NCBI GenBank assembly: GCA_963169195.1
Contig: CAUJDN010000065.1
Coordinates: 1 to 64,000 of the forward strand
Length of the DNA stretch: 64,000 nt
Source: Acidobacteriota bacterium
Lineage (GTDB): Bacteria; Acidobacteriota; Vicinamibacteria; Vicinamibacterales; UBA2999
Direction of reading: 5' to 3'
Shown here: positions 1 to 64,000 of the stretch, piece after piece
Layout: each line of letters starts with the position of its first letter
How positions within the stretch are numbered: position 1 is the first letter of the stretch
Notes under the pieces: generated by a model
The model's input: the letters and a program-made list of their open reading frames with translations, nothing else
Told to the model about the DNA's origin: nothing
The model's database searches: none
Made by a program: the position numbers and the translations under genes

Positions 1-198
1 GCGCGCTCCCGCTACGGCTCGCCGAACGGCCGCCCTGACCCCGGCGCCGGGCGCGGCCCGCGGGCCCGCCCCCGGCTCCTCTCTTTTCGGGCAGCGCTCC
101 GGGGACCGCAGGCCGTTGCGTGCAGTCCCCGGCACGCGTGATCACCAGGCGGTGTCTGGCCCTCCTGGATCTACCGCCGGGACGAACGGCCGAGGCAC

Positions 199-204
199 TA
201 TAAT
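199..204 (+). promoter_or_regulatory. -10 element (TATAAT) of the PilZ gene, leaderless type
   Basis: A perfect TATAAT ends 9 bp before the GTG start at 214, so transcription should begin about 2 bases before the start codon. No convincing -35 or Shine-Dalgarno sequence is visible. The window before it (1-198) shows no recognisable gene. Confidence 0.6.
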
Positions 205-213
205 CCGCCCATC

Positions 214-552
214 GTGTCTACAGGCCACAGGGACTCGGAACGCATCCCCATCCTCGGCGCGCTCCAGGGCGAAGTGAAGGTCTACCAGCCGATGTCCGTC
301 CACCAGGTCAGCCTGGGCGGCATGCAGGTGGAAACCGCGTTCCCGCTGCATCTCGATTCGCTCCACGACTTCCGGCTGACGCTGCGCGACCGCTCGATCG
401 TCATCAAGGGCCGCGTCGCGCACTCGCGCATCATCGACGTGGATCAGGACATCGTGATGTACCGCTCGGGCATCGAGTTCATCGAGCCCTCGGGACCGGT
501 GCTGGCCGCCATCGAGGCGCTCATCGAGGAGCTTCGCGTGCCCAGGGGGTAG
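214..552 (+). CDS. PilZ domain protein
   Basis: This 112-residue protein looks like a stand-alone PilZ domain, a fold that in many family members binds cyclic di-GMP. The visible pattern is an N-terminal R-x-P-like stretch (SERIPILG), then VSLGGMQVE around residues 32-40, which resembles the D/N-x-S-x-x-G half of the PilZ site, then a beta-rich core ending in GIEFIEPS. The canonical RxxxR motif is not clear, so c-di-GMP binding is uncertain. The GTG start is chosen because the TATAAT lies just upstream. It converges on the cyclotransferase gene with a 12 bp gap. GGDEF and HD-GYP proteins encoded elsewhere in the window show that the cell uses c-di-GMP. Confidence 0.75.
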   Translation: MSTGHRDSERIPILGALQGEVKVYQPMSVHQVSLGGMQVETAFPLHLDSLHDFRLTLRDRSIVIKGRVAHSRIIDVDQDIVMYRSGIEFIEPSGPVLAAIEALIEELRVPRG

Positions 553-564
553 GCACGAGCGTAC

Positions 565-972
565 CTAGGGTTTCGCGTTCAGGTGCTCCAGGTAGTCCCC
601 GGACTCGATCCGCTGCGCCCGGCCGAGCGGGGCGTTGTAGAAATAGGCCCAGGCCTTCTGCACGCGCCCGTCTTCGAGGGTGACATCGGTGAGCACGCGC
701 TGGTAGAGGCTCCGCTCCGGCTCGTTCGGCCGGAAACCTTCGATCTCGTCCAGCGCCGCCAGGACCGGAAGCGGGTCCGACAATGTGTACACCTCCCCCC
801 ACACGGTGCTGTCATCGTCGGCGGGAACCGCGGCGGGGTAGATTCCCAGGTCGAAGAGCGCCGCGCGGATGCGGCCTCGGCCCGCGAAGGTGAGCCTGGA
901 CTCGACCCGCTGGCGACCCGGCCGGTTGAAGGGGGTCATCAGGGTGCCGTAGAAGAACACGTGGTCGGACAC
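565..972 (-). CDS. gamma-glutamylcyclotransferase-like (GGCT/AIG2) protein
   Basis: A 135-residue protein with the hallmark YGTL turn at residues 8-11 (FFYGTLM) that binds the gamma-glutamyl group, a short barrel with WGEVYTL near residues 57-63, and the acidic LDEIEGF near residues 74-80, which carries the expected catalytic glutamate of this fold. Members convert gamma-glutamyl peptides or amines to 5-oxoproline; the substrate cannot be read from sequence. The GTG start at 972 gives the expected N-terminus two residues before the first beta strand. A TACACT hexamer lies 20 bp upstream, and a perfect palindrome sits between it and the start codon. The gene is monocistronic. Confidence 0.85.
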   Translation of the reverse strand: MSDHVFFYGTLMTPFNRPGRQRVESRLTFAGRGRIRAALFDLGIYPAAVPADDDSTVWGEVYTLSDPLPVLAALDEIEGFRPNEPERSLYQRVLTDVTLEDGRVQKAWAYFYNAPLGRAQRIESGDYLEHLNAKP

Positions 973-979
973 AGGTCGC

Positions 980-994
980 CTGCAGGACCTGCAG
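980..994. repeat. Perfect palindrome CTGCAGG-A-CCTGCAG
   Basis: Seven-base arms flank a single central A. It lies between a candidate -10 (TACACT, minus strand, 993-998) and the start codon of the cyclotransferase gene at 972, where a repressor operator or an mRNA hairpin would act. No cognate regulator gene is adjacent. Confidence 0.45.
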
Positions 995-1129
995 TGTAGG
1001 AGTGCCCCGGCCGGGAGTCAACCGGGGACTTCGTCGGACCTGCCCTGCGCGCGAACGCCGCGGAGCGGTGGTGCCGGCGCGTGGGTGCCGCGCCGGCGGT
1101 GGTGCCCGTGCTGGTGTGCGAGGCGGACG

Positions 1130-2128
1130 CTACGGCCGATTGCCCTGCTTCTGCCGGGCCATCGATTCGAGCGCGTCGAAGAACTCGCTCGGGATGCTGA
1201 AGGCGAGGGCCACGGTCGTGCCCTCGCCGGAGAGCTGGAGCGAGTCGACCATCTGCTGCATCCCGGGCCGGCTGCCCGCCTGGAGCCTGGCCATCGCGAG
1301 GAACCCGCGCACGACGTCGCGGAGGTTCTGCGCGGAGGCCTCGTCGCGAGCCTCGGCCTTCAAGATGCCACTGACCCCGCCGTTCACGTGGCCCGAGGCG
1401 GAGAACCACGACACGGTCGGCAGCTGCGACTGGACCTCCGACGGCAGCCGCGCCTGGCGCGCCAGCGCGTCGAAACGGCCCACGGCCCACGCGTTGCTGT
1501 TGTCGAGATCGGCTACGAGACGCATGAGCTCGTTGTTCGACATCACGTTGCGGTTGTCGGCAGCTGCGTCGATGGCCCGTTTCACGGCCTCGATGCCGCC
1601 AAGCGCGACCAGGTCGGCCTCGACGAACCCGACGGCCATTGTGCCGTCGGCAGGGTCCTTGTCGAGGTGAGTGAGCAGGCGCTTGCCCTTGTAATCCTCG
1701 ACGGCGCCGCCGTGCTCGAGGGCAAGCGCTTCGAGCCTGGCTGCCTCGAAACGGCCTCGCGCCAGCACCACGGCTGCACGCTCGGGGCTATCGGTCACGC
1801 CCTCCGCGGCGGGCATGAACGCCGCCACCACCGAGTCGATGTCGCGCTCGATGTCGAGGCCCGTCTTCTGCTCGAACTCGTCGCGCTCCTGAGAGGGGGG
1901 CTCCATCTTCCGGAACCGCTGCCGGAACTCCGAATTCATCACGTCCCGGACATTGGCATAGGCCACGACGGCCGCATCCTGCGGCACGTACTGGAGTTCA
2001 TCGGGCCCCGCCGCGCTGGAGAGCACCGACACCGGCAGGCCCATGTAGGATGCCACCAGCCCGGTGCCCAGCCCCACGGCGAGGATGGCCCCGGACACCA
2101 GCACGAAGTAGCGGGTCTTCTTCGACAT
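1130..2128 (-). CDS. Conserved-looking hypothetical membrane-anchored protein
   Basis: A 332-residue protein with an N-terminal signal anchor (about residues 5-30: lysine-rich start, then a hydrophobic stretch) followed by a soluble domain. The fold-like text DELQYVPQDAAVVAYANVRD and later the alternation of LARGRF and SGEGTTVALAFSIPSEF resemble DUF3352-like extracytoplasmic proteins, but I cannot name a family firmly. The start at 2128 is preferred over longer frames because AGGGAGAG lies about 6 bp upstream and the signal anchor begins there. It follows the ABC permease on the same strand after 136 bp and may be the last gene of that operon. Function unknown. Confidence 0.75.
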   Translation of the reverse strand: MSKKTRYFVLVSGAILAVGLGTGLVASYMGLPVSVLSSAAGPDELQYVPQDAAVVAYANVRDVMNSEFRQRFRKMEPPSQERDEFEQKTGLDIERDIDSVVAAFMPAAEGVTDSPERAAVVLARGRFEAARLEALALEHGGAVEDYKGKRLLTHLDKDPADGTMAVGFVEADLVALGGIEAVKRAIDAAADNRNVMSNNELMRLVADLDNSNAWAVGRFDALARQARLPSEVQSQLPTVSWFSASGHVNGGVSGILKAEARDEASAQNLRDVVRGFLAMARLQAGSRPGMQQMVDSLQLSGEGTTVALAFSIPSEFFDALESMARQKQGNRP

Positions 2129-2264
2129 TCGGCTCTCCCTGAAGCGTATTACGAAACGGTGACGGCCGGGGTTCCTCGCTTGCAGGCTCCTTTTCGGAGC
2201 GGCGGCGGTTCCGCGCGACCCTGGGCCGGCTCGAGGGCAGCTCCCTGGTCCCCGAGCCGCGGGC

Positions 2265-3080
2265 CTATTGCTCCAGCACGTACTCGCGCCGCTCCACGGC
2301 CCGGGTCGCCAGCCACAGGAAGACGATGGCAAAGGTCCCGAGCCAGGCCAGCGAAGCGGCCATGGGTGGCGTCTCCCGGAAGAACCCCTGCAGGAGGCTG
2401 GTGATGCCTTCCGACGGCATGGCGTGCGGCACCAGGGCCTGCAAGTAGTAGGCGATGGTGAACTGCTTGAGGTAGCCGGGCAGCACCATCACGGTGGGCT
2501 CCCAGCCGAAGGTGAAGACGAGGCCCAGCACCAGGGGGCGCTTGAAGAAGGCGCCCACGAACGCGAAGACGGCGCCGTACACCGCCAGCCCGAGGCCGAG
2601 CAGGCCCAGGTCCGTGACGAGCGACGTGAACGTGCCCGGGACTTCGCGGAACGGCACGACGAGGAAATAGACCAGCATGACGGCCGGGAGCACGACCAGC
2701 ATGGTGCAGGCGACGTAGGCCAGGTACTTGCCGACCAGGACCGCGCCGCGCGGGATCGGCCGCGTGAACAGGTAGGTCAGCGTCTTGTCCTCCACCTCGT
2801 CGGCCATCAGCGCGGTGCCGTAGAACACCGCCAGCACCGGCACGATGAACCGGAGGAACAGCATCCAGATCATCACGCCGAAGATCCCGATGCCGCCCAC
2901 GGCGCGACCGTTCACGCGAAGGGCGGACATGCCGAACATGTCCAGCGCCCGCACGATGAGGGCCAGCACGACCGGGCCGCCCACCACGAGCGCCATGAAG
3001 ATGGTGCGGCGCGACCACAGCATCTCGCCGAGCGACAGGTCGAAGACGCGGCGCGAGGCGCCCCAGAAGCCGATGCTCAT
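2265..3080 (-). CDS. ABC-2 type transporter permease
   Basis: A 271-residue polytopic protein with about six hydrophobic segments (for example residues 24-42, 60-80, 110-135, 140-165, 170-190 and 245-262). It has the typical DEVEDKTLTYLFTRPIPR loop of ABC-2 permeases that pairs with an ATPase. The start codon overlaps the stop of the upstream ATPase gene by 4 bp (ATGA), so translation is coupled. It is the last of four consecutive transporter genes (ATPase, permease, ATPase, permease). The substrate is unknown; gliding, copper-processing (NosY-like) and multidrug exporters all look like this. Confidence 0.88.
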   Translation of the reverse strand: MSIGFWGASRRVFDLSLGEMLWSRRTIFMALVVGGPVVLALIVRALDMFGMSALRVNGRAVGGIGIFGVMIWMLFLRFIVPVLAVFYGTALMADEVEDKTLTYLFTRPIPRGAVLVGKYLAYVACTMLVVLPAVMLVYFLVVPFREVPGTFTSLVTDLGLLGLGLAVYGAVFAFVGAFFKRPLVLGLVFTFGWEPTVMVLPGYLKQFTIAYYLQALVPHAMPSEGITSLLQGFFRETPPMAASLAWLGTFAIVFLWLATRAVERREYVLEQ

Positions 3081-4057
3081 TGCTTCACCAGGTAGCGGAA
3101 GACGGCCTGCAGGTTGTCGTCGGGCGACTGGACCTCGTCGATGACACCGGCCTCGCCCGTGGCGGCCATGTCGGTGAGGCGGGCGTAGAAGCTGTCCGGC
3201 CGGCTCGTCTCCACCACGACGGCCCCCGGCTCGAAGCGCAGGCTGAGCACATCGTCCTCGGCGAGGAAGCGACGGGCCAGCTCGCGGGGGTCGCTCCCGC
3301 GGACATGGACCGTATGCGGGTGGGTGTCGATGAGGTCCCGGATCTGGTGCACGTTCCCCTCGGCCACGATGCGGCCGTTGTTGATGAGGAGGATGTTCGA
3401 GGTCATCGACTCGATCTCGTGCAGGATATGGCTCGAGACGATGATGTGCTTGCCCGACCGGGCCCAGTCCTTCACCAGCCGGATGGTCTTGCGCCGCATC
3501 AGCGGGTCCATGCCGCTGAGCGGCTCGTCGAGAATGAGCAGGGCCGGGTCGTGCACCAGCGCCTGCGCCAGCTTCACGCGCTGCCGCATCCCCTTGCTGT
3601 AGGCGCCGATCTTCTTGTCGGCCGCGCCCATCAGGTCCACCCTGTCGAGGGCGGCCTTCGCGGCCTCGACGGCCTCGCGCTCGCCCAGGCCGTTGAGCCG
3701 CACGAGCGCGGTCACCCACTCGAGGCCCGTCATCCGGTCGTAGAACGCGTCCTGCTCGGGGCAGAACCCGATGCGACGGTAGATGCCGGGATTGCCCCAC
3801 ATCGGCTCGCCGAAGACGCGGATGCTCCCCTGGCTCGGCTTCAGCTGCCCGGTCATCAGCTTCATGAAGGTGGACTTGCCCGCGCCGTTCGGGCCGAGCA
3901 GCCCGGTGATGCCCGGCGGGATGGTGACGGTCACGTCGTTCAGGCCGTTCACCTGGCCGTACCACTTCGACAGGTGGTCGGCCTGCACGAGGGCCCCGGT
4001 CGCCGCCGGGTGCTCACCCGGGATCCCTGCGGCTCCCGGCTGACTCGCGACGCTCAC
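3077..4057 (-). CDS. ABC transporter ATP-binding protein (ABC-2 exporter type)
   Basis: A 326-residue ATPase with Walker A GPNGAGKST at residues 55-63, the ABC signature as YSKGMRQR, Walker B plus catalytic glutamate as LLILDEPLSGMD, and the switch histidine in IIVSSHILHE. The C-terminal 80 or so residues form the accessory domain typical of exporters of this class. The GTG start at 4057 overlaps the stop of the preceding permease gene (GTGA), and its own stop overlaps the next permease start, so it is translationally coupled on both sides. It most likely partners the 2265-3080 permease. Confidence 0.93.
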   Translation of the reverse strand: MSVASQPGAAGIPGEHPAATGALVQADHLSKWYGQVNGLNDVTVTIPPGITGLLGPNGAGKSTFMKLMTGQLKPSQGSIRVFGEPMWGNPGIYRRIGFCPEQDAFYDRMTGLEWVTALVRLNGLGEREAVEAAKAALDRVDLMGAADKKIGAYSKGMRQRVKLAQALVHDPALLILDEPLSGMDPLMRRKTIRLVKDWARSGKHIIVSSHILHEIESMTSNILLINNGRIVAEGNVHQIRDLIDTHPHTVHVRGSDPRELARRFLAEDDVLSLRFEPGAVVVETSRPDSFYARLTDMAATGEAGVIDEVQSPDDNLQAVFRYLVKQ

Positions 4058-4893
4058 GTGACGATCTCCACGCCCTTGACGCGGCGCGCCAGGATGACCC
4101 CGGAGCCCACGATGAGGACGACGACCGCGAGGGCGGCGATGGCCGGGGACAGGTCGTAGCGCGGCTCCAGCCGGAAGATGACGTCGCCCAGCTGCTCGAG
4201 CGCGTCGCCGGGCGAGAGCCAGGCGAAGCTGCTGGAACCGGTGATCCCGCGCAGCGCCTGGAACAGCGCGGCCGTGAAGAACATGAGGCCCGCATACATG
4301 ATCCCGACGAAGCGGCTGCTCTTCGACAGCGACGAGAGCGCGAGCATGGTGGAGGACGCCAGCAGGACCTGCGCCAGCGAGAACAGCGTGATGGCCGGGA
4401 GCAGGTAGGCGTTGTTCCGGATGAACGCGAAGCTGCCCGCGAAGATCGCCTGCACGAGGAGCAGGCCCATGGCCGGCGCCCAGGTGACGAAGGCGAGGAA
4501 CAGGAACAGGATGGCCATCTTGCCGGCGATGTACTCGGCCGCCGTGAGGGGCTTCGACAGGTAGAGCTGCAGGGCATTGGCGCGACGGTCGTTGGCGACG
4601 AGGCCCGCGCCGATCCAGATCGTGACGAAGAAGACGAAGACCCCCTGCTGGCCGAGGAACTCCCGGAACGTCTCGCCCTTCGGCGCCAGGAACGCGGCCT
4701 GCTGGAAATTGGCCGACACGTAGATCTGGACGGCCCGCACGAGGAAGGGCGCCCAGGCGAAGAGCATGAGGGCGATGAACGCCCGCTTGCCGATGATGGA
4801 CCGGATGCCGGCGCCGGCGATCACCTGCCAGGCGCGGCCCACCGCCGCACGCGTGCCGCCGTAGCGCCGGTAGCCCTGATCGTGAATCGGCAT
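4054..4893 (-). CDS. ABC-2 type transporter permease
   Basis: A 279-residue membrane protein with about six hydrophobic segments (around residues 35-55, 85-105, 130-155, 170-195, 205-225 and 245-265) and the ABC-2 hallmark loop NDRRANALQLYLSKPLTAAEY after the second segment. The ATG at 4893 lies one base after the stop of the upstream ATPase gene. Longer versions of the frame run into that gene and lack hydrophobic character, so they are rejected. It is weakly similar in plan to the second permease (2265-3080), which suggests a duplicated ATPase-permease unit. Confidence 0.88.
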   Translation of the reverse strand: MPIHDQGYRRYGGTRAAVGRAWQVIAGAGIRSIIGKRAFIALMLFAWAPFLVRAVQIYVSANFQQAAFLAPKGETFREFLGQQGVFVFFVTIWIGAGLVANDRRANALQLYLSKPLTAAEYIAGKMAILFLFLAFVTWAPAMGLLLVQAIFAGSFAFIRNNAYLLPAITLFSLAQVLLASSTMLALSSLSKSSRFVGIMYAGLMFFTAALFQALRGITGSSSFAWLSPGDALEQLGDVIFRLEPRYDLSPAIAALAVVVLIVGSGVILARRVKGVEIVT

Positions 4894-4894
4894 G

Positions 4895-5935
<1,041 letters not shown>

Positions 5936-5942
5936 GCAGTGG

Positions 5943-5948
5943 AGTATA
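5943..5948 (-). promoter_or_regulatory. -10 element (TATACT) of the ABC exporter operon
   Basis: TATACT on the minus strand ends 7 bp before the ATG at 5935. No Shine-Dalgarno sequence lies in the remaining 7 bases. It is predicted to drive the four transporter genes and possibly the 1130-2128 gene. Confidence 0.6.
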
Positions 5949-5960
5949 CGGGGGGATGTC

Positions 5961-6533
5961 TCAGAGCGTTCCGCGCAACCCGAGTGCGTCGGCCTGCTCG
6001 CGCATCGACTCGATCACGTTGGTGATGTGCCGGTCCAGCGGCAGGCCCATCAACTCGGCCCCCTTCTTCAGGTGTTCCCGGGGCACCTGCCGCGCGAAGG
6101 CCTTGTCCTTCATCCGCTTCATCACCGACGAGGCCTCCAGGTCGAGCACGCTCCTGCTCGGCCGCACCAGGGCGGCGGCGGTCACGAAGCCGGCCATCTC
6201 GTCACAGGCCACCAGCGCACGTTCGAGCGGCGTCTCGGGCTCGACGCCGGTGATTTCCCACGCGTGCGCCTGGATCGCCCGCATCACCCATTCGGGATAC
6301 CCCAGCGACCGCAGGTGCTCGCACCCCTTGTTCGGGTGATCCCCCAGCGTCGGGTACCGCTCGTAGTCGAAATCGTGGAGCAGCGCCACCGCGCCCCACT
6401 CCTCTTCGCTGGCCCCCTGACGGCGGGCGTAGCCGCGCACCGCGGCCTCCACGGCCAGGGCGTGCTTCCGCAGGCTCTCGTTCTGTGTCCATTCAGTCAG
6501 CAGCTGCCAGGCAGCCTCTCGGGAGACGGTCAT
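5961..6533 (-). CDS. HD domain phosphohydrolase, alternative independent gene
   Basis: This 190-residue product starts at the ATG at 6533 inside the NUDIX-HD frame. It contains the metal-binding HD pair in [12 protein letters not shown], an upstream conserved histidine in [12 protein letters not shown], and the helices typical of HDIG-type hydrolases of nucleotides. Evidence for independent expression is a TATGAT ending exactly 6 bp before the ATG, the same arrangement as mtnA and mrdA in this window. The text before this start (repeat-encoded linker) has no domain character. The substrate is unknown. Confidence 0.65.
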   Translation of the reverse strand: MTVSREAAWQLLTEWTQNESLRKHALAVEAAVRGYARRQGASEEEWGAVALLHDFDYERYPTLGDHPNKGCEHLRSLGYPEWVMRAIQAHAWEITGVEPETPLERALVACDEMAGFVTAAALVRPSRSVLDLEASSVMKRMKDKAFARQVPREHLKKGAELMGLPLDRHITNVIESMREQADALGLRGTL

Positions 6534-7016
6534 CGGGCGATCATAGCGGAGGTGCTGGGGTCTTGAGGTCTTGAGGTCTTGGGGGCTTGGGGTCCAAGCC
6601 CCAAGGCCCTTCCGAATGACCGCCGCGGCGTGGGGATTCACGCCGTAGGCATCGAGCTGCCCGGCGGTGACCCAGGCCAGGTCGTCGGCATCGGTTCCGG
6701 CCACCGGCTCGCCCGTGTCCGCCCGACACAGGTAGTCCACGATCACGAAATGGAAGCGCACCCGGCCCGCGGCGTCGCGATGCACGCGGTCGAACGTCTC
6801 GACGATGGGGCCGACCTCCACCGCCAGCCCGGTCTCTTCCAGGATTTCGCGTCGGACGGCATCGGTCAGGCGCTCGCCGAGTTCCACCACGCCGCCCGGG
6901 AGCGACCACTCGCCCTTCCGTGGTTCCTGGGCGCGCCGAATGATCAGCGCGCGGCCATCCCGGACGACCACGCCGCCGACGCCCACCACCGGTCCGGAGG
7001 GATACTCTTTGGCCAT
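5961..7016 (-). CDS. NUDIX hydrolase-HD domain fusion frame
   Basis: One uninterrupted 351-codon frame joins two enzymes. Residues 1-140 are a NUDIX hydrolase with a complete Nudix box, G42-x5-E48-x7-REILEETG ending near residue 64, expected to cleave a nucleoside diphosphate linked to another moiety. Residues 162-351 are an HD-domain protein with [11 protein letters not shown], of the hydrolase type often annotated HDIG. The linker (about residues 141-161) is encoded by an 8-bp tandem repeat, which looks like former intergenic DNA. An internal ATG at 6533 has its own leaderless-type promoter, so the HD part is probably also or only made separately. The start codon is only 2 bp from the divergent yjbQ start. 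Confidence 0.7.
6540..6545 (-). promoter_or_regulatory. -10 element (TATGAT) for the HD-domain gene
   Basis: TATGAT ends exactly 6 bp before the ATG at 6533, placing the predicted +1 on the A of the start codon. It lies inside the linker of the NUDIX-HD frame. Confidence 0.6.
6560..6591. repeat. 8-bp tandem repeat (GTCTTGAG family), four units
   Basis: Two exact GTCTTGAG units (6560-6575) are followed by GTCTTGGG and GGCTTGGG. A small inverted repeat CTTGGGG/CCCCAAG (6586-6605) follows. The repeat encodes the linker of the NUDIX-HD frame and looks like non-coding spacer that has become readable. Confidence 0.8.
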
Positions 7017-7018
7017 CT

Positions 7019-7441
7019 ATGACGTCCCACACCGAGTATCTGACATTCAACCTGCCTGCGCGCATGGCGTTCGAGAACATCACGCCGCAGGTGGAGGCCG
7101 CCGTGCGCAAGAGCGGCGTCCGGGAAGGTCTCGTCCTGGTCAACGCCATGCACATCACGGCCTCGGTCTTCATCAACGATGACGAGCCGGGACTGCACCG
7201 GGACTACGCCGCCTGGCTGGAGCGCCTCGCGCCGTTCGATGCCTCGCCGGCGCGCTATGCGCACAACCGCACCGGCGAGGACAACGCCGACGCGCACATG
7301 AAACGGCAGGTCATGGGGCGCGAGGTCGTGGTGGCCATCACGGGCGGCCGGCTGGACTTCGGCCCGTGGGAGCAGATCTTCTACGGCGAGTTCGACGGGC
7401 GCCGCGCCAAGCGCGTGCTCGTGAAAGTGATTGGCGAGTGA
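7019..7441 (+). CDS. YjbQ family protein (UPF0047)
   Basis: A 140-residue single-domain protein of the YjbQ/UPF0047 family. Family signatures are the [19 protein letters not shown] stretch around residues 45-63, [19 protein letters not shown] around 83-101, and the final [19 protein letters not shown]. The clustered conserved histidines and aspartates suggest a metal or anion site. Some members are reported to have weak thiamine phosphate synthase activity; the physiological role is unclear. The ATG at 7019 is 2 bp from the divergent NUDIX start, so its promoter must lie inside the NUDIX coding sequence. TACTCT at 7003-7008 ends 10 bp upstream and is a candidate. Confidence 0.9.
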
Positions 7442-7452
7442 CCCGGCCGGAC

Positions 7453-8514
7453 TCAGAGCGCGAGAGCCGCCGCGGCGTTCAGGTCCGGCGGCGCCAGGGC
7501 GCCGCGTTCCAGCTGCCGCATCCCCGCCGCGGCGATCATCGCCGCGTTGTCGGTCGACAGCGACACGCGCGGGATGAAGACCGGGATCTCCAGGGCCGCG
7601 CCTCGGGTGGACGCCTCCCGGCGGAGCAGCGCGTTGGCGGACACCCCGCCCGCGATGCCGACCGCCCGCGCACCATGCCATCGCGCCGCCGCGAACGTCC
7701 GGTCGACGAGCGTGTCCACGACGCGGCGCTGGAAGCTCGCCGCGATGTCGCGCACCTCGTCGTCGGGCAGCGCTGTCGATCCGATGTCGGCCTGCCGCGC
7801 GCGGACGTGGCGGAGGACGGCGGTCTTCAGGCCGGAGAAGCTGAAGTCGAACCGCGCGTCGCGCTCGGGCGCGTTCCGATCGGGGTTCGTCAGGCGTGTC
7901 CCGGGCCAGTGGATGGCCCGGTCGTTCCCGGTGGCCCACAATCGATCGATGACGGGGCCGCCGGGGTATCCCAGGCCGAGCAGCTTCGCCACCTTGTCGT
8001 ACGCCTCGCCCGCCGCGTCGTCCCGCGTGCGGCCGAGCAGCGTGTACGCCCCCTCGACCCGCACGAGATAGAGGTTCGTGTGCCCGCCCGACACGACCAG
8101 CACGACGGCCGGGAGCGGGATCCGCCCGTGGTCCAGCCAGATGGACTCGATGTGCCCCGCCAGGTGATGGACGGCCACCAGCGGCCTGCCGAGCGACCAC
8201 GCCACCGCCTTCGCGAACGACACGCCAACCAGCAGGGAACCGATCAGCCCCGGCCCCTGCGTCACCGCCAGCGCGCCGACGCCCGGCCAGCCGGTCCCGG
8301 CATCGGCCAGGGCCCGCTCGACCACGCCGCAGATGTCGCGCACGTGCTGTCGCGAAGCCAGTTCCGGCACCACGCCTCCCCACTCGCGGTGGATGGCGAC
8401 CTGGGAGGCGACGACGCTGGAGCGGATGGCCCAGGGCCGCACGGCGTCGCCCGTCCGTTCCACGATGGCGGCGGCCGTCTCGTCGCACGAGGTTTCGATG
8501 GCGAGGAGGCGCAT
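7453..8514 (-). CDS. tsaD: tRNA N6-adenosine threonylcarbamoyltransferase TsaD
   Basis: TsaD transfers the threonylcarbamoyl group to A37 of ANN-decoding tRNAs, working with TsaB and TsaE. The 353-residue length fits the family. Diagnostic features are the start MRLLAIETSCDETAAA, the metal-binding HHLAGH motif near residues 107-112 (VAVHHLAGHIES), VVSGGHTNLY, and the ASKH-type phosphate loop GIAGGVSANALLR near the C-terminus. The start is placed at the ATG at 8514 because the conserved N-terminus begins there; 33 further in-frame residues upstream look non-coding. It follows mtnA after 52 bp on the same strand. Confidence 0.96.
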   Translation of the reverse strand: MRLLAIETSCDETAAAIVERTGDAVRPWAIRSSVVASQVAIHREWGGVVPELASRQHVRDICGVVERALADAGTGWPGVGALAVTQGPGLIGSLLVGVSFAKAVAWSLGRPLVAVHHLAGHIESIWLDHGRIPLPAVVLVVSGGHTNLYLVRVEGAYTLLGRTRDDAAGEAYDKVAKLLGLGYPGGPVIDRLWATGNDRAIHWPGTRLTNPDRNAPERDARFDFSFSGLKTAVLRHVRARQADIGSTALPDDEVRDIAASFQRRVVDTLVDRTFAAARWHGARAVGIAGGVSANALLRREASTRGAALEIPVFIPRVSLSTDNAAMIAAAGMRQLERGALAPPDLNAAAALAL

Positions 8515-8566
8515 CAGGTGCGTGCAGGGGTGCAGGCGTGCGTGGTACCGAGGCAAGGTGCACAGC

Positions 8567-9604
<1,038 letters not shown>

Positions 9605-9610
9605 CGGACG

Positions 9611-9616
9611 ATCATA
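9611..9616 (-). promoter_or_regulatory. -10 element (TATGAT) of mtnA, overlapping the cdd stop codon
   Basis: TATGAT ends 6 bp before the mtnA ATG at 9604. Bases 9612-9614 within it are also the TGA stop of cdd. A TG dinucleotide one base upstream gives an extended -10 (TGCTATGAT). Confidence 0.62.
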
Positions 9617-10004
9617 GCAGCCGGCCATCGAACGGATGCGGCAGCAGGTCCCTCATCGCGTGGCGGCCGGTAATCGTCTCGAGGTTGGCGAGGATCACCT
9701 CGAGATCCCGGCCGAACTCCCACAGGACCTGCCGGCAGGCGCCGCAGGGTGACGTGGGTTCGCGGGTGTCGGCCACGACGGCAATGCGCACGAAGCGCCG
9801 GTGTCCCTCCGACAGGGCCTTGAACATGGCCACGCGCTCGGCGCACACCGTCAGTCCGTAGCTGGCGTTCTCGACGTTGCAGCCCGTCACGATGTGACCG
9901 TCGGCGGTCTCGATCGCCGCGCCGACCTTGAACCGCGAATACGGCGCCACCGCCCGCTCGCGCGCCTCGCGCGCGGCCTGGACCAGCGCGTCAGATCCGC
10001 TCAA
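9612..10004 (-). CDS. cdd: Cytidine deaminase
   Basis: A 130-residue tetrameric-type cytidine deaminase that converts cytidine or deoxycytidine to uridine forms. Zinc ligands and the catalytic glutamate are visible as VCAERV (Cys54, Glu56) and PCGACRQ (Cys87, Cys90). [12 protein letters not shown] and [10 protein letters not shown] are the substrate loops. I place the start at TTG 10004 because GGAGGG lies 5 bp upstream; the GTG at 10010 would sit directly on that Shine-Dalgarno sequence. It overlaps the end of punA by 14 bp and belongs to the deoA-nupC-punA-cdd salvage operon. Confidence 0.93.
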
Positions 10005-10809
10005 TGACACCCTCCAGCAGCGAGATGAACCGTCCCTTGACGCGCCGCGCCGTCTCCACCACCTCCGCGTGGTGCAGGGGCGTCGGCAGGACTCCCGCCG
10101 CCATGTTCGTGATGCACGAGATGCCCAGCACCTCCATGCCCATGTGGCGCGCCACGATGGCTTCGGGGACGGTGGACATGCCGACGGCATCGGCGCCCAG
10201 CGCGCGGAACGCCCGGATTTCGGCGGGCGTTTCGTAGCTCGGCCCGTGCACGGCGATGTAGACGCCGCGCTCGAGCGGCACGCCGCGCTCGGCGCCCACG
10301 GCCGTGGCGAGGCCGCGAAGGCGCTGCGAGTACACCTCCGTCATATCCGGGAACCGTGGTCCGAAGCGCTCGTCGTTGGGGCCGACCAGCGGATTGCTGC
10401 CCATCAGGTTGATGTGATCGTCGATGAGCATCAGCGCGCCCCGGGCAAAGCGCGTGTTGATGCCGCCGGCGGCGTTGGTGACGATGACGCTCGGGACATC
10501 GAGGCGGCCCATCACCCGCATCGCGAAGGTGACCGTGCCGAGGGGATGTCCCTCGTAGCCGTGCACGCGCCCCGAGAGCGCGATCACCCGCCGCCCGCCC
10601 ACGAGCCCGCCCACCAGGCGGCCGGCGTGACCCACCACGGCGGAGGCCGGCCAGTGCGGGATGTCGCCATACGCCACCTCGAAGGGCTCCGACAGGCTCC
10701 CGGCGAAATCACCGAGTCCGGATCCGAGGACCACCGCCACCTCGGCGCCATGACACCCGCGCCCACGGAGGAACTCCGCGGCCTCCACGGCCTGCTCGAA
10801 CGTTGCCAC
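9991..10809 (-). CDS. punA: Purine nucleoside phosphorylase (PNP-I, trimeric type)
   Basis: It phosphorolyses (deoxy)inosine and guanosine to the base and (deoxy)ribose-1-phosphate. The 272-residue length suits the trimeric PNP family. Motifs are VVLGSGLGDF near residue 26, SGRVHGYEGH (phosphate and His86-type residue of PNPs), VTNAAGGINTRF, HGPSYETPAEIRAF and GMSTVPEAIVARHMG. The GTG at 10809 is preferred to the GTG at 10818 because TAGAGT ends 7 bp upstream of it. It lies between the transporter gene and cdd, matching a nucleoside uptake and breakdown pathway. Confidence 0.94.
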   Translation of the reverse strand: MATFEQAVEAAEFLRGRGCHGAEVAVVLGSGLGDFAGSLSEPFEVAYGDIPHWPASAVVGHAGRLVGGLVGGRRVIALSGRVHGYEGHPLGTVTFAMRVMGRLDVPSVIVTNAAGGINTRFARGALMLIDDHINLMGSNPLVGPNDERFGPRFPDMTEVYSQRLRGLATAVGAERGVPLERGVYIAVHGPSYETPAEIRAFRALGADAVGMSTVPEAIVARHMGMEVLGISCITNMAAGVLPTPLHHAEVVETARRVKGRFISLLEGVIERI

Positions 10810-10816
10810 GGTGCCC

Positions 10817-10822
10817 ACTCTA
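10817..10822 (-). promoter_or_regulatory. -10 element (TAGAGT) of punA
   Basis: TAGAGT lies in the 20-bp gap between the transporter stop and punA, ending 7 bp before the GTG. It would give punA-cdd a second, leaderless-type promoter inside the operon. Confidence 0.45.
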
Positions 10823-10829
10823 CCCCACG

Positions 10830-12161
10830 TCAGAGGAACATCGAGGCCACACAGGCGTTGATGAGCGTGGCGAGGAAGCCGGCCAGCAGCGCGCGCGCGC
10901 CGAGCCGGGCGAGGTCGCCGCGCCGGGAGGGCGCCATCGCGCCGATGCCTCCCAGCTGGATGCCGATCGAGCCGAGGTTGGCAAAGCCGGTGAGCGCGTA
11001 CGTCGCCAGGATGTGCGTGCGGGGATCGAGCACCCCCTTGTACTCGCCGGTCAGCTTCACGAACGCCACGAACTCGTTGGCCACCAGCTTGGTGCCCAGC
11101 AGGTCGGCCATCGCGGCGATGTCCCCGGCCGGGACCCCCATCAGGAACGCCACGGGCGCGAAGAGCACCGAGAAGACCTTCGCGAGCGTCAGGCCCGCCC
11201 AGGCCCAGCCGAGCAGCGCGTCCACCATCGCGATGAGGGCGAGGAAGGCGATGAGCATCGCCGCCACGTTGAGCGCCAGCATCAGCCCGTCGCTCGCGCC
11301 GGCGGCGGCGGCGTCGATCACGTTCACGTGGGTGCGCTCCACCTTGAGCGCGATCGCCCCTTCCGTCGCCGGCTGCTCGGTCTCCGGCATCAGGATCTTC
11401 GAGAGATACAGCCCGCACGGTGCCGCCATGACGCTCGTGGTGAGGATCGCAATCGGGTCGGCGCCGAGGCCGATGTACACCGCCATCACGCCGCCGGAGA
11501 TGGTCGCCATGCCGCCCACCATCAGGGCCAGCAGCTCCGATCGGGTCATGCCCGGCACATAGGGCTTGACGATGATCGGCGCCTCGGTCTGCCCCATGAA
11601 CACGTTGGCGGCCGCCGACAGCGTCTCGGCGCCGCTCGTGCCGAGCGCGTACATCATCAGGCGCGCCATCACCCAGACGATGAACTGCAGCACGCCGAAG
11701 TAGTAGAGCACGGTGAAGAAGGCGGAGATGAAGATGATGGTGGGCAGGGCGGAGAAGGCGAACACGAAGCCGTTCTCGGGTCCGAACGCCTGTCCGAGGA
11801 CCGCAGGATTGGCGAGCGCCCCGAAGACGAACGTCGCGCCCTGGTTGCTGAACTCCAGGAACCGCTTCACCAGGTCGCCCACGGCGCTGAAGAACGCGTA
11901 GCCGGGCTTCACGCCGCCGATGTCCAGCCGCAGGATGAAGGCGGCCAGCGCCAGCTGGATGGCCATGCCCCAGCCGACCGTTCGCCAGCGCACGGCCCGC
12001 AGGCTCGTCGAGCACACCGCGCAGATCGCGATGAAGCAGAGGGCACCCAGCCCCGCCTGACCGCGCGGGCCGATGAGGCCCGAGAGCAGCCAGGCCAGGG
12101 TCCCGAGCAGCCCGGCCAGGCCCAGTGCCGCCAGGCGGAGCGTGCGGTCCGACGAAGTCAT
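10830..12161 (-). CDS. Concentrative nucleoside transporter (NupC/CNT family)
   Basis: A 443-residue inner-membrane cation-coupled nucleoside importer. It has about ten hydrophobic segments and the CNT core motifs: GYAFFSAVGDLVKRFLEFSNQGATF (gate domain), GQTEAPIIVKPYV near residues 210-222 (the Q-x-E-A-P nucleoside-binding motif), and TGFANLGSIGIQLGG near the C-terminus (the S-N-F/ G-S-I-G motif). Its start overlaps the deoA stop (ATGA). Position between deoA and punA indicates nucleoside uptake for salvage. Confidence 0.95.
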   Translation of the reverse strand: MTSSDRTLRLAALGLAGLLGTLAWLLSGLIGPRGQAGLGALCFIAICAVCSTSLRAVRWRTVGWGMAIQLALAAFILRLDIGGVKPGYAFFSAVGDLVKRFLEFSNQGATFVFGALANPAVLGQAFGPENGFVFAFSALPTIIFISAFFTVLYYFGVLQFIVWVMARLMMYALGTSGAETLSAAANVFMGQTEAPIIVKPYVPGMTRSELLALMVGGMATISGGVMAVYIGLGADPIAILTTSVMAAPCGLYLSKILMPETEQPATEGAIALKVERTHVNVIDAAAAGASDGLMLALNVAAMLIAFLALIAMVDALLGWAWAGLTLAKVFSVLFAPVAFLMGVPAGDIAAMADLLGTKLVANEFVAFVKLTGEYKGVLDPRTHILATYALTGFANLGSIGIQLGGIGAMAPSRRGDLARLGARALLAGFLATLINACVASMFL

Positions 12162-13465
12162 GCGCGAATCCAGTCCAGGATGAGGGGCGGTGACGGGGGC
12201 GCGTGATCGCCGATCGTGACGGCCGCGGCCGCGAGGCGGCCGGCTTCATCGATCGGCCGCGCGTCGTTGTGATGCAGCACCATGAGCGGGGCACCGGCCC
12301 GGACCTCGTCACCGGGGGCCACCTCCAGGACGATGCCGGCGGCATGGTCGATGGGCGCGTCGGCGCGTTCCCGGCCTGCCCCGAGCAGCATCGAGGCACG
12401 GCCGACGCGCTCGGCATCCAGGGCCACGACGACTCCCGAACGCGGTGCCGGCACCGGTGTCCGCCCCCGCGCCTGCGGCAGCACCCGCTCGTCGTCGACG
12501 AGGCGGGCATCCCCGCCCTGGCGCGCGACCATCCGGCCGAACCGGGCCAGGGCCGCGCCGGACGCCAGCGCGTGCCGCACCCGCGCGGCCGCCTCGTCCT
12601 CGGTCGCCGCCTCCCCCGCCAGCCGCAGCATGTGCGTGGCGAGCCGGACGACGATCTCGGTGAGCGCCGCGGGGCCCCGGCCCCTGAGCGTCTCCACGCA
12701 CTCACGGACCTCGAGGGCATTGCCCACGGCCCGCCCGAGCGGCGCGTCCATCCGGGTGATCAGCGCCTCGGTGCGGACGCCCGCCGACGTCCCGATCGCC
12801 ACCAGCGACCGCGCCAGGGCCGTCGCCTCTTCGAGGGTCTTCATGAAGGCGCCGCGACCACACTTCACGTCCAGGACCAGCGCATCGCTGCCCTCTGCCA
12901 GCTTCTTGCTCATGATGGAGGCGGCGATGAGGGGGATGCTGTCGATCGTGGCCGTCACGTCGCGCAGGGCGTAGAGCGCCTTGTCGGCGGGGACGATGTT
13001 GGCCGTCTGCCCGATGATGGCGCAGCCGTTCTCGGCCAGCGCCGCGAGGAACTCCTCGATCGACAGGGCCGTGCGGAATCCGGGAATCGACTCGAGCTTG
13101 TCGAGCGTCCCGCCGGTGTGGCCGAGGCCGCGGCCCGACATCTTCGGCACGATCACGCCGCAGGCGGCCGCCACCGGCGCGAGGACAATGGAAACCTTGT
13201 CGCCCACCCCGCCGGTGCTGTGCTTCCCCACCTTGATGCCCGGGAGGCCCGACAGGTCCACCCGATCGCCCGACGCCACCATGGCACGCGTGAGGAGGAC
13301 TGTCTCGTCGGCCGTCATGCCCCGCAGCACGATGGCCATCAGCAGCGCCGCCGTCTGGTAGTCGGGCCAGGCGCCGGTCGACACACCCCGCACGAAGGTG
13401 TCGATGGCTTCCCGGGACAGCGGCAGGCCGTCGCGCTTCGCGCGGATGATGTCGACGGCGCGCAT
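12158..13465 (-). CDS. deoA: Thymidine/pyrimidine-nucleoside phosphorylase
   Basis: It cleaves thymidine, deoxyuridine and perhaps uridine to the base and sugar-1-phosphate. The 435-residue protein has the three-domain order of the family: the alpha domain with IRAKRDGLPLS, the glycine-rich phosphate loop GKHSTGGVGDKVS (residues 80-92), PKMSGRGLGHTGGTLDKLES, and DVKCGRGAFMKT with the catalytic lysine region. The N-terminus ALRDVTATIDSIPLIAASIMSKKLAEG matches the pyrimidine nucleoside phosphorylase (Pdp/DeoA) group. It is the first gene of the operon; the TATACT at 13482-13487 is its likely promoter, and it is divergent from the HEAT-repeat gene. Confidence 0.94.
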   Translation of the reverse strand: MRAVDIIRAKRDGLPLSREAIDTFVRGVSTGAWPDYQTAALLMAIVLRGMTADETVLLTRAMVASGDRVDLSGLPGIKVGKHSTGGVGDKVSIVLAPVAAACGVIVPKMSGRGLGHTGGTLDKLESIPGFRTALSIEEFLAALAENGCAIIGQTANIVPADKALYALRDVTATIDSIPLIAASIMSKKLAEGSDALVLDVKCGRGAFMKTLEEATALARSLVAIGTSAGVRTEALITRMDAPLGRAVGNALEVRECVETLRGRGPAALTEIVVRLATHMLRLAGEAATEDEAAARVRHALASGAALARFGRMVARQGGDARLVDDERVLPQARGRTPVPAPRSGVVVALDAERVGRASMLLGAGRERADAPIDHAAGIVLEVAPGDEVRAGAPLMVLHHNDARPIDEAGRLAAAAVTIGDHAPPSPPLILDWIRA

Positions 13466-13481
13466 GGGTGGGACGGCGGGC

Positions 13482-13487
13482 AGTATA
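13482..13487 (-). promoter_or_regulatory. -10 element (TATACT) of the deoA operon
   Basis: TATACT ends 16 bp before the deoA ATG, leaving a leader of about 10 bases without a Shine-Dalgarno sequence. It faces the divergent TAAAAT of the HEAT-repeat gene 20 bp away. Confidence 0.55.
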
Positions 13488-13507
13488 CCGCCGGGCCCGA
13501 CAGCCGG

Positions 13508-13513
13508 TAAAAT
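13508..13513 (+). promoter_or_regulatory. -10 element (TAAAAT) of the HEAT-repeat/HD-GYP operon
   Basis: TAAAAT ends 14 bp before the ATG at 13528 in the short divergent intergenic region with deoA. The predicted leader is about 8 bases. Confidence 0.5.
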
Positions 13514-13527
13514 CAGGCCGCGACTCC

Positions 13528-15828
13528 ATGTCCAGCGCCCAGAGGCCCGTCCCGATGAACGCCGAAGCGGCCAGCCGGCTCATGGAGTTCGCGCGCGCCT
13601 GCAAGGCGGCGACCCGCATCGTGTCGATGTACCCACCGACGCATCCGGCCATCGAGGGCGCGCTGCAGCGCATGCTGACGGCCGGGGCCCAGGCCACCGC
13701 CGAGGGGACCTTCACGGTGACCGTGCTTCCCGACACCCTGCTCGTGGACGGCCGCGGCCTCGCCAAGCCTGACGGCGCGGTCACCGACCTCGCGGTGATG
13801 CTCCACCAGCATCAGGTCGGCGAGCTGGTGCTGCTGGCGCCGCTCACGGCCGGCGCCTGGCACCTGTTGCTGTCCCTGCTGGCCATGCCGCCCGAGGACG
13901 TGCGCGGCGAAGGCGGGATTGCGCGCGCGTGGCAGGCGGCCGGCGGCGGCCCGATCGAGATCCGCGAGATCGACTACGCCGAGGTCCTCAAGGAACGCGC
14001 CGAGGGCACCGGCATCGAGGCCACGTGGGAGGAGCTGGTCGACAGCTGCCTCGCGGGCGACACGCGCGGCGCGCTCGACGAGAAGTCGCTCGCCTCGCTG
14101 CTCGACATCGCCCGCGATCCGCAGCGCCTCGGCGAGTTCATCAACCGCCTGCAGGAGCGTGCGCGGGCCGTGGGGCTCGCCACCGACGTCCAGAAGCAGT
14201 CCCTGCGCCGGATCCTCGAAGGGCTGGCGAATTACGCCGCGCAGGTGAACCCCGACGAGTTCGACGCGGTCATGAACAACGTCGCCGGGGGAACCACCCG
14301 CTTGACGCCCGAGCTGCTGCTCGGTCTGCTCAGCGCCCCGTCGCCGACGCCCGCCGCGGGCAGCGGGGCGGACGCCGCAGGGGACGCCGGCGACCCGCCG
14401 GGCGTGGATCTGGGCGGCGAACTCCGCGGGCGGTTCACCGAGGAGATGCTCGGCGCCTTCGTCGCCGAGAACGTGGTGCGCGACCGCGGTGCCACCGGCC
14501 GGCTCGCCGAGGCCTTCCATGCCCTGGCCACCGAGGATTCGCAGCGGCGGACCGCGCTGGCCCTGGCCGAGGAGCGGGTCTCGATGTCATCGCTCGGGGC
14601 CGATCCGCAATTCAACGACATCTGGGCGAGCGCGATGTCCATGTTGATGTCGTACACCGACGCCGACTACGTGCCCGACGCGTACGACCGCGAGTTGACG
14701 AGCGCCCGGGAGATGGCGGTCGAGGTCGAGCAGGTCAGCGACGACCCGCCCGATCGCATCGCGGCCTGGCTGTCGACCGTGGCCGACGACGACCTCCGCG
14801 CCCTCGACCAGCAGATGCTGGTGGACCTGCTGCGCCTGGAGGACCGTCCCGACGCGTGGGCCTCGGTGCTGGAGATCGCCATCACCCGCCTGGAGCAGCT
14901 CGTGCTCGTGGGCGACCTCGGGCTCGCCGGCGACCTGGCCGAGGCCATCGGCGGAATCGCGCGCGATCCGCGCTCGCCGTTCGCCAGCCAGGCCCGGGAC
15001 GGAATCGGTCGCGTGGCTGGAGGGGCGCTGGTGAAGAACCTCATGCTGTACATGCGCCAGGCCGACGACCAGGAGATGCCGCAGGCCGACCGGCTGTGCG
15101 CAGCGCTGGGGCCCGTCCTCGTCTCTCCCCTCGCCGCCGCGCTGGCCGCCGAGGAGAGCCGGCTCGCCGTGCGGCGGGCCAAGGACATCCTGATCGGCTT
15201 CGGCGATGCGGCCCGGGCCCCGGCGAAGGCCCTCAGGAACTCGTCGAATCCGGCGGTGCGCCGTGCGGCGATCGAGCTGCTGCGCGCCGTCGGGGGCGAG
15301 GATGCCCTGCCCGACCTGCGCACGCTGCTCGACGACGCCGACCCGCACGTGCAGCGGGAGGCGCTGCGGGCCATCGTTCACATCGGGAGCGACGACGCGT
15401 ACGCCATGCTCGAGGACGCCTTGAAGGCCGGCGACTCCAGCACCCGCGAGGCCATCATGCATGCCCTGGGGGCGCTGCACGACGAACGGGCCGCGCCCCT
15501 GCTCGCGCACATCCTCCGGCAGTCCGACCACCGGGGAGCGGCGGAGGCCGCCTACCGTTCGGCCATCGAGGCGCTGGGGCGGAGCGGCGCGCACCCGGAA
15601 GGCATCCAGGCCCTGCGCGACGTGCTCCACCGCGGGGAGTGGTGGGCACCCGGCCGCACGTCCCGCATCCGCCACGCCGCGGCGCTGGCCCTGTGGGCCA
15701 CCGCCTCGCCGGCAGGCGACGAGGCGCTTCAGGATGCCAGCCTCAGCGGCTCGCGCGGCGTCCGTGCCGCGGCCGCACGTGCGATGTCGATGCCGCGGCG
15801 GACACCGCCGGCAGGAGGAACCGCGTAA
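13528..15828 (+). CDS. HEAT-repeat protein with an N-terminal domain shared with the next gene
   Basis: A 766-residue cytoplasmic protein with no signal peptide. Residues 10-110 form an alpha/beta domain (MYPPTHPAIEGALQRML, then TVTVLPDTLLVDG) that is visibly related to the N-terminus of the next gene. Residues 560-750 are HEAT/PBS-lyase-like repeats, for example NPAVRRAAIELLRAVGGEDALPDL and DPHVQREALRAIVHIGSDDA. The middle is helical. The protein is probably a scaffold or regulator. It is coupled to the HD-GYP gene by a TAATG overlap, so the two likely act together. An alternative start is the ATG at 13555. Function is otherwise unknown. Confidence 0.85.
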   Translation: MSSAQRPVPMNAEAASRLMEFARACKAATRIVSMYPPTHPAIEGALQRMLTAGAQATAEGTFTVTVLPDTLLVDGRGLAKPDGAVTDLAVMLHQHQVGELVLLAPLTAGAWHLLLSLLAMPPEDVRGEGGIARAWQAAGGGPIEIREIDYAEVLKERAEGTGIEATWEELVDSCLAGDTRGALDEKSLASLLDIARDPQRLGEFINRLQERARAVGLATDVQKQSLRRILEGLANYAAQVNPDEFDAVMNNVAGGTTRLTPELLLGLLSAPSPTPAAGSGADAAGDAGDPPGVDLGGELRGRFTEEMLGAFVAENVVRDRGATGRLAEAFHALATEDSQRRTALALAEERVSMSSLGADPQFNDIWASAMSMLMSYTDADYVPDAYDRELTSAREMAVEVEQVSDDPPDRIAAWLSTVADDDLRALDQQMLVDLLRLEDRPDAWASVLEIAITRLEQLVLVGDLGLAGDLAEAIGGIARDPRSPFASQARDGIGRVAGGALVKNLMLYMRQADDQEMPQADRLCAALGPVLVSPLAAALAAEESRLAVRRAKDILIGFGDAARAPAKALRNSSNPAVRRAAIELLRAVGGEDALPDLRTLLDDADPHVQREALRAIVHIGSDDAYAMLEDALKAGDSSTREAIMHALGALHDERAAPLLAHILRQSDHRGAAEAAYRSAIEALGRSGAHPEGIQALRDVLHRGEWWAPGRTSRIRHAAALALWATASPAGDEALQDASLSGSRGVRAAAARAMSMPRRTPPAGGTA

Positions 15829-17222
15829 TGGAACCCGCCCGCCAGTTGCGCGTGGCCGAGGACTTCGTCCGCCGCTTCGCCGCCGCCCTGCGCGGGGCGC
15901 AGCTCTACACGCCAGGCCACCCGTTGGTCACGCGGGCGCTCGCCGCCCTCGCCGACGCGACCTCCCAGCTGCTCGCCGACCAGCCGAGCGTCGTCATGGG
16001 GCTCGTCGGCCACGAAATCGTCGTGGGCGAGGTCCCCCTCCCCCGCGCCGCCGAGAACTACGGGGAGCTCATGCGCCGGCTGAAGCGCCTCGGCATCGAG
16101 CGCATCGCGTTCGATCACGGCGTGACACCGGACGAGCTCACGACGCTGACCCTGACGCTCAGCCATCCCGAACGTGCCGTGGGCCAGTCCGCGCCCGGCG
16201 CCGCGCCGTCCGAGGCGCTCGACACGCTCCATCGCCTGCTCCACATCCGAGTGGGGCGCATCAAGGTGGACGAGCGCATCGACACGTCCGCGGCCGACAT
16301 CGCCGCCATCCGGCGGCTCTATGTCGAGGCCTCGGCCGTCGCCGAGGAGGTCTGGGAAGCCGCCAAGACCGAGGGCACTCCCGACGCCCGGCAGGCGCGG
16401 ACGCTCATCGAGCAGCTCTCGCAGGCCGTCGCTCAGAACCGCACGGCGCTGCTCGCGCTCACGGCCCTGAAGGAATACGACAACTACACGTTCACACACA
16501 TGGTGAACGTGTCCATCCTGACCATGGCGCAGGCCCGGGCCCTCGGCATCGACGGGACTCTGCTCCGCGAGTTCGGCCTGGCCGGTCTCATGCACGACAT
16601 CGGGAAGGTCCGGACCCCGGCGGAAATCCTCCGGAAACCCGATCGCCTCACCGAGGACGAGATGTCGGTGATGCGCCGGCACGTGGTGGACGGCGCCGAG
16701 ATCCTGCGCCGCACACCGGAGATCCCGTCCATCGCCCCGGTGGTCGCCTTCGAGCACCACCTGCGCACCGACGGCACCGGGTATCCGGTCGGCGTGTCGC
16801 GCGCGAAGCTGAACCTGGCCACGATGCTCTGCAGCATCGCCGACGTGTACGATGCCATGCGATCGCAGCGCGCCTACCAGGGGTCCCTCCCGACCGAGCG
16901 CATCCTCGAGGTGATGAAGCGCGCGGACGGGCACCAGTTCGATCAGCACCTCGTCCGCCGCTTCACGCAGTTGCTCGGGATCTATCCACCCGGAAACCTG
17001 GTCCAACTGGATGACGGGGCCATTGCCGTGGTGCTGCAGGTGCACGCGCCGGATCCGCATCGCCCGCGCGTGCGCGTCATCATGGACGGCAAGCGACGCC
17101 GGCTGACGACACCCGTGGACATCAACCTGTTCGAGGACCCGGCCGATCCGACGCGGGCGCGCCGGATCGTCGCCCCCCTGGATCCAGCCGAATTCGGCAT
17201 CGATCCGCTCGGCTACCTGTAG
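15828..17222 (+). CDS. HD-GYP domain cyclic di-GMP phosphodiesterase
   Basis: A 464-residue protein. Residues 10-115 repeat the N-terminal domain of the upstream gene. The HD-GYP domain spans about 215-395: H224 in THMVNV, GLMHDIGK with H256/D257, RRHVVDGAEIL with H285, FEHH (H310-H311) and DGTGYP (315-320). HD-GYP enzymes hydrolyse c-di-GMP to pGpG or GMP with a bi- or trinuclear metal site, and all expected ligands appear present. About 70 residues follow, with a small beta-rich tail. AGGAGGA lies 9 bp before the ATG, and the start overlaps the previous stop by one base. Confidence 0.94.
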   Translation: MEPARQLRVAEDFVRRFAAALRGAQLYTPGHPLVTRALAALADATSQLLADQPSVVMGLVGHEIVVGEVPLPRAAENYGELMRRLKRLGIERIAFDHGVTPDELTTLTLTLSHPERAVGQSAPGAAPSEALDTLHRLLHIRVGRIKVDERIDTSAADIAAIRRLYVEASAVAEEVWEAAKTEGTPDARQARTLIEQLSQAVAQNRTALLALTALKEYDNYTFTHMVNVSILTMAQARALGIDGTLLREFGLAGLMHDIGKVRTPAEILRKPDRLTEDEMSVMRRHVVDGAEILRRTPEIPSIAPVVAFEHHLRTDGTGYPVGVSRAKLNLATMLCSIADVYDAMRSQRAYQGSLPTERILEVMKRADGHQFDQHLVRRFTQLLGIYPPGNLVQLDDGAIAVVLQVHAPDPHRPRVRVIMDGKRRRLTTPVDINLFEDPADPTRARRIVAPLDPAEFGIDPLGYL

Positions 17223-17233
17223 CCCTGGTGCCC

Positions 17234-18889
17234 ATGGCCCGAACCACCCTCGTGAAGATGGCCGTCGTTCGCCGCCTGGCCGCGGCCGGAATCCTGCTGG
17301 CCTTCCTCGGCGCAGGGCCGCCGCCCGCCGCACAGACGGCGGCGTCGCCCCGCCTGCTCGTCGTCCTGGTCGTGGACCAGATGCGGTTCGACTACATCGA
17401 TCAGATGCGTACCCGCTGGACGCGCGGGCTGAAGCGACTCGTCACCGAGGGCGCCGTCTTCGAGCAGAGTCACTATCCATACCTCCAGACCGTGACCTGT
17501 GCCGGCCACGCGACCATCGGCACGGGCACGTTCCCGGCCACGCACGGCATCATCCTCAACGCCTGGTGGCGCGGGACGCGGAACGCCCCGTGCACGGAAG
17601 ACGCCACCGTGAAGGCCGTCCCCTACGAGCCCGATGCCGAGGTCGTGGGCCACAGCGCCGTCCAGCTGCTCGTGCCCACGATGGCCGATCGCCTGCGTGC
17701 CGCGTCCCCCGAATCGCGTGTGGTCAGCCTGTCCATCAAGCCACGAAGCGCCATCATGATGGCGGGATCGGGCGGCGTCGTCGCGTGGACGGACGACCGC
17801 AACCGGTGGGCCACCTCCACCGCATACGCCGCGGCGCCCGATCCGGACATCCAGGCGTTCCTGGCGGCGCACCCACGGCTCGCGGTCCGCAGCGAGGTGT
17901 GGGAACGCCTGGTCGACCCGAGCACCTACACCGGCAGCGACGCCGGCGTGGGCGAGAAGCCGCCGAGCGGCTGGACCGCAGAGTTCCCACACGCCCTGTC
18001 GGGCGCTCCGGGCACGAGCGACGGGCAGTTCTACACGCTGTGGGAGCACAGTCCCTATGCCGATGCCTACCTCGGTCGCATGGCCGCGGACCTCGTGGAA
18101 CGGAAGGCGCTCGGGCAGCGGGCGGCCGTGGATGTCCTCGGCGTGAGCTTCTCCGCGCTGGACTACGTCGGCCACAAGTTCGGGCCCGGGAGCCACGAGG
18201 TCCAGGACACCCTCCTGCGGCTGGATCGCACAATCGGCGACATGCTGGACGCGCTCGATCGACTGGTCGGACCGGGCCGGTACCTGGTGGGCCTCAGCGC
18301 AGACCACGGCGTCGCCCCGATTCCGGAAGCCCGGACGGCTTCGGGGCAGGACGGCGGCCGCGTCCCGACGCAACGGCTGAGGCAGGCGGCCAACGCCGCG
18401 CTGGTGGAGGTGCTGGGGCCGGGACAGCACGTCGCGCGGGCGGAGTACACGCAGATCTATCTCACCGCTGCGGCCCGTCAGCGCGTGCTGGAAGCCCCGG
18501 CTCTCTTGCTGCCCGTCACCGCGGCCCTCGAGCGCATTCCGGGCATCGCGCGCGCCCTGCCGGGCGCCGGTCTCGAGCGCGAGCGCACATCGTCCGATCC
18601 CAACGTGCGGGCCGCGGCGCTCAGCCACGTTCCGGGCCGAAGCGGCGAGATTGTGGTCGTTCCCAGGCCGTACTACGTCATCGGCGGCGCCGATGCGACG
18701 ACGCACGGAACGCATCAGCCCTACGATCAGCACGTGCCGCTCATCTTCTTCGGGGCCGGCGTGAAGCCAGGGCGGTATGGGGCGCCGTCCACTCCCGCCG
18801 ATCTCGCACCCACGCTGGCCGCCAGCATCGATCTGGCGATGCCCGGCGTCGACGGCGTGGCGCGCACCGAGGTGTTTCACCGTCGGTGA
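17234..18889 (+). CDS. Secreted alkaline phosphatase superfamily protein (PafA-like)
   Basis: A 551-residue exported enzyme with a signal peptide (residues 1-36, cleavage near PAAQ-TAA). Alkaline-phosphatase fold motifs are the metal aspartate in LVVLVVDQMRFDY, the nucleophile region QTVTCAGHATIGTG (probably Thr88), DVLGVSFSALDYVGHKFGP with the second metal set, SADHGVAP and the final HGTHQPYDQHVPLIFFG. This pattern fits PafA-type calcium- or zinc-dependent phosphomonoesterases or phosphodiesterases. The start could also be GTG at 17228; the ATG is preferred. It follows the HD-GYP gene after 11 bp. Confidence 0.9.
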   Translation: MARTTLVKMAVVRRLAAAGILLAFLGAGPPPAAQTAASPRLLVVLVVDQMRFDYIDQMRTRWTRGLKRLVTEGAVFEQSHYPYLQTVTCAGHATIGTGTFPATHGIILNAWWRGTRNAPCTEDATVKAVPYEPDAEVVGHSAVQLLVPTMADRLRAASPESRVVSLSIKPRSAIMMAGSGGVVAWTDDRNRWATSTAYAAAPDPDIQAFLAAHPRLAVRSEVWERLVDPSTYTGSDAGVGEKPPSGWTAEFPHALSGAPGTSDGQFYTLWEHSPYADAYLGRMAADLVERKALGQRAAVDVLGVSFSALDYVGHKFGPGSHEVQDTLLRLDRTIGDMLDALDRLVGPGRYLVGLSADHGVAPIPEARTASGQDGGRVPTQRLRQAANAALVEVLGPGQHVARAEYTQIYLTAAARQRVLEAPALLLPVTAALERIPGIARALPGAGLERERTSSDPNVRAAALSHVPGRSGEIVVVPRPYYVIGGADATTHGTHQPYDQHVPLIFFGAGVKPGRYGAPSTPADLAPTLAASIDLAMPGVDGVARTEVFHRR

Positions 18890-18935
18890 CCGGCCTCCTG
18901 ACGGATAATGGAACGCCTGCCTTGATCGGACGGCT

Positions 18936-20513
<1,578 letters not shown>

Positions 20514-20527
20514 GCGGGGAACATCTC

Positions 20528-21169
20528 ATGCGCACCCGGCTCTCCACGTCCGCCTGCATCGCCGCCCTTCTCTCCATCCCGATGGCAGGCGTCGCCAGTG
20601 CCCAATCCATCGACGTCAGGGGATACGGGTTGGCCGGCACTGTCACCTTTGCCGCAGCGGAATCCTTCGAAGCCGTGCTGGGCAACCCGAGCGGGCCGAT
20701 ATTCGGCGGCGGTGCCGAGGTCGGCCTCCCATTCGGCGGCCTGTACGTCGGGGCCGGCGGATGGCGCTTCAGGCAGGACGGGGAGCGCGTGTTCGTGTCC
20801 GGCGAACAGATCTTCCCCTTGGGCATTCCCGTGACGGTGCAGGTGACGGCCGTCGAGATCACGGGAGGATGGCGTTTCCGCAACCTCTCGCGGCGGTTCG
20901 TGCCCTATGCCGGGGCCGGATGGAGCGCGTTCGGGTACGAGGAGACCTCGCGGTTCGCCGAGCCGGGCGAGAACGTCGATGAGCGATTCAGCGGCTACCA
21001 CCTCCTGGCCGGCGCGGAGCTCAGGATCACGGCGTGGCTGGGAATCGGCGGCGAGGTGGCCTGGACCCGCATTCCCGATGCCCTTGGCGACGGTGGTGTG
21101 TCGGAAGCATTCGGCGAATCAGACCTCGGGGGCACCAGCCTCCGGCTGAAGATCAGCATTGGTCGCTGA
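20528..21169 (+). CDS. Outer-membrane beta-barrel protein
   Basis: A 213-residue protein with a signal peptide (1-25, ending VASA-QS). The mature part alternates hydrophobic and polar residues with many glycines and aromatics, as in eight-stranded barrels (for example GGLYVGAGGWRFRQDGE, VTAVEITGGWRFRNL, RFVPYAGAGWSAFGYEET), and ends LRLKISIGR, a typical last strand. GGGGA lies 7 bp before the ATG. It begins 14 bp after the protease gene and is probably co-transcribed with it. Function unknown. Confidence 0.85.
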   Translation: MRTRLSTSACIAALLSIPMAGVASAQSIDVRGYGLAGTVTFAAAESFEAVLGNPSGPIFGGGAEVGLPFGGLYVGAGGWRFRQDGERVFVSGEQIFPLGIPVTVQVTAVEITGGWRFRNLSRRFVPYAGAGWSAFGYEETSRFAEPGENVDERFSGYHLLAGAELRITAWLGIGGEVAWTRIPDALGDGGVSEAFGESDLGGTSLRLKISIGR

Positions 21170-21461
21170 CCGCTCCTTCGAACGTCGCGTGCTCGCGGTC
21201 GTCAGGCGCGTGCCCGTGGGCCGCGTCACGACCTACGGGGACGTGGCCAGGCTGGCCGGGCGGCCCCGCGCGGCCCGGGCCGTGGGCAATATCCTGAAGA
21301 CGGCCACCCAGCCGGGCCTGCCGTACCACCGCGTGATCGCGGCAGGCGGGATGCTGGGCGGGTATTCGAGCCCTGCCCTCAAGCGCGCCCTCCTCGCGGC
21401 CGAGGGCCTGGCGGTCTCATCGCGGCGGGTCCGGCATTTCCACGCCGTTCGCTGGCCCTGA
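21159..21461 (+). CDS. Alkyltransferase-like (ATL) DNA-binding protein, MGMT family without the cysteine
   Basis: A 100-residue protein matching the DNA-binding domain of O6-alkylguanine-DNA alkyltransferase: VGRVTTYGDVARLAG (residues 21-35), RAARAVGNIL and PYHRVIAAGGMLGGYS. The active-site PCHR of true alkyltransferases is PYHR here, so it cannot accept an alkyl group; such proteins flag lesions for nucleotide excision repair. The TTG start at 21159 overlaps the barrel gene by 11 bp. No better start is in frame before the conserved region. Confidence 0.88.
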   Translation: MVADRSFERRVLAVVRRVPVGRVTTYGDVARLAGRPRAARAVGNILKTATQPGLPYHRVIAAGGMLGGYSSPALKRALLAAEGLAVSSRRVRHFHAVRWP

Positions 21462-21473
21462 CCGGGCCGCACC

Positions 21474-21498
21474 GAACCAATGGCGGGGGATCAACGTC
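21474..21498 (+). promoter_or_regulatory. Candidate ECF-type promoter (GAACC-N16-CGTC)
   Basis: GAACC (21474-21478), a 16-bp spacer and CGTC (21495-21498) match the AAC/CGT logic of many ECF sigma promoters. The element lies upstream of the ECF sigma gene, the usual place for autoregulation. No housekeeping -10 is visible there. Confidence 0.5.
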
Positions 21499-21526
21499 AT
21501 TGTGGGCGTGATCAACCCTGCCCGGC

Positions 21527-22093
21527 ATGTCCTCGTCTAAGCCTTCAGGAGACGTGCGGAGCGCGGACCTGGCCCTGGCCGGCCGCATCAGGTCTGGCGA
21601 CGGGGAGGCCTTCGAGGCGTTGTATCGTCAGCACGCGACGCGCCTCTACAATCTGGCCAGCCGGATGGCGGCCGGGGCGGCCGATGCCGAGGATCTGCTG
21701 CAGGATGTCTTCCTCCTGGCCTACCGGAAGCTCGGAAGCTTCCGGGGCGAGTCGAGCCTCGGGACGTGGCTGTACCGGCTGGCGATGAATCACTGCCTGG
21801 ACGTCCTGCGCAGCCGCCAGGCGCGCATGGGACAGGTGACCGATTCGATGGATGAGCCGGATGCGGTGCCCGTGGCGGCACCCGGACCCGGGCTCGGAGC
21901 GGTGAGCCGCATCGACCTCGAGCGAGCCATCGAGGCGCTGCCGCCTGCGTGCCGTGCGGCCTTCCTGCTGCACGACGTGGAGGGGTTCGGCCATCATGAG
22001 GCGGCCGATATCCTGGGAGTGTCGGAGGGGACTTCGAAGTCGCAGGTGCACAAGGCCCGCCTGCGAATCCGCGCCCGCCTGGGCGCGAGATGA
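21527..22093 (+). CDS. ECF RNA polymerase sigma factor (sigma-70 family)
   Basis: A 188-residue sigma factor with region 2 (EAFEALYRQHATRLYNLASRM to DAEDLLQDVFLLAYRKLGSFRGESSLGTWLYRLAMNHCLD, residues 27-88) and region 4 (ALPPACRAAFLLHDVEGFGHHEAADILGVSEGTSKSQVHKAR, about 140-182). There is no region 3. The stop overlaps the anti-sigma start (ATGA), so the two are made together. The candidate GAACC-N16-CGTC element upstream suggests autoregulation. The signal sensed is unknown, but the operon's envelope-type proteins point to cell-envelope stress. Confidence 0.95.
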   Translation: MSSSKPSGDVRSADLALAGRIRSGDGEAFEALYRQHATRLYNLASRMAAGAADAEDLLQDVFLLAYRKLGSFRGESSLGTWLYRLAMNHCLDVLRSRQARMGQVTDSMDEPDAVPVAAPGPGLGAVSRIDLERAIEALPPACRAAFLLHDVEGFGHHEAADILGVSEGTSKSQVHKARLRIRARLGAR

Positions 22094-22833
22094 TCGCGGC
22101 CGGGGGCGTATCGACCGTGGATTGCCAGGATCTGCCTGTCGCCGACTTCGTGGACGGAGATCTCGACCCTGCGCGGCAGCGGGCCGTGCAGCGCCATCTT
22201 GAAGGGTGCCCGTCGTGCCGGGGGCTCGTGGCGGATCTGCGCACGGTCCGCGCCGCCGCGTTCACCCTGGAGCGCCGGGAGCCGCCTCCGGAGCTTCTGG
22301 AGCGGATCCAGGCCCGCCTGACCAGCGAGGGCGCGGAGCCGGCGCGCCGGGCCGCGTGGCCGAGCACACGCGCCGCGTGGGGCGTGTGGCTGGCGGCCGC
22401 CGCGGCCCTCGTCATCACCACGGCCATCGGCCTCGTGCCCCTGCTGCGCCAGAGCGCGCCGGCACCGGACGTCGCCGCCCCCCCCGGCGAGGCGGCCCTC
22501 ATCGACTCGGTGGAAGCCGACCTCCAGGCGGCCGAGGCTCATTACCAGAAGGCCATCGTCGGTCTCGAGCAGATCGCGAGAAGCGACAGCGGCGAATTGG
22601 AACCACAAGTGGCCTCGGTGCTGCAGAAGAACCTGCAGCTCGTCGACCAGGCCATCGATGAAAGCCGCGCCGCCCTCAAGGCCGAGCCCGCGAGCGCGCC
22701 AGCCCAGCAGGGCCTGTTCGAGGCCATGCGCACGAAGGTCGCGCTGCTCCAGCAGACCGTCGAGCTGATCAACGAGATGCGCAAGGGGAATCAGGCCGAG
22801 GCCGGGCGCCTGATGCAGGACCTGTCCCGGTAA
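22090..22833 (+). CDS. Membrane anti-sigma factor with a zinc-finger (ZAS/zf-HC2) domain
   Basis: A 247-residue protein. The N-terminal 55 residues carry the zinc-binding pattern His36-x3-Cys40-x2-Cys43 (HLEGCPSC), with Cys12 as a possible further ligand. A single transmembrane helix lies around 94-117, and the C-terminal part (about 135-245) is a predicted long helical or coiled-coil periplasmic segment (VEADLQAAEAHYQKAIVGLEQI, then TVELINEMRK). It is expected to hold the sigma factor inactive at the membrane. The helical sensor part has no named family. Confidence 0.92.
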   Translation: MIAAGGVSTVDCQDLPVADFVDGDLDPARQRAVQRHLEGCPSCRGLVADLRTVRAAAFTLERREPPPELLERIQARLTSEGAEPARRAAWPSTRAAWGVWLAAAAALVITTAIGLVPLLRQSAPAPDVAAPPGEAALIDSVEADLQAAEAHYQKAIVGLEQIARSDSGELEPQVASVLQKNLQLVDQAIDESRAALKAEPASAPAQQGLFEAMRTKVALLQQTVELINEMRKGNQAEAGRLMQDLSR

Positions 22834-22838
22834 CGACC

Positions 22839-23885
22839 ATGATTGACATGCGAATCCTCACCGCCCTCCTCGTCACCGCCATCGCCACGGCCCCTCTCGG
22901 CGCCGCAGACACGCCCGCGCCTCGGGACACGGACGCCCGTCGCGCAGGCTGGCTGGACCGTTTCGCCGACGCGCGCCAGGGGCCCGAGCAGACCGACCGG
23001 GTGGTGCAGGCCATCCAGGTAGGACCGGGTGGGGCGCTCGACCTGTCCAACATCTCCGGCAGTGTGCGGGTCACGGGCGATGGCGGCGCCGAGATTCGGA
23101 TCGAGGCGACCAGGCGCGTGCGCCACCGGGACGCCGACGAGGCCCGCCGCCTCCTGCAGCAGCTGCGGGTGGACATCACGACCGTCGGGGGCCGCGTGGA
23201 AGTACGCACGACGTACCCGCGGCGTTCCGGCCCGGGCGGGGACCGTGTCTCCGCAAGCGTGGACTACGTCGTCTCGGTCCCGGCTGACGCGGACGTGGCC
23301 GTGAAGACCATCTCCGGGGATGTGAACGTGGTGCGCGTGAACGGCGACGTGCGCGCGGAGGCCGTGAGCGGCGACGTCGAGGTGACCGCCACGCCGAACC
23401 TCGCTGTCGCGAAGACCGTGTCCGGCGACGTGACCGCGCGCGAGGTGAGTGCCGCGGGCGGCATTTCCCTCGGGTCGGTCAGCGGGACCGTGGCAGCCAC
23501 GGGGTTGAAGGCGCGTTCGCTCGAGTGCGGTTCGGTCAGCGGAGACGTGCAGCTCTCGAGCCTCGAGGTGGAGCGGCTCCAGGTGAAGTCGGTCTCCGGC
23601 GGCATTCTCTTCCAGGCCACCCTGGCGCGCGGCGGGCGATACGACCTGACGTCGCACTCCGGCGACATTCGGGTCGTCCTGGGCTCGGACACGGGCTTCG
23701 AGCTCGATGCCAGTACCTTCAGCGGCAGCGTCCGCTCCGACTTCCCGGTCACGCTCCGGCCGGCACGCCGTGCGGAACGCGGGCGCGGCGCCGAGACCCG
23801 CACCATCCGCGGCTCGTACGGGGACGCCAGCGCCATCCTGGTCGCCCAGACCTTCAGCGGGACGGTGGTAATCGGCCGGAAGTGA
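22839..23885 (+). CDS. Secreted DUF4097-type beta-helix repeat protein
   Basis: A 348-residue protein with a signal peptide (about 1-23). From residue 65 on it is built of short beta repeats that often read SGDV or SGxV (NISGSVRV, TISGDVNV, AVSGDVEV, TVSGDVTA, SVSGTVAA, SVSGDVQL, SVSGGILF, HSGDIRV, FSGSVRS, FSGTVVI), typical of DUF4097 putative adhesin-like proteins. It follows the anti-sigma gene after 5 bp and is the likely third member of the sigma operon. Role unknown; surface or periplasmic. The ATG at 22848 is an alternative start. Confidence 0.88.
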   Translation: MIDMRILTALLVTAIATAPLGAADTPAPRDTDARRAGWLDRFADARQGPEQTDRVVQAIQVGPGGALDLSNISGSVRVTGDGGAEIRIEATRRVRHRDADEARRLLQQLRVDITTVGGRVEVRTTYPRRSGPGGDRVSASVDYVVSVPADADVAVKTISGDVNVVRVNGDVRAEAVSGDVEVTATPNLAVAKTVSGDVTAREVSAAGGISLGSVSGTVAATGLKARSLECGSVSGDVQLSSLEVERLQVKSVSGGILFQATLARGGRYDLTSHSGDIRVVLGSDTGFELDASTFSGSVRSDFPVTLRPARRAERGRGAETRTIRGSYGDASAILVAQTFSGTVVIGRK

Positions 23886-23900
23886 GCGTCGCGGGACTGC

Positions 23901-23906
23901 TATAAT
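23901..23906 (+). promoter_or_regulatory. Extended -10 element (TGC-TATAAT)
   Basis: A perfect TATAAT preceded by TG at the extended position. It is 24 bp before the ATG at 23931, with GGAGG at 23914-23918 in the leader, so this gene has a conventional short leader and can be expressed apart from the sigma operon. Confidence 0.7.
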
Positions 23907-23930
23907 TTCCCGCGGAGGCTCGTCACAATC

Positions 23931-24377
23931 ATGACCCCTAGATGGCTTGTCGGAACGGCGGTCGCGGCGCTCCTGTCTGTCGGCGCCGCGGCTCAGACCC
24001 CGCAGGGCCAGGTCCCGTCCGGAGAAACCTCCCTTGGCTCGGTCACGCTTCCTCGGGCGGTCATGGCCAACGGCCAGACGCTCCGGGCCGGTGCCTACCA
24101 GGTGCGGCTGACGGCCGAAGCGGCCCAACCCACCGTTCCCGGCATTCAGATGGAACGCTGGGTGGAGTTCCTGCGCGGCGGGAAGGTCGTGGGCCGTGAA
24201 GTCGTCAGCATCATTCCCAGGGACGAGGAGAAGGACCTGCACAGTGGCGGCAAGGGTCCAAGGCCCGCCGCCGGGACGGCGCGCGTCGAAACCCTGAAAG
24301 GCGACGACTACGTAAGAGTGTGGATCAACCGCCGCGGCGTGAACTACCTGCTGCACCTTCCGCCCGCCAAGGGCTAG
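23931..24377 (+). CDS. Secreted hypothetical protein
   Basis: A 148-residue protein with a signal peptide (1-22, ending AAA-QTP). The mature domain begins LGSVTLPRAVMANGQTLRAGAYQVRLT, a pattern of small beta-sandwich periplasmic proteins, and ends KGDDYVRVWINRRGVNYLLHLPPAKG. I do not recognise a named family. It has its own strong -10 and Shine-Dalgarno sequence and is followed by a terminator-like hairpin. Confidence 0.8.
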   Translation: MTPRWLVGTAVAALLSVGAAAQTPQGQVPSGETSLGSVTLPRAVMANGQTLRAGAYQVRLTAEAAQPTVPGIQMERWVEFLRGGKVVGREVVSIIPRDEEKDLHSGGKGPRPAAGTARVETLKGDDYVRVWINRRGVNYLLHLPPAKG

Positions 24378-24402
24378 GGTCGCGGGCCCCGGGAACACCG
24401 GA

Positions 24403-24444
24403 GGCTGGGTTGCCGCGATGCGCGGCCCCGGCCTTTCGTCTTTC
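24403..24444 (+). terminator. Hairpin terminator after the secreted hypothetical gene
   Basis: The outer stem is GGCTGGG (24403-24409) with CCCCGGCC (24426-24433, one G-T pair), the inner stem CCGCG/CGCGG around an ATG loop, and then a T-rich tail TTTCGTCTTTC. It lies between the convergent 23931 gene and rng. Confidence 0.65.
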
Positions 24445-24485
24445 GGGACCGCGCGGCGAACCGGGAGCCCCGAACCTCGGCCCCC

Positions 24486-26057
24486 CTAGCCCCCGATCGA
24501 CATCACGTCGAACTGCTCGTGGTGCAGGTGGACATCGGGCTTGACGATGACATCGCGCCCGAGCAGCGCCTTCAGGTCCTTCAAGACACCGCGCTCCTCT
24601 TCCTTGAGGGCGCGGGCGATGTCCGGGTTGACGCGGAGCAGGACCCCCGGGCCGTCGAGATCCTGGGCGACCTTCTTCAGCTCGGTGAGGATCTCGTAGC
24701 AGACGGTCGAGCTCGACTTGATGGTCCCGGCACCCGAGCAGTAGGGGCAGGGCTCGGTGAGCAGCCGCTCGAGGCTCTGCTTGACACGCTTGCGCGTCAC
24801 GATGACGAGGCCGAAGTCCGAAACCTGCAGCGCCTTGGAGGGCGCGCGGTCCTTGCGCAGCTCCTGCTCCACGGTCTGGAACACCTTCTGGCGGTTCTTC
24901 TTCTCCTCCATATCGATGAAGTCGCACACGATGATGCCGCCCAGATCGCGCAGGCGGATCTGGCGCACGATCTCCTTCGCCGCCTCGAGGTTGGTCTTCA
25001 GGATGGTGTCCTCGAGCCGTCCCGCGGTCTTCTTCCCGACGTAGCGGCCCGTGTTGACGTCGATGGCCACCAGCGCCTCGGTCTGGTTGATGACGATCGA
25101 GCCGCCCGACTTGAGCCACACCTTGCTGCGCAGCGCCTTGTCGAGCTCGGCCTGCACGCCGTATTCCTCGAAGATCGGATAGTCCTTGTCGTAGAGCTTC
25201 ACGCGAAGCAGCAGCGACGGCATGATGTGGCCGATGAACTCGACGATGCGCTCGTGCTCGCGCGGGTCATCGATGCGGATGGCCGTGTAGTCGTCGGTCA
25301 GGAGGTCGCGGAGCAGCTTGTTGACCAGGCTGGGCTCCTGGTAGATGACGGCCGGCGCCCGGCGGCCCTCCGACTTCTGGCGCATCTCCAGCCAGATCTT
25401 GTGGAAGTAGTTCAGGTCCGCCAGGATGTCTTCCTTGGTCCGCCCCTCGGCGGCGGTGCGGATGATGACGCCGCCGCCGAAGTGGTGCTGCTCGCGGAAC
25501 TCCCTGACGATGCCGCGCAGGCGCGCGCGCTCCTCGCGGGTGGCGATCTTGCGCGAGATGCCGATGTGATCCACCGTCGGCATGAAGACGAGGAAGCGGC
25601 CCGGCAGCGTCACGTGGCAGGTGAGCCGCGCGCCCTTGGTGCCGAGCGGCTCCTTGGCCACCTGCACCACGACGTCCTGGCCTTCCTTCAGCAGATCCTC
25701 GATCCTGGGCTCGGGCTGCCGCTCCCGCTCCTTGTCCCGCTCGCGGGCCCGCTCCCCCGGCCCGCCGTCGCCCGGCTCACCCTTGACCTTCGGCTCGACG
25801 TCGTCGTCGGCGCCCTCCAGCTCGTCGAGGTTGCTGAGGACGTCGGAGACGTAGAGGAAGCCGTCGCGCTCGAGGCCGAGATCGATGAAGGACGACTGCA
25901 TGCCGGGGAGGACCTTGGAGACGCGGCCCTTGTAGACGTTGCCGACCACCCCGCGGCTGCGCTCGCGCTCGACGAAGATCTCGGCCAGCTGATCGTCCTC
26001 GAGGATGGCCACACGGGTCTCGTGGCCGTTGGACGAAATGATCATTTCTTTGGTCAT
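24486..26057 (-). CDS. rng: Ribonuclease G/E family endoribonuclease
   Basis: A 523-residue RNase G-type enzyme for rRNA and mRNA processing. It has the S1 RNA-binding domain (about residues 37-135, GNVYKGRVSKVLPGMQSSFIDLGLERDGFLYVSDV), interrupted by a charged low-complexity insert of about 45 residues (DDDVEPKVKGEPGDGG...KERERQ). The catalytic aspartates are in VAIDVNTGRYVG and CDFIDMEEKKNR, and the zinc-link CPYCSGAGTI follows. The long C-terminal degradosome tail of RNase E is absent. It is the last gene of the mre-rodA operon, the same neighbourhood as rng (cafA) in E. coli. Confidence 0.95.
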   Translation of the reverse strand: MTKEMIISSNGHETRVAILEDDQLAEIFVERERSRGVVGNVYKGRVSKVLPGMQSSFIDLGLERDGFLYVSDVLSNLDELEGADDDVEPKVKGEPGDGGPGERARERDKERERQPEPRIEDLLKEGQDVVVQVAKEPLGTKGARLTCHVTLPGRFLVFMPTVDHIGISRKIATREERARLRGIVREFREQHHFGGGVIIRTAAEGRTKEDILADLNYFHKIWLEMRQKSEGRRAPAVIYQEPSLVNKLLRDLLTDDYTAIRIDDPREHERIVEFIGHIMPSLLLRVKLYDKDYPIFEEYGVQAELDKALRSKVWLKSGGSIVINQTEALVAIDVNTGRYVGKKTAGRLEDTILKTNLEAAKEIVRQIRLRDLGGIIVCDFIDMEEKKNRQKVFQTVEQELRKDRAPSKALQVSDFGLVIVTRKRVKQSLERLLTEPCPYCSGAGTIKSSSTVCYEILTELKKVAQDLDGPGVLLRVNPDIARALKEEERGVLKDLKALLGRDVIVKPDVHLHHEQFDVMSIGG

Positions 26058-26094
26058 GGAATCTGGAGGGAGGGGCCAGCCGCAGGGACGGGCA

Positions 26095-27180
26095 TCAGTT
26101 CGTGAACCGTCGCATCCGGACGTTCAGGATGAGACCAAACCCCGCGAGGGTGGCGATCATCGACGACCCGCCGTAGCTCATCAACGGCAGCGTGAGTCCC
26201 TTGACCGGCACGAGCCCCATCGACATGGTGATGTTGTAGACGACCTGGAACGTGAAGGAAGCCAGCACGCCCAGAACCAGGTAGGCGCCCAGCCGGTCCT
26301 TGGCCAGCCGGGCCGCCTCCATCGAACGCAGGATCACGAAGAGGTAGAGCCCCAGCGCCACGATGACACCGGCGAAGCCCTGCTCCTCGGCGAGCACCGA
26401 GAAGATGAAGTCGTTATGGGCCACCGGCAGGAACCGCAGCTGCCCCTGCGTGCCCTCCATGAAGCCCTTGCCCCAGACGCCACCGGACCCGACGGTGATG
26501 CGCGCCTGGATCTGCTGATAGCCGGCGCCGCGCGGGTCCTGCCCGGGATCGAGGAACGTGGCGATGCGCTCGCGCTGGTAGTCCTGCAGGCCGAACTTGT
26601 AGGCGACGGGCGCGGCGAGCAGCGCGACCACGGCCACGACGCCGAGATAGCGCATCGGCAGGCCGGCGAGGTAGGTGACGGCCAGCAGCACCGGCAGGAG
26701 CGTCACGGCGGTACCCAGGTCCGGCTGCCGCGCGATGAGCAGCAGCGGCACGGCCGTGAGGACGCCGGCGAACAGCAGATCGTGGTTCGTGAGCGCCTGA
26801 CGCCGGCTGTCGCCGAGCATCTTGGCCAGGACCAGCGCGAGGGTCGCCTTGGCGAACTCGGAGGGCTGCAGGTTGAAGGGCCCGAGGTCGATCCAGCGAC
26901 GCGAGCCGCCCCGCACCTCGCCGGCGAAGAGCACCCCGACCAGCGTGAGGACCATCGCGAGGTAGATCAGGTGCGACTTGTCGCCGAGCGACCGGTAGTC
27001 CACCGACAGGCAGGCCAGCAGGGCGATGAGGCCGAGGCCCATGGCGTAGATCTGGGTCCAGTAGACGCTGGTCGGCCCCCCGGTGGCGGAGTAGATCATC
27101 GTCAGGCCCATCGCGCAGAGCGCGAAGACGGCGCCGATGAGCAGCCAGTCGATGTGGTGGTAGAGGCGGCGCTCGAACAT
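26095..27180 (-). CDS. rodA: Rod shape-determining peptidoglycan glycosyltransferase RodA
   Basis: A 361-residue SEDS-family membrane protein that polymerises lipid II for side-wall growth with PBP2. About ten hydrophobic segments are present. SEDS landmarks include GSRRWIDLGPFNLQPSEFAK near residues 90-109, RQPDLGTA near 150, the conserved GSGGVWGKGFMEGTQGQLRFLPVAHNDFIFSVLAEEQG (about 238-275) and LPLMSYGGSSM near the end. The start overlaps the mrdA stop by a TGATG. Confidence 0.97.
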   Translation of the reverse strand: MFERRLYHHIDWLLIGAVFALCAMGLTMIYSATGGPTSVYWTQIYAMGLGLIALLACLSVDYRSLGDKSHLIYLAMVLTLVGVLFAGEVRGGSRRWIDLGPFNLQPSEFAKATLALVLAKMLGDSRRQALTNHDLLFAGVLTAVPLLLIARQPDLGTAVTLLPVLLAVTYLAGLPMRYLGVVAVVALLAAPVAYKFGLQDYQRERIATFLDPGQDPRGAGYQQIQARITVGSGGVWGKGFMEGTQGQLRFLPVAHNDFIFSVLAEEQGFAGVIVALGLYLFVILRSMEAARLAKDRLGAYLVLGVLASFTFQVVYNITMSMGLVPVKGLTLPLMSYGGSSMIATLAGFGLILNVRMRRFTN

Positions 27181-29099
27181 CAGCGCTCGTCGGCCGCCGT
27201 GTTGGCGGCAACCCGGATCGGCGCCGTGGGCGCCGGCGTGGGCGCCGACCCACCGGGGCCGGGCACCTGGAGCGCGGGCGGCGGCAGGCCGTCCTTCTGG
27301 GCGAAGTAGGTTTCCATGATGTGCCGGGCGATGGGCGCGGCCAGGTAGCCGTGCTCCGAGTGTTCGGCGAACACGACGCCGGCCACTTCGGGGTTGTCGC
27401 GCGGCGCGAAGAACACGAACCAGCCGTGATCGCGCAGGTCCTTGGCCGTGGCGCCCGCACGGGCCTTCCCCTGGTTGGAGATCACCTGCGCCGTTCCCGT
27501 CTTCCCCGCCACGTCGCGCCCGGCGATCCTCGCGCGACCGGCCGTGCCCGCCGCGTTCACCGCCATCCAGAGGCCGTCGTGGAGGGCCGAGACGGTCGAC
27601 GGCTTCATCAGCATCGGCGGGACCGGGCTCGCCGGCAGCGGCACCGGCTGCCAGCCCTCGCCATCGCCTTCGTCGATGGCCGTCACCAGGCGCGGGACGA
27701 CACGCGTGCCGCCGTTGGCCACGGTCGCCATCATCACCGCCATCGACATCGGCGTCACCGACAGCTGGCCCTGCCCGATCGCGACCGAGATGGTCTCGCC
27801 CGCATACCACTTCTCGCCGGTGCGCTGCCGCTTCCATTCGGTCGAGGGCACGATGCTCTCCACTTCGTTCGGCAGGTCGATGCCGCTCCTGCCCGCCAGG
27901 CCGAGCTTCTCGGCGTAGGCGCGCAGGCGATCGACCCCGAGCATGTTGCCCAGCGTGTAGAAGTACACGTTGCACGACTTCTCGAGGGCATGCCGCATGT
28001 CCACGTATCCATGGCCGTGCGCGAGGTGGCACTTGAAGAAGCGCCCATAGAACGTGGCGCCACCCGGGCAGTAGATCTGGTGGTCCGGGGTGACGAGGCC
28101 CTCCTCGAGGGCGGCGGCGGCCACGGCGATCTTGAACGTGGACCCTGGCGAATAACGACCCTGGATGGCACGATTCTGGAGGGGGCGGAGTTCGTCGGTG
28201 TTCAGGGCCGTCCACGCCGCGCGATCGATGCCCGTCGCAAACGCATTGGGATCGTAGGACGGCAGGCTCGTCAGCGTGAGCACGTCGCCGGTGCGCGGGT
28301 CGAGCACGACGGCCGCGCCCCAGTAGCCGTAGGCGCGGAAGGCATCCTCCGCCGCCTGCTGCATGGCGTGATTGAGGGACAGCCGCACGCGACGCCCCTC
28401 GACCGGAGGCAGTTCCTCGATCGTGCGGATTTCCCGCCCCACGCTGTTCACCACGACGCGCCGGGCGCCGTCGGCGCCCATCAGCATCTGGTTGTAGACG
28501 CGCTCCAGGCCGGACTGCCCCACGATGGCTCCGGCGGGCACCCGGTCGTCGTTGATTTGCTGATCGCTGGCCTCGCCCACATAGCCGATGAGGTGCGCGG
28601 CCAGGTCGCGGCCCGGGTACTCCCGCGTGGGCACCTCCTGGACCATCACGTCCGGCAACTCGAAGTCCAGCCGGCGAGCCGTGACGGCGGCGACCTGCGC
28701 CAGCGTGGCATCCTGGACCACGACGATCGGGCGGTACGTCGGCTCGCGTCGGTGCCGGTCGACGATGTCGCGCACCCGCGCCTCGTCGACGCCCGTCACC
28801 TCCGCGAGGAGTGCGATCGTCCGGTCCAGGTCCCTGGTGTGCTCGCGGACGATCGAGATGTTGAAGGCGCTCCGGTTCTCGACCAGCACCCGCCCGTTGC
28901 GGTCGTAGATGATCCCCCGTGGCGCCCGCAGCGAGAGCGTCCGCTGGTGGTTGTTCTCGGCCATCTCCTGGAACCGGGTGTGCTGCACCACCTGGATGAA
29001 CCAGAAGCCGCCGGCCAGCAGGCCGAAGACGACCAGCACCGACACGCGCAGCCAGATGAGCCGCGCGGCCAGCCGCCGTCGATCCTCAGCGATCGCCAT
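27180..29099 (-). CDS. mrdA: Penicillin-binding protein 2 (PBP2), elongasome transpeptidase
   Basis: A 639-residue class B PBP that crosslinks peptidoglycan during elongation. An N-terminal anchor (about 15-38) is followed by the dimerisation domain and a transpeptidase domain with Ser320-Thr-Phe-Lys323 (SPGSTFK), Ser375-Cys-Asn377 and Lys533-Thr-Gly (KTGTAQ). A proline-rich tail ends the protein. TAGGAT ends 6 bp before the ATG, so mrdA-rodA-rng can be transcribed separately from mreBCD. The gap to mreD is 48 bp. Confidence 0.97.
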   Translation of the reverse strand: MAIAEDRRRLAARLIWLRVSVLVVFGLLAGGFWFIQVVQHTRFQEMAENNHQRTLSLRAPRGIIYDRNGRVLVENRSAFNISIVREHTRDLDRTIALLAEVTGVDEARVRDIVDRHRREPTYRPIVVVQDATLAQVAAVTARRLDFELPDVMVQEVPTREYPGRDLAAHLIGYVGEASDQQINDDRVPAGAIVGQSGLERVYNQMLMGADGARRVVVNSVGREIRTIEELPPVEGRRVRLSLNHAMQQAAEDAFRAYGYWGAAVVLDPRTGDVLTLTSLPSYDPNAFATGIDRAAWTALNTDELRPLQNRAIQGRYSPGSTFKIAVAAAALEEGLVTPDHQIYCPGGATFYGRFFKCHLAHGHGYVDMRHALEKSCNVYFYTLGNMLGVDRLRAYAEKLGLAGRSGIDLPNEVESIVPSTEWKRQRTGEKWYAGETISVAIGQGQLSVTPMSMAVMMATVANGGTRVVPRLVTAIDEGDGEGWQPVPLPASPVPPMLMKPSTVSALHDGLWMAVNAAGTAGRARIAGRDVAGKTGTAQVISNQGKARAGATAKDLRDHGWFVFFAPRDNPEVAGVVFAEHSEHGYLAAPIARHIMETYFAQKDGLPPPALQVPGPGGSAPTPAPTAPIRVAANTAADER

Positions 29100-29105
29100 G
29101 TGCCT

Positions 29106-29111
29106 ATCCTA
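29106..29111 (-). promoter_or_regulatory. -10 element (TAGGAT) of mrdA, leaderless type
   Basis: TAGGAT ends exactly 6 bp before the mrdA ATG, in the 48-bp gap after mreD. It would uncouple PBP2 and RodA from mreBCD. Confidence 0.5.
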
Positions 29112-29147
29112 CAGAACGGTCCGTGACCATGCGAGGCCTACCTCGCG

Positions 29148-29651
29148 CTACCGGCGCGCCGTGCGCCGCCACTGCCGCCGGGCCCTGAATCCCGGCAGCC
29201 ACTCCAGCACCTGGAACCCCACCACCCCGACAAAGGCGTTGCCCACGGCCTGCCAGGCCACTGTCGTGTACGGCGACGGGAACTCGCGGAGGCCCAGCAG
29301 CACGTACAGCCCCATGAACACCGCCGCATGCACCACGGTCGCCGCGATGAAGACCAGGAACCGCGGCAGCGGCGCCGTCACGATGAACTGGGTGCCCAAC
29401 CGGCCCACCAGGTAGCCCACCAGCGTCTTCGCCAGGCCGCCCACCCCCATCACGCCGCTCGACAGCGAGTCCTGAAGCAGCCCGGCCACCCCGCCCATGA
29501 CCAGTCCCGTCACCGGCCCCGAGGTCAGCGCCAGGTACACCACCACGATGAGGACGAAATCGAGCGCGGCCGTCCCGCGAACGAAGGCCGTGAGCGTGGT
29601 CTGCAGCGCCAGGGCCGCGGCAATCGCCAGGGCCGAAACCGCCAGCTTCAC
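29148..29651 (-). CDS. mreD: Rod shape-determining protein MreD
   Basis: A 167-residue inner-membrane protein with five or six hydrophobic segments, starting KLAVSALAIAAALALQTTLTAF and including GLVMGGVAGLLQDSLSSGVMGVGGLAKTLVGYLVG, the most conserved part of MreD. The GTG start at 29651 overlaps the mreC stop (GTGA). Its place between mreC and mrdA supports the call. Confidence 0.92.
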   Translation of the reverse strand: MKLAVSALAIAAALALQTTLTAFVRGTAALDFVLIVVVYLALTSGPVTGLVMGGVAGLLQDSLSSGVMGVGGLAKTLVGYLVGRLGTQFIVTAPLPRFLVFIAATVVHAAVFMGLYVLLGLREFPSPYTTVAWQAVGNAFVGVVGFQVLEWLPGFRARRQWRRTARR

Positions 29652-30499
29652 GGCCGATCCGCGGCCTCCGCCGGGTCGCGGGCGGGCGGCGGTGTCAGCA
29701 CGACCAGCACCTCTTCGAGACGCGAGAAGTCCACGGCCGGACGCACCCGCACCTCGTGATACGTCGCCGTCCCCCTGTCCACCGACTCCACCGTGCCGAT
29801 GACGAAGCCCTTCGGGTAGATGCCGTCGATCCCCGAGGTGACGACGAGGTCTCCCGCCTTCACGTCCGCGGTGGCCGACACGTAGTCCATCCGGAGCTCG
29901 CCCGGGCCGAACCCGACCACGACGCCCTGGGCGCGGGACCGCTCGATGATGGCGCCGGCCGCGGCGTTGCGGTCGATGAGCAGCTGGACCTTCGCCGCGC
30001 GACGGCTGGGGAGGATGAGGCGGCCCACGACGCCGGCCGGCGAGAGGACCGCCATGTCCGCCTGCAGACCATCGGCGGTGCCCTTGTCGATCGTCACCGT
30101 CCGGAACTCGGGGCTGGCGCTGCCGGCGATGATCTCGGCCGCGGTCGTGTCGAGTTCGGCCCGCTGCCTCAGTTCGAGCAGTTGCCTGAGGTCCTCGGCC
30201 CGCTGGGCCAGGGCGCGCTCCTCCTGGAGCCTGACCTGCAGGGCCTGGAGGGCCTGCCGCAGGGCGGCGTTCTCGTCCCTCACGCCTCGCAGATCCACGT
30301 AGCCGGCCCACAGGCCCTGGATGCCGGCGATGCCGCTCGTGACCAGCCGCTGCAGTTCGGCGAACGCCCCGAAGGTGACCACCTGCAGCACGGGCAGCCC
30401 CGAGGCCGTGTTCACCTGGGCGGAGATGAGGACGACGTGCAGCACCACCGCGGCGCCGAGGAGGAGGCCGGGGCGTTGCTTGATGTCGGCGAGGGCCAT
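29648..30499 (-). CDS. mreC: Rod shape-determining protein MreC
   Basis: A 283-residue periplasmic elongasome scaffold that activates PBP2. It has an N-terminal anchor (about 11-28), a coiled coil around 75-112 (ENAALRQALQALQVRLQEERAL to LRQLLELRQRAE), and two beta domains with IDKGTADGLQADMAVLSPAGVVGRL and the later DLVVTSGIDGIYPKGFVIGTVESVDR, both standard for MreC. It lies 73 bp after mreB; that gap holds a 7-bp tandem repeat. Confidence 0.95.
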   Translation of the reverse strand: MALADIKQRPGLLLGAAVVLHVVLISAQVNTASGLPVLQVVTFGAFAELQRLVTSGIAGIQGLWAGYVDLRGVRDENAALRQALQALQVRLQEERALAQRAEDLRQLLELRQRAELDTTAAEIIAGSASPEFRTVTIDKGTADGLQADMAVLSPAGVVGRLILPSRRAAKVQLLIDRNAAAGAIIERSRAQGVVVGFGPGELRMDYVSATADVKAGDLVVTSGIDGIYPKGFVIGTVESVDRGTATYHEVRVRPAVDFSRLEEVLVVLTPPPARDPAEAADRP

Positions 30500-30508
30500 G
30501 GGACCGTG

Positions 30509-30541
30509 TCGGGAGTCGGGAGTCGGGACTCGGGAGTCGGG
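30509..30541. repeat. 7-bp tandem repeat (TCGGGAG), about 4.7 units
   Basis: Units TCGGGAG, TCGGGAG, TCGGGAC, TCGGGAG and TCGGG run head to tail in the 73-bp gap between mreB and mreC. The inverted segment GGCGCCGCGCC follows at 30540-30550. It does not encode protein. Confidence 0.85.
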
Positions 30542-30572
30542 CGCCGCGCCCGGACTCCGCGGGCCAGGCTCG

Positions 30573-31613
<1,041 letters not shown>

Positions 31614-32678
31614 TCAGCCCTCGCCCGGAGGCGGCAGGGCCACCTGCACCCCGTTCTTGCCCGAGTTCTTCACCTGATACATCGCCATATCGGCCGCTCG
31701 CACCAACTCTTCAGCGGACGTCGCCACATCGGGCAATGTGGCGATGCCGACCGAGGCGGTCAGCCGCAGGCTCAACCCGTCGCCGGCCAGGAACGGATGC
31801 GCTTCGATCCGGTCCCGGACCCGCTCTCCCACCGCCACGGCCCCTTCGGCGCCGGTGTCGGGCAGGATGATGGAGAACTCGTCGCCGCCGAACCGGGCGA
31901 CTACGTCGGTCTCGCGGGCCGAGCCGCGGATGACGGCAGCGGCCTCGACCAGCGCGCGGCTGCCCGCCAGGTGCCCGTGCCCGTCGTTGACCGTCTTGAA
32001 CCCGTCGAGGTCCAGGAAGAGCAGCGACAGCGGCCGGCCCGAACGCGACGCGCGCTTGGCCTCCCGCCTGAGCACGTGGTTCAGGTACCGGGAGTTGTAG
32101 AGCTGTGTCAGGTCGTCGGTGACCGAGAGCGCCTCGGCGCGCCGCAACATCAACGCGTTGTCGAGGGCCTGTGCGGGCCCCTCGAGGGCCACACCCAGCA
32201 ACTCGGCGAACGCCGGCGTGATCCGAGGCGCCGTGGAGGACGCGGCACGTTCTATCACGACGAGAGCCGCCACCGTGCGTGTCCGGCAGCGAAGCGGCCA
32301 TCCAATGGCGGCTCCCGCCGCAGCGGAGAGCCGGTTGTCGTGCCGCGCGTCGGCGGTGGTCAGTTCCCGCCCGCGTAGCAGCACCCAGCGCGCAATCTCG
32401 AGCGCGGCCGGAGAGAGCGAGGTGCCGAGGCCACGTGACGCCAGGGCCGACACCTGCCCTTCGAGATCGGCCGCGAACACCCCGCAGGCGGGCGTCTTGA
32501 ACCACTCGAGGGCGAGCTTCACCACCTGCTCGCCAATTTCCGCGGCTTCGAGCGACTCGTGGGCGGCACGCATCACCGCCAGCACCGTCTCGGGACGGCC
32601 GAGCCGCCCCTTCAGCACGCGCTGGCTACGCCCCAGCCGCTGGGCCAGGTCGATGCGGCGAGAACCGCCGTAAGTCAT
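31614..32678 (-). CDS. GGDEF-domain diguanylate cyclase with an N-terminal sensory (GAF-like) domain
   Basis: A 354-residue cytoplasmic protein. Residues 35-170 resemble a GAF domain (VFAADLEGQVSALASRG and later AAIGWPLRCRTRTVAALVVIER). Residues 185-350 are a GGDEF domain: DDLTQLYNSRYLN, LLFLDLDGFKTVNDGHGHLAGS, and ARFGGDEFSIIL with the active GGDEF at 264-268. The inhibitory I-site RETD (255-258) lies exactly five residues upstream, so c-di-GMP synthesis with product feedback is expected. It heads the mreB operon and is divergent from the PPIase gene. Confidence 0.95.
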   Translation of the reverse strand: MTYGGSRRIDLAQRLGRSQRVLKGRLGRPETVLAVMRAAHESLEAAEIGEQVVKLALEWFKTPACGVFAADLEGQVSALASRGLGTSLSPAALEIARWVLLRGRELTTADARHDNRLSAAAGAAIGWPLRCRTRTVAALVVIERAASSTAPRITPAFAELLGVALEGPAQALDNALMLRRAEALSVTDDLTQLYNSRYLNHVLRREAKRASRSGRPLSLLFLDLDGFKTVNDGHGHLAGSRALVEAAAVIRGSARETDVVARFGGDEFSIILPDTGAEGAVAVGERVRDRIEAHPFLAGDGLSLRLTASVGIATLPDVATSAEELVRAADMAMYQVKNSGKNGVQVALPPPGEG

Positions 32679-32689
32679 TCAATGGTCAG

Positions 32690-32695
32690 AATATA
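32690..32695 (-). promoter_or_regulatory. -10 element (TATATT) of the GGDEF-mre operon
   Basis: TATATT ends 11 bp before the ATG at 32678, leaving a leader of about 5 bases without a Shine-Dalgarno sequence. Confidence 0.5.
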
Positions 32696-32782
32696 CCATG
32701 GGGGTTCCGCCCGGCTCCAGCGGGGCGTTGCGGCACGCCCGGGCCGCGCGCCCCCGCGGAGGGGGGCCGGCCTCGGCCGTGC

Positions 32783-32788
32783 TACGAT
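32783..32788 (+). promoter_or_regulatory. -10 element (TACGAT) of the PPIase gene
   Basis: TACGAT lies 25 bp before the ATG at 32814; the leader of about 19 bases contains CGAGGA at 32797-32802. Confidence 0.4.
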
Positions 32789-32813
32789 GGGCGTTTCGAG
32801 GACCAACGCGCAC

Positions 32814-34766
32814 ATGACCATGCTGGACCGGATGCGGCGACACAAGGGGTGGCTCAAGTGGAGCCTCGCCCTCGTCGTCCTCACCTTCGTCGTCTTCTAC
32901 ATTCCCGACTTCCTGTCGACCAGCACGGGCGCCGCGCCCGGCCAGGTGCTGGCCGATGTCGACGGCGAACCGATCACGGTCGGCACGTTCCAGCGGCGCT
33001 ACGCGGCGCAGATGAACGCCTACCGCCAGGCCTACGGCGGCCAGATGAACGATCAGCTGCTGCGCCAGCTCGGCATCGACCGCCAGATCCTCCAGCAGCT
33101 GGTGGACGAGGAGGCCATGGTCGCGGAGGCCCGCCGCCAGGGCATCACCGTCAGCGACGTCGAGATTCGCGAGCGCATCCTCAACATGCCCGCCTTCCAG
33201 GAGAACGGCCGCTTCATCGGGGAGCAGCGCTACCGGCAGGTGCTGCAATTCAACACGCCGCCGTTCACGACGACCGAGTTCGAGGACAACCTGCGGCGCG
33301 CCCTGATGATCGAGAAGCTGCGCACCTCGATCGCCGGGTGGATCCACGTCACGGATGCCGAGGTCGCCGACGAGTACCGTCGCCGCAACGAGAAGGTGAA
33401 GCTCGACGTCGTGCCGGTCACCGCCGACGCGTTCCGCAGCCAGGTCACGGTTTCGGACGCCGACCTCACCGCGCACTTCGACACGAACAAGGAGAGCTAC
33501 CGCATCGGCGAGAAGCGCCGGATCAAGTACGCCCTCGTCGACGTGGACAAGGTGCGCGCATCGATCGCCGTGCCCGAGGCCGACGTGGAGGCGTTCTACG
33601 GGCAGAACCAGTCGCAGTACACGACCCCGGCGCAGGTGCGGGCCAGCCACATCCTCCTCAAGACCGAAGGCAAGGACGAGAACGCCGTCCGGGCCCAGGC
33701 CGAAGAAGTGCTCAAGAGAGCCAAGGCGCCGGGCGCCGACTTCGAGGCGCTGGCGAAGCAGTACTCCGAAGACGACTCGAACAAGGACCGCGGCGGCGAT
33801 CTGGACTACTTCGGCCGGGGCCGCATGGTGCCGGAGTTCGAGGCCGCCGCCTTCGCGATGAAGATCGGCGAGGTGAGCGACCTCGTGAAGACGTCGTTCG
33901 GCTTCCACATCATCAAGGTCGTGGACAGCCAGCCCGAGGTCGTCCGCCAGCTCGCCGACGTCCGCGAGGAGATCGTCGACCAGCTCCGGTGGCAGAAGGC
34001 GCAGCAGGAGGCCGAGAGCATCGCCAAGGCCGTGGCCTCGGCGGCGAAGACCCCGGCCGACCTCGAGCGCCTCGCCGGGGAGCGGGGCCTCGAACGTGCC
34101 GAAACCGGCCTGTTCCTGTCGGATCAGCCCATCGATCAACTGGGCGTCCAGCCCGAGCTCGCCTCCACGGTGTTCGGCCTGAAGGAGGGCGAGATCAGCC
34201 CCCCGCAGCGCGTGGCGCGCGGCTGGGTGCTGGCGACGGTCACCGGCCGGCAGGACGCGTACGTGCCGTCGCTGGACGAAGTGAGGGACCGCGTGCGCGA
34301 GGACGTCGTGCGCGACAAGGCCGGCGAGCTGGCGAAGCAGCGTGCCGCGTCCATTGCCGCCGGACTGAAGGCGGCCGGCGACTTCGCGGCCGCCGCGAAG
34401 ACGTTCGGGCTCGAGGTGAAGGAGACGGACCTCATCGCCCGCGGCGCTGCCATTCCGGACATCGGCATCAGCGAGGACATCGACGCGGCCGCCTTCGCGC
34501 TGCCGGTGGGCGGCGTGAGCGACGCCATTGCCACGCCGGGCGGGACCGCCATCGTCCGGGTCGCGGAGCGGCAGGACGTCACCGAGGAGCAGATTGCCGC
34601 CGGGCGGGATCAGCTCCGCGACGAGCTGGCCGCGCAGCGCCAGGATCGGTTCTTCAGCGCGTACATGCAGAAGGCGAAGAGCGGCCTCAAGATCAACATC
34701 CGGCAGGACGTGATGGACCAGCTGCTGGGCACTCCGCCGGCGCCCGGGCTCGCGCCCCTGCAGTAG
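32814..34766 (+). CDS. PpiD/SurA-like periplasmic peptidyl-prolyl isomerase and chaperone
   Basis: A 650-residue membrane-anchored protein. A signal anchor (about 15-36, WLKWSLALVVLTFVVFYIPDF) is followed by a SurA_N-like helical chaperone region (about 50-250) and a parvulin domain near 270-370 (QVRASHILLKTEGKDE, YSEDDSNKDRGGDLDYFGRGRMVPEFE, KTSFGFHIIKV). A second, more divergent rotamase-like part follows. It helps fold exported outer-membrane or periplasmic proteins. The start at 32814 is preferred because of GAGGA 11 bp upstream; upstream M codons overlap the -10. Confidence 0.92.
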   Translation: MTMLDRMRRHKGWLKWSLALVVLTFVVFYIPDFLSTSTGAAPGQVLADVDGEPITVGTFQRRYAAQMNAYRQAYGGQMNDQLLRQLGIDRQILQQLVDEEAMVAEARRQGITVSDVEIRERILNMPAFQENGRFIGEQRYRQVLQFNTPPFTTTEFEDNLRRALMIEKLRTSIAGWIHVTDAEVADEYRRRNEKVKLDVVPVTADAFRSQVTVSDADLTAHFDTNKESYRIGEKRRIKYALVDVDKVRASIAVPEADVEAFYGQNQSQYTTPAQVRASHILLKTEGKDENAVRAQAEEVLKRAKAPGADFEALAKQYSEDDSNKDRGGDLDYFGRGRMVPEFEAAAFAMKIGEVSDLVKTSFGFHIIKVVDSQPEVVRQLADVREEIVDQLRWQKAQQEAESIAKAVASAAKTPADLERLAGERGLERAETGLFLSDQPIDQLGVQPELASTVFGLKEGEISPPQRVARGWVLATVTGRQDAYVPSLDEVRDRVREDVVRDKAGELAKQRAASIAAGLKAAGDFAAAAKTFGLEVKETDLIARGAAIPDIGISEDIDAAAFALPVGGVSDAIATPGGTAIVRVAERQDVTEEQIAAGRDQLRDELAAQRQDRFFSAYMQKAKSGLKINIRQDVMDQLLGTPPAPGLAPLQ

Positions 34767-34859
34767 GGCGACCACCGTCATCCGACCGACGATGCCCGGC
34801 GCGGACGACCCGCACCGGGCGTTGCCGTCCGTCCCGGGCCGATGAGTGCGGCACAGGCG

Positions 34860-36623
34860 TCAGCGGACGAAGACGTACGGCATGTGGGTCAGCAGCTCGC
34901 CCGAGCGGAAGAGCCGGGAAGGCGCCAGCAGCGCCGCCAGCGCCCGCCGGTCGCGCGGGCCGAGCAGGGTGAGGAGCGCATCGGCCGTCGCGCGCGTGCG
35001 CAGGGCGCCGACGGGCGACTGGAACTGCTCGCTCAGGACCTCGTAGAAGCTGCGAAGCGGCGGGTAGACGACCAGCTCCACTTCGTCCTCCGCCGGAATC
35101 CGCGCGCGCCGCTTCGCCGCCGCCAGGGCCACCATGAGCCCTCCGAGTTCGTCCACCAGCCCCGCCTGGCGCGCCTGCTGTCCCGTCCACACTCGCCCCT
35201 GCGCAATCTGGTCCACCTTCTCCGGCGTCGTGTTCCGCGAGTCGGCCACGCGCTCGACGAAGTGGTCGTACGTGGCCTGCATCGACTCCTGGACCTTGGC
35301 GCGCTCCTCGTCCGTGAACCGGCGATCGGGCGAGTACATCTCGGCGTGGCGCCCCTGGCTGACGCCCTCGATGTTCGCACCCACCTTGTCGAACGTGCCG
35401 CCCGTGACGAACTTGCCGGTGTACACGCCGATGGAGCCCGTCAGCGTGCCGGGCTGGGCCACGATGACGTCGCCGGCAACCGCGATGTAGTAGCCTCCCG
35501 ACGCCGCAAGATCCGACATCGACACGACGACGGGCATCGACTCGGATCGGGTGATCGTCAGCTCGCGCCAGATCACGTCCGACGCCACCGACGATCCACC
35601 CGGGCTGTCGATGCGGACGATGATGGCCTTCGCACCGCTCGCCCTGGCCTGCCGGAGGTGCTCGACGATGGAGTCGGATCCGAGCACGGGGCCGTTCACC
35701 GGATCGTAGCCGCTCTCACCGCTCACGATGGTGCCGACGGCGTTGATGACGGCGACGCGCGAGCGCCGGTGCACGCCGAGCGCTTCCCAGGTGACGCCTG
35801 CATAGCGCTCCATCTCCAGCGCCGGCTCGATGGTCACCCCGTCCAGATCGTCCAGTTCGTCCTCGTAGGCCAGCTCGTCCACCAGCCCGACACGGAGGGC
35901 TTCCTCGGGCAGGAACGGCCCCTGGTCGATGAGCGCCCGGACTTCGTCCTCGGGCTTGCGTCGGCCATCCGCGATGGCGCGCACCAGCTGCTGGAACTGG
36001 TCGCGGTTGAGCGACTCGCTCATCTCGCGGTGGGCGGGCGTGAACGTCTTCTCGGTGAACGTATTGACCGCGGTCTTGAAGTCGCCCACGTGCAGGAAGT
36101 CGGGATACGTGCCGATCCAGTCGAAGGCGCCGCGCAGGAACACCTCGTAGCTGGCCAGCCCGGTCAGGTCGAGCGTGGCGGTCGGCAGCAGGAACACGCG
36201 ATCCGCGGCCGAGGCCAGGAAGTACTGGCGGTCGCCCGCCTGCTCCAGGAACGCGTAGACGGGTTTTCCGCTCTGCCGGAACTCGAGGATGGCCTCCCGG
36301 AGTTCCTGGAGCTTGCCCCAGAACGGCGAGTCGAGCGCCCCGGGCTTCAACAGCAGGCGGGCGACCCGACGGTCGACCTTGGCCTTGTGGATGAGCTCCA
36401 CATAGCCCCGCACGGTGAGGGTGTGGCCGTCCCTGATGGGCAGCACCATGTCTGGCACCATCTCGGGCAGGTCGCCAGCGGGGCGCAGCGTGAGCGTCGA
36501 GCCCTCGGCCACGCCGGGGCTGCGCCCCAGGGCCAGGTAGAGTACCGTCATCGCGCCCACCGAGAGGAGGGAGGCGCCGAGCAACAGGCCGAGGACGAAG
36601 CGCGCGCCGCGCGACAGGCTCAC
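34860..36623 (-). CDS. sppA: Signal peptide peptidase SppA, 67-kDa type
   Basis: A 587-residue inner-membrane serine protease that degrades released signal peptides. It has two tandem protease-fold domains, the usual long form. Lys183 in GDFKTAVNTFT is the general base, and Ser375 in DLAASGGYYIA is the nucleophile; the oxyanion region IDSPGGSSVASDVIW precedes it. An N-terminal anchor lies around residues 8-33. The GTG start at 36623 is chosen because TATACT ends exactly 6 bp before it; longer frames run into low-complexity sequence. It converges on the PPIase gene. Confidence 0.95.
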   Translation of the reverse strand: MSLSRGARFVLGLLLGASLLSVGAMTVLYLALGRSPGVAEGSTLTLRPAGDLPEMVPDMVLPIRDGHTLTVRGYVELIHKAKVDRRVARLLLKPGALDSPFWGKLQELREAILEFRQSGKPVYAFLEQAGDRQYFLASAADRVFLLPTATLDLTGLASYEVFLRGAFDWIGTYPDFLHVGDFKTAVNTFTEKTFTPAHREMSESLNRDQFQQLVRAIADGRRKPEDEVRALIDQGPFLPEEALRVGLVDELAYEDELDDLDGVTIEPALEMERYAGVTWEALGVHRRSRVAVINAVGTIVSGESGYDPVNGPVLGSDSIVEHLRQARASGAKAIIVRIDSPGGSSVASDVIWRELTITRSESMPVVVSMSDLAASGGYYIAVAGDVIVAQPGTLTGSIGVYTGKFVTGGTFDKVGANIEGVSQGRHAEMYSPDRRFTDEERAKVQESMQATYDHFVERVADSRNTTPEKVDQIAQGRVWTGQQARQAGLVDELGGLMVALAAAKRRARIPAEDEVELVVYPPLRSFYEVLSEQFQSPVGALRTRATADALLTLLGPRDRRALAALLAPSRLFRSGELLTHMPYVFVR

Positions 36624-36629
36624 CGACAC

Positions 36630-36635
36630 AGTATA
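36630..36635 (-). promoter_or_regulatory. -10 element (TATACT) of sppA, leaderless type
   Basis: TATACT ends exactly 6 bp before the GTG at 36623, so +1 should be the G of the start codon. There is no room for a Shine-Dalgarno sequence. Confidence 0.65.
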
Positions 36636-36770
36636 CGGCGCGACACCGGGGCCGGCCCGGGGTCGCCGATGCCGCCACGCGGATGCCGCACGGAGCCGCA
36701 GACGCGGCAGGGACCGCCCCGCGAACACCCGCAGACGGTCCCGAGGCCTGAGGGCGGAGAGGTCAGGCGA

Positions 36771-38384
36771 TCAGCGGGGCGTCGGGGCCTCGCGGGTGAA
36801 GTGCAGGGTCCACACCCGTTCCTGCGACACGCTGAATCCCGTCACGCGGGCCGTCGCATTCCTGCGGAAGACGACCGTGCCCAGTGCGCCGGTGAACGCG
36901 CCTTCGTAACTCGGCGTCAGGCGAATCACGCGGTCGGGGCGCTGCTTCAGGACCAGCACACCCTGTTCGACGCTGGCCGTGAACCCGGTTTCGGCGTCGG
37001 CACTGGCATAGTGGCCTTCGAAGACCCGCAGATCGCGTGCCGACGGCGTCCACGGCTGCACACGCTCGAGCCTGTCGGTCCTGCCGAACCTGTCGGTCAC
37101 CGTGAACCGCCCACGGCCGTCGAAGGTCCAGCGTTGCCCCCCCGGCGTCACGAGGCGCGAGCCGGACTCGGCGATCAGCGCCGCACCCCGCTCGACGCGA
37201 AGCCCGGGTGCCTCCTTCACGATCCGCACGGCCACGCCCGTGGCCGTGTTGCGATACAGGCCGGCCAGCAACGTGGCCTCAGCCTCGCTCAGCACGTGGC
37301 CGGCGCCGTGGGTGGCGGCCGGAGGCGCCAGGGAGGCGCCCAGCACGGCGTCTGCCACCTTGTAGGTCAGCGCCTCCGCCGCAGCGTCACCCGCGTTGCA
37401 CAGCACCGCGACCGTCGTGCGCTTCTCCGGAAACAGTGTCAGGTACGCGCGGTAGCCGGCGGTCGATCCGCTGTGACGGATCTCGCGCACGCCACGATAC
37501 TCCCCCACCCAGACCCCGAGCCCGTAGTCGTGCGCGCGGCCGTCCGTGAACCGGCCCGGCGTGGTCTGCTCGGCGATGAAGGCGGCATCGCCGACCACGG
37601 GCGACTGGAAGTTCCGGGTCCATTTCAGCAGGTCGCCCACTGTCGTCAGCAGGCCGCCGTTGCCGTGCACGTTCTCGAAGGGCATGTTCAGGTGGTAGCC
37701 GTCGCCCTGGCGGTCGTAGGCGAGCGCGCGGTCCGGTACCAGCCGCGTGTGATCGTCGCGCCACGACGTGCGCGTCATGCCGAGCGGCTCGAAGATGCGC
37801 CGGCGCGTGAACTCGGCGAACGGCATCCCGCTCACGCGCGAGACGAGGATCGCGGCGAGGTTGTAGCCGGAGTTGCTGTACGACCAGCGTGTGCCTGCGG
37901 GGAAGTTGAGCGCCCGCTGCCGGGACAGGATGTCCAGCACGTGCGCGTGCGTGTGCACGCGGGTGGTCCGCGGCCAGCCGGCGATCCCGGCCACGCTGCC
38001 CCAGTCGCGGAGCCCGCTGGTATGGTTCAGCATCTGCCGGATCGTAACCGGCGTCTCGTACCGGGGCAGCTCGGGAAGGTGGCGGCGGATGGGGTCGTCG
38101 AGCGACAGCCTGCCGTCACGCGCCAGCAGCAGCACGGCCGCGGCCGTGAACTGTTTGGAGACCGAGCCGGCCTCGAAGATCGTGTCGCCGCGATTGGGCA
38201 CGCCCCGCTCGAGGTCCGCCATGCCGAAGCCCTTCTCCACCACGGGCCGGCCGTCCACGCCGACGCCGACGGAGCAGCCGGGCGTCGCCGTGGTCCACGC
38301 GGCGAAGATCGCCTCGACGCCGGGCGCCGCCGCCGGCGCGGCTGCCTGGAGAAGGGCACCGAACAACACCGAGATGAACGGCAT
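36771..38384 (-). CDS. Class C beta-lactamase-fold serine hydrolase, secreted
   Basis: A 537-residue exported protein with a short signal peptide (about 1-20). The penicillin-recognising fold shows Ser74-Val-Ser-Lys77 (AGSVSKQF), Tyr169-Ser-Asn171 (WSYSNSGYN) and His304-Ser-Gly306 (RHSGSTAGY), the usual set of esterase- or D-aminopeptidase-like family members rather than true beta-lactamases. A C-terminal beta domain (about 400-537) follows. The start has GAGGT upstream. It lies 27 bp after the BNR-repeat gene and is likely co-transcribed with it. Confidence 0.93.
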   Translation of the reverse strand: MPFISVLFGALLQAAAPAAAPGVEAIFAAWTTATPGCSVGVGVDGRPVVEKGFGMADLERGVPNRGDTIFEAGSVSKQFTAAAVLLLARDGRLSLDDPIRRHLPELPRYETPVTIRQMLNHTSGLRDWGSVAGIAGWPRTTRVHTHAHVLDILSRQRALNFPAGTRWSYSNSGYNLAAILVSRVSGMPFAEFTRRRIFEPLGMTRTSWRDDHTRLVPDRALAYDRQGDGYHLNMPFENVHGNGGLLTTVGDLLKWTRNFQSPVVGDAAFIAEQTTPGRFTDGRAHDYGLGVWVGEYRGVREIRHSGSTAGYRAYLTLFPEKRTTVAVLCNAGDAAAEALTYKVADAVLGASLAPPAATHGAGHVLSEAEATLLAGLYRNTATGVAVRIVKEAPGLRVERGAALIAESGSRLVTPGGQRWTFDGRGRFTVTDRFGRTDRLERVQPWTPSARDLRVFEGHYASADAETGFTASVEQGVLVLKQRPDRVIRLTPSYEGAFTGALGTVVFRRNATARVTGFSVSQERVWTLHFTREAPTPR

Positions 38385-38411
38385 CTGACACCTCGAAACG
38401 AAGACCAGCCT

Positions 38412-41402
38412 CTACCTCGGCCCTGCCAGCGCGTCCAGCGCCGCGAGCGTGTCCTTCACGGCTGCCACGGCCTGATCGGTGGGGACGGCATCCGCACCCT
38501 CGACAAGGCCAAACAGCTGCACGAGCGCGGCCATCAGCCGCTGGAGTTCCGGAAGGCTGGCCTGCCCGGCGCCTCCCTGCGCGCGCGCCGCGGCCAGGGC
38601 CGTCGATGCGCGGCGAATGCCGGCATCGAGCGCGCGCGACAGCTCGTACATCTGCCGGATCCCGGCTTCCGAAGTCGTCACGCGGGGATCCATGCGGACC
38701 TGCAGCGGCGCCGTCCGCACCTGCCCGGCCACCGTCAGCCGCACGGTGTAGCGGCCGGGCATCACCCACGACCCCAGCGGAGTGCGCGGCGTGCCGCGCA
38801 GGATGGCGGCGATGGGATACGAGAACGAGGTCACGGCGGGGCGCTCGTGGCGGAGGTCCCACACGAAGCGGTGCAGGCCGCGCGTCGTCGCCAGGGGTTG
38901 ATGGGGCCGGATCCAGTAGTCGGGCGTGTTGCGGCCCTCCACCAGCGGTTCCGGCGGATCGTCGCTCGCGTACCGACGGACCACGGCGCCGGTGCCGTCC
39001 AGCAGCTCGAGCGTCACCGGACCGCTCGTGTCGTCGGGCAGCCAGTAATGGAGGATGGCCCCGTCAGGCGGGTTCTGTCCCGCCGGCTCGTCGGGCGGCA
39101 GCGGCGTGTCGGTGTTCGTGTTCCAGCGCACACGCAAGGCCTGCTGCGGCGTGAACAGGTGCGGCCCGGCCGACAGGGTCACGTCGGGCAACTGACGGAG
39201 CGGGGTGATGTCGTCGAGGATCCAGAACGCGCGCCCATGCGTCCCTGCGACCAGGTCGTCGCCCTTGATCACGAGGTCCCGGATGGAGGTGGCCGGCATG
39301 TTCACCCGCAGTGACTGCCAGTGCTCGCCGTCGTCGAACGAGACGTAGACGGCCTGCTCGGACCCGGCGAACAGGAGCCCGCGGCGCGAGGGATCCTCGC
39401 GCACCACGTTGATGGTGCCGCCGTCGGGGATTCCGCGCGTGACGTGCGTCCAGGTCTTCCCGCCGTCGCGCGTGCGGTAGATGTGCGGCCGCAGGTCGTC
39501 GAGCCTGAACGTGTTGACGGCGGCGTAGGCCGCGTTCACGTCGAAGTGCGACGCGTCCATCAGCGAGACCTTCATCCACGGCTCCAGGTCGGGTGGCGTC
39601 ACGTTGCTCCACGTCCGTCCGCCGTCCCGCGTCAGATGGATGAGCCCGTCGTCGGTGCCGGCCCAGATGACCGCCTCGTCCAGGTACGACGGCGCAATCG
39701 TATAGATGACCCCCCGCTGGGAGGGACGGGCGGCGGGCAGGCCTGCGTACACGCCGACGTTCGGGGGCACCTCCCACTCGGACCGCGTCAAATCCGGGCT
39801 GATCTGCTGCCACGACTGGCCGCCCGTCGTCGTCTCCCAGAGCACGTTCGAGGCGAAGAACAGCTTTCGGGGATTGACGGGGGAGAACAGCACCGGCATC
39901 GTGCGCACCACGCGATACCCCGCCCCCCTCGCCGGCCTGGGACCGACGTTCTGCACCTGGCCGGTGCGTCGGTCCCAGCGCGACACCTTTCCGCCGTACA
40001 CGATGTCGGGATCGAGCGGGTCGGGCGCGACGTAGCCGTACTCCTCGACGCCGACCGGGGACCAGTCCCTGAACGTGATCTGTCCGTGGTCCCCGCGGCT
40101 CGACACGCAGGCCGACCCGCTCTCCTGCTGGCCGCTGCACACCCGGTACGGGAACGCGTTGTCGGTGGTGACGTGGTAGAAGGCCGCCGTGGGCTGGTTG
40201 TACCAGCTGCTCCACGTTTCACCGCCGTTCAGCGACACGATGGCCCCCTGATCGGAGGTCATCGCGATGATGTCGGGGTTGAACGGGTTGATCCACGCGC
40301 GCTGGTAGTCATCGCCGCCAGGGGCGCCGCGGAACGCCGCGAACGTCCGGCCGCCATCCGTGGATGTCCACGCCACGATGGTCGGCACGATGACGATGTC
40401 GGGGTTCGTCGGGTGCACGCGGATGTCGGTGGCGTCGAAGGGGCGCGCCACGACCCGCGGGTCGCTGTTGACGAGCGCCCACGTCTCCCCCGCATCGTCT
40501 GACCGGTAGATGCCGCTTCTGCTGCCGGCCTCGACCACGAGGAACAGGCGCGACGGCAGGCTCGGTGCGATGCCGATGCCGATGCGGCCGAGCCGATCGT
40601 CGGCCCAGGTGGGCAACCCGGCCGTGAGCGGCCGCCATGTCGTCCCGCCATCGGTGGACTTGAAGAGGCCGCTGCCCGGCCCCCGGAAGTCCGCGTTCTC
40701 CCACGGGCCCTGGCGCGCCTGCCAGAGCGCCGCGTAGATGACCGAGGGATTCTTCGGGTCGATCAGGACGTCGGCGCCGCCGGTGTTCTCGTCTCGGAAC
40801 AGGACCTTGTCGAAGGTGCGGCCGCCGTCCAGCGACCGGAAGATGCCACGCTCCTCGTTGGGACCGTACGGATGCCCCAGCACGGCGACGAACAGCCGAT
40901 CCGCGTTGGTGGGGTCGACCACGACCTGGGCAATCTGCTGCGAGTCGCGAAGCCCAAGGTGCGTCCACGTGCGGCCGGCGTCGGTGGACTTGTACAGGCC
41001 ATCGCCGGTGGCCAGGTCGGGCCGCTGCTGCGCTTCGCCGGTGCCGACGTAGATGACGTCCGGGGCCGACGGCGCTACCGCCAGCGCGCCAATCGAGCCG
41101 GTTGGCTGGTCGTCGAAGATGGGCACCCACGTGCGGCCGGCGTCCGTCGTCTTCCACACGCCGCCGTTGACCACCCCCATGTAGAACGTGTGCGGCTGAC
41201 TGGGGACCCCGTCCAGCGCCTTGGTCCGGCTGGCCCGGTGCGGCCCGATGTTTCGCCACCGCAGTTCTGTGAGGACTCCCGGATCGAAGCCATTCGACGG
41301 CTGGGCCAGGAGCGCCGTGCGCGGCGGAACGGTCGCCAGGGTCGCGAGCGCGCCCAGCCACAGGATCACGCCCGCACCGCGGTGAATTGCCGGGGTCTGC
41401 AT
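38412..41402 (-). CDS. Secreted sortilin-like BNR/Asp-box beta-propeller protein
   Basis: A 996-residue exported protein with a signal peptide (about 1-34). It contains at least ten Asp-box repeats of the S-x-D-x-G-x-T-W type, for example KTTDAGRTWVP, KSTDAGRTWTH, RSLDGGRTFDK, KSTDGGTTWRP, RSDDAGETWAL, TSTDGGRTFAA and LTRDGGRTWSN, spread over two propellers (about residues 45-720). A C-terminal beta and helical region of about 250 residues follows. Proteins of this type are common in Acidobacteriota and Bacteroidota; glycan binding or hydrolysis is possible but unproven. The ATG at 41402 is set by the TACACT 6 bp upstream. Confidence 0.92.
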   Translation of the reverse strand: MQTPAIHRGAGVILWLGALATLATVPPRTALLAQPSNGFDPGVLTELRWRNIGPHRASRTKALDGVPSQPHTFYMGVVNGGVWKTTDAGRTWVPIFDDQPTGSIGALAVAPSAPDVIYVGTGEAQQRPDLATGDGLYKSTDAGRTWTHLGLRDSQQIAQVVVDPTNADRLFVAVLGHPYGPNEERGIFRSLDGGRTFDKVLFRDENTGGADVLIDPKNPSVIYAALWQARQGPWENADFRGPGSGLFKSTDGGTTWRPLTAGLPTWADDRLGRIGIGIAPSLPSRLFLVVEAGSRSGIYRSDDAGETWALVNSDPRVVARPFDATDIRVHPTNPDIVIVPTIVAWTSTDGGRTFAAFRGAPGGDDYQRAWINPFNPDIIAMTSDQGAIVSLNGGETWSSWYNQPTAAFYHVTTDNAFPYRVCSGQQESGSACVSSRGDHGQITFRDWSPVGVEEYGYVAPDPLDPDIVYGGKVSRWDRRTGQVQNVGPRPARGAGYRVVRTMPVLFSPVNPRKLFFASNVLWETTTGGQSWQQISPDLTRSEWEVPPNVGVYAGLPAARPSQRGVIYTIAPSYLDEAVIWAGTDDGLIHLTRDGGRTWSNVTPPDLEPWMKVSLMDASHFDVNAAYAAVNTFRLDDLRPHIYRTRDGGKTWTHVTRGIPDGGTINVVREDPSRRGLLFAGSEQAVYVSFDDGEHWQSLRVNMPATSIRDLVIKGDDLVAGTHGRAFWILDDITPLRQLPDVTLSAGPHLFTPQQALRVRWNTNTDTPLPPDEPAGQNPPDGAILHYWLPDDTSGPVTLELLDGTGAVVRRYASDDPPEPLVEGRNTPDYWIRPHQPLATTRGLHRFVWDLRHERPAVTSFSYPIAAILRGTPRTPLGSWVMPGRYTVRLTVAGQVRTAPLQVRMDPRVTTSEAGIRQMYELSRALDAGIRRASTALAAARAQGGAGQASLPELQRLMAALVQLFGLVEGADAVPTDQAVAAVKDTLAALDALAGPR

Positions 41403-41408
41403 GGAGGG

Positions 41409-41414
41409 AGTGTA
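41409..41414 (-). promoter_or_regulatory. -10 element (TACACT) of the BNR-protein operon
   Basis: TACACT ends exactly 6 bp before the ATG at 41402; the spacer CCCTCC is not a Shine-Dalgarno sequence. Confidence 0.58.
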
Positions 41415-41580
41415 GCCGACCTGCGCGTGGGGCTCGTCGCATGCCCGATCGGGCATCGGCCCGCACCGGATCGGGCTGGAGGAGCCGTGCTGGGGCCCCT
41501 GCGGGTCATCGGCACCCCGAGGACCCAGAGGCGCGACATCCGAGACCGAGCGGCCATCGGCGATCCGGTCGGCGTCGGCC

Positions 41581-42062
41581 TCACGTGCGTCCGGGGTTCA
41601 TCGGCGGCCCCACGACGGACCTGAGAAGCGTCAGCAGCTGATCCACGGCCACCGTATTGTGGCCGCCCATGGGAATCAGCACGTCTCCATCAGTTGCCGC
41701 AGGGCGGGGTCCGTGAAGATGAGGATGCCCTCGAGGATGACGGCCCGCCTCGGCTCGAAGGTGTCGGTTTCCGCCAGGCGTGCGTGGCGCGCGAAGTCGT
41801 ACCGCGGCACCTGCACGCTCCGCCCCGCCTTCAGCTCGAGGACGTGCCGCACCAACAGGTCGGTTTCGAGGGCATCCGGATGGTCGTAGTTGAGGGCCGC
41901 ACGTTCCCCGAGCCGCAGGTCGTTGCGATCGCGATAGCAGCGGTCGTGATCCAGGAGAGTCACGTCGTCGGGCCCGAGGCCCTCGACGATCCGCCGCACG
42001 ACGGTGGTCTTGCCAGAGCCGGACCCACCCGTCACGCCGACAATCAGCCGGGGTGCCGCCAT
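41581..42062 (-). pseudogene. udk: Uridine kinase gene broken by an internal, frame-shifting deletion
   Basis: The first 128 codons (42062 to 41676) encode an intact uridine kinase N-terminus: P-loop GVTGGSGSGKTTVVRRI (residues 9-25), LDHDRCYRDRNDL, NYDHPDALETDLLVRHVLEL, VPRYDFARH, and ILEGILIFTDPALRQLM. Frame then stops after ETC. The family's C-terminus, DVLIPMGGHNTVAVDQLLTLL, follows at once in another frame (about 41685 to 41581). The lid and base-binding part, roughly 70 codons, is missing, so the product cannot be an active kinase. The gene lies 15 bp after the ADOP permease. An assembly error is the alternative to true decay. Confidence 0.85.
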
Positions 42063-42077
42063 CGTCGCCGATGGCGC

Positions 42078-44507
42078 TCATTCACAACGAAGCGCCTCGG
42101 CCGGCTCGACGCGCGCGGCCCGGCGCGCCGGGACCAGACACGCGGCGAGGGCCACCAGCAGCAGGATGGCGGGCGCGACCAGGTACGACCACGGGTCGAG
42201 CGGCGTCACGCCGAACAGTGACGCCGCCATGAGCCGCGACACCGCGACGGCGCCCGCCAGGCCGGCGACCAGGCCGGTGAGTACGACGGTGAGGCCTTCG
42301 CGCAGGACCATCCCGACGATTCGCGCGCGACTGGCGCCCAGCGCCGCGCGCACGCCCATCTCGCGCCGCCGCTCGGACACGCCGTACGACAGCGTCCCGT
42401 ACAGGCCGATGACCGCCAGCAACACGGCCACCCCCGCGAAACCCGCGAGGAGCGAGGCGCCGAAGCGCGGCGTCGCGACCGAAGCCGACACCTTGTCCGT
42501 GAGCGCCGACATGTGATCGACCGCGACCTGCGAATCCACGCCGGCAATCGCACGGCGCACCATCGGCGCCGCCGCATCTGGCGGGCCGGTCGTGCGAACC
42601 GCGATCACGACCTGCGCGGACAGGCCGCGCTCAGCCGTGCCGGCCGGCACGAACAATTCCGGCTGCATGGGCCGGTCGAGCCCATCCTTGAGGACGCTGG
42701 CGACCACGCCCACGACCTCCGCCACGGTGCCGTTCGAATGCAGGAGCCCCGGATACCGCCGGCCGACCACGGCCCGGCCGTCGGTCCAGTACTGCCGCAC
42801 GAACTCCTCGTTGACCAGGAATGCCTGGGTGGACGCCCCCACGTCGGAGGGCTGCAGGAACCGGCCGGCGACCAGGCGCATGCCGAGCGCCTCCATGTAA
42901 CCGGGCGTCACCGCCCACGACAGCGCACGGGCCCGGATGGGCTGGCCGTCGGGCGTCGTCTCGCGCAGCGTCACCATCTGCAGCGCGCTGATCGGCACGA
43001 GGGGCCCCATGTTGCTGCCGCCTGCCGACACGACGCCGGGCAGGCCGCGAATCGCGGAGAGGATCTCGTCCACGCGCGGCATCACGTGCGTCGCGCTGCT
43101 GGCGCCGGACGGGAACGCGATGTCGGCCGTCAGGACGCCGGAGGGCTGGTAACCCGGGTCGACCTGGAGGAGCCGTACGAGGCTCCGCCCGATCAGCGCC
43201 GCCGCCACCAGCAACATGACGGCGAGGGCCGCTTCCGTCACCAGCAACGCGCCGCGCAGGCGGCGGGCCGCGGCCCCGGTCGTCCGGCGGTCGCCGTCAT
43301 TCAGCGCGGTGGCGCGCGCACGCGACGCACGCCACGCCGGCGCCAGGGCCGCCAGCAGTCCCGAGGCCATCGTCACGACCACCGTGACGAGCAGCACCCG
43401 CCCGTCAAGGACGACCGCGTCGAGCCGCGGGAACCCCCTCGGCGCGACGCGCGGGAACACGCGGATGAGGCTCCACGCCAGCCCGACACCGAGCAGCCCG
43501 CCGGCTGCCGAAAGCAGGAGGGACTCGGACAGGGCCTGCCTGACCAGTCGGAACGCCCCGGCCCCCAGGACCGCGCGCACCGCGAGATCGCGTTCCCGGG
43601 ACACGCCCCTCGAAAGGAACAGGTTGGCCACGTTTGCCGAGGCCAGCAGGAGGACGACCAGGACGCCGGCCGTGGCCACCACCAGGGCCGGGCGAACGCT
43701 TGCGGTCATCTCAGAGGCGAGGACCTCGGCCCGGACTTCGACCGGCCCACCCTTGCCGAAGATCAGGTCCGCGGCCGGTGGCCGGGGCTGGGCCTGGGCG
43801 ACGGTCGTCCCCTCCTGGGCCGCGGCACCAACCGTCGTCCCTTCGGCGAGGCGGCCAATCACGGAGATCACGCGGACTCGCCCCGGTGCCGCAGCGTCGC
43901 GGGACATGACGTCGGGGCGCCAGAACATGGCGTCCGGGCCTGGAAACGCGAAGTCGGGTGGTGCGACGCCGACAACCGTGTGGGAGCGGCCATTCACCAG
44001 CAGTGGCTGCCCGACCGCGTCAGGCGACGCGCCCAGGTGTGTCCTCCAGTACGCATGGCTCAGGACCACCACGTCCGAGGCGCCTTCGGTCTCGTCCGAC
44101 GGCTCGAGGAAGCGACCCATGAGCGGCCGGACGCCCAGCACCTGGAAGAGCGAGGCGGAAACCGTCGCCGAGACGACCCGGTCCGGGTTCTCGCGACCGA
44201 CGGTGTCGGTACCCTGGCTGTATCCCGCAAACGCCGATACGGCGGTGGCCCGTGGCCGCCACGCCTCGAGCGTCACGTTGCTCAGCCAGTGGCGCTGGAA
44301 GGTCACCGGTGCGCCGGGATGCACCTCCCACAGCCGGACGATCCGGTCGGGTTCGTGGTACGGGAGGGGGCGCAGCAGCACGCCATGGACCACCGAGTAC
44401 ATGGCTGTCGTCGCGCCGATGCCCACGGCGAACGTGGCCAGCGCGGTCAGCGCCAGCGCCGGCTGCGCCTTCAGCCCCCGCCACGCGAGCCTCAGGTCCG
44501 GGAACAT
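42078..44507 (-). CDS. ADOP-type (acidobacterial duplicated orphan permease) MacB/FtsX-like membrane protein
   Basis: An 809-residue protein made of two similar halves, each with an N-terminal or internal periplasmic MacB_PCD-like domain and FtsX-type transmembrane helices. Landmarks are TALATFAVGIGATTAMYSVVHGVLLRPLPY near residues 20-50, LLASANVANLFLSRGVSRERDLAVRAVLGAG near 290-320, LLVTEAALAVMLLVAAALIGRSL near 415, and IGLYGTLSYGVSERRREMGVRAALGASR near the C-terminus. No ATPase gene is adjacent, as expected for orphan permeases of this type. The start is supported by TATACT 8 bp upstream. Confidence 0.93.
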   Translation of the reverse strand: MFPDLRLAWRGLKAQPALALTALATFAVGIGATTAMYSVVHGVLLRPLPYHEPDRIVRLWEVHPGAPVTFQRHWLSNVTLEAWRPRATAVSAFAGYSQGTDTVGRENPDRVVSATVSASLFQVLGVRPLMGRFLEPSDETEGASDVVVLSHAYWRTHLGASPDAVGQPLLVNGRSHTVVGVAPPDFAFPGPDAMFWRPDVMSRDAAAPGRVRVISVIGRLAEGTTVGAAAQEGTTVAQAQPRPPAADLIFGKGGPVEVRAEVLASEMTASVRPALVVATAGVLVVLLLASANVANLFLSRGVSRERDLAVRAVLGAGAFRLVRQALSESLLLSAAGGLLGVGLAWSLIRVFPRVAPRGFPRLDAVVLDGRVLLVTVVVTMASGLLAALAPAWRASRARATALNDGDRRTTGAAARRLRGALLVTEAALAVMLLVAAALIGRSLVRLLQVDPGYQPSGVLTADIAFPSGASSATHVMPRVDEILSAIRGLPGVVSAGGSNMGPLVPISALQMVTLRETTPDGQPIRARALSWAVTPGYMEALGMRLVAGRFLQPSDVGASTQAFLVNEEFVRQYWTDGRAVVGRRYPGLLHSNGTVAEVVGVVASVLKDGLDRPMQPELFVPAGTAERGLSAQVVIAVRTTGPPDAAAPMVRRAIAGVDSQVAVDHMSALTDKVSASVATPRFGASLLAGFAGVAVLLAVIGLYGTLSYGVSERRREMGVRAALGASRARIVGMVLREGLTVVLTGLVAGLAGAVAVSRLMAASLFGVTPLDPWSYLVAPAILLLVALAACLVPARRAARVEPAEALRCE

Positions 44508-44515
44508 GGCGCGAA

Positions 44516-44521
44516 AGTATA
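44516..44521 (-). promoter_or_regulatory. -10 element (TATACT) of the ADOP permease gene
   Basis: TATACT ends 8 bp before the ATG at 44507, with no Shine-Dalgarno sequence. Confidence 0.6.
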
Positions 44522-44606
44522 ACGGACGCTGAAGGAGGGGTCGGCCTGGCGGTCAGCGGATGAGCCGTGCCAACACGGGACTGGCCGGCGGATGCTGACC
44601 GAAGCG

Positions 44607-44693
44607 TGGTGCGGAAGAGAGGACTCGAACCTCCACCCTGTTGCCAGGACTAGCTCCTGAGGCTAGCGCGTCTGCCAATTCCGCCACTTCCGC
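44607..44693 (-). tRNA. tRNA-Leu (CAG anticodon)
   Basis: A class II tRNA of 87 bases including an encoded CCA. The acceptor stem GCGGAAG pairs with CTTCCGC, followed by ACCA. The anticodon stem CTAGC/GCTAG encloses the loop CTCAGGA, anticodon CAG at 44657-44659 (reads CUG). A long variable arm (TCCTGGCAACAGGG region) identifies leucine type, and the T arm is GGAGG-TTCGAGT-CCTCT. It lies between the ADOP permease and the LysR gene. Confidence 0.96.
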
Positions 44694-44751
44694 GTGTCGG
44701 GACCGCTCGAGAGCGGCCCTCCGGGCCATCGCCCGTGGGCAGGAAGCCTCA

Positions 44752-44757
44752 AGTATA
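44752..44757 (-). promoter_or_regulatory. -10 element (TATACT) of tRNA-Leu
   Basis: TATACT lies just after the LysR stop codon (44760) on the same strand, 58 bp before the mature tRNA. The leader contains the palindrome CCGCTCGAGAGCGG (44703-44716). Confidence 0.45.
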
Positions 44758-44759
44758 CC

Positions 44760-45677
44760 CTATCGCTCGGCCGTGAAGGCAAACCTTCCCTTGCGCACGG
44801 CCGTCTGCGCCTCCACCACAGCCAGGAACGCCTGTGCCGCATACGAGAGCGTCGCATCGCGCCGGTGCACGAGGCGCAGCTCGCGCTCGAACGCGAGGTC
44901 GGGCACGCGCACGCGCACCAGTTCCCTTCGCGCCAGCTCGCCCTCGATGGAGATGGCCGGCAGCAGTGCCACGCCGTTGCCCATGGCCACGAACTTCTTG
45001 ATGGCGTCGATGGTGGGCATCTCGACCGGCATCTGCAGCTGCACGCGCCTGGCCTGGAAGGTTTCGATCACCTTGTGGCGGTAGGGTGAGGCCACGTGAT
45101 GCGCCACGAACGACTCGCGCGCCAGCTCGGTAATCCCGACCTTCGCGCGACGGGCAAACGGGTGGGAGGGCGGCACCACGAATGCGAGCTCGTCCCGGTA
45201 GACCACGATCGACGTCAGCAGGTCGAGGTCGGGCCTGAAAGTGACGACGCCGATGTCCGCGCCGTAGTCCATCACCTGGCCCGGAATGCGGCTGGCCAGC
45301 GCCCGCTGCACGGTGATGCTCACGTCCGGGTAGAGCCGCCGGTACTCGTGGAGCAGCGGGAGCAGGTACAGGCAGGTCAGCTCGTTGGCGGCCAGCGTCA
45401 GCCGGCCCGACCGGAGCTGCCGCACGTCGTCGAGCGCGGCCAGGGCCTGCTGACGGAAGTTGAGCAGCCGCTCCGCGTGCACGGCCAGCACCCGGCCGGC
45501 GTCGGTGAGCAACCCGCGCCGGGAGGCACGGTCGAACAGGGGGCGCCCCACCTCGTCTTCCAGGCGCTTGATGGTCTGGCTGATGGCGGGCTGCGTGCGG
45601 TAGAGGGCCTTGGCCGCGGCGGAGAAGCTGCCTTCGCGGATGACGGCGAGAAACGCCTCGAGCTGGGCGAGTTCCAT
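44760..45677 (-). CDS. LysR family transcriptional regulator, probably of the divergent leu-ilv genes
   Basis: A 305-residue LTTR. The winged HTH spans residues 1-60 (LEAFLAVIREGSFSAAAKALYRTQPAISQTIKRLEDEVGRPLFDR), followed by a linker helix and a periplasmic-binding-like effector domain (about 90-300). The start is the ATG at 45677, set by the conserved HTH beginning and by TATAGT 6 bp upstream. Its divergent arrangement with leuA-leuB-ilvC resembles E. coli ilvY-ilvC, so an acetolactate-type inducer and control of these genes is inferred, not shown. Confidence 0.92.
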   Translation of the reverse strand: MELAQLEAFLAVIREGSFSAAAKALYRTQPAISQTIKRLEDEVGRPLFDRASRRGLLTDAGRVLAVHAERLLNFRQQALAALDDVRQLRSGRLTLAANELTCLYLLPLLHEYRRLYPDVSITVQRALASRIPGQVMDYGADIGVVTFRPDLDLLTSIVVYRDELAFVVPPSHPFARRAKVGITELARESFVAHHVASPYRHKVIETFQARRVQLQMPVEMPTIDAIKKFVAMGNGVALLPAISIEGELARRELVRVRVPDLAFERELRLVHRRDATLSYAAQAFLAVVEAQTAVRKGRFAFTAER

Positions 45678-45683
45678 GCCCAG

Positions 45684-45689
45684 ACTATA
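45684..45689 (-). promoter_or_regulatory. -10 element (TATAGT) of the LysR gene
   Basis: TATAGT ends exactly 6 bp before the ATG at 45677, so a leaderless regulator mRNA is predicted. Confidence 0.6.
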
Positions 45690-45703
45690 AGGCAGTTCAT
45701 ATG

Positions 45704-45716
45704 ATTCCATAGGGAT
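45704..45716. promoter_or_regulatory. Imperfect inverted repeat ATTCC-ATA-GGGAT, candidate LysR site
   Basis: A short near-palindrome in the AT-rich divergent region between the LysR gene and leuA, the place where an LTTR binding site is expected. The match to a T-N11-A site is approximate. Confidence 0.3.
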
Positions 45717-45741
45717 TATTACTTTGACTTATTCGGTTGCG

Positions 45742-45764
45742 CCCCCACACACTCTGAGTGGGGG
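45742..45764 (+). promoter_or_regulatory. Hairpin over the leuA ribosome binding site
   Basis: CCCCCAC (45742-45748) pairs perfectly with GTGGGGG (45758-45764) across a 9-base loop. The 3' arm is the G-rich ribosome binding region 4 bases before the leuA ATG at 45769, so folding would hide it. A TTGACT at 45724-45729 upstream is a possible -35, but no clear -10 follows. Confidence 0.45.
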
Positions 45765-45768
45765 ACCC

Positions 45769-46983
45769 ATGACGGGACGATCGCGAGTACGGATCTTCGA
45801 CACGACGCTGCGGGACGGCGAGCAGGCGCCGGGCTTCAGCATGACGCCCGGCGAGAAGGTGCGCATGGCCGAGCAGTTGGAGCGGCTCGGGGCCGACATC
45901 ATCGAGGCCGGCTTCCCCATCTCCTCGGACGGCGATTTCGAGGCGGTTCGGGCGGTGGCGGCGACCGTGAAGGCGCCCATCGTGGCCGGGCTCGCCCGGG
46001 CCGTCGCGGGGGACATCGACCGAGCCTGGGCGGCGCTGCAAGGGGCCCGTCGGCCGCGCATCCACGTGTTTCTCGCGACGTCGGACCTGCACCTCCAGTA
46101 CAAGCTTCGGATTGACCGGGCGACCTGCCTGGCGCGGACGCGGGAGGCCGTGGCTCACGCCCGGGCGCTCACGCCCGACGTGGAGTTCTCGGCGGAAGAC
46201 GCGACGCGCAGCGACCTCGCCTTCCTGTGCGACGTCGCGGCCGCCGCGGTCGAGGCCGGCGCGACGACGGTCAACCTGCCTGACACGGTGGGCTACGCCC
46301 TGCCGGCCGACATCACGCGCATGTTCGCGGCCGTGCGGGCCCGCGTCGGCAGCGGGATCACGCTGTCGGCACACTGCCACAACGACCTGGGGCTGGCGGT
46401 GGCCAACTCGATCGCGGCCGTCCAGGCCGGCGCCCGCCAGGTGGAGTGCACCATCAACGGCATCGGCGAGCGGGCCGGCAACGCGGCCCTCGAGGAGTTC
46501 GTGATGGCGCTGCACGTCCGGCGCGAGGCGTTGCCGTTCGACACCGCCATCACGACGACGCGCCTGGTGCCGACGAGCCAGGCCCTCTGCTCCATCGTGG
46601 ACATCCCGGCCGCGCCGAACAAGGCCATCGTCGGGGCCAACGCGTTCGCGCACGAGTCGGGCATCCACCAGGACGGGATGCTCAAGAACGAGCTCACCTA
46701 CGAGATCATGCGACCGGAGTCGGTGGGTGCGGCCGGCACCCGGCTGGTGCTCGGCAAGCACTCGGGCATGCGCGGGCTCGACGCGCGATGCCGCGCGCTC
46801 GGCCACCGGCTGGGCCAAGTGGATCTCGAGCGTGTCTACCGCCGCGTGACGGCCCTGGCCGATCGCAGCAAGACGGTGAACGACGACCAGTTGGCGGCCA
46901 TCATCCGCGAGGAAGCGGCGGGAGCGGCGGCCTCCGCGCGCCGGCGGGCGCCGTCCGAGGACACGAGGGCGGCGTGCCGCTGA
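45769..46983 (+). CDS. leuA: 2-isopropylmalate synthase-type enzyme without the C-terminal regulatory domain
   Basis: A 404-residue DRE-TIM metallolyase that condenses 2-oxoisovalerate and acetyl-CoA in leucine synthesis. Motifs are IFDTTLRDGEQAPGFSM (residues 9-25), NLPDTVGYALP, the metal-binding HCHNDLGLAVANS, and CTINGIGERAGNAALEE. It ends soon after the catalytic and linker region (KTVNDDQLAAIIREE), about 100 residues shorter than classic LeuA, so the leucine-binding LeuA_dimer domain is missing. The ATG is chosen for the G-rich site and conserved start. Homocitrate or citramalate synthase are alternatives, but leuB and ilvC next door favour leucine. Confidence 0.85.
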   Translation: MTGRSRVRIFDTTLRDGEQAPGFSMTPGEKVRMAEQLERLGADIIEAGFPISSDGDFEAVRAVAATVKAPIVAGLARAVAGDIDRAWAALQGARRPRIHVFLATSDLHLQYKLRIDRATCLARTREAVAHARALTPDVEFSAEDATRSDLAFLCDVAAAAVEAGATTVNLPDTVGYALPADITRMFAAVRARVGSGITLSAHCHNDLGLAVANSIAAVQAGARQVECTINGIGERAGNAALEEFVMALHVRREALPFDTAITTTRLVPTSQALCSIVDIPAAPNKAIVGANAFAHESGIHQDGMLKNELTYEIMRPESVGAAGTRLVLGKHSGMRGLDARCRALGHRLGQVDLERVYRRVTALADRSKTVNDDQLAAIIREEAAGAAASARRRAPSEDTRAACR

Positions 46984-48071
46984 AGGTGGCACTCCTGCCC
47001 GGCGACGGGATCGGACCCGAGGTCACGGCGGAAGCCGCCCGCCTGCTCGCCAGGGTCGCTGATCTGTACGGGCACCCCGTGCACTTCAGCACGCACGCCA
47101 TCGGCGGCGAGGCCATCGAGCGGGACGGCCGGCCGCTTCCGGACGAGACGGTGGCCGCCTGCCTGGAGGCCGACGCCGTGCTTCTCGGCGCGGTCGGCCA
47201 CCCCCGGTACGAGCATCGGCCGCCGGCCGATCGCCCCGAGGCGGGTCTGCTGGCGCTGCGCCGGGCGCTGGGCGGCTTCGCGAATCTGCGGCCGGCGCTC
47301 TGTCATGCGCCGCTGGTCGATCGTACGCCGTTTCGCGCGGAACGCGTGCAAGGCGCCGACCTCCTCATCGTGCGCGAGCTGCTGGGCGGCATCTATTTCG
47401 GCGAGCCCCGCGGGTTCTCGTCGCCGGACACCGCCTTCAACACGCTCGTCTACTCGACGCCCGAGGTGGAGCGCATCGCGCGCGTGGCCTTCGACCTGGC
47501 GCGCGGACGCCGGCGCCGCGTCGCATCGGTGGACAAGGCCAACGTGCTCGAGACCTCACGCCTGTGGCGGCGCGTGGTCACGGACGTGGCCCGCGAGTAT
47601 CCCGACGTCGCGCTCGAGCACGTCTACATCGACACCTGCGCCATGCGGCTGGCGACCGCGCCGGCCAGTTTCGACGTGATCCTCGCCGACAATCTCTTCG
47701 GCGACATCCTGAGCGACCAGGCAGCCTCGATCGCAGGCTCGCTCGGCGTGCTGCCCTCGGCGAGCGTTGGCGGCCGGGTGGATCTGTACGAGCCGGTGCA
47801 CGGCTCGGCGCCCGACATCGCAGGGCAGGGGCTGGCCAACCCCCTCGGCGCCATCGCCAGCGCGGCGATGCTGCTCCGCCTCACGGGCGGGCGGCCGCAC
47901 GAGGCTGACGTGCTCGACCGCGCCATCGAGGCGGCGCTGGCGGCGGGGGCCCGCACGCGCGACCTGGCCGGGCCGGGCGAGCGCGTCCTCTCGACGCGCG
48001 AGATGGGCGATGCCATCGAGCACGCGATCCTCGACATCCACGATCACCAGCATTCCTATCACGCGGTGTAA
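46974..48071 (+). CDS. leuB: 3-isopropylmalate dehydrogenase
   Basis: A 365-residue NAD-dependent decarboxylating dehydrogenase of leucine synthesis. Motifs are LLPGDGIGPEVTAEAARLL at the N-terminus, FANLRPA, IVRELLGGIYFGEPRG with the substrate arginine, the VDKANVLETSRLWR catalytic lysine region, DNLFGDILSDQAASIAGSLGVLPSASVG with metal aspartates, and YEPVHGSAPDIAGQGLANPLG. The GTG start at 46974 overlaps leuA by 10 bp and has GAGGG 4 bp upstream. leuC and leuD are not in the window. Confidence 0.95.
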   Translation: MPLKVALLPGDGIGPEVTAEAARLLARVADLYGHPVHFSTHAIGGEAIERDGRPLPDETVAACLEADAVLLGAVGHPRYEHRPPADRPEAGLLALRRALGGFANLRPALCHAPLVDRTPFRAERVQGADLLIVRELLGGIYFGEPRGFSSPDTAFNTLVYSTPEVERIARVAFDLARGRRRRVASVDKANVLETSRLWRRVVTDVAREYPDVALEHVYIDTCAMRLATAPASFDVILADNLFGDILSDQAASIAGSLGVLPSASVGGRVDLYEPVHGSAPDIAGQGLANPLGAIASAAMLLRLTGGRPHEADVLDRAIEAALAAGARTRDLAGPGERVLSTREMGDAIEHAILDIHDHQHSYHAV

Positions 48072-48074
48072 CCC

Positions 48075-49115
48075 ATGACGCAGAGCCAGATGATGATTCA
48101 CGATGCCGATGCCGACCTCGAACTGATCCGGGCCCGCCGGGTGGCGATCATCGGTTACGGATCGCAGGGGCATGCCCATGCCTTGAACCTGCGGGACAGC
48201 GGGGTGGACGTCCACGTCGCGCTCAGGCCGGGCGGGCGGTCGTGGGCGGCGGCCGAGCGCGACGGCTTTGCGCCCACCGACGCGGCCGCCGCCACGCGCT
48301 GGGCCGATGTGGTGATGATCCTGGCGCCCGACCTCGAACAACCGAAGATCTTCCGCGAACAGGTCGCGCCGAATCTGAGGCCCGGACAGATGCTGATGTT
48401 CGCCCATGGCTTCGCCATCCGCTACGGGTGGATCACCCCGCCAGCGGGTGTGGATGTCGCCATGGTGGCGCCCAAGGCGCCGGGGCACCGCGTGCGGGAG
48501 GTCTTCCTCGAGGGTGCCGGCACGCCGGCCCTCGTGGCCGTGCACGCGGACGCGTCGGGCTCCGCTCGCGCGCTGGCCCTCTCGTACGCCAAGGGCCTCG
48601 GCTGCACGCGCGCGGGCGTCATCGAGACCACCTTCGCCGAAGAAACCGAGACCGACCTGTTCGGCGAGCAGGCCGTGCTGTGCGGGGGGGTCAGCGCCCT
48701 GGTGACGGCAGGCTTCGAGACACTGGTCGAGGCGGGCTACAAGCCCGAGGTCGCCTACTTCGAGTGCCTCCACGAGCTGAAGCTGATTGTGGATCTCATG
48801 TACCGAGGCGGCCTCAGCTACATGCGCTACTCGGTCAGCGACACAGCCGAACACGGCGACTACACGGCGGGACCGCGTATCGTCACCGACGAGACCCGGA
48901 AGAACATGAAGGCCATCCTCGCCGACATCCAGTCGGGGGCGTACGCCGAACGCTGGAAGCAGGAGCACGAGCAGGGCCTGGCCTGGTTCAAGACCGAGCG
49001 CGAACGGCGCCGCGACCACATGATCGAGCGGGTGGGCGCGCGCCTCAGAGCAGGCATGCCGTTTCTCGAGCCCGCCCGCCTTCCAGACGATCAGCCTGCG
49101 TCGACCTCACGTTGA
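48075..49115 (+). CDS. ilvC: Ketol-acid reductoisomerase (class I, NADP type)
   Basis: A 346-residue enzyme of valine and isoleucine synthesis that makes 2,3-dihydroxy-isovalerate from acetolactate. The Rossmann motif is [35 protein letters not shown] (residues 23-57), with a short beta2-alphaB loop as in NADPH enzymes. [11 protein letters not shown] and [11 protein letters not shown] follow, and metal ligands are in [14 protein letters not shown] and [17 protein letters not shown]. Its ATG lies 3 bp after the leuB stop. ilvB, ilvN and ilvD are not nearby. Confidence 0.95.
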
Positions 49116-49119
49116 CGGA

Positions 49120-49184
49120 GACGCGGCGTGGAAGGGCGGAAGGCCGGTTCCGCCTTCTGCCCTCCACGTCTCACGTTCCGCGTC
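49120..49184. repeat. Long imperfect inverted repeat after ilvC
   Basis: Outer arms GACGCGG (49120-49126) and CCGCGTC (49178-49184) enclose inner arms GTGGAAGGGCGGAAGGC (49128-49144) and GCCTTCTGCCCTCCAC (49152-49167). It sits exactly between the convergent ilvC and 49185 genes and has no T-run, so it may be a factor-dependent bidirectional terminator or an RNA-stability element. Confidence 0.6.
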
Positions 49185-49427
49185 CTATATCCCGTGCCCG
49201 TAGCCTGAGTCGTACACGTCCACGTAGACGGGGGCCTCGGAGGCGCCCGCCGCCACGCCGCCCTCCTCGAGCATCACCACCACCTCGCGCACCTTGAATC
49301 CGGACGGCCGGTGCGCCTGCACCGCGCGTTCGACCGCCGCGCACAGCGCATTGATCGCGGCCTGGTCCCGGCCCTCTGGCTTTCCCTGCACGGTCACGGT
49401 TGTCGCTCCTGTGTGACTGCCATCCAT
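49185..49427 (-). CDS. Small uncharacterised protein
   Basis: An 80-residue protein starting at the ATG at 49427, which has CGAGGAACAGGA within 5-14 bp upstream. It has a mixed helix-strand pattern: a charged helix around residues 17-40 (EGRDQAAINALCAAVERAVQAH), a strand KVREVVVMLEEG, and a strand-rich tail YVDVYDSGYGHGI. No signal peptide or membrane segment. I do not recognise it. The in-frame sequence upstream of the ATG runs through a terminator-like hairpin and is not coding. Confidence 0.6.
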   Translation of the reverse strand: MDGSHTGATTVTVQGKPEGRDQAAINALCAAVERAVQAHRPSGFKVREVVVMLEEGGVAAGASEAPVYVDVYDSGYGHGI

Positions 49428-49458
49428 GGTTCCTGTTCCTCGTATCGACCACACAACG

Positions 49459-49490
49459 AAAAAGGCCACGCCCTTGCGGGTAGTGGCCTT
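49459..49490 (-). terminator. Intrinsic terminator, possibly an attenuator of the small gene
   Basis: On the minus strand a perfect 8-bp stem AAGGCCAC/GTGGCCTT encloses CCCGCAAGGG and is followed by TTTTTCG. It lies 32 bp before the ATG at 49427 and about 300 bp after the peptidase stop at 49785, so it either ends the peptidase transcript or attenuates the small gene. Confidence 0.75.
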
Positions 49491-49784
49491 GGATTGACGT
49501 CGGCGTCTCTTGGGGGCTCGGCTACCCGTGGTTCGATGGGCTGGGGCCAGTAAGGCCCTCAAGAAGGGCCAGGCCGCGGTCAAAGCCGATCGAAGACACA
49601 CCACGACCAACGCGACCGAGCCGGGCGGACGAGTTGACGGTCATGGCGGCTGGGGCAGAGGTTACGCCCGGCGCCCCATCGGCGTCAAGGGCGCGTCGGA
49701 GCCGTGTCGGAGCCGCACCGGCACACCGAGTCGACGGGTCGCACGCGTGTCTTGCACCTCGGGCTGACGTGTGTCGGCCTCCCG
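49491..49784. other. Gene-free interval of about 300 bp
   Basis: No convincing coding sequence or known RNA is seen. It contains a small hairpin GGCCCT-CAAGA-AGGGCC (49553-49569) and lies between the minus-strand peptidase gene and the intrinsic terminator, so a long 3' UTR or an unrecognised minus-strand RNA ending at that terminator is possible. Confidence 0.5.
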
Positions 49785-50930
49785 TCAGCGGCCCCGCGAG
49801 CGGCTCAGGATCTCCTTCAGGCGGTTCACCGGCAGCGCTTCGGCCGTGCCCACGGCGCTCGTCACCGTCGTCGCCCGCAGGAGCGAGTTGTAGACGGCCT
49901 CCTCGGTGGCCTCCAGCGCGGCCTGGAACAGCGGAGAGACGCCGTCGGTCGGCAGCAGCGTCCTGCTCGCCGTCGCTTCGGCCCCGAATCGGATCCGCAG
50001 CGACGGATGCGTCGAGAAGGCCACGGCAAAATCACCGCTGCCATTGCTGAAGGACGACCCGGTCCGCGCCAGGCCGAAGATCGCGCGCGCCGCCAGGCGC
50101 TTCAGGTCGCGGGCGTCGAGGGGCGCGTCCGTGGCCACGACCACCATGCACGAGCCGTCGCCCGACGCCTCGGGCGCGCCCCCGGGACCGGGCGCCGGCG
50201 GCTGATAGGCGTAACGGCCGAGGAGCCGGCCGACCGGCGCACCGTCGATCGTCAGCACGCCGCCGTAGTTGGTCTGCACGAGCACGCCCAGCGTGTAGCC
50301 GCCGTACCGGGACGGCAGGCGGCGCGACGCCGTGCCAATGCCCCCCTTCCAGCCGAACGCGCGCGTCCCCGTGCCCGCACCGACACTGCCCTCCTCCACG
50401 CCCCCGCCCCGGGCTGCCGACAGTGCGGCGGCGATGTGTGACGGGCGAACGGCGAGGGCGCGGATGTCGTTCAGGCCGCCGTCGTTGGTCTCGCCCACCA
50501 GGGCGTTGACCGACCGCACCTCACCGTTCCCCGCCTGGGCCAGGGTCCACTGGACCAGGCCCTCCACCGCGGCCCCGACCGCCAGGGTGTTGGTGAGGGC
50601 GATGGGCGTCTCGATGGTGCCCAGCTCCTCGACCTGCGTGGATCCGGCCAGCTTGCCGAACGCGTTGCCCACGAACACGGCACCGGGCACCTTGTCCTGA
50701 AAGACGTTACCCTGGTGAGGCACCACCACCGTGACGCCCGTGCGAATGCGCTCGCCGTCCGCGAGGGTCGCGTGCCCGACCGTGACGCCGTCCACGTCCG
50801 TGATGGCATTGAGCGGCCCGGGCGGGAACACGCCTGGCGCGATACCCAGGTCCCTGGCCCGGGGCCTCCCGCCGTCCTGCGCCGCAGCCACCAGGCTCGC
50901 CATCATCACCAACACCCACGCGTAGCGCAC
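49785..50930 (-). CDS. DmpA-type (P1/S58 family) aminopeptidase, secreted
   Basis: A 381-residue self-cleaving Ntn-fold peptidase. It has a signal-like N-terminus (residues 3-17), GPLNAITDVDGVTVGHATL, the GSVGAGTGTRAFGWKGGIGTASR loop near 215-237 and the autocleavage site Gly-Ser in GDGSCMVVVATDAPLDARD, where the new N-terminal Ser acts as nucleophile. Family members release N-terminal L- or D-amino acids, or cleave beta-peptides. The GTG at 50930 follows GGAGAGGGGG. It is divergent from the dehydratase gene, with overlapping -10 elements. Confidence 0.93.
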   Translation of the reverse strand: MRYAWVLVMMASLVAAAQDGGRPRARDLGIAPGVFPPGPLNAITDVDGVTVGHATLADGERIRTGVTVVVPHQGNVFQDKVPGAVFVGNAFGKLAGSTQVEELGTIETPIALTNTLAVGAAVEGLVQWTLAQAGNGEVRSVNALVGETNDGGLNDIRALAVRPSHIAAALSAARGGGVEEGSVGAGTGTRAFGWKGGIGTASRRLPSRYGGYTLGVLVQTNYGGVLTIDGAPVGRLLGRYAYQPPAPGPGGAPEASGDGSCMVVVATDAPLDARDLKRLAARAIFGLARTGSSFSNGSGDFAVAFSTHPSLRIRFGAEATASRTLLPTDGVSPLFQAALEATEEAVYNSLLRATTVTSAVGTAEALPVNRLKEILSRSRGR

Positions 50931-50994
50931 GGCGCCCCCTCTCCATGCCTGGTTCCTCCCCCGCCGGGTCAGTCCGGGGGTTCGGAAGTCCGCA

Positions 50995-51003
50995 TGATAC
51001 GAT
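50995..51003. promoter_or_regulatory. Overlapping divergent -10 elements (TATCAT minus, TACGAT plus)
   Basis: The nine bases read ATGATACGAT minus its last base overlap: TATCAT on the minus strand (50995-51000) serves the peptidase gene, and TACGAT on the plus strand (50998-51003) serves the 51016 gene, with a 12-bp gap to its ATG. Sharing three bases means the two polymerases cannot bind together. Confidence 0.5.
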
Positions 51004-51015
51004 CCTGGATTCGCG

Positions 51016-51987
51016 ATGCGCACGATCTCGATTGAGGCGGTCCGGGACGCCGCCGCGCACATCTACGAGGCCGCGGTTCGCACGCCTCTGGTTCGCCTGG
51101 ACCTGCCGTTCGCCCCGCCCGGCACGCCGGAAATCCACCTCAAGCTGGAGTCACTCCAACCCATCGGGTCGTTCAAACTGCGGGGCGCGTGGAACGCCAT
51201 CCGGCGCCTGCCGCCCTCGCTCCTGAAGGACGGCGTGTGGACGGTGAGCGCGGGCAACGCCGCCCAGGGCGTCGCCTTCGCGGCCCGACGCGCCGGCGTC
51301 CCCTGTTCCGTGATGGTGATGGACACCGCGCCGGCCACGAAGCTCGAGGCCCTGGCGTCGCTGGGCGCCGCGATGGTCCGGGTCACCTACGACGAGGCGT
51401 GGCGCACCGTCGAGACGCACGGCTCGGACCGCATGCGCGGGCACTTCATCCACCCCTTTGACGACGACGACTTCATCGCGGGGAACGCGACGGCGGGCCT
51501 CGAAATCCTGGAGGACCTGCCCGAGGTCGAGACGGTGGTCGCGGCCGTTGGCGGCGGGGGGCTGCTGGCGGGGCTGGGCAGCGTCATGCGGGCCCTCAAG
51601 CCCGGGGTGCGCGTGCTCGCCGCCGAACCCGACACCGCCGCGCCCCTCGCCACGTCGCTCGCCCGTGGGGAGGCCAGCCATTTCGATGGCTGGATCGCGT
51701 CGTTCGTGGATGGCGCCGGCGGCAGGTCGGTGCTGCCCTCGATGTGGCCCCTGCTGCGCCGGGTGGTGGACGACTCGATCGTCATGCCGCTCGACGAGGT
51801 CGCGGCGGCCATGCGCTACACCGCGGAGCGCGTGCACGTGATTGCCGAGGGCGCCGGCGCCTGCGCCATTGCGGCCGCACGAAGCGGCCGTGCCGGGCGG
51901 GGACCGATCGTCGCCGTCGTCTCGGGCGGCAACATCGACCTCTCCCGATTCGCCCAGCTCGTGGGCGCCGTTCCTGTGCTGTCCTGA
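51016..51987 (+). CDS. Threonine/serine dehydratase-like PLP enzyme (fold type II)
   Basis: A 323-residue PLP enzyme. The PLP lysine is in PIGSFKLRGAWNAIR (about residues 51-63), AGNAAQGVAFAAR follows, the phosphate-binding glycine loop is VGGGGLLAGLG, and the ring-stacking SGGN is near the end (VVSGGNIDL). It lacks an ACT regulatory domain, so it resembles catabolic threonine dehydratases, serine racemases or hydroxyaspartate dehydratases; which substrate cannot be told. The leader is about 5 bases, with no Shine-Dalgarno sequence. glgP follows after 15 bp. Confidence 0.92.
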   Translation: MRTISIEAVRDAAAHIYEAAVRTPLVRLDLPFAPPGTPEIHLKLESLQPIGSFKLRGAWNAIRRLPPSLLKDGVWTVSAGNAAQGVAFAARRAGVPCSVMVMDTAPATKLEALASLGAAMVRVTYDEAWRTVETHGSDRMRGHFIHPFDDDDFIAGNATAGLEILEDLPEVETVVAAVGGGGLLAGLGSVMRALKPGVRVLAAEPDTAAPLATSLARGEASHFDGWIASFVDGAGGRSVLPSMWPLLRRVVDDSIVMPLDEVAAAMRYTAERVHVIAEGAGACAIAAARSGRAGRGPIVAVVSGGNIDLSRFAQLVGAVPVLS

Positions 51988-52002
51988 TTGCCACGTCACC
52001 CG

Positions 52003-54144
52003 ATGTCCGAAGAACGATTCGCGTCCGCCGCCCCGCTGCCCTCCCGGATCCACCGCCTGCACGAACTGTCGCTCGACCTCTGGTGGAGCTGGGACGCCCG
52101 GGCCCGGGAAGTGTTCCGCCGCCTCGACTACCCGCTGTGGCGACGGACCGCGCACAACCCGGTGAAGATGCTCCAGCAGATTTCCGAGCATCGCCTGCGC
52201 GAGGCCGCGGCGGACCCGCGGTTCCTGCAGGCGTACGACGAAGCCATCGGCGGCCGCGACGAGGAGCGACGGATCGAACACCCGTGGTGGAGCGCCAACG
52301 GGCACGTGTTGAGCGGCGGTACCGTCGCGTACTTCTCCGCCGAGTTCGCGCTGCACCAGTCGCTGCCCATCTACGCGGGCGGTCTCGGCGTCCTCGCGGG
52401 CGATCACTGCAAGGAGGCCAGCGACCTCGGCGTGCCCCTGGTGGGGATCGGATTCATGTACCCGCAGGGCTACTTCCACCAGCGCATGTCGAACGACGGC
52501 TGGCAGGAGGAGCACTACGAGCGGCTCTCGTGGACCGAGGCGCCCATCGAGGCGGCGCTGACGCCCGAGGGCCGGCCGTGCGTCACGGCGGTGCCGCTCG
52601 GCGACCGCACGGTCCTGGCAGCCGTGTGGCGCGTGCGCCTGGGGCGGGTGCGGCTCTTCCTGCTCGACACCGACCTGCCGGAGAACGCGCCCTGGGACCG
52701 CGAGCTCTCCGCCCGCCTGTACGGCGGCGACCGCGAGACGCGCATCCAGCAGGAGGTGATCCTGGGCATCGGCGGCGTGCGGGCGCTCCGGGCGCTCGGC
52801 GTGTCGCCCACGGTCTGGCACCTGAACGAGGGCCACGCCGCGTTCGTCGCGCTGCAGCGCATCCGCGAGCAGCTCGAGGCAGGCGCCTCGTTCGACGACG
52901 CGCTGGAGGCGGTGCGGCGATCCACGGTCTTCACCACGCACACGCCCGTGCCGGCTGGCCACGATGCGTTCACGTTCCAGCAGGTCGAGAAGAACCTGTC
53001 CGGCTGCTGGGGCGAGCTGGGGCAGCACCGCGAGCGCTTCCTCGCGCTGGGCGAGTTCGACAGCGGGTACGGCGCGCAGTTCAACATGACCGCGCTGGCC
53101 ATGCGCACCTCCGCGCACATCAACGGCGTCAGCGCCCTGCACGGCGAGGTGACGCGCACGATGTGGCGCAGCATCTGGCCCGGCACGCCGTCCGATCAGC
53201 TGCCCGTCCGCTTCATCACCAACGGCGTGCACGTCCCGACGTGGATGGCCGCGCCCGTGTTCGCGTGGTGCACCCGGCACCTCGGCGCCGGCTGGCTCGA
53301 CACCACCGACGACCCGCAGCTGTGGGAGCGCCTCGCCGACCTCCCGGACTCGGAGCTCTGGGCCCTCCGTCAGCGTCTGCGCCAGGATCTCTTCGTGAGC
53401 GTCCGCGAGCGCACGCGGTCCCGCTGGACCGACGAGCGCGTCGGTCCCACCCGCATCGTCGCCGCCGGGGCGCTGCTCGACCCCGACGCGCTCACCATCG
53501 GCTACGCGCGGCGCTTCACGGCGTACAAGCGGCCCGAGCTCATCTTCCACGACGCGGATCGGCTGTCCCGCATCCTCTGCAGCGCCGGCCGGCCGGTGCA
53601 GCTGGTCTTCGCCGGCAAGGCGCATCCGGCCGACGAGCCCGCCAAGCGCCACCTGCAGAGCGTCTTCAAGCGCTGCCTGGATCCGGCCTTCGGCGGCCGC
53701 ATCGCGTTCATCGACGACTACGACCTGCACGTGGCCCACTATCTCGTGCACGGCTGCGATGTCTGGCTGAACAACCCCCGCAAGCCGCTCGAGGCCAGCG
53801 GGACGAGCGGCATGAAGGCCTCGCTGAACGGCGTTCCGCACCTGAGCATCGGGGACGGCTGGTGGGCCGAGGGCTACAACGGCCGGAATGGCTGGCTCAT
53901 CGAGGGCCACGCCAACCCCGACGACCCCGAGGCCACCGATGCCGCGGACGCCGAGGCCCTGTACAGCCTGCTGGAGCACGAGATCGTGCCGGCCTTCTAC
54001 GACCGCGATGCCGATGGCGTCCCGGCGCGGTGGATCGCCGTCGTGCGCGAAGCGATGCGGTCCAATATCCCGCGCTTCTCCACCCGGCGGATGCTGAAGC
54101 AGTACGTCACCGAAATGTACGGCCCCGCCGCGCGGAAGCCGTGA
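52003..54144 (+). CDS. glgP: Alpha-glucan (glycogen) phosphorylase, GT35
   Basis: A 713-residue phosphorylase that releases glucose-1-phosphate from glycogen. The N-terminal DUF3417 (about residues 10-110, HELSLDLWWSWDARAREVFRRLD) marks the short bacterial and archaeal type of about 700 residues. Motifs are YFSAEFALHQSLPIYAGGLGVLAGDH, VWHLNEGHAAF, TTHTPVPAGHD, YARRFTAYKRPEL and the PLP-binding lysine in ASGTSGMKASLNGVPHLSI. The ATG at 52003 is preferred to the TTG at 51988. Glucose-1-phosphate from it can feed glycolysis; no other glg gene is nearby. Confidence 0.95.
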   Translation: MSEERFASAAPLPSRIHRLHELSLDLWWSWDARAREVFRRLDYPLWRRTAHNPVKMLQQISEHRLREAAADPRFLQAYDEAIGGRDEERRIEHPWWSANGHVLSGGTVAYFSAEFALHQSLPIYAGGLGVLAGDHCKEASDLGVPLVGIGFMYPQGYFHQRMSNDGWQEEHYERLSWTEAPIEAALTPEGRPCVTAVPLGDRTVLAAVWRVRLGRVRLFLLDTDLPENAPWDRELSARLYGGDRETRIQQEVILGIGGVRALRALGVSPTVWHLNEGHAAFVALQRIREQLEAGASFDDALEAVRRSTVFTTHTPVPAGHDAFTFQQVEKNLSGCWGELGQHRERFLALGEFDSGYGAQFNMTALAMRTSAHINGVSALHGEVTRTMWRSIWPGTPSDQLPVRFITNGVHVPTWMAAPVFAWCTRHLGAGWLDTTDDPQLWERLADLPDSELWALRQRLRQDLFVSVRERTRSRWTDERVGPTRIVAAGALLDPDALTIGYARRFTAYKRPELIFHDADRLSRILCSAGRPVQLVFAGKAHPADEPAKRHLQSVFKRCLDPAFGGRIAFIDDYDLHVAHYLVHGCDVWLNNPRKPLEASGTSGMKASLNGVPHLSIGDGWWAEGYNGRNGWLIEGHANPDDPEATDAADAEALYSLLEHEIVPAFYDRDADGVPARWIAVVREAMRSNIPRFSTRRMLKQYVTEMYGPAARKP

Positions 54145-54146
54145 AC

Positions 54147-54152
54147 TACAAT
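54147..54152 (+). promoter_or_regulatory. -10 element (TACAAT) of the 54160 gene
   Basis: TACAAT ends 7 bp before the ATG at 54160 and begins 3 bp after the glgP stop, so the next gene can be made from a nearly leaderless mRNA of its own. Confidence 0.5.
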
Positions 54153-54159
54153 TGAAGGG

Positions 54160-54618
54160 ATGTCACGCAAGACCGTGAGCAAGACGAAATGCGCCCTGTG
54201 CGGGGCCAAGGAAGTCTCCGAGCCGCGCGGCGAGGAGCGGTACTGCCACGACTGCTGGGACAAGAAGATCGCCGTCGAGGAGATCGTCGCCAGGGAGTTC
54301 GTGCTGAAGCGCTACATCCGCGCGCACAGCGCCGAGAAGTACCTCGTCTACCACTCCACCCAGAAGCGCCCGGTGGGCCAGCTCATCGTCGTGGACGACG
54401 GCTACGACCTGTTCCTGACGATGACGCTGTACCCCAACTTCGCGTGGGACGACCCCGCCTACCACCTCGAAGGCGATCCCGAGGGCCGCACCTTCGCGGA
54501 GCTGCTGGTGGATGTGGTGGCCACCGAGGTCATCGAGCCCTGGGGCGGCGGCAAGTGGCACCTGGAAGTGTTCCGGTCCTCCGCGGCCGAGCCGGAGGAC
54601 TGGAACGGCGAGATGTAA
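54160..54618 (+). CDS. Hypothetical protein with a zinc-ribbon-like N-terminus
   Basis: A 152-residue cytoplasmic protein. Cys11-x2-Cys14 (CALC) and Cys29-x2-Cys32 (CHDC) form a likely zinc ribbon in residues 8-35. The rest is a mixed domain with YLVYHSTQKRPVGQLIVVDDGYDLFLTMTLYPNFAWDDPAY and a glycine-tryptophan stretch EPWGGGKWHLEVFRS. I do not recognise a family. It may act on nucleic acid or bind metal, but that is only a guess from the cysteines. Confidence 0.8.
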   Translation: MSRKTVSKTKCALCGAKEVSEPRGEERYCHDCWDKKIAVEEIVAREFVLKRYIRAHSAEKYLVYHSTQKRPVGQLIVVDDGYDLFLTMTLYPNFAWDDPAYHLEGDPEGRTFAELLVDVVATEVIEPWGGGKWHLEVFRSSAAEPEDWNGEM

Positions 54619-54624
54619 AGCGTC

Positions 54625-54630
54625 TATAAT
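54625..54630 (+). promoter_or_regulatory. -10 element (TATAAT) of the 54674 gene
   Basis: A perfect TATAAT 43 bp before the ATG at 54674. The leader of about 37 bases contains GGAGGG at 54662-54667, a conventional promoter and ribosome site that contrasts with the leaderless ones. Confidence 0.7.
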
Positions 54631-54673
54631 TCACCCGATTCTCGGCACATCACGTCCATCCGGAGGGTTTCTC

Positions 54674-55132
54674 ATGAATCGCCTGAGCCAGCGCATGTTG
54701 GCCACCGTCGCGGCGTTCGGAGTGCTGCTGGCGCCCGTCGCGGCCCAGACGCCGGCGCCGGCCGCGCAGCCGGCCCCACGAAAGCTCATCTCGCCACAGC
54801 GTGGTGAAGCGAACATCGAAATCACCAAGCCCGACACGAAGGTCGTCAAGGGCGAGGTCGTGACCGTCATCATGGTCAAGAACGTCTCGCCCGCGCCCAT
54901 CGCCGGCTTCAAGGTCGAAGAGAACTGGTACGACAAGGCCAACACGCCCGTCGGCGGCGGCGTCTACCGGCACGCGCGCCCGCTGATGCCGAACGAGGTC
55001 ATCCGCGTGGAGCTCAAGATCCCGCGCCGCCCGACGATGAACACGAACCAGTACCAGTTCACGCATGCCAACGGCACGATCAAGCCGAAGGTCGTGCCGA
55101 AGCTGGCCGTCGCGCCCCCGGCTACCAGCTAG
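54674..55132 (+). CDS. Secreted hypothetical protein
   Basis: A 152-residue exported protein with a signal peptide (1-25, ending VAAQ) and a proline-alanine linker. The domain from about residue 45 (EANIEITKPDTKVVKGEVVTVIMVKNVSPAPIAGFKVEENWYDK) looks like an Ig-like or DUF-type beta sandwich used for protein-protein contact in the envelope. Its last 11 bp overlap the convergent 55122 gene. No named family. Confidence 0.8.
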   Translation: MNRLSQRMLATVAAFGVLLAPVAAQTPAPAAQPAPRKLISPQRGEANIEITKPDTKVVKGEVVTVIMVKNVSPAPIAGFKVEENWYDKANTPVGGGVYRHARPLMPNEVIRVELKIPRRPTMNTNQYQFTHANGTIKPKVVPKLAVAPPATS

Positions 55133-55496
55133 TCTTCGAGGCAATCCCATCGGCGAGTGTCGCGGCCAGCGGCACTCGCCACGTCTCTCCGCGCCACGCC
55201 CGCACCACGAGCACGACCCAGAGCACCGCCGCCCCCACCCAGACGGCATCCGCGAGCGCCCGGGCCACCTGATGGGCCTGGCTCGACACCACCATCGCCA
55301 GCGCACTGAACACGCCCAGCGCCACGAGCACGAGCGACAGAGACCCGAACAGGACGAGAGACTGTGCGGCATGGAACCGGACGCCCCGGTGCTGCCGCTC
55401 GAGCACGAGGAACAGGATCCCGGTCATCCACCAGGCGCTGTAGCAGAGGGCGGAGGCGAGCCGATCGTCGAGGCCCGTCGTGCTCGACGGCGTCAC
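55122..55496 (-). CDS. DUF4870-like small membrane protein
   Basis: A 124-residue protein with three or four hydrophobic segments (about 13-32, 46-68, 84-105) and the pattern RLASALCYSAWWMTGILFLVLERQHRGVRFHAAQSLVLFG, typical of DUF4870/YtxH-like membrane proteins (L-E-x-x-N/H-x-x-V-R-F-H-A-x-Q). The GTG start at 55496 is 13 bp after the VWA gene stop, so it may be co-transcribed with it. Function unknown. Confidence 0.8.
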   Translation of the reverse strand: MTPSSTTGLDDRLASALCYSAWWMTGILFLVLERQHRGVRFHAAQSLVLFGSLSLVLVALGVFSALAMVVSSQAHQVARALADAVWVGAAVLWVVLVVRAWRGETWRVPLAATLADGIASKTSW

Positions 55497-55509
55497 CGCG
55501 AGGCTCCGG

Positions 55510-57618
55510 TCACTGCGGCGGAGGCATCACGCGGATGACGACCTCGCGGGCGGTCGAAGGCCGATCCCCGAGGCGCGACTGGGCCTCGATCCTGAGCACG
55601 TACAGGCCGGGCGCCACATCCGCCAACGGGATGCGGGCTGCGAAACCGTACCCGCCGGCCGACCCCTTGAGCTCGGTGCTGTCGCGCTCTTCACTGGTCG
55701 CGAAGACGGATTGCCCGCCTTCGGCCTTGAGCGACGCGGTGATGTCCACCCTGTGCGGCTGGTCGCCGCTGTTGTCGTAGACCTCCGCGAACACCGCCAC
55801 TTCGTCCCCTTGCGGGAACTCGCGGTAGCTCGAGAGCGGCCCGGGCAGCAGCTGCTGGAGCGGGTCCTTCGACCGCGCGGTGGGCGCGACCGCGCTGGCC
55901 GCCGACGTCATCGCGATGCTGCTCATCAGCAGCTTCTCGGCTCCGAAGTCGGGCACGTCGAGGTCGTAGGACACCGAGCCCGCCTTCTTCGTGTTGCCCT
56001 CGCGGGCGCCGACGCGGAGCGTGTAGCGCCCCGGCGGCAGGTCGAGCTGCGAGATGACCCGGAAACCGAGCGCCTGCACGCGCTTCGCCGTGTCGGGCTT
56101 CATGTTCAGGTCCACCGTGCTCCGGCCCGGCGTGAACGTCTTGCCCTTCTGGTCGACGGCGACGACGGCCATCTCGAGGTGGTTGCGGAACATGCCGTCC
56201 TGCTCGACGAGCGGGAGCGCGGGGCCCGCGACGAGCGCCGAGATGACCACCGATCCGTTCGGCTTCGGGCCCTTGAAGACCGCCGCGGTCACCGCCATCG
56301 GCAGTTCCGAGATCGGCAGCGGGCTCGTCATCACGTTCCGCAGTTCGGGCGTCGCGTCGTTGGGCCCGGCGGACCTGGGCTCGGAGGCGCGGCCCCGCGC
56401 GGCGACGTAGCCCTTGCGGGCCCGGATGCGTGCATCCGGCCGGCTCGGAATCTTCACCTCGATCGTGCGGAACCGGCCATCGCGCCGGTCGTTGGTCGCG
56501 TAGTAGCCCAGCACGTAGTACGCGCTGTTGTCGTCCACGATGCGCTGGAAGGCGGTGGCGAAGTCGTTGCTGTTGACGGCGGCGAACCCGCCGGTTTCGC
56601 TCGACAGCACGCGCAGGCTGTCCTGGCCGAGCCGCAGCTCGTTCTGGAACGATCCGCTGTTGATGTTCAGCGTGGTGTCGTCGGGAAACGAGGCCACCTC
56701 GATCCCCTCCTCCGCGAGCCCGCCCAGACCGCGCGCGTCGACGCCGTAGATGGCGACGTTGGCCCGCGTGGCCACCGAGATGAGGTCCCGCGTCGCGCTC
56801 AGGATGGTCGAGGCGTCGCGGCTGTTGATCGGATCGGTGATGTCGTAGTCGATGCCCTCGCTGAAGAGCACGACGGCCTTCCGCCGGCCGCTGATGCCGC
56901 CGAGGTACTGGGCGAGCTGGCGCATCGAGTCGAGAGCCGAACGGGCCTGGTAGCCGCGTTCCATGTCGTCGATGTCGTCGATGCGGTCCCCCTGCTGGCG
57001 CTGCCCCCGCGTCATCGCCTCCATGTCGATGCGGTTGAGCGTGGCCGAACGGACCTTGCGCCCCATGAACTTGTCCACGGCCGCCAGCAGCCGTCGCGGG
57101 TTGTTGGTGAACTCCTGCCCGGCGTCACTGCGGCCGGACGTGTGCACGACCGCCGCCAGGTCGTTGGCACCCACGTAGCGCTCGATGAACTGCCTCGCCG
57201 CGGCCCGGACGCGCGGCGAGCGCTGCACGTTCGTGTGGAGATCGTCGAGCACGATGACGTAGACCCGGCCGTCCACACCGGTGAGGTTCGTCGCCACGTC
57301 CGCCTCGATGGGCCGCGAGGCGAACAGCGGTCGCGGGGCCCGCTCGACCGGGAGGTTGACGACCGAGAACGCGGTCACCTTCTGCGGCTGGCCATCCTCG
57401 AGCACCTGGAAGTCGTTGGCCGTGAGGCCGGTGATGAAGCGGCCCTGCGCGTCCAGCACGCGGGCATCGACCTCGACGTAGTTGACCTCGGCGCGGAAGG
57501 TGACGGGCGGCTGCGGGGCGGCCGGCTGCGCGGGCGGCGGCTGCGGCTGTCTGGCCGCCGGGCCGGCCACCGCGATGAGGAGAACTGCCGCCAGGGACAG
57601 GATGGTTCGCATTGTCAT
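55510..57618 (-). CDS. VWFA-related protein of the acidobacterial type, secreted
   Basis: A 702-residue exported protein with a signal peptide (about 1-24) and a proline-rich linker. The VWA-type domain of acidobacterial proteins is seen from VEVDARVLDAQGRFITGLTANDFQVLEDGQPQKVTAFSVV, then VIVLDDLHTN and later GGISGRRKAVVLFSEGIDYD, in which the MIDAS-like DxSxS motif is replaced by LDDLHTN. A beta-rich second half follows. It likely mediates envelope interactions. The ATG at 57618 gives the best signal peptide; a GTG at 57645 is nearer the TATAAT promoter. Confidence 0.9.
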   Translation of the reverse strand: MTMRTILSLAAVLLIAVAGPAARQPQPPPAQPAAPQPPVTFRAEVNYVEVDARVLDAQGRFITGLTANDFQVLEDGQPQKVTAFSVVNLPVERAPRPLFASRPIEADVATNLTGVDGRVYVIVLDDLHTNVQRSPRVRAAARQFIERYVGANDLAAVVHTSGRSDAGQEFTNNPRRLLAAVDKFMGRKVRSATLNRIDMEAMTRGQRQQGDRIDDIDDMERGYQARSALDSMRQLAQYLGGISGRRKAVVLFSEGIDYDITDPINSRDASTILSATRDLISVATRANVAIYGVDARGLGGLAEEGIEVASFPDDTTLNINSGSFQNELRLGQDSLRVLSSETGGFAAVNSNDFATAFQRIVDDNSAYYVLGYYATNDRRDGRFRTIEVKIPSRPDARIRARKGYVAARGRASEPRSAGPNDATPELRNVMTSPLPISELPMAVTAAVFKGPKPNGSVVISALVAGPALPLVEQDGMFRNHLEMAVVAVDQKGKTFTPGRSTVDLNMKPDTAKRVQALGFRVISQLDLPPGRYTLRVGAREGNTKKAGSVSYDLDVPDFGAEKLLMSSIAMTSAASAVAPTARSKDPLQQLLPGPLSSYREFPQGDEVAVFAEVYDNSGDQPHRVDITASLKAEGGQSVFATSEERDSTELKGSAGGYGFAARIPLADVAPGLYVLRIEAQSRLGDRPSTAREVVIRVMPPPQ

Positions 57619-57650
57619 GGCTTCGTACGCCAGCACGGCAGGCACCCCGC

Positions 57651-57656
57651 ATTATA
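57651..57656 (-). promoter_or_regulatory. -10 element (TATAAT) of the VWFA-related gene
   Basis: TATAAT on the minus strand, 5 bp before the GTG at 57645 and 32 bp before the preferred ATG at 57618. Confidence 0.65.
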
Positions 57657-57716
57657 AGACGAAGGCCCCGGGCAAAACTTTGCCCCCCGGCCGGGCGTCC
57701 AAGCTAGGGGGAGGGC

Positions 57717-57722
57717 TATACT
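57717..57722 (+). promoter_or_regulatory. -10 element (TATACT) of the M24 peptidase gene
   Basis: TATACT ends 8 bp before the ATG at 57731, with no Shine-Dalgarno sequence. Confidence 0.6.
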
Positions 57723-57730
57723 CCGGACTT

Positions 57731-58915
57731 ATGCCTGTCGACGTGGCTGGTGTCCAGGACGCGCTCAGGACGGAAGGTCTTGACGGCTGGCTGCTCTACG
57801 ACTTCCAGGGTCTGAACCCCATCGCCTTCCGGCTGGCCGGCATGGGCGCTCAGGGCGGACACCTCGCCACACGGCGGTGGTTCTACCTCATCCCGGCGCA
57901 GGGCGAGCCCAGGGGCCTGGTCCACGCCATCGAACGCCACAACCTCGACCATCTCCCCGGAGACAAGACGCCGTACGCAGGACGCGCCGAGCTCGAGTCG
58001 GGCCTCAGAGCCATGCTCGCGGGCCTCGGCCGCGTAGCCATGGAGTACTCGCCGGGCAACGCCATCCCCTACGTGTCGCGCGTCGACGCCGGCACCATCG
58101 AGATGGTACGCGACGCGGGCGTCCGGGTGGTCACGTCGGGCGACCTCGTGCAGCGGTTCGACGCCCTGTGGGACGCGCAGGCCATGGCGTCGCACCGCGA
58201 CGCGTCCGCCGGGCTGTACCGCATCAAGGACCGCGCGTTCGCGGAGGTCACGCGCCGCATGCGGGCCGGCGAGGCGGCCACCGAATTCGACATCCAGCAG
58301 CTGATGGTCCGCTGGTTCGAGGAAGAGGGGCTCGTCGCCGACTCGCCGCCGAACGTCTCCGCGCAGGAGAACGCCGGCGACCCCCACTACCTGCCCACGG
58401 CGGATCGCCACCGGGCCATCCGGCCCGACGAGCTGCTGCTGCTGGACCTCTGGGGCAAGACGAGGCAGCCAGGAGCGGTGTACGCCGACATCACGTGGGT
58501 GGGCTTCACGGGCACCACGATTCCCGGGCCGATGACGCGGGCCTTCGCCGCCGTGGCGGCGGCACGTGACGCGGCCGTGGCCCTGGTGCAGGACGGTGCG
58601 CGCACGGGGCGGGTGGTGCGGGGCTTCGAGCTGGACCGCGCCGCCAGGCAGGTCCTCGAGCAGCAGGGGTACGCGAGGGCCATCCTGCACCGCACCGGGC
58701 ACAGCCTGGGCGAGCAGGTGCACGGCAACGGCGCGCACCTGGACGACTACGAAACCCACGATGAACGGCGCCTCATGCCGGGCAGCGGGTTCACGGTGGA
58801 GCCCGGCGTCTACTTCGACGACTTCGGCGTCCGGACGGAGATCAACGTCGTCTGGGGGCCGGACGGCCCCGAGGTGACCGGGCCGTGCCAGACAGGTATC
58901 ATCGCGTTAGTGTGA
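57731..58915 (+). CDS. M24 family metallopeptidase (Xaa-Pro aminopeptidase-like)
   Basis: A 394-residue cytoplasmic protein with the two-domain pita-bread arrangement. The N-terminal creatinase-like domain covers about residues 1-150. The catalytic domain shows the metal ligands in order: Asp in ELLLLDLWGK and VYADITWVGF, His in LHRTGHSLGEQVHG, Glu in GFTVEPGVYFDDFG, and Glu in RTEINVVWGP. This supports a dinuclear Xaa-Pro dipeptidase or aminopeptidase. The htrA gene starts 15 bp later and may be co-transcribed. Confidence 0.92.
   Translation: MPVDVAGVQDALRTEGLDGWLLYDFQGLNPIAFRLAGMGAQGGHLATRRWFYLIPAQGEPRGLVHAIERHNLDHLPGDKTPYAGRAELESGLRAMLAGLGRVAMEYSPGNAIPYVSRVDAGTIEMVRDAGVRVVTSGDLVQRFDALWDAQAMASHRDASAGLYRIKDRAFAEVTRRMRAGEAATEFDIQQLMVRWFEEEGLVADSPPNVSAQENAGDPHYLPTADRHRAIRPDELLLLDLWGKTRQPGAVYADITWVGFTGTTIPGPMTRAFAAVAAARDAAVALVQDGARTGRVVRGFELDRAARQVLEQQGYARAILHRTGHSLGEQVHGNGAHLDDYETHDERRLMPGSGFTVEPGVYFDDFGVRTEINVVWGPDGPEVTGPCQTGIIALV
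58897..58902 (+). promoter_or_regulatory. Possible -10 element (TATCAT) of htrA inside the M24 gene end
   Basis: TATCAT lies 27 bp before the ATG at 58930; the leader contains GGGGGAGGAAG, so a conventional ribosome site is present. Confidence 0.35.
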
Positions 58916-58929
58916 GGGGGAGGAAGCTT

Positions 58930-60486
58930 ATGTCGAGCCGCAAGACCACGCTGTTCTACGCGCTGCTCATCGCCGTGGCGTCGGTCGCCGTCGGGATGGT
59001 CATCGCGTCACGCCTCGATCTGTCGCCGGCGTCCTCGGCGCAGACGATGGCGACGCCGCCCATGAACAGCGCGCCGCTGAGCGGCCCGGTGGACGCCGGC
59101 ACGTTCCGGAACATCGCCAAGGCGGTCTCGCCGGCCGTGGTGAACATCCGCTCCACGTCGCGGCGCCAGGTCCAGGAGATGACCGAGTTCTTCGGCGGCG
59201 GCGACGACCTGCTCGAGCGGTTCTTCGGCGGCGGTCGCGGCCAGGGTCAGGGGCAGGGTCAGGCCCAGCCGCGCGAGCAGGAGACGCAGGCGGCCGGCAC
59301 CGGGTTCGTGATCAGCAGCAAGGACGGCCTCATCCTCACCAACAACCACGTCGTGGAGGGCGCCACGAAGATCGAGGTATCGCTCTTCGGCGAGGATTCG
59401 GATGTCTATCACGAGGCGCGCGTCATCGGCCGCGATCCCCTCACCGACAGCGCGCTCATCGAACTCGTCGAGAAGCCGAGGGGCCCGCTCACCGAGGTGA
59501 AGTTCGGCGACTCGTCGCAGATTGAGCCCGGCGACTGGGTGATGGCCATCGGGAACCCCTTCGGCCTGGCCCACACCGTCAGCGTGGGCGTCATCAGCGC
59601 CAAGGAGCGGCCGTTCCCCATCACCGACGGGCGCTCGCAGGACGTGTTGCAGACCGACGCGGCCATCAACCCGGGCAACTCCGGTGGCCCCCTCCTGAAC
59701 GCCCGGGGCGAGGTGGTCGGCATCAACACCGCCATCTTCACCGACGCACGCCAGCAGGGGAACATCGGCATCGGCTTCGCCGTGCCCATCAACACCGTCC
59801 GCGAGCTGTTGCCGCAGCTGCGGTCCGGCAAGGTCACGCGCGGCGTCATCGGCGTGCAGGTCCTGCCGGTGCCCGCCGATGCCCTCGCGGAGTTCGGCCT
59901 GACGGAGCGCCGCGGCGCGCTCGTGGCCGTCGTGAACGAGGGCGGGCCCGCGGACAAGGCCGGGCTGGAGCCGGGTGACGTGATCGTCGAGTTCAACGGC
60001 AAAGGCGTCCGCAGCCGCGACGATCTGGTCGGCTACGTGGTGGCCACGCGCCCCGGATCGACCGTGCCGGTCAAGGTCCTCCGCGACAAGCAGGAGCGCA
60101 CACTCAACCTCACGGTGGACGAGCTCAACCTCGAGGCCGAGACCTCGCGGAGCGCGCGCGGTGGCGGGGCCGACCCGCGGGAGCCCGAGGAACAGGCGTC
60201 CGCGGGCTTTGGCATCACCATGGGCCCGCTGTCGGCCGACGTCATCCGGCGCCTCCGCATCCCGGACGGCACCCAGGGGGTGCTCGTGACAGCGGTCGAG
60301 CAGGGCAGCCCGGCATCCCGGTCGGGCGTCCAGCGCGGGGACGTCATCCTGCAGGTGAACCGGCGCCCGGTGTCGACGCCCACCGAGGCCAGCCGCCTGC
60401 TGAGTCAGGTGCCCGACGGCAGCACGGCGTTCTTCCTCATCCTGCGCAACGGGCAGGAGACCTTCGTCACGGTCCGCAAGCAGTAG
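58930..60486 (+). CDS. HtrA/DegQ-like periplasmic serine protease with two PDZ domains
   Basis: A 518-residue quality-control protease, anchored or secreted by an N-terminal segment (about 7-26). The trypsin-like domain has His140 (TNNHVVEG), Asp173 (PLTDSALIEL) and Ser251 (NPGNSGGPL). A Gly-Gln low-complexity loop lies at 99-113. PDZ1 spans about 300-395 (GVIGVQVLPVPAD, AGLEPGDVIVEFNG) and PDZ2 about 425-515 (GVLVTAVEQGSPASRSGVQRGDVILQVN). The start has a strong GGAGG site 9 bp upstream. It degrades or refolds misfolded envelope proteins. Confidence 0.96.
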   Translation: MSSRKTTLFYALLIAVASVAVGMVIASRLDLSPASSAQTMATPPMNSAPLSGPVDAGTFRNIAKAVSPAVVNIRSTSRRQVQEMTEFFGGGDDLLERFFGGGRGQGQGQGQAQPREQETQAAGTGFVISSKDGLILTNNHVVEGATKIEVSLFGEDSDVYHEARVIGRDPLTDSALIELVEKPRGPLTEVKFGDSSQIEPGDWVMAIGNPFGLAHTVSVGVISAKERPFPITDGRSQDVLQTDAAINPGNSGGPLLNARGEVVGINTAIFTDARQQGNIGIGFAVPINTVRELLPQLRSGKVTRGVIGVQVLPVPADALAEFGLTERRGALVAVVNEGGPADKAGLEPGDVIVEFNGKGVRSRDDLVGYVVATRPGSTVPVKVLRDKQERTLNLTVDELNLEAETSRSARGGGADPREPEEQASAGFGITMGPLSADVIRRLRIPDGTQGVLVTAVEQGSPASRSGVQRGDVILQVNRRPVSTPTEASRLLSQVPDGSTAFFLILRNGQETFVTVRKQ

Positions 60487-60510
60487 CGCCCGCGGCCCGG
60501 CGGAGTGCAT

Positions 60511-60516
60511 TAGAGT
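60511..60516 (+). promoter_or_regulatory. Possible -10 element (TAGAGT) of the CYTH-murU-amgK genes
   Basis: TAGAGT lies 37 bp before the ATG at 60554 in the gap after htrA. No Shine-Dalgarno sequence is obvious. Confidence 0.3.
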
Positions 60517-60553
60517 AGGGGCGGGTCCGGCGGGCCCGCCCCGGTTCACGTAC

Positions 60554-61114
60554 ATGGCTCTCGAGCGCGAGATCAAGCTTCGATTCGACTCGGCCGCGGA
60601 GGCCCGCGAGCGCGTCCTCGCGCTCGGCGCCACGCCTCTCCGGGGCCGCCGCCTGCAGGAGGACGCCCTGCTCGACACTGCGGACGGCAGCCTCCGCCGC
60701 GCGCGGTCCGTCCTGCGCGTCCGGAACGAGCCGGGCCGGAGCATCCTCACCTTCAAGGGTCCGCCCCAGCCGGGCACCATGAAGCTTCGCGACGAGCACG
60801 AGACGATGGTCGGGGACGGCGACGCGCTGCTGACCATCCTGCAGTCGCTCGGCCTGCGCATCACCTTCCGCTACGAGAAGTTCCGGGAGGAGTTCGCTCT
60901 CGAGGACGTCGTCATCGCCATCGACGAGACGCCGGTGGGCGTGTTCGTGGAGATCGAGGGCGGAGAAGCGCGGATCCACGGCACCGCCCGCGCGCTGGGG
61001 CGCGCGCCGGGCGACTACCTCACCGATTCGTACCGGATGCTCTTCCTGCGGCACATCGAGGTCCACGGAGGCGCGGGGACCGAGATGGTGTTCCCCGAGC
61101 CGTCCGACGCATGA
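60554..61114 (+). CDS. CYTH domain protein (class IV adenylate cyclase/thiamine triphosphatase fold)
   Basis: A 186-residue single-domain triphosphate tunnel enzyme. It begins with the family signature E-x-E-x-K as LEREIKLRF (residues 3-11), followed by arginines and lysines of the tunnel (RSVLRVRNE, ILTFKGP, YEKFREEF) and acidic metal ligands (AIDETPVGVFVEIEGGE). Members hydrolyse tripolyphosphate or thiamine triphosphate, or cyclise ATP; the specific substrate is unknown. The stop overlaps the next start (ATGA). Confidence 0.92.
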   Translation: MALEREIKLRFDSAAEARERVLALGATPLRGRRLQEDALLDTADGSLRRARSVLRVRNEPGRSILTFKGPPQPGTMKLRDEHETMVGDGDALLTILQSLGLRITFRYEKFREEFALEDVVIAIDETPVGVFVEIEGGEARIHGTARALGRAPGDYLTDSYRMLFLRHIEVHGGAGTEMVFPEPSDA

Positions 61115-62040
61115 ACGGCCTCGCGGCCTGGCCGGCGCTCGTGCTGGCTGCGGGCCTGGGCACGCGGCTCGGAGCACTCTCGGGGGTGCGGGCGAAGGCC
61201 GCCCTCCCGGTGGCCGGACGCCCCCTCATCGTCCGCATCCTGGAGCAGTTGCGGTCCGTGGGCGTCTCGCGTGTGGTGGTGAACCTGCATCACCGCGCCG
61301 AAACCATCACCCGCGTCGTCGGTGACGGCCGCCACCTCGGCCTGGAGGTGCGCTACTCGTGGGAGCCCGTCGTGCTGGGCTCCGGGGGCGGGCCTGCACG
61401 GGCGCTGCCGCTGCTGGCGTCCGATCGCTTCTTCATCGTCAACGGCGACACGCTGGCCGAGGTCGATCTCGCGGCGCTGGCCGAGGCGCACCACGCGGCC
61501 GGTGCGCTGGCGACGCTGGCCGTCGCGCCAGCAGACCTCGCCCGCTACAACGCCATCCTTGCCGACGACGAGCACCGGTGGCTCGGGGTGGCGGCCCGGG
61601 GAGCCGCTGCCGAGGGACTGCCGGGAACCCCGTGGCACTTCGTGGGCATCCAGGCCGTCAACGCCGCGGCGTTCGCCGGCGTGGCACCGACGCATCCGTC
61701 GGAGACGGTGCGGGCGATCTATCCGCGCCTCGCGGCCGCGCGCCCCGGCGCCGTGCGCGTGCACGCCACCACCGGCGCGTTCTTCGACATCGGGACGCCG
61801 GCCGACTACGTGGCCACCGTCCGCCGTGTCGCGGAGGCGGAGCGTCGCCCGATCGATCGCGGCGCTGACGTCGTCATCGATCCGTCGGCGCGCGTCGAGG
61901 ACTGCATCCTCTGGGACCGCGTGACGGTGGGCGCAGCGGCGCGCGTCACCGGCTGCATCGTCGCCGACGACGTGGCGATCCCCGCGGGTGTCGAGTACCA
62001 TCGCCAGGTGATCACGCGCGACGCCATCGTGAGCCTGTGA
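61111..62040 (+). CDS. murU: Nucleotidyltransferase, MurU-like (MurNAc-1-phosphate uridylyltransferase type)
   Basis: A 309-residue sugar nucleotidyltransferase with LVLAAGLGTRLGALSGVRAKAALPVAGRPL (the consensus GxGTRxxPxTxxxPKxxxPxxGxP, residues 10-40), NLHHRAETI, VVLGSGGGPARAL, IVNGDTL and FDIGTPADYV. A short C-terminal left-handed beta-helix tail is seen (DVVIDPSARVEDCILWDRVTVG). Together with the coupled kinase gene it fits the MurU/AmgK peptidoglycan-recycling pair, which makes UDP-MurNAc from recovered MurNAc; the assignment is by context. The start is a 4-bp overlap with the CYTH gene. Confidence 0.82.
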   Translation: MNGLAAWPALVLAAGLGTRLGALSGVRAKAALPVAGRPLIVRILEQLRSVGVSRVVVNLHHRAETITRVVGDGRHLGLEVRYSWEPVVLGSGGGPARALPLLASDRFFIVNGDTLAEVDLAALAEAHHAAGALATLAVAPADLARYNAILADDEHRWLGVAARGAAAEGLPGTPWHFVGIQAVNAAAFAGVAPTHPSETVRAIYPRLAAARPGAVRVHATTGAFFDIGTPADYVATVRRVAEAERRPIDRGADVVIDPSARVEDCILWDRVTVGAAARVTGCIVADDVAIPAGVEYHRQVITRDAIVSL

Positions 62041-63056
62041 GCGATCCCGTGGACCCACGCATCACGGCCTATCTCGACGAACAGGGGCTGACGCCCTCGG
62101 TGACGAAGGTCGTCCCCCTGACGGGCGATGCCTCGGACCGCCGCTACTTCCGGGTCCGGCTGGCCGACGGCGACCCCATCGTTCTGTCGCTCCATGCCGG
62201 CCCCATCGACTTCGCTGCCCTGCCCTTCGTGCTGGTGGCGCGGCTCCTGCGCGCGATTCCACTGCCCGCCCCCGCGATCCTGCACCACTCGGACGCGCTC
62301 GGCATCCTCGGCCTGCAGGACCTCGGCGACGTCACCCTCCAGGCCCACCTGGGCGTGGCGTCGCGGGCCGAGCACGCGGCCCTCTACCGGCAGGCCGTCG
62401 GCTTCATCGCCACGCTGCAGCAGCGTGGGCGCGATCTCGCCTCGAACGAGTACCCGCCGTTTGGCATCGCCTTCGACGTGGAGAAGCTCACCTGGGAGCT
62501 CGAGTTCTTCGTGAAGCACTACGTCATGGCGTACCGGGGAGCGGGGCTCACCGAGGCCATCCGGGCGGCGCTGCGCGAGGAGTGGGCCGGGATCGCCGAA
62601 GAACTCGCCGCCGAGCCACGCGTCCTCTGCCACCGCGACTACCACAGCCGGAACCTGATGCTGCACGAGGGCGCCCTGCACATCATCGACTTCCAGGACG
62701 CGCGAATGGGGCCGGACACATACGACCTGGTCTCGCTGCTGCGGGACTCCTACGTGGACCTCACGCCCGCCCAGGTGGACGAGCTCGTGGCCTACTTCCT
62801 GGCGCTCACCCGGGGCCCGCAGGGCGCAGGCCCGGCCGACGTCGCCGAGTTCCGGCGGCGCTTCGATCTCATGGCCCTGCAGCGAAACCTGAAGGCGCTC
62901 GGCACGTTCGGTTACCAGACCACGTCACGGCGCAATCCGGTCTACATCCAGTACATGCCGCGCACGCTCAGCTATGTCGGCGCCAACCTCGGCGCGAGCC
63001 CCCGCTTCGGCCGCCTCCGCGAGCTGCTCGCGGGGCCAATCGCCGAGCTACGCTAG
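62037..63056 (+). CDS. amgK: Aminoglycoside phosphotransferase-fold sugar kinase, AmgK-like
   Basis: A 339-residue kinase of the APH fold with LTGDASDRRYFRVRLADGDPIVL (nucleotide loop, residues 23-45), the catalytic HRDYHSRNLML near 200 and DFQDARMGPDTYDLVSLLRDSYVDL with the metal aspartate. AmgK phosphorylates the anomeric carbon of MurNAc or GlcNAc. It is coupled to murU by a GTGA overlap. Homologous kinases in other phyla phosphorylate other sugars, so the substrate is inferred from the partner. Its TAG stop is inside the next gene's -10. Confidence 0.82.
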   Translation: MSDPVDPRITAYLDEQGLTPSVTKVVPLTGDASDRRYFRVRLADGDPIVLSLHAGPIDFAALPFVLVARLLRAIPLPAPAILHHSDALGILGLQDLGDVTLQAHLGVASRAEHAALYRQAVGFIATLQQRGRDLASNEYPPFGIAFDVEKLTWELEFFVKHYVMAYRGAGLTEAIRAALREEWAGIAEELAAEPRVLCHRDYHSRNLMLHEGALHIIDFQDARMGPDTYDLVSLLRDSYVDLTPAQVDELVAYFLALTRGPQGAGPADVAEFRRRFDLMALQRNLKALGTFGYQTTSRRNPVYIQYMPRTLSYVGANLGASPRFGRLRELLAGPIAELR

Positions 63057-63059
63057 AAT
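63054..63059 (+). promoter_or_regulatory. -10 element (TAGAAT) of the 63066 gene, overlapping the amgK stop codon
   Basis: TAGAAT ends exactly 6 bp before the TTG start at 63066, and its first three bases are the amgK stop codon. A leaderless mRNA with a TTG start is predicted. Confidence 0.5.
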
Positions 63060-63065
63060 CGAGGT

Positions 63066-63908
63066 TTGACCCCGCGCTTCGGCATCTCCACGCACCTGTT
63101 TCACGGCCAGCGCCTCGATCGCGCACACCTCGTCGAGGTGGCCGCACAAGGCTTCGACGCCATCGAGGTGTATGCGACCCGCACCCACTTCGACTACCAC
63201 GACCCTGCGGCGGCCACACTCCTGGCCGAGTGGCTGGACGACACCCGTCTGGGCCTGCATTCGGTCCACGCCCCCACGACGCTGGGCTTCCAGGATGGCG
63301 TGTGGGGCACCAGCCTGTCGATGGCGTCGGCCGACGAATCGAAGCGCCGGCAGGCCGTGTCCGAAGCGCTGGCCGCCCTGGGCGTGGCGCGGATCGCGCG
63401 CTTCCCATACTTCGTCGTGCACCTCGGCATGCCCACGGCCGATGCCGCGGAGAACAGCCCGGCCGCCGCGACGCGGAGCCTCGAGGAACTGGGGAACGCG
63501 TCTGCCGCCGCCGGCGTGACGCTCGCCCTGGAGCTCATCCCGAACGCCCTCTCGCGGGCGTCGCGGCTCGTGCAGTGGCTGGAGGACGACCTCGAGCTGC
63601 CCGGTGCCGGCATCTGCCTTGACGTCGGCCACGCCAACATGACAGGCGACGTCATGGAGGCCGTCGAGACCTGCTCGGGGCACATCGTCACGACGCACCT
63701 CCACGACAACGGCGGCGGGCGCGACGAGCACCTCGTGCCCGGCCAGGGGGCCATCGACTGGGAGGGGGTGCTCATGGCCTTCCAGAAGGTGGGCTACGAC
63801 GGCGCCTGGATCTTCGAGCTGGCACCCGCGGCCGATGCGCCGGCCGTGCTCAGGCGGGCCGCCCGGGCCCGCGAGACTCTCGAACGGCTCTTGACCTTCG
63901 AATACTGA
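63066..63908 (+). CDS. Sugar phosphate isomerase/epimerase-type TIM-barrel protein
   Basis: A 280-residue TIM-barrel protein of the xylose isomerase-like (AP endonuclease 2) family: GISTHLFHGQRLDRAHL at the start, HSVHAP near residue 60, VVHLGMPT, LALELIPNALS, ICLDVGHANMTGD, VTTHLHDNGGGRDEHLVPGQGAIDW and IFELAP. The His, Glu and Asp residues on successive strands form the usual metal site. Substrate unknown. The TTG start rests on the -10 spacing; no other start is in frame near the conserved beginning. Confidence 0.87.
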   Translation: MTPRFGISTHLFHGQRLDRAHLVEVAAQGFDAIEVYATRTHFDYHDPAAATLLAEWLDDTRLGLHSVHAPTTLGFQDGVWGTSLSMASADESKRRQAVSEALAALGVARIARFPYFVVHLGMPTADAAENSPAAATRSLEELGNASAAAGVTLALELIPNALSRASRLVQWLEDDLELPGAGICLDVGHANMTGDVMEAVETCSGHIVTTHLHDNGGGRDEHLVPGQGAIDWEGVLMAFQKVGYDGAWIFELAPAADAPAVLRRAARARETLERLLTFEY

Positions 63909-63917
63909 CGACACGCC

Positions 63918-64000
63918 ATGGCGACACACGTCTACATCGATCGCATCGGGGAACACGTCGGGGAGACCGTCACGGTCAAGGGCTGGCTCGCCAACCGGCG
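63918..64000 (+). CDS. asnS: Asparagine-tRNA ligase, 5' end only (runs off the window)
   Basis: The 27 visible codons read MATHVYIDRIGEHVGETVTV followed by KGWLANRR, the OB-fold start of asparaginyl-tRNA synthetase (the R-x-R at the end contacts tRNA in this family). It begins 9 bp after the isomerase stop. AATACT at 63901-63906 is a weak -10 candidate. The assignment to asnS rather than aspS is by the VTVKGWLANRR pattern and is likely but not certain with so little sequence. Confidence 0.8.
   Translation, partial: MATHVYIDRIGEHVGETVTVKGWLANR

Follow-up and report, generated by a model that had tools for sequence, protein, structure and literature searches.

Two adjacent genes in a genome of the acidobacterial order Vicinamibacterales encode a HEAT-repeat protein and an HD-GYP protein that had been proposed, from the sequence alone, to start with the same domain. 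The locus raises the question of whether the two proteins form one signalling system. Both genes lie on the forward strand of the window, which is the whole stretch of 64,000 nucleotides analysed. The HEAT gene, copy A of an order-wide family, extends from an ATG at 13528 to a TAA ending at 15828 and encodes 766 amino acids; the HD-GYP gene extends from an ATG at 15828 to a stop codon ending at 17222 and encodes 464 amino acids. The two genes share one base in a TAATG stop/start overlap (15826 to 15830, + strand, read directly from the sequence), which suggests that they are translationally coupled. Pfam searches detected HEAT_2 in the first protein (E 1.6e-28, 99.2 bits with a cut-off of 27.7) and both HD_5 (E 2.5e-20, 73.4 bits, cut-off 27.2) and HD (E 4.4e-15, 56.4 bits, cut-off 22) in the second. 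Orthologues of the HEAT protein show 88% and 63% identity within the genus and 35 to 52% within the family and order.

In the HEAT protein, the N-terminal domain is encoded by positions 13561 to 13968 (+ strand, residues about 12 to 147, motif R-x4-M-Y-P-P-T-H-P). It is followed by an alpha-solenoid (14014 to 15789, + strand, residues about 163 to 754), which is assigned from Pfam HEAT_2 and from the all-helical AlphaFold model, with recognisable HEAT repeats at residues 567 to 642 and around them in the C-terminal third. The HD-GYP protein carries its N-terminal domain at 15834 to 16256 (+ strand, residues about 3 to 143, motif R-G-A-Q-L-Y-T-P-G-H-P), and the catalytic domain, placed by conservation and by alignment to PmGH, lies at 16476 to 16952 (+ strand, residues about 217 to 375). 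A C-terminal extension with conserved P387, P413, and D459 (16980 to 17219, + strand, residues 385 to 464) showed no match to a Pfam family. The HD-GYP protein contains no strongly transmembrane-like stretch (maximum KD19 1.25).

The initial annotation had aligned the two N-termini by eye and had named the lack of a profile match between them as the result that would speak against a common domain. We built profiles from 59 HEAT and 58 HD-GYP homologues, gathered from 99 relatives and their loci, and compared them with hhalign. The N-terminal profiles matched with a probability of 98.4% and an E value of 4.4e-15 over 134 columns, and four sub-comparisons between the N-domains of the A and B copies described below gave probabilities of 97.2 to 98.3%. 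Controls in which the N-domains were compared with the middle or C-terminal part of the HEAT protein or with the HD-GYP C-terminus yielded 0.1, 0.7, 0.9, 2.4, and 8.2%. One control, the N-terminal versus the C-terminal part of the HD-GYP protein, reached 86.7%; since this match spans only 22 columns at an artificial cut point, we read it as a slicing artefact. Direct BLASTP of the two N-termini was suggestive only (E 4e-4 over 40 residues), the pairwise identity of the domains being 19%. The domain is marked by R-x(4)-L-Y-x-P-x-H-P; in an alignment of 34 sequences, the Y and H of the Y-x-P-x-H-P part do not vary, while the R in front of them and the P behind them are almost invariant. The N-termini of the HEAT and HD-GYP proteins are thus homologous. 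The domain ranges proposed initially (residues 10 to 110 and 10 to 115) were slightly short, as the homology reaches about residue 145 to 150.

Structural prediction of both N-termini, which had been suggested as a further check, gave the same picture. The AlphaFold models of the HEAT protein (mean pLDDT 79.5, low at residues 274 to 290 and 380 to 418) and of the HD-GYP protein (mean pLDDT 86.7) were built from separate alignments, and in both the N-domain has the same order of elements, namely, helix, helix, strand, strand, an optional strand, helix, strand, helix, helix, and strand. In the HEAT protein these are H12-34, H40-56, E62-66, E71-73, H83-94, E97-102, H108-119, H122-127, H131-137, and E143-147, and in the HD-GYP protein H3-26, H32-49, E54-60, E63-66, E69-71, H79-87, E92-96, H101-112, H127-135, and E140-143. 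According to these models, the domain would comprise about 140 residues, with two long helices meeting at the Y-x-P-x-H-P turn followed by a small alpha/beta part. The claim of tandem HEAT and HD-GYP genes with a common N-terminal domain, including its coordinates, is borne out by the hhalign comparison and by the two models.

The initial annotation knew no family name for this domain, and neither Pfam (34 members searched) nor NCBIfam (50 members searched) provides one; no family, including DUF3391, PAS, GAF, and REC, exceeded its cut-off, and only chance matches of single members were seen. A PDB sequence search with the N-domain gave no match, and comparisons of its model with the PDB led no further, the best hits having an E value of 0.45 and a TM score of 0.21 with Foldseek and a Z score of 4.9, to unrelated helical chains, with VIA-align. 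As none of these searches returned a convincing candidate, we left the domain unnamed; the missing fold match in the PDB does not prove that the fold is new.

In the genome of the window, the N-domain occurs in two copies only, which are adjacent and both belong to this gene pair. It was present in 100 of 297 Acidobacteriota genomes sampled. Of 95 HD-GYP genes with the domain that were examined, 90 are immediately preceded by a HEAT gene that also has it. This order on the same strand was found for 56 of 58 such HD-GYP genes in Vicinamibacterales, where loci were found via the HEAT gene and the informative part is the HD-GYP gene that follows, for 23 of 26 from the remainder of the phylum sample, and for all 11 from the loci fetched later, three of which are from Acidobacteriota. 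Further pairs were found at L122, in a MAG labelled Nitriliruptoraceae, and at L124 (WOR-3). A search of 36 genomes behind named loci detected the domain in 10, among which pairs occur in MAGs labelled Gemmatimonadetes, Thermodesulfovibrionales, Deltaproteobacteria, and Syntrophobacterales. By MAG label, which may be wrong, the pair is therefore present in six lineages outside the Acidobacteriota. The recurrence of the adjacent pair in such distantly related bacteria indicates that it is probably one joint signalling unit. Within the order, a divergent nucleoside phosphorylase gene upstream and phosphodiesterase and subtilase genes downstream also recur; because other families show different neighbours, we dropped these genes as candidate parts of the module.

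Two full tandem pairs in the order HEAT-B, HD-B, HEAT-A, HD-A are present at 18 loci. A strongly supported separation of the B and A copies is seen in the tree of full-length HEAT proteins and again in that of full-length HD-GYP proteins. A third copy (loci L057, L059, L061, and L064) takes the same position inside A in the two trees. The whole pair was thus duplicated as a unit in Vicinamibacterales, and pair A alone was retained in the window and in its near relatives L067 and L068. In a tree of HD-GYP catalytic domains from which the N-domain columns were excluded, a branch with an SH-aLRT of 96 divides 27 domain-linked sequences from several phyla from 42 HD-GYP domains of loci without a detected N-domain. 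This result indicates a single origin of the linkage between the N-domain and HD-GYP in the sampled set, with moderate support since it comes from a quick tree of 181 columns. A tree of the N-domain itself separates HEAT-type from HD-type domains. Models trained on Acidobacteriota classified only 10 of 19 held-out domains correctly across phyla, and models trained on Vicinamibacterales only were correct for 60 of 76 overall and for 52 of 57 within the phylum. We therefore dropped the claim of a single split that preceded all phyla and claim the split within the phylum only.

Large proteins of 1426 to 1546 amino acids with two copies of the N-domain (profile E values 1e-14 to 1e-20) were found in deltaproteobacterial, Syntrophobacterales, Gemmatimonadetes, and Acidobacteriota genomes. 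The three fusions scanned with Pfam (L269, L271, and L236) contain GGDEF, AAA_16, and HEAT repeats beside the two domains. Through these fusions the N-domain is connected with cyclic-dinucleotide synthesis as well as degradation, and HEAT repeats are found either in the domain-bearing protein itself or in its neighbour. An assignment of their two domains as one HEAT-type and one HD-type was not supported by the held-out classification. A bolder reading, which we consider possible but less likely than not, is that several phyla have a two-protein cyclic-dinucleotide signalling module in which the two copies of this undescribed domain, products of a duplication, underlie a HEAT:HD-GYP complex, and that the GGDEF-AAA-(domain)2-HEAT proteins are its synthesising counterpart in other lineages.

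On balance, we lean toward the view that the HEAT and HD-GYP proteins form one cytosolic two-protein module of cyclic-dinucleotide signalling, in which the N-domains join the scaffold to the phosphodiesterase. In agreement with this view, which the initial annotation had already sketched, conservation of the pairing reaches well past this one genome and the N-termini match at the profile level. The N-domain would be the docking or dimerising part that links the HEAT alpha-solenoid to the HD-GYP phosphodiesterase; the solenoid might carry the signal input or bind a target, the phosphodiesterase would locally lower the level of c-di-GMP or a related cyclic dinucleotide, and the TAATG overlap would hold the two proteins at matched amounts. 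Physical binding of the proteins via the N-domain and the role of the scaffold are inferred, and the N-domain may act in dimerisation or in sensing, with a putative ligand and signal.

The main rival explanation, to which we assign a real but clearly minor probability, is that the N-domain is a ligand sensor used twice, so that each protein homodimerises, the two respond in parallel to one common cue but do not bind each other, and the overlap of the genes serves co-expression only. Such a sensor would fit the domain-bearing HEAT proteins without an HD-GYP neighbour in several Acidobacteriota families, where the domain has no partner, and its occurrence twice in a row in the GGDEF-AAA-HEAT proteins, as is often seen for sensory domains; the Y and H at the turn between the helices, which are nearly invariant, could form a binding site. 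Parallel sensing, however, does not need the strict one-to-one adjacency in fixed order or a joint duplication of both genes.

The residues equivalent to the metal ligands (H224, H256, D257, H285, H310, H311, and D339), the catalytic K260, and the GYP motif (G318, Y319, and P320) are all present in the window protein and are invariant in 57 order-level A and B copies. Y220, in a Y-T-F motif, occupies the position of PmGH E185, all other metal-ligand positions being as in PmGH, and the protein thus lacks the carboxylate at this position that characterises the trinuclear E/D-T-G subgroup (PmGH type). A Y/F subgroup of HD-GYP proteins with a predicted two-metal instead of three-metal centre has been described (PMC4159591), and the window enzyme is predicted to belong to it and to be binuclear. 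The HD-GYP protein is a probable cyclic-di-GMP-degrading enzyme.

It might instead be a receptor or trigger enzyme in which the binding and slow turnover of a cyclic dinucleotide alter the contact with the HEAT protein and not the level of the messenger. In a few other Acidobacteriota lineages (L204, L205, L206, and L226), ligands or the GYP motif were lost though the pair persists, so that the pair does not always serve catalysis. An HD-GYP domain can function purely as a receptor, as exemplified by DvhD, a c-di-GMP receptor without its HD pair (PMC13090378). This precedent and the degenerate lineages keep a receptor role open, and the Tyr220 of the window protein, with the two metals predicted for its subfamily, would be compatible with it. 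The invariance of the seven ligand-equivalent residues, the lysine, and GYP in the 57 copies, unlike the situation in DvhD, makes such a role improbable here.

The presumed substrate of the enzyme is c-di-GMP. Besides three further HD-GYP proteins and five EAL matches, the genome of the window contains 12 GGDEF matches, of which two represent the two halves of a single frame; cyclic-di-GMP signalling is therefore probably in place, and the paired HD-GYP enzyme is not the sole route of breakdown. The substrate could also be another cyclic dinucleotide, such as 3',3'-cGAMP, in which case the module would not be a c-di-GMP system. The second-best PDB relative of the HD-GYP protein is the cGAMP-specific V-cGAP3 (5z7c, E 3.1e-20), but the best one is the c-di-GMP enzyme PmGH (4mcw, E 2.6e-27), and the many GGDEF matches in the genome and the GGDEF fusions of the N-domain elsewhere point in the same direction. 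Neither the closest relative nor the GGDEF proteins fix the specificity, and we rate a different substrate as a low-probability alternative. That the likeness of the N-termini is a convergence of helical sequences in an accidental neighbourhood, as the low pairwise identity and the short BLASTP match might suggest, is extremely improbable and already refuted by the profile comparison with its clean controls; the common predicted fold and the conservation of the neighbourhood in many families also speak against it.

The two-protein system had been called not clearly described, and in the open-access literature searched, which leaves most subscription papers outside, we found no description of the shared domain or of the HEAT/HD-GYP pair. 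Likewise, no paper joining HD-GYP, HEAT repeats, and Acidobacteria was found there, the few co-mentions being, judged by title, genome-scale papers. The HD-GYP and HEAT parts are known; what appears to be undescribed in that literature is the domain common to both proteins and their conserved pairing. An unnamed domain shared by an enzyme and a separate scaffold encoded right before it, in an arrangement that is kept in Acidobacteriota, Gemmatimonadota, and further groups, offers a testable route to the organisation of local cyclic-dinucleotide signalling in poorly culturable soil bacteria. A model of the domain would, in one step, allow numerous "HEAT repeat" and "HD domain" proteins to be annotated.

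HD-GYP enzymes usually bear known sensory domains, e.g., REC, GAF, or PAS. The window protein resembles the HD-GYP phosphodiesterases of the PmGH/RpfG type in its HD pair, double histidine, GYP motif, other ligand-equivalent residues, and lysine, but its N-domain is not REC, GAF, PAS, or another Pfam family, a tyrosine replaces E185, and the gene in front of such an enzyme nearly always encodes a HEAT protein that also bears the N-domain. It shares with DvhD an HD-GYP module that would act in a multi-protein cyclic-di-GMP switch; DvhD has periplasmic dCache and PAS domains and lost metal ligands (PMC13090378), whereas the window protein has its residues intact and showed neither of these domains. 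With its HEAT_2 match over the cut-off and its all-helical solenoid model, the HEAT protein is similar to bacterial HEAT_2 or PBS-lyase-type HEAT proteins, although matches to phycobilin-lyase models were far below the cut-off, and it differs from them by the unnamed alpha/beta N-domain and the paired HD-GYP gene. The GGDEF-AAA_16-(N-domain)2-HEAT proteins, of which we know no description, have the N-domain and HEAT repeats in common with the window pair, but combine them with a diguanylate cyclase and an ATPase in one polypeptide.

The HEAT/HD-GYP gene pair in the window lies downstream of a divergent pyrimidine nucleoside phosphorylase gene (12161-13465, minus strand) and is followed by genes for a type I phosphodiesterase/nucleotide pyrophosphatase and a subtilase (17228-20510, plus strand); the flanking genes were found again in relatives within the order Vicinamibacterales. 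A GGDEF diguanylate cyclase gene (31653-32123, minus strand; open frame of 354 aa) is located ~14 kb from the pair.

In relatives, two HEAT/HD-GYP pairs, A and B, are arranged in tandem (18 loci among L036-L056; e.g., L036:4185-11534). The window's genus contains pair A alone, with 62 bases separating its HEAT gene from the divergent nucleoside phosphorylase gene. Given the relatives with both pairs, this arrangement indicates that pair B was probably lost in the window's genus. As for the record labels, locus L119 (JAIEMQ010000075.1) is listed as 'Cyanobacteria bacterium', a designation that is probably wrong, since the contig matches G028:C70 from the window's family in both size (15085) and gene layout.

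In families in which the HEAT gene carrying the shared N-terminal domain (N-domain) has no HD-GYP neighbour, a histidine kinase gene either follows it directly (L211:4103-5167, L212:11540-12607) or lies beside or near it (L203:1462-3000), which suggests a different output for these HEAT proteins. At four loci (L204, L205, L206, L226) the HD-GYP protein has lost metal ligands or the GYP motif and its gene has kept its position behind the HEAT gene. In one case, a single frame (L222:4857-6506, minus strand) leads from a HEAT-type N-domain and its linker directly into an HD-GYP domain; it may represent a natural fusion of both partners, or else a deletion or an assembly artefact.

GGDEF-AAA_16-(N-domain)2-HEAT proteins, an architecture of which we know no description, are encoded at L236 (582-4859), L271 (4923-9560), L269 (183-4547 and 5138-9505), and L270 (5510-9859 and 10569-14855); two of these genomes have a pair of such genes in tandem.
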